From positions 1-11,016 of the forward strand of contig JAMOUT010000049.1 of the NCBI GenBank assembly GCA_027061995.1: a stretch of DNA of 11,016 bases. The letters run 5' to 3'. Position numbers and translations under genes: made by a program. Position 1 is the first letter of the stretch; the number at the start of each line of letters is the position of its first letter. Below, in pieces: positions 1 through 11,016 of this stretch. The notes beneath the pieces are model-generated. The model saw only the letters and a list, made by a program, of their open reading frames with translations. It was not told the origin of the DNA and ran no database searches. The DNA comes from Candidatus Aminicenantota bacterium. Lineage in GTDB: Bacteria > Acidobacteriota > Aminicenantia > JAMOAD01.

Positions 1-55
1 GCTTTTTATAAGAAGTAAAGAGTTGAAGAGCGAGAGTATGAAAAAACAAAATAAT

Positions 56-84
56 TTGACGAAAATGGTTAAATTTCATATATT
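56..84 (+). promoter_or_regulatory. Sigma70-like promoter upstream of the 39-codon ORF
   Basis: TTGACG (56-61) and TATATT (79-84) are separated by exactly 17 nt, each matching 5 of 6 consensus positions. Transcription would start near 90-92, about 10 nt before the GGGAGG Shine-Dalgarno site at 102-107. The match is good for an AT-rich background, but AT-rich DNA gives chance -10 boxes, and no experimental start is known. Confidence 0.5.
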
Positions 85-114
85 AAAATATTGTCCGAAA
101 AGGGAGGAAAATTA

Positions 115-234
115 ATGCTGAATTATTCAAAGCCTCAAAGCCAAAAGCATCGAAGCTCGCCACGGCGGATCTCCGCTTGTTTCACTCGCTTCGACCTCCC
201 GATATTAAAGTCGAGCATTCGCCACGGCGAATAG
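115..234 (+). CDS. Possible 39-aa peptide or remnant of a disrupted gene start
   Basis: An ATG at 115 lies 7 nt after a strong Shine-Dalgarno site (GGGAGG, 102-107), itself just downstream of a good promoter. The reading frame runs 39 codons to TAG (232-234). The peptide begins MLNYSKPQSQKH and continues rich in Arg and Ser; I recognise no domain, signal peptide or membrane segment. From about codon 10 onward the DNA is GC-rich and palindromic, unlike every gene in the window. The frame may therefore be chance readthrough of a non-coding element or the broken 5' end of a lost gene. Alternatives are a leader peptide or a small mRNA. The initiation signals are seen; a product is inferred only weakly. 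Confidence 0.25.
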   Translation: MLNYSKPQSQKHRSSPRRISACFTRFDLPILKSSIRHGE

Positions 235-305
235 GTTTGTTCTAGCTTTCTTGAGCCAAGCAGCAGAGCAGTCATTCCGGCCGTTGTTACCGCTCTTTTT
301 CGTTT
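141..305 (+). repeat. GC-rich palindromic intergenic element, possible structured RNA
   Basis: This stretch is clearly more GC-rich than its flanks and is full of inverted repeats. TCGAAGC (150-156) pairs with GCTTCGA (188-194), 7 bp, enclosing GCGGA/TCCGC (165-169/172-176). ATTCGCC (217-223) pairs with GGCGAAT (226-232), 7 bp around a 2-nt centre. The 11-mer TCGCCACGGCG occurs twice (157-167 and 219-229), 62 nt apart and inside two different hairpins. GC-rich hairpins in an AT-rich genome are typical of structured RNAs and also of dispersed palindromic (REP/MITE-like) repeats; this sequence alone does not decide. No tRNA or rRNA match is apparent. Apart from this element, the 39-codon ORF and the promoter and terminator signals, 1-396 shows nothing recognisable. 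Confidence 0.45.
265..300 (+). terminator. Terminator-like hairpin with T-tract
   Basis: AGAGC (265-269) pairs with GCTCT (292-296). After one mismatch, GT/AC adds two more pairs. The loop is long (about 20 nt) and contains CGGCCG. Five T residues (296-300) follow directly. The stem is short and the loop large, so this is a weak intrinsic terminator candidate. Its position would end a transcript of roughly 210 nt begun at the promoter at 56-84. Confidence 0.3.
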
Positions 306-327
306 TCACTGATAAAATATTCTTTTC

Positions 328-356
328 TTGCTTTTCTTATGGTTATGAGTTATCCT
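328..356 (+). promoter_or_regulatory. Weak promoter candidate for the repeat protein gene
   Basis: TTGCTT (328-333), a 17-nt spacer and TATCCT (351-356) lie 41 nt before the start of the small exported repeat protein. Matches to consensus are only 3/6 and 4/6. It is listed because the upstream hairpin at 265-300 would otherwise separate this gene from any promoter. Confidence 0.25.
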
Positions 357-396
357 TTTATATGAAAGCATTATTTCAAATTATAAGGAGTAAATA

Positions 397-735
397 ATGA
401 TGAAAATAACCGTTTTTTTATTACTGTTTTTTTTAAGTTTTTCTCTCTTCGGGGGAGTTATATATGTAACAAAATACAGGTCGGATGCCGATGTTTTAAT
501 ATACAGGACAAAATATAAATCTGATGCTGATCTGATTGTTTATGTAACAAAATACAAATCCGATTCAACAGGAGAAGATACCATATGGTTTTATTCCAAA
601 TATAAATCGGATGCAAATGCCACAATATATTTTACAAAATACAGATCGGACGCTGATCTGCAGGTTTATTTCACGGAATACAAATCAGATGCGGAATGGA
701 AAACATCATCAAGATTCAGAGGGATATTTAAATAA
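397..735 (+). CDS. Exported KYRSDAD-repeat protein, septknot (7_1 knot) family-like
   Basis: A 112-residue protein. Residues 1-20 are a hydrophobic signal peptide (K3, then a Leu/Phe-rich core, then GG), so export is expected. The mature part is almost entirely six copies of a strand-like unit, aromatic-x-T-K-Y-[K/R]-S-D-A-D, with the K/E-Y-[K/R]-S-D cores at residues 26, 39, 52, 68, 81 and 94. Spacing is 13, 13, 16, 13, 13, so there are two sets of three units around a short linker (TGEDTI, 58-63). This motif resembles a small bacterial family that I recall (as Septknot/DUF6150) being described as having a 7_1-knotted beta fold; that assignment is from memory. Molecular function is unknown. 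AAGGAG (385-390) supports ATG 397; ATG 400 directly after is also possible. The gene faces the minus-strand hydro-lyase gene, with only 5 bp between their stop codons. Confidence 0.85.
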   Translation: MMKITVFLLLFFLSFSLFGGVIYVTKYRSDADVLIYRTKYKSDADLIVYVTKYKSDSTGEDTIWFYSKYKSDANATIYFTKYRSDADLQVYFTEYKSDAEWKTSSRFRGIFK

Positions 736-740
736 TAAAA

Positions 741-1991
741 TCAGTTTAATTCTTCGGGTGAGCCAATTCTACCGAGAAGTGCCGAGGCAGTAACAATTTC
801 CGGAGATGCAAGATATGTTTCCCCTTTTCCCTGTTTTCCGGGGAAATTTCTGTTTCCGGTTGTAATCTGAATCTCTCCCTCTCCGGTAAGACCTATATGC
901 CCTTCGGCACAACCTCCGCAAGAAGCATTTGAAACTATCACACCGGCATCAAAAAGGTCAAAAAGAATCCCCTCTTTCAGAAGTTTCCCGTAAATTTTTC
1001 TTGTAGCCGGAACTATGCTGAATCTTATCCCTTCGGGGATTTTTCTCCCTTTTAAAATTTTTGCGGCCGCAACAATATCCTCATATCTTCCGTTTGTGCA
1101 TGATCCTATAAAAGCTGATTCTATCCCTACATTTTTAAGCTCGGCAACATCAAAAACATTGTGAGGATGAGGAGGTGATGCTACCTGTGGCCCTATCCCT
1201 TCCACGACTATCTCCAAAATTTTACTGTATTTGGCATCAGAATCAGCTTTGGGTTGCTCTTTCATATCAGGATTGAATGTTTTAAGTTCTTTTTTTACTG
1301 ATTCCGACATCGGAATAAAAGCAACTATTCCGGCCATCTCCGTTACCATGGAACAAAGTGTTATCCTCCCGTGAAGAGATAATCTTTCAACAGCTTCTCC
1401 GTAAAATTCTATCGCCTTTCCGAGAGCCTCTTTTGTTCCCAATTTTTTAAGGATATAAAGAGTTAAATCTTTAGGAGAGGTGTTTTTCGCGGGTAAACCT
1501 TTGATATTAACTTTTATTGTCTCGGGGATTTCAAACCAGGTTTTTCCCGTCCTGAAAGCATACGCAATATCAATATCTCCCATCCCTTGTCCGAAAGCAC
1601 CGATTGCACCGAGAATATTATAGTGGGAATCAGTTCCCACCGCTATATCTCCAGGGCCAACTTTTCCCTCTTCAATAAGAACATGGGTTCCTATACCCGC
1701 ATCAATATCATAAACTTTAATCCCCTGTTTTTTTGCAAAATTCCTGCAAATCTCCTGATTTATCGCATATTTTATATTTTTTGCCGGAGCAACAAGATCA
1801 AAAGTAAAAAAAGTATTATTAACTTTTGCAACAGGAACATCTCCGTATTCTCTTTCATAATTTTTAACCACATTGGGCCCTCCGAAATCTCTTGCGGATA
1901 TCACATCAAGTTCAATCCATACGATATTTCCGGGTTTTACCTCCTCGTCAGTATGAGAAGAGATAATTTTTTCAATTATAGTTTTACCCAT
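741..1991 (-). CDS. Divergent aconitase/LeuC-family hydro-lyase, large subunit
   Basis: A 416-residue protein, full length for the LeuC/HacA large subunit (domains 1-3). The [4Fe-4S] ligands are intact: C298 in GSCTNGR, C358 and C361 in ASCGGCAEGH. The DSH motif (121-123), the Glu at 218 and NRN (380-382) are also kept. Compared by eye with the paralogue at 6331-7584, several active-site positions differ: the DH pair is D65-L66; CHQ is replaced by GTH (101-103); SNMAAE reads CSMVTE (213-218), so Asn becomes Ser; and the substrate-binding Arg after NRNF is K386. This looks like a coherent specificity change, not decay. The gene starts one base after the stop of the dehydrogenase gene, with AAAGGGA inside that gene's end as ribosome site, so the two are co-translated. 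No small subunit adjoins it; it may share the LeuD at 7595-8095 or one elsewhere. The substrate (isopropylmalate, homoaconitate, aconitate or another) is not determined. Confidence 0.85.
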   Translation of the reverse strand: MGKTIIEKIISSHTDEEVKPGNIVWIELDVISARDFGGPNVVKNYEREYGDVPVAKVNNTFFTFDLVAPAKNIKYAINQEICRNFAKKQGIKVYDIDAGIGTHVLIEEGKVGPGDIAVGTDSHYNILGAIGAFGQGMGDIDIAYAFRTGKTWFEIPETIKVNIKGLPAKNTSPKDLTLYILKKLGTKEALGKAIEFYGEAVERLSLHGRITLCSMVTEMAGIVAFIPMSESVKKELKTFNPDMKEQPKADSDAKYSKILEIVVEGIGPQVASPPHPHNVFDVAELKNVGIESAFIGSCTNGRYEDIVAAAKILKGRKIPEGIRFSIVPATRKIYGKLLKEGILFDLFDAGVIVSNASCGGCAEGHIGLTGEGEIQITTGNRNFPGKQGKGETYLASPEIVTASALLGRIGSPEELN

Positions 1992-1992
1992 T

Positions 1993-3117
1993 TTATCCCT
2001 TTATTTTTCTGACTATCTCTTCAGCCATCTCAATAGTTGTATTATTACCTCCCATATCATAAGTTCTGACTTTTTCCTCTGCAATAACCTCTGCCACAGC
2101 TTTTAATACTGTTTCCCCTTTTTCAGTTTCTCCGAGAAAATCAAGCATGATTTTGGAAGCGAGAATAGCGGCGATAGGATTAACTTTATATTGTCCCGCA
2201 TATTTTGGTGCGGAGCCATGGGTAGGTTCAAAAACTCCGAAATTCTTACTCATATTACCACTTGCCGCAAAACCGAGCCCTCCGACCAATTGTGCGGATA
2301 AATCCGATATAATATCTCCGAAAAGATTTTCTGCTACAAGAACATCATAATTTTCAGGATTTTTAACGAGCCACATAGTCATTGCATCAATGTTAGCCTC
2401 TTTGTATTCTATATGAGGATATTCTTTTGCAATATCTCTTGCAATCCTGACCATAAGTCCCCCTGTTTCCCTTAAAACATTCGGTTTTTCAACAACAGTT
2501 ACGGATTTCCTTTTATTTTTATCCGCATATTCAAAAGCGGCTTTCACTATTCTCGTGCATCCCTCTTTTGTCATAATTCTTGTTGAAACAGCGATTTCAT
2601 CTCCGGGAACATCTTTAAATCTATCCATTTTAGGATTATTATTTAAGAAAGCATATCTGACTTCATCGGGAAGAGGATAAAATTCAACTCCCGCATACAT
2701 CCCTTCCGTATTTTCCCTGAAAACAATCAAATCTATGCCATCTTTATAATTCAAAGGATTTCCTTTAAAAGCTTTACAAGGTCTCATGTTGGTATATAAA
2801 TCAAACTCTTGTCTTAACCTGACTATGGGACTAAAATAAACAAACCCTTTGTTTTTAAGTGAAGGGTCAAGTTCTTTCTGAGCTTCATCTTTTGGTTTTG
2901 ATGTTATAGCTCCGAACAGAGCCGCATCAGATACTTTCAAAAGTTCTATCGTTCTATCGGGAAGAGGATTACCTTCCTTTTTCCAAAATTCCCAACCTAT
3001 ATCTCCGTAAGTCCAATCCGCTTTAAAATCAACGGCATTAAGAACAAGCATAGCCGCCTCAATAACCTCTTTTCCTACGCCATCTCCCGGCAAAACCGCA
3101 ATTTTAAAATTACTCAT
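1993..3117 (-). CDS. Isocitrate/isopropylmalate-family decarboxylating dehydrogenase
   Basis: A 374-residue beta-decarboxylating dehydrogenase oxidising a 2-hydroxyacid using NAD(P) and a divalent metal. Family residues are complete: R102 and R112 (RLRQ, MRP), RENTEGMY (134-141), K211, D244 (NIDA), D268 and D272 (GDIISD). Compared with E. coli isocitrate dehydrogenase from memory, S96 sits at the S113 position and YAGVEF (141-146) matches YAGIEW. The stretch HGSAPKYAGQYKVNP (300-314) carries K305-Y306 as at K344-Y345, and Y353 matches Y391, but G357 replaces R395. This favours isocitrate-like chemistry and possibly NADP, with homoisocitrate or isopropylmalate still possible; the motif KPNVLRETGG (211-220) is unlike classical LeuB. 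The start at 3117 has an excellent ribosome site (AAAGGAGGAG, 3130-3121 on the minus strand). It is the first gene of a two-gene unit with the divergent hydro-lyase, which would perform the preceding isomerisation. Confidence 0.9.
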   Translation of the reverse strand: MSNFKIAVLPGDGVGKEVIEAAMLVLNAVDFKADWTYGDIGWEFWKKEGNPLPDRTIELLKVSDAALFGAITSKPKDEAQKELDPSLKNKGFVYFSPIVRLRQEFDLYTNMRPCKAFKGNPLNYKDGIDLIVFRENTEGMYAGVEFYPLPDEVRYAFLNNNPKMDRFKDVPGDEIAVSTRIMTKEGCTRIVKAAFEYADKNKRKSVTVVEKPNVLRETGGLMVRIARDIAKEYPHIEYKEANIDAMTMWLVKNPENYDVLVAENLFGDIISDLSAQLVGGLGFAASGNMSKNFGVFEPTHGSAPKYAGQYKVNPIAAILASKIMLDFLGETEKGETVLKAVAEVIAEEKVRTYDMGGNNTTIEMAEEIVRKIKG

Positions 3118-3212
3118 AATCTCCTCCTTTTCAATTTAATAGGATATTTTATATTAAAAAAGAGAATTTTTAAACCCGTTTTAATAATTTTCACTAATAA
3201 ATTCACAATAAT

Positions 3213-3228
3213 TCAAATCATTATTTGA
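3213..3228. repeat. Small perfect inverted repeat, operator-like
   Basis: TCAAAT-N4-ATTTGA is a 16-bp perfect dyad in the intergenic region between the divergent dehydrogenase and metK genes. It lies just upstream of an extended -10-like TGCTATTTT (3239-3247). The position and symmetry suit a repressor site acting on either gene, but AT-rich dyads of this size can arise by chance. Confidence 0.25.
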
Positions 3229-3232
3229 GATA

Positions 3233-3333
3233 TTTTTTGCTATTTTCACCCGCTGAAAAAACATCGACATCCCTTATTCTATTTTCAGGAAAAACCTTCC
3301 AATCAATTGACAATTGGGCGGTTTTTTGCTATT
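3233..3333 (+). repeat. Paired 12-mer TTTTTTGCTATT before metK
   Basis: The exact 12-mer TTTTTTGCTATT occurs at 3233-3244 and again at 3322-3333, 89 nt apart, both within the metK leader region. Each copy contains TGCTAT, the shape of an extended -10 (TGnTAT). In the second copy this overlaps the -10 of the TTGACA promoter. The repeat may therefore mark two tandem start points for metK. Confidence 0.3.
3290..3327 (+). terminator. Hairpin with T-tract immediately before metK (possible attenuator)
   Basis: AAAAACC (3290-3296) pairs with GGTTTTT (3320-3326). After a T/C mismatch and a T-G wobble, CCAAT (3299-3303) pairs with ATTGG (3313-3317) around a 9-nt loop. The descending arm runs into six T residues (3322-3327), as in an intrinsic terminator. 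Upstream, CTGAAAA (3253-3259) can pair with TTTTCAG (3282-3288). If transcription starts near the upstream TGCTATTTT, this would be a structured leader with a terminator in front of metK. The alternative is that the dyad merely reflects the overlapping promoter at 3307-3335, whose -35 lies in the loop. Confidence 0.35.
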
Positions 3334-3335
3334 CT
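3307..3335 (+). promoter_or_regulatory. Sigma70-like promoter of the metK operon
   Basis: A perfect TTGACA (3307-3312), a 17-nt spacer and TATTCT (3330-3335, 4/6) with TG upstream (extended -10 TGCTAT). The -35 is embedded in CAATTG-A-CAATTG (3304-3316), two copies of a palindromic hexamer, a possible operator. A start near 3342 would leave about 25 nt of leader, too short for a riboswitch. Confidence 0.55.
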
Positions 3336-3366
3336 CTTTTTTTATACAAATATAAAGGAGGATTAG

Positions 3367-4509
3367 ATGAGAGGAAAAAGTAATTTTTTATTTACATCGG
3401 AATCTGTAACTGAAGGACACCCCGATAAAATTGCAGATCAGATATCAGATGCGATTCTTGATGCTTTAATCACTCAAGATAAAAATTCTCATGTTGCAGT
3501 CGAAACTTTAACGACAACAGGATTAGTAATGATTTCAGGAGAGGTTACAACAACAGGATATGTTGATTTTCCTTCTGTTGTCAGGGAAACGGTTAAAGGG
3601 ATAGGATATACGAGAGCAAAGTTCGGTTTTGATTATGAAACATGTTCGGTAATCTCCTCTATTCATGAACAATCGCCCGATATCGCAATGGGAGTTAATC
3701 CCGGAGGTGCCGGTGACCAAGGGATGATGTTCGGTTATGCAAGTAAAGAAACGGAAGAACTTATGCCTATGCCTATAATGTTTGCACATAAATTAACAAA
3801 ACAACTCGCAAAAGTCAGAAAAGAGGATGTTTTGGATTATCTCAGACCGGATGGCAAATCTCAGGTTACAATAGAATATGAAAACGGTAAACCGAAAAGA
3901 GTTCATACAATCGTTATCTCAACTCAACACTCCCCCACGGTAAGCCAAGCCCAAATTAAAGAGGATATAATAGAAAAGGTTGTAACCCCTGTTATTCCAC
4001 CGGAAATGCTTGATGATAAAACAATATATCATGTAAATCCCACAGGGAAATTTGTGATGGGTGGCCCTATGGCTGATACCGGTCTAACGGGAAGAAAAAT
4101 CATAGTCGATACATACGGAGGAGTTGTAAGTCATGGAGGAGGGGCTTTCTCGGGAAAAGATCCTACGAAAGTGGATAGATCCGCCGCCTATATGGCAAGG
4201 TATATAGCTAAGAATGTGGTGGCTGCGGATATAGCGGATGAATTCACTGTCCAGCTCGCTTATGCCATCGGTGTTGCCGATCCTGTCTCAATAATGATAG
4301 ATACACACGGAACAGGGAAAGCTGACGAAGAAAAAATCATAAAGATAATAAGAGATGTTTTTGATTTGACTCCTCTCGGGATTATTAATCAACTTGATTT
4401 ATTGAATCCGGTTTATAAGAAAACGGCAGCTTACGGACATTTCGGAAGAGATGGTTTTAGTTGGGAAAAAACAGATAAAGCGGAAGAGATTAAAAAAGCT
4501 TTGCTTTAA
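3367..4509 (+). CDS. metK: S-adenosylmethionine synthetase
   Basis: Methionine adenosyltransferase (EC 2.5.1.6): ATP plus methionine gives S-adenosylmethionine, phosphate and pyrophosphate, in the cytoplasm. At 380 residues it has the normal bacterial length. Family motifs are complete: [11 protein letters not shown] (11-21, catalytic His18), [11 protein letters not shown] (114-124, ATP signature) and the P-loop-like [16 protein letters not shown] (257-272). The start is set by AAAGGAGGA (3354-3362) 4 nt before ATG 3367. It heads the six-gene plus-strand operon, 23 nt before ahcY, so SAM synthesis and SAH removal are co-expressed. The leader holds a hairpin and promoter described separately; no S-box-type SAM riboswitch was recognised. 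Identity is certain. Confidence 0.98.
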
Positions 4510-4532
4510 AAAAAAATAATAAGGAGAAAAAA

Positions 4533-5789
4533 ATGGATTATGATATTAAAGATATAAATCTTGCCGAAGAGGGAAAAAATAAGATAGAATGGGCTGACAA
4601 TAATATGCCTGTTCTTCGTAAAATAAGGGAAGATTTTGAAAGAGAAAAACCTTTAAAAGGGGTAAGAATCGCAGCATGTTTACATGTAACAACGGAAACC
4701 GCAAATCTGATGAGAACACTTAAAGCGGGAGGGGCTGAAATAGCACTTACAGCATCAAACCCTCTTTCAACCCAGGATTATACTGCCGCCGCCCTTGTTA
4801 AAGAATACGGTATATCCGTCTTTGCAATAAAGGGAGAGGATAATGATACTTATTACAAACACATAGATTCGGCTCTTTCGATAAAACCGATGATAACAAT
4901 GGATGATGGTGCGGATCTTGTATCAACGATTCACACAAAAAAAAGAGACCTTCTCGAGCATATTATAGGTGGAACGGAAGAAACAACAACAGGTGTTATA
5001 AGACTTGTAAGTATGGCAAAACAAAAAGTTCTCGAATATCCTATCATAGCGGTAAATAATGCAATGACAAAACATTTTTTCGATAACAGATACGGAACAG
5101 GCCAAAGTAGTTTGGACGGTATTTTAAGAGCTACCAATGTTCTTATTGCGGGGTTGAATTTTGTTGTGGCGGGTTACGGATGGTGCGGGAAAGGTGTTGC
5201 AATGAGAGCCAAAGGTGCCGGAGCAAGAGTTATTATCACTGAGATTGATCCCATCAAGGCTCTGGAAGCATCGATGGACGGATTCTGGGTTTTACCGATG
5301 GAAGAAGCCGCAAAAATCGGCGATATTTTTCTCACTGTTACAGGTAATAAAAATGTTATTTCGGAAGAACACTTTAAACTTATGAAAGACGGAGCGATTG
5401 TAGCCAACTCAGGTCATTTTAATGTGGAGATTAATCTTGAAGCTCTTGAAAAAATAGCTGTATCAAAAAGGGAAGTTCGACAATTCGTTAAAGAATACAA
5501 ACTACCTAATGGGAACAGAGTTAATATTCTTGCCGACGGAAGATTAGTGAATCTTTCCGCTGCGGAGGGACATCCGGCAATGGTTATGGATATGAGTTTT
5601 GCAAATCAAGCATTGTCAGCTCTCCATATTCTGAATCATCATAAGGAAATCGGGAAAACAGTAATAGATGTTCCCGAACATATTGATAGAAACATAGCGA
5701 AGCTAAAACTTGAAACAATGGGAATAGATATTGACACGCTAACACCCGAACAGGAAGAATACCTCAGCGGATGGCAGGAGGGAACCTAA
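4533..5789 (+). CDS. ahcY: Adenosylhomocysteinase (SAH hydrolase)
   Basis: S-adenosylhomocysteine to adenosine and homocysteine, using tightly bound NAD (EC 3.13.2.1, formerly 3.3.1.1). 418 residues. Visible residues: H51 in [11 protein letters not shown]125 in TMDDGADL, E150 in [10 protein letters not shown]180 and D184 in the [18 protein letters not shown] stretch, the NAD-binding GYGWCGKG (214-221), and H347 in AEGHP. It is the shorter type seen in archaea and Thermotoga: the roughly 40-residue insert of eukaryotic and many bacterial enzymes is absent, and the C-terminus ends [16 protein letters not shown] without the KPDHYRY tail. AAGGAG (4520-4525) supports ATG 4533. It follows metK by 23 nt and its TAA overlaps the next ATG (TAATG). 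It detoxifies the product of SAM-dependent methylation. Confidence 0.97.
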
Positions 5790-6328
5790 TGAAGGAGTTG
5801 GTGCTGAAAATATTCCCTGAAATAAACGGAATTAAAAACAGTGAACTAAAAGATAAAACAATAAACACATGGATAAAAGCGATAAAAGAGAATGGTTGGA
5901 GTGAACAGGACATTAATGAAATCCCTTTTACCCTTCTCATAGAAAATACAAAAATCTCAATTATAGAACATACGAGAGGAGTTACAAATACAGCACTTAA
6001 AATAGCGGAAAGTTTAAAAGATTCTTATAAAGATAATATAAAAATTGATTTTGATCTTTTACTTTCGGGAGCGATTCTTCATGATGTGGGAAAATTATAT
6101 GAGTATAAAAAAGAAAACGGTAAATTTGTTAAATCGGATCTCGGTATAATCGTTCGTCACCCCATATCGGGAGCAGCCGTAGCATACGGAGAGGGTTTAC
6201 CCTTTGAAATCGTTCATTCGATTGCTTCTCACTCAAAAGAGGGAGATTTTTCCAAAAGAACAATTGAGACAATAATTATTCATCATGCTGATTTTGTCAA
6301 TTTTGAACCTTTTAAATATTGGGGGTAA
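5789..6328 (+). CDS. HD-domain metal-dependent hydrolase, substrate unknown
   Basis: A 179-residue soluble protein with a single HD domain. The ligand set is complete: H61 (IEHTRG), H98-D99 (AILHDVGK), H124 (RHP), H148 (ASHSKEG) and D168 (HHADF). HD proteins are usually phosphohydrolases of nucleotides or phosphate esters; which substrate this one uses cannot be read from the sequence. Residues 1-55 are an N-terminal helical-looking extension. The start chosen is ATG 5789, overlapping the ahcY stop as TAATG, with AGGAGGG (5776-5782) at ideal spacing. An in-frame ATG at 5771 would add six residues but lies before that ribosome site. Its position between ahcY and the leuC-type gene suggests a metabolic or clean-up job in the same operon, for instance on a nucleotide by-product; this is inference. 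Confidence 0.85.
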   Translation: MKELVLKIFPEINGIKNSELKDKTINTWIKAIKENGWSEQDINEIPFTLLIENTKISIIEHTRGVTNTALKIAESLKDSYKDNIKIDFDLLLSGAILHDVGKLYEYKKENGKFVKSDLGIIVRHPISGAAVAYGEGLPFEIVHSIASHSKEGDFSKRTIETIIIHHADFVNFEPFKYWG

Positions 6329-6330
6329 AA

Positions 6331-7584
6331 ATGGGAGAGACTTTTGTTCAAAAAGTTTTTTCAAGGAAAGTAGGAAAAAAAGTTATCCCTTCCGAAATAG
6401 TTGTTGTAGAGCCGGACTTTGTTCTGTCTCATGATAATGCCGCTCCGATTTCAAAGATATTCGGAAAATTCGGAGTGGAGAAAATCAAATATCCCGAAAG
6501 ATTGGTTATTATTCTTGATCACACTGTTCCCGCACCCACAGAAGTTGAAGCGGGAAATCATAAACTTATAAGAGAGTTTGTTAAAGAGCAAAATATTCCC
6601 AATTTTTATGATGTTAATACCGGAATATGCCATCAGGTGCTTTCTGAAAAAGGTTATGCTCTTCCGGGGAAAATAATTCTCGGCTCGGATTCACATACGA
6701 CAACTTACGGAGCATTCGGAGCTTTTTCAGCGGGAATCGGAAGAACTGAAGTTGCATCCATATGGGCAACAGGTGAACTTTGGATGAGAGTCCCCGAAAC
6801 AATAAGGATTATCCTAAAAGGAGATTTACCGAAAGGGGTATATGCGAAAGATGTTATTCTTCATATCATAGGAGAGATTGGAGCGGACGGAGCAACATAT
6901 AAAGCCGTTGAATTCACGGGTGAACTTGCGGATAAATTTTCAATAGCTTCAAGAATGGTATTTTCCAATATGGCGGCGGAGATGGGAGCAAAAGCAGGTT
7001 ATTTTCACCCTGATGATAAGACAATTGAATTTATTAAAGATATAGCAAAAGCTGATTATGAGATATTAAAATCGGATCCTGATGCGGAATATGAAAAAAC
7101 TTTGGAATTCGATGTCAGTAATTTAATCCCCCAGATTGCAAAGCCACATACGGTTGATAATGTTTCACCCGTAAATGAAGTTGAGGGAACAAAAATACAT
7201 CAAGGTTTGATAGGGACATGCACAAACGGTAGAGTGGAAGATCTTGAAGAGGCTGCAAAAATTCTTAAAGGTAAAAAAATTAAAGAGGGAGTCAGATGTC
7301 TTGTTTTTGCCGCATCCATGCAAGAGTATATCAAAGCTCTTAAAAAAGGGTTAATCGAAGTTTTTGCAAAGGCAGGTTGTATTGTAATGAACCCTGGTTG
7401 CGGACCTTGTCTCGGAGCTCATGAAGGTGTTCTTGCCCCGGGTGAAACAGCTATCTCGACTGCAAACAGAAATTTTAAAGGGAGAATGGGAAGCAGGGAA
7501 GCGTTTGTTTATCTCGGCTCTCCCGCTACAGTCGCAGCATCGGTTATAGAAGGTGAAATTACCGATCCGAGAAAATATCTCTGA
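6331..7584 (+). CDS. leuC: 3-isopropylmalate dehydratase/homoaconitase-type large subunit
   Basis: Fe-S hydro-lyase large subunit of the isopropylmalate isomerase/homoaconitase group, catalysing dehydration and rehydration that moves a hydroxyl to the neighbouring carbon. 417 residues, the archaeal-type LeuC/HacA length. All expected residues are present: SHD (33-35), D63-H64, CHQ (100-102), DSH (120-122), SNMAAE (212-217), cluster ligands C297 (GTCTNGR), C357 and C360 (GCGPC), NRN (379-381) and R385. It therefore looks like the canonical enzyme, unlike the minus-strand paralogue. ATG 6331 follows GGGGG (6321-6325); an upstream in-frame TTG at 6319 inside the HD gene has no ribosome site. The small subunit follows 10 nt later. 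Isopropylmalate, homoaconitate and aconitate cannot be separated by eye; the gene symbol reflects the family. Confidence 0.88.
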   Translation: MGETFVQKVFSRKVGKKVIPSEIVVVEPDFVLSHDNAAPISKIFGKFGVEKIKYPERLVIILDHTVPAPTEVEAGNHKLIREFVKEQNIPNFYDVNTGICHQVLSEKGYALPGKIILGSDSHTTTYGAFGAFSAGIGRTEVASIWATGELWMRVPETIRIILKGDLPKGVYAKDVILHIIGEIGADGATYKAVEFTGELADKFSIASRMVFSNMAAEMGAKAGYFHPDDKTIEFIKDIAKADYEILKSDPDAEYEKTLEFDVSNLIPQIAKPHTVDNVSPVNEVEGTKIHQGLIGTCTNGRVEDLEEAAKILKGKKIKEGVRCLVFAASMQEYIKALKKGLIEVFAKAGCIVMNPGCGPCLGAHEGVLAPGETAISTANRNFKGRMGSREAFVYLGSPATVAASVIEGEITDPRKYL

Positions 7585-7594
7585 AGGAGGAATA

Positions 7595-8095
7595 ATGGCG
7601 GATAAAATCAAAGGAAAAGTTTGGAAATACGGAGATGGTGTTAATACCGATGTTCTTTATCCGGGAAAATATACATATAAAAACTTAACTCCCGAAGAAA
7701 TAGCCTCTCATGCTCTTGAAGATTTGGATCCCGATTTTTCAAAAAAGGCGCAAAAAGGGGATATCATTGTGGCGGGAAAAAATTTCGGTATGGGCTCTTC
7801 AAGAGAACAAGCTGTTACAGCTCTAAAATACAAAGGTGTGGCGGCAATAATTGCAAAATCTTTTTCAAGAATATATTTTAGAAATGCCATAAATCAAGGA
7901 ATTCCGGCAATTCAAAGTGAACAAGCTTCAGATGCCATAGAGAACGGAGAAATTATTGAGATAGATTTTAAAAACGGAAAAATTATAACCGAAAAACGGG
8001 AATTTTCCTTTCCCTCATTTCCCGAGAAAATGGTTGAAATTCTTGAAGCCGGAGGATTGGTTGAATATACTAAAAAAAAGTTAGGGAAAAATTAA
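7595..8095 (+). CDS. leuD: 3-isopropylmalate dehydratase/homoaconitase-type small subunit
   Basis: Domain-4 (swivelling) subunit pairing with the upstream large subunit. 166 residues, normal for the archaeal-type LeuD/HacB. It has the typical GDGVNTDVLYPGKY start (13-26), GKNFGMGSSREQA (61-73) with the catalytic Ser-Ser-Arg (68-70), and IAKSFSRIYFRNAINQGIP (86-104). The substrate-specificity loop after the PGKY motif reads Y26-T-Y-K29, unlike the YLRT and YLVY loops I recall for homoaconitase and isopropylmalate isomerase, so the substrate is left open. AAGGAGG (7584-7590) fixes the start at ATG 7595; the frame extends upstream to a GTG at 7553 within leuC, which has no ribosome site. Its stop abuts the purF ATG directly. 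It is the only small subunit in the window, although two large subunits are present. Confidence 0.9.
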   Translation: MADKIKGKVWKYGDGVNTDVLYPGKYTYKNLTPEEIASHALEDLDPDFSKKAQKGDIIVAGKNFGMGSSREQAVTALKYKGVAAIIAKSFSRIYFRNAINQGIPAIQSEQASDAIENGEIIEIDFKNGKIITEKREFSFPSFPEKMVEILEAGGLVEYTKKKLGKN

Positions 8096-9565
8096 ATGTG
8101 CGGAATTATAGGTTTAATTGAAAACAAACCTGTTGTGGAAAGATTATACAGGGGGCTTCTTACTCTTCAACACAGAGGACAGGATGCAGCTGGGATGCTC
8201 ACTTATAACGGGATTTTTCATTCCCGCAAGGGTTCGGGACTCATTAAGGATGTATTCAGATCCTATGAAGATATTATCCATCTTAAAGGTAATGTTGGTC
8301 TGGCGCAAGTAAGATACCCAACCATAGGTAGCGGTAAAGCGGAAGATGCACAGCCATTTATAGTCAATTATCCCTATGGAATCGCAATCGTTCACAATGG
8401 CAATGTTCCCAATTATAAACAAGTCAGGGATATTATCGAAAACAAGCATAAAAGGATGCTTTATTCTAAAAATGATGTTGAGGCTATCCTCAATATTTTT
8501 GCGGAGGCGCTTTCAAAAAATGTTAAAAGGAAACTTGAATTCAGAGATATCGTAAAAGCGGTTAAAGCTGTTTATAAAACTGTCGTAGGAGCTTATTCCG
8601 TTCTTCTCTATATAAAAGGGGAAGGATTTGTTGCTTTTAAAGATCCCTATGGAATAAGGCCCCTTGTTATCGGTTGTAAAAAAGATGAGTTTTTACCTCA
8701 ATTCGCTTTTGCTTCGGAAAGTGCAGCCATAACAACCCTCGGATATAAAGAGTTCAGAGATGTTGAAAACGGTGAAGTTATATTTATCGAAGAAAAGAAA
8801 AGAAAGATGCACAGTGAAATTATTGTTAATCGTAAAAAAGTTCCCCATACTCCATGTATCTTCGAGTGGGTTTATTTTGCAAGACCCGATTCTGTCATAG
8901 ATAAAGTCAATGTTTATAAATCAAGGGTCCATATGGGCAGATATCTCGCAAACGAGGTCAAAAAAAGGAACCTTGATATAGATGTTGTAATACCTGTTCC
9001 CGATTCCGCAAGGGATGCCGCAATAGAGATAGCAAGGGTATTAAATCTTAAATATAGAGAAGGTCTTGTAAAAAACAGATACATAGGAAGAACCTTCATT
9101 ATGCCGGGAGAAAAAACAAGAAGTATCTCCGTTCAGCAGAAATTATCACCCATCTTTTCCGAAATAGAGGGAAAAAGAATACTACTTGTTGATGATAGTA
9201 TTGTAAGAGGCAACACCTCGAGAAATATCATAAAGATGGTAAAAGAAGCGGGTGCCGAAAAAGTTTATTTTGCATCATACTCAGCCCCCCTCACTTCTCC
9301 CTGTTTTTACGGAATTGATATGCAAACAAGAAATGAATTTGCCGCAAGGGGAAGGGATGAGAAAGATATAGCCAAACTCATAGGCGCTGATGAAGTTATA
9401 TATCAGAGTATTGAACTGATGCAAAAAGCTGTTAAAGACGGAAACCCCGAACTTAAACAATTCTGCGATGCTTGTTTTACAGGGGTTTATCCCACGAAAG
9501 AGATTGATCTTAAAATCATTGAAGAGATTGAAGAGGAAAGGAATTCTTTTGCTCCTAAGGACTAA
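8096..9565 (+). CDS. purF: Amidophosphoribosyltransferase (glutamine PRPP amidotransferase)
   Basis: First committed step of purine synthesis: PRPP plus glutamine gives 5-phosphoribosylamine (EC 2.4.2.14). 489 residues. The N-terminal Ntn glutaminase begins MCGIIGLIE, so Cys2 becomes the N-terminal nucleophile once Met is removed; there is no propeptide as in B. subtilis. R73 (VRYPT) and N101-G102 (HNGN) complete the glutaminase site. The phosphoribosyltransferase half carries the PRPP loop LLVDDSIVRGNTS (363-375). Cysteines 254 (CIFEWVYFARPDS), 403 (SPCFYGID), 457 and 460 (FCDACFTG) sit where the B. subtilis enzyme binds its [4Fe-4S] cluster, so this is predicted to be the Fe-S type. It is the last gene of the operon, directly abutting leuD, with AGGG (8083-8086) as a modest ribosome site. 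No other purine genes lie in the window. Confidence 0.97.
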   Translation: MCGIIGLIENKPVVERLYRGLLTLQHRGQDAAGMLTYNGIFHSRKGSGLIKDVFRSYEDIIHLKGNVGLAQVRYPTIGSGKAEDAQPFIVNYPYGIAIVHNGNVPNYKQVRDIIENKHKRMLYSKNDVEAILNIFAEALSKNVKRKLEFRDIVKAVKAVYKTVVGAYSVLLYIKGEGFVAFKDPYGIRPLVIGCKKDEFLPQFAFASESAAITTLGYKEFRDVENGEVIFIEEKKRKMHSEIIVNRKKVPHTPCIFEWVYFARPDSVIDKVNVYKSRVHMGRYLANEVKKRNLDIDVVIPVPDSARDAAIEIARVLNLKYREGLVKNRYIGRTFIMPGEKTRSISVQQKLSPIFSEIEGKRILLVDDSIVRGNTSRNIIKMVKEAGAEKVYFASYSAPLTSPCFYGIDMQTRNEFAARGRDEKDIAKLIGADEVIYQSIELMQKAVKDGNPELKQFCDACFTGVYPTKEIDLKIIEEIEEERNSFAPKD

Positions 9566-9625
9566 TCCAATCTTGCTTTAATATCTCGAAAAATTCCAAA
9601 TATTTCACTTTTTTTTATCATTTGT

Positions 9626-9654
9626 ATAACATTAATAATAAATCACCGTATAAT
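9626..9654 (+). promoter_or_regulatory. Promoter candidate for the transglutaminase-like gene
   Basis: ATAACA (9626-9631), a 17-nt spacer and a perfect TATAAT (9649-9654), 30 nt before the ATG at 9685. A run of eight or more T (from 9609) precedes it with no convincing GC stem, so any purF terminator is weak. The promoter suggests the downstream gene is transcribed separately from the metK-purF operon. Confidence 0.45.
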
Positions 9655-9684
9655 TCAAATATATCCTTAAAAAGGAGGTTTTCT

Positions 9685-11016
9685 ATGAAAAAATTCACCG
9701 TATTATTAATTTTATTAATCACTTTCCCTTTAATAGCTCAAAAAGATTTTCATAAGATTATTGATTCCGCGGGAGTTTCCAAAGATTATAAGGGAGCACC
9801 GTATCTTATTATTTTTGATAAAACGAATTCAAAAGTTATGGATTCTGGTTTAACTTTCACAACTCACAAAACTCTATATAAGATATTGACTTCAAAAGGT
9901 GTTACAGCCCTCAAATCATTAATATTCAACTATGACCCCCAATCAGCATTTATCTCAATAAAGAAAGCTCAAATAATTAAAAAAGGGGGAAATATTATTG
10001 ATATATCCTCAAACTTAATAAAAGATTATCCTGCTCCCGCATGGGGGATTTTCTGGGGTGCTCGGGAAAAAATCATTCCCATAGAGGGTTTAAAAGTTGG
10101 TGACGGTATATATATAGAAACATTCAGAAAAGGGTTTACTTATGCTCTGCTTTATCAAAATAATGATAATGACAGCAAATATATCCCCCCCATGAAAGGA
10201 CACTTTTATGATATTGTCAGTTTTTATTCCTCGATCCCCGTAAAAACCAAAACATACGAATTATCGGTTCCCTCAAATAAAAAAGTTCAGTATGAATTTT
10301 ATAATGGTTCAGCAAGAAACTTTGTTCATATTGTAAAAGACAGAACAGAATATTTTTGGGAGGTAAAAAATATAAAGCCTTATCACAGAGAGCCTATGAT
10401 GGTTTCCCCTTCCGATGTTTTTCCAAAACTACTTATCTCCACTTCACCCGATTGGAAAACAAAATCTCTATGGTTTTATAAAGTGAATGAGGACTATGGT
10501 TCTTTTGAATATGACAAAGAGATAAAGGATAAAGTGAATGAGATAATAAAAGGAGCGAAAACAGATATTGACAAAATATCAAGATTAACACACTGGGTTG
10601 CGGAAGAAATCAGATACTCCGGACTTTCAATGGGTAAAGGGGAAGGGTTTACTTTGCACAAAGGAACCATGACTTTCAGAGACAGATGCGGAGTATGTAA
10701 AGATAAAGCCGGAATGCTTATAACAATGCTTAGAGCCGCCGGATTTAAAGCATATCCCGCGATGACAATGGCAGGTTCGAGAATAGATAAAATTCCCGCA
10801 GACCAATTCAATCATTGTGTAACAGTTGTAAAATACAAGGGGAAATATAAACTCCTCGATCCCACCTGGGTTCCGGGGGTCAGAGAGCTCTGGTCATCGG
10901 CGGAACAGCAACAGCAGTATCTTCCCGGTGTTCCCGAAGGCTCGGAGCTTCTTACAACTCCAATTAGTCCGCCGAAAAATCACTATTTAAAATTCGATAT
11001 AAAATCGATAATTAAG
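9685..11016 (+). CDS. Exported DUF3857-like/transglutaminase-core protein, C-terminally incomplete
   Basis: The frame stays open for 444 codons and runs off the window end without a stop, so the protein is incomplete here, not broken. Residues 1-18 are a signal peptide (MKKFTVLLILL core, AQ at 18-19). The region to about 260 resembles the N-terminal beta-rich part of DUF3857-type proteins, a tentative assignment. A transglutaminase-like core follows, with the triad C338 (GVCKDKAG), H377 (NHC) and D392 (LDPTW) all present. An extra Cys335 precedes it. Such proteins are secreted or periplasmic and act on, or bind, peptides or cell-surface material; the actual substrate is unknown. AAAGGAGG (9671-9678) gives a strong start at ATG 9685. 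It is separated from purF by 119 nt holding its own promoter. Confidence 0.88.
   Translation, partial: MKKFTVLLILLITFPLIAQKDFHKIIDSAGVSKDYKGAPYLIIFDKTNSKVMDSGLTFTTHKTLYKILTSKGVTALKSLIFNYDPQSAFISIKKAQIIKKGGNIIDISSNLIKDYPAPAWGIFWGAREKIIPIEGLKVGDGIYIETFRKGFTYALLYQNNDNDSKYIPPMKGHFYDIVSFYSSIPVKTKTYELSVPSNKKVQYEFYNGSARNFVHIVKDRTEYFWEVKNIKPYHREPMMVSPSDVFPKLLISTSPDWKTKSLWFYKVNEDYGSFEYDKEIKDKVNEIIKGAKTDIDKISRLTHWVAEEIRYSGLSMGKGEGFTLHKGTMTFRDRCGVCKDKAGMLITMLRAAGFKAYPAMTMAGSRIDKIPADQFNHCVTVVKYKGKYKLLDPTWVPGVRELWSSAEQQQQYLPGVPEGSELLTTPISPPKNHYLKFDIKSIIK

Follow-up and report, generated by a model that had tools for sequence, protein, structure and literature searches.

A probable new aconitase subfamily that travels with a distinct NADP-type dehydrogenase in uncultured anaerobic bacteria and archaea

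Introduction

The described enzymes closest to the locus presented here are the two-subunit isomerases LeuCD and HacAB (PDB 4nqy, 4kp2), members of the aconitase superfamily. In aconitase, His101 is held to protonate the leaving hydroxyl, and aconitase X, which acts as cis-3-hydroxyproline or mevalonate-5-phosphate dehydratase, shows that the superfamily can dispense with this residue (PMC8184944). Substrate preference is set, in IPMI and HACN, by a recognition loop of the small subunit (PMC7308503). Two aconitase-family enzymes may also share a single isomerisation upstream of a beta-decarboxylating dehydrogenase, as is the case for homocitrate in fungi and Thermus (PMC3556520). Other relevant systems are the homoisocitrate dehydrogenase of methanogens (AksF) and archaeal IPMDH (LEU3_arch), as well as the citryl-CoA synthetase and citryl-CoA lyase of Hydrogenobacter.

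The locus analysed here resembles each of these systems in part. It encodes a large subunit of the aconitase family (X) and a beta-decarboxylating dehydrogenase (Y), which probably represent a new aconitase subfamily and a matching dehydrogenase clade in an undescribed pathway; no published description of the subfamily or of the cluster was found in the open-access literature.

The locus and its genome

The window, i.e., the whole stretch of 11,016 nucleotides under analysis, is the entire contig C49 of a 2.36-Mb, 95% complete assembly, whose nearest named relatives are Candidatus Aminicenantes MAGs. A single base separates the stop of Y from the start of X, and the genes HD, LC2, and LD2 lie 3 kb away (Table 1). 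The genome encodes exactly four large and four small subunits of the aconitase family, which leaves the orphan small subunit S, found on another contig beside an FAH-family gene and NhaD, as the partner for X. The window also encodes, at 397-735, a secreted-looking protein of 112 aa with repeats of about 16 aa (YxTKYKSDAD) that matches DUF6150.

Table 1. Features of the window and aconitase-family genes elsewhere in the same genome
Feature	Position	Strand	Description
X	741..1991	-	416 aa, intact; divergent aconitase-family large subunit; L66, G101-T102-H103, S214, K386; Fe-S ligands C298, C358, C361
Y	1993..3117	-	374 aa, intact; PF00180; K305-Y306 NADP-type; FGAITSKP / SPIV / EKPN / DAMTMW
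HD	5786..6328	+	HD-domain protein, PF01966; recurs beside LC2, Y or X
LC2	6331..7584	+	second aconitase-family large subunit, canonical active site; own clade (SH-aLRT 99, quick tree)
LD2	7595..8095	+	pairs with LC2 as its small subunit; YTYK in the substrate loop, where the clade consensus YTYx has no Arg
S	contig C95, 9743-10273		orphan small subunit
AcnL/AcnS	contig C18		in a complete citrate synthase-IDH operon (CS-AcnL-AcnS-IDH)
LeuC/LeuD	contig C75		in a complete leuA-cimA-leuC-leuD-leuB cluster adjoining ilv genes

X, a divergent large subunit, and its small subunit S

In a profile search, X matches PF00330 with 266.8 bits (cut-off 28.7), which places it in the aconitase superfamily. 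It shares with LeuCD and HacAB the two-subunit build, the Fe-S ligands, the DSH and NRN motifs, and the GSSR motif of the small subunit, and is about 37-42% identical to its paralogues. X nevertheless falls far short of the equivalog cut-offs of all LeuC, HacA, and aconitase models (LEU2, 346.7 of 610.65 bits; HacA_Meth, 328 of 550; aconitate hydratase, 258 of 612), and passes just two NCBIfam models, PRK00402 and hacA_fam, both of which describe broad subfamilies.

The differences are concentrated in the active site, as seen in an alignment of 91 distinct X orthologues, taken from 60 relatives and from named genomes (80 loci), with 48 LC2, 7 LeuC, and 7 AcnL proteins, 2 fused aconitases, and the large subunits of M. 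jannaschii IPMI and HACN. X keeps the three Cys ligands, also conserved in 91/91 orthologues, together with D121-S122-H123 and N380-R381-N382. In contrast, it reads D65-L66, G101-T102-H103, CSMVTE (with S214), and K386 where LC2 has DH, CHQ, SNMAAE, and R, respectively. Throughout the X set, position 66, the equivalent of His101, is Leu, Cys, or Thr and never His, while position 102, the equivalent of His147, is Ser or Thr and never His, and is followed by an invariant H103 (91/91). N125, S214 (for Asn258), and K386 (for Arg452) are each found in all 91 sequences. The four canonical residues are absent from every X, whereas all non-X sequences of the comparison, without a single one deviating, carry H, H, N, and R at positions 66, 102, 214, and 386, respectively. 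In a quick tree, X is monophyletic (SH-aLRT 100), on a stem of 1.1 changes per column.

Comparison of X from this genome with its three family members gave a dN/dS of about 0.07-0.08 (NG86; rough ratios, as dS is high), and no stops were present; purifying selection on X is accordingly strong. X as a decaying paralogue or pseudogene was rejected on these grounds. Concerted changes that are fixed in the clade and under selection make a distinct chemistry or substrate likelier than decay, as the initial annotation had argued from the window alone. The residues and positions that it had listed for X against the canonical paralogue are exactly those seen in the alignment with LC2, and the same holds for the intact cluster ligands, DSH, and NRN. 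It had also named in advance a family alignment as a test that could refute it: free variation of the altered positions among LeuC proteins is excluded by a signature fixed in the X set and in the opposite state in all other sequences of the comparison. The proposed L66/T102/K386 marker needs adjustment, in that K386 and Ser or Thr at 102 do define a well-supported clade while position 66 varies among its members.

S orthologues lie directly downstream of X in 44 of the 59 loci having sequence available, and the Aminicenantes genomes G058, G027, and G021 each encode a fusion of the two, about 600 aa long. S provides the swivelling small subunit with GSSR that is typical of the superfamily, here in the form GSSRQ (SSRQ in 59/59 S orthologues), and most S proteins carry the loop HN-x-[YFH]-L-[HA]-[IV]. 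The GSSRQ motif and the HN-x-x-L loop set S apart from the small subunits of LeuCD and HacAB, just as the four replaced residues and the fixed H103 and N125 set X apart from their large subunits. Judging from gene order, fusion, and the subunit count, S is the predicted small subunit of X in this genome. Aconitase X offers a superfamily precedent for an active site rebuilt not to use His101 (PMC8184944), but the X of the window differs from it by matching PF00330 and the LeuC/HacA models, by keeping DSH and NRN, and by having a LeuD-type small subunit. X is thus probably the large subunit of a heterodimeric [4Fe-4S] hydro-lyase from an undescribed aconitase subfamily.

Y, a beta-decarboxylating dehydrogenase of its own type

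Y matches PF00180 with 314 bits in a profile search. Its best models are methanogen homoisocitrate dehydrogenase (AksF, 357 bits) and LEU3_arch (330 bits), with which it shares the FGA.TS loop type, but it is below both cut-offs, and also below that of the leuB equivalog (240.5 of 353.2 bits); the LeuB of the genome is encoded on C75. Among 54 Y sequences, the following motifs are invariant or almost invariant: FGAITSKP, S96-P-I98-V99, EKPN (at the catalytic Lys211), D244-A-M-x-M-W249, and K305-Y306. The EKPN, DAMxMW, SPIV, and NADP-type KY motifs, along with about 30 aa inserted after YAGVEF, distinguish Y from AksF and LEU3_arch. Comparison between this genome and its three family members gave a dN/dS of about 0.035-0.045 (NG86; again a rough ratio with high dS), without stops, so that Y too is under strong purifying selection.

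Y had first been described as carrying isocitrate-type residues, a description that holds for one part of the protein. S96 and YAGVEF are indeed present, and the NADP residues Lys344-Tyr345 of isocitrate dehydrogenase have their counterparts in K305 (54/54) and Y306 (53/54). However, the substrate loop is of the LeuB/HICDH type, unlike that of the isocitrate dehydrogenases aligned: the KGPLTTP loop with S113/N115 is absent from Y, which has FGAITSKP instead, and Ile (I98, 54/54) stands where isocitrate dehydrogenases have the Asn that binds the third carboxylate of their substrate. The position of the Arg of Thermus HICDH is occupied by Val99. Together with the EKPN and DAMxMW motifs that are its own, these residues mark Y as a distinct type of dehydrogenase, predicted to use NADP(H) and to work with X.

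X and Y belong to a larger module

X and Y occur in more than 12 phyla of uncultured anaerobic bacteria and archaea, X-bearing genomes including Thermoplasmata, Methanomassiliicoccales, Cloacimonadota, Acetothermia/Bipolaricaulota, Chloroflexota, Fermentibacteria, WOR-3, KSB1, and others. Among 39 such genomes, 35 encode a Y orthologue (53-73% identity, other dehydrogenases being at most 46% identical), its lack in the other four being perhaps due to incompleteness, and 33 encode an LD2-like small subunit at 52% identity or above. X and Y are adjacent in Aminicenantes, Acetothermia/Bipolaricaulota, KSB1, and B38. This supports the original proposal that they act in one pathway.

The proposal that the two genes form a unit by themselves did not hold, and was replaced by a larger module, as X needs S and is accompanied by LC2/LD2 and HD. 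Several Aminicenantes families have a nine-gene order SucC-Fd/SucD/Ccl/HD/LC2/LD2/Y/X/S, and variant or partial clusters are found in Anaerolineae (L130), B38 (L141, L145), Zixibacteria (L206), and Sumerlaeota (L221). HD lies beside LC2, Y, or X in Aminicenantes, Anaerolineae, Zixibacteria, Sumerlaeota, B38, and Fermentibacteria. Since the HD, LC2, and LD2 genes of these conserved clusters correspond to those at 5786-8095 of the window, LC2, which had served as the canonical yardstick in the initial annotation, is probably a partner of X in the module. X, Y, S, LC2/LD2, and HD probably form one pathway, and a unit larger than two genes. Its composition varies, as Aminicenantes family f3 (L231, L232, and L234) has LC2/LD2 and Y without X, most members also lacking both Ccl and any PF00682 enzyme; X is therefore not always needed, and LC2/LD2 and Y can work in its absence. 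For Anaerolineae G079 and Thermoplasmata G068 and G069, no PF00180 protein other than Y and no aconitase-family protein other than LC2 and X is listed.

The citryl-CoA-lyase-like protein Ccl is closest to the authentic citryl-CoA lyase of Hydrogenobacter (6hxp, E 2e-58); it was not found in the genome of the window. A SucC-like subunit of the ATP-grasp type that ends in a 4Fe-4S ferredoxin-like domain (L062:1234-2811 and orthologues) is clustered with SucD-like and citryl-CoA lyase-like genes. By this domain, and by being nearer to the succinyl-CoA synthetase beta subunit (3ufx) than to 6hxq, it differs from the citryl-CoA synthetase of Hydrogenobacter. A methylmalonyl-CoA mutase is encoded near X in WOR-3, Cloacimonadota, and Anaerolineae (L104:5723-7688, L136:7039-8679, and L130:3929-5620), with an epimerase as well in L104, which suits a succinyl-CoA or propionyl-CoA context. 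Neighbour clustering yielded nothing else that was informative in at least three groups besides SucC/SucD and this mutase, and a functional link to the MAT/SAHH/PurF neighbours, which are confined to the window's own family (G000 and G004), was dropped. In Aminicenantes family f5 (L065:5997-10978, L067, L115, L124, and L137), X and S are preceded by genes for a 2-oxoacid:ferredoxin oxidoreductase of the pyruvate type, a roadblock protein, and a small Ras-like G protein, and further members of the family retain the order roadblock-G protein-X-S. Finally, an operon of Thermoplasmata (contig L223) comprises PycB, LD2, LC2, Y, IDH, ATP-citrate lyase-like A and B, and a fused aconitase; the presence of IDH beside Y argues for two substrates.

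A putative pathway and its alternatives

From the X clade and its residues, the pairing and fusion of S with X, the clusters, the co-occurrence, and the signs of selection, we infer a chemistry, a substrate class, a step order, a division of labour between the isomerases, and a direction. The best explanation as a whole, which we regard as probable but by no means assured, is that the X/S and LC2/LD2 isomerases, HD, and the Y dehydrogenase would act in one pathway on a substituted malate. A 2-substituted malate would be converted by X/S and LC2/LD2 to a 3-substituted malate through dehydration to an unsaturated acid and rehydration, each aconitase-type enzyme catalysing one half-step or both acting in tandem. 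Y would then carry out the NADP+-dependent oxidative decarboxylation of the 3-substituted malate to a 2-oxoacid. Alternatively, all of these steps could run in reverse, which would amount to CO2 fixation. In many hosts, the SucC-, SucD-, and citryl-CoA-lyase-like proteins may in addition join or split the 2-substituted malate, with acyl-CoA and a 2-oxoacid on the other side of the reaction.

As to the substrate, the Arg of the AcnS recognition loop (HLR) is present in neither LD2 (mostly YTYx) nor S (mostly [YFH]L[HA][IV]), and neither of them has the Arg of the homoaconitase small-subunit loop (motif YLRT). That three independent proteins have each lost residues that bind a carboxylate argues for a substituent that is small or apolar. 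A small 2- or 3-alkylmalate without an Arg-bound carboxylate is accordingly ranked first, though at less than even odds, e.g., citramalate and 3-methylmalate leading to 2-oxobutyrate, with citrate not far off in second place, homocitrate well behind, and a sizeable share of the weight left to none of the named substrates. Several observations count against the proposed pathway: HD has no evident fit to a hydroxy-acid route, family f3 does without X, four X-bearing genomes are without a Y orthologue, Ccl was not found in the genome of the window, and both the kinship of Ccl to citryl-CoA lyase and the methylmalonyl-CoA mutase genes near X would also fit a route between citrate and 2-oxoglutarate.

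Such a route is the strongest competitor, although we consider it rather unlikely. Here the module would be an anaerobic segment leading from citrate to 2-oxoglutarate, or the other way: LC2/LD2 and X/S would share the aconitase reaction, Y would be an NADP isocitrate dehydrogenase, and citryl-CoA synthetase and lyase would replace citrate synthase. The relationship of Ccl with the Hydrogenobacter lyase speaks for it, as do neighbours that fit a TCA-type route (SucC/SucD/Ccl, the 2-oxoacid oxidoreductase in G058, and methylmalonyl-CoA mutase), the genomes listing no other aconitase or PF00180 enzyme, and the L223 operon, which links LC2/LD2/Y with PycB, IDH, ACL-like, and aconitase genes. However, a complete CS-AcnL-AcnS-IDH operon also exists in the genome of the window and in family f4, and IDH adjoins Y in that very L223 operon. 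Moreover, Y does not have the isocitrate substrate loop, the aconitase Arg is in neither small subunit, and two of the three active-site His are gone from X.

The conversion of homocitrate to 2-oxoadipate by two aconitases, in the manner of fungi and Thermus, is improbable. Its two-aconitase logic is established in fungi (PMC3556520) and the top-scoring models for Y are those of the methanogen homoisocitrate dehydrogenase, but all models for Y are below cut-off, the small subunits are without Arg, and Val99 stands in place of the Thermus HICDH Arg. Furthermore, the only PF00682 proteins in the genome of the window are LeuA and CimA, and most of the module-bearing genomes checked yielded no PF00682 protein of any kind, candidate homocitrate synthases included, many hosts having a citryl-CoA lyase-type module instead. 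The homocitrate route first suggested for the locus is therefore not sustained as written, and a route through homocitrate synthase was discarded as the general case. The methylcitrate cycle was likewise discarded: 2-methylisocitrate is a tertiary alcohol, and hence not oxidisable by Y. Least probable of all is a decaying paralogue, or an ordinary additional LeuC-LeuB pair that would serve in making leucine or isoleucine; the family-level HMM matches (LeuC/HacA and LeuB/IDH) speak for it, and against it stand the separate and complete leuA-cimA-leuC-leuD-leuB-ilv cluster on C75, the absence from X of catalytic residues conserved in all LeuC examined, the low dN/dS without stops, and the fact that LeuA was not found in most module-bearing genomes checked.

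Returning to the substituted-malate pathway, a wider reading of it can be offered tentatively, as possible though somewhat doubtful. X, Y, and their partners might form a new central-carbon pathway, widespread among uncultured anaerobes of both domains, that links a 2-alkylmalate with a 2-oxoacid plus CO2 in either direction. Its enzymes would be an NADP dehydrogenase and two of the aconitase type, one of them from a new catalytic subfamily that does without His101, and a module resembling citryl-CoA synthetase and lyase would couple them to acetyl-CoA. The pathway could be either catabolic and ATP-conserving or CO2-fixing, for instance by interconverting pyruvate and acetyl-CoA with 2-oxobutyrate and propionyl-CoA.

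Concluding remarks

The aconitase superfamily is a textbook example of conserved catalysis, and the X clade, present in both bacteria and archaea, has lost two of its three active-site His and one substrate Arg. That it remains under strong selection and has kept the Fe-S cluster and the base serine motif would imply that either its substrate is new or water is expelled in a novel manner. In turn, the association of X with a dehydrogenase and another isomerase points to an unrecognised set of steps in the carbon metabolism of uncultured anaerobes.
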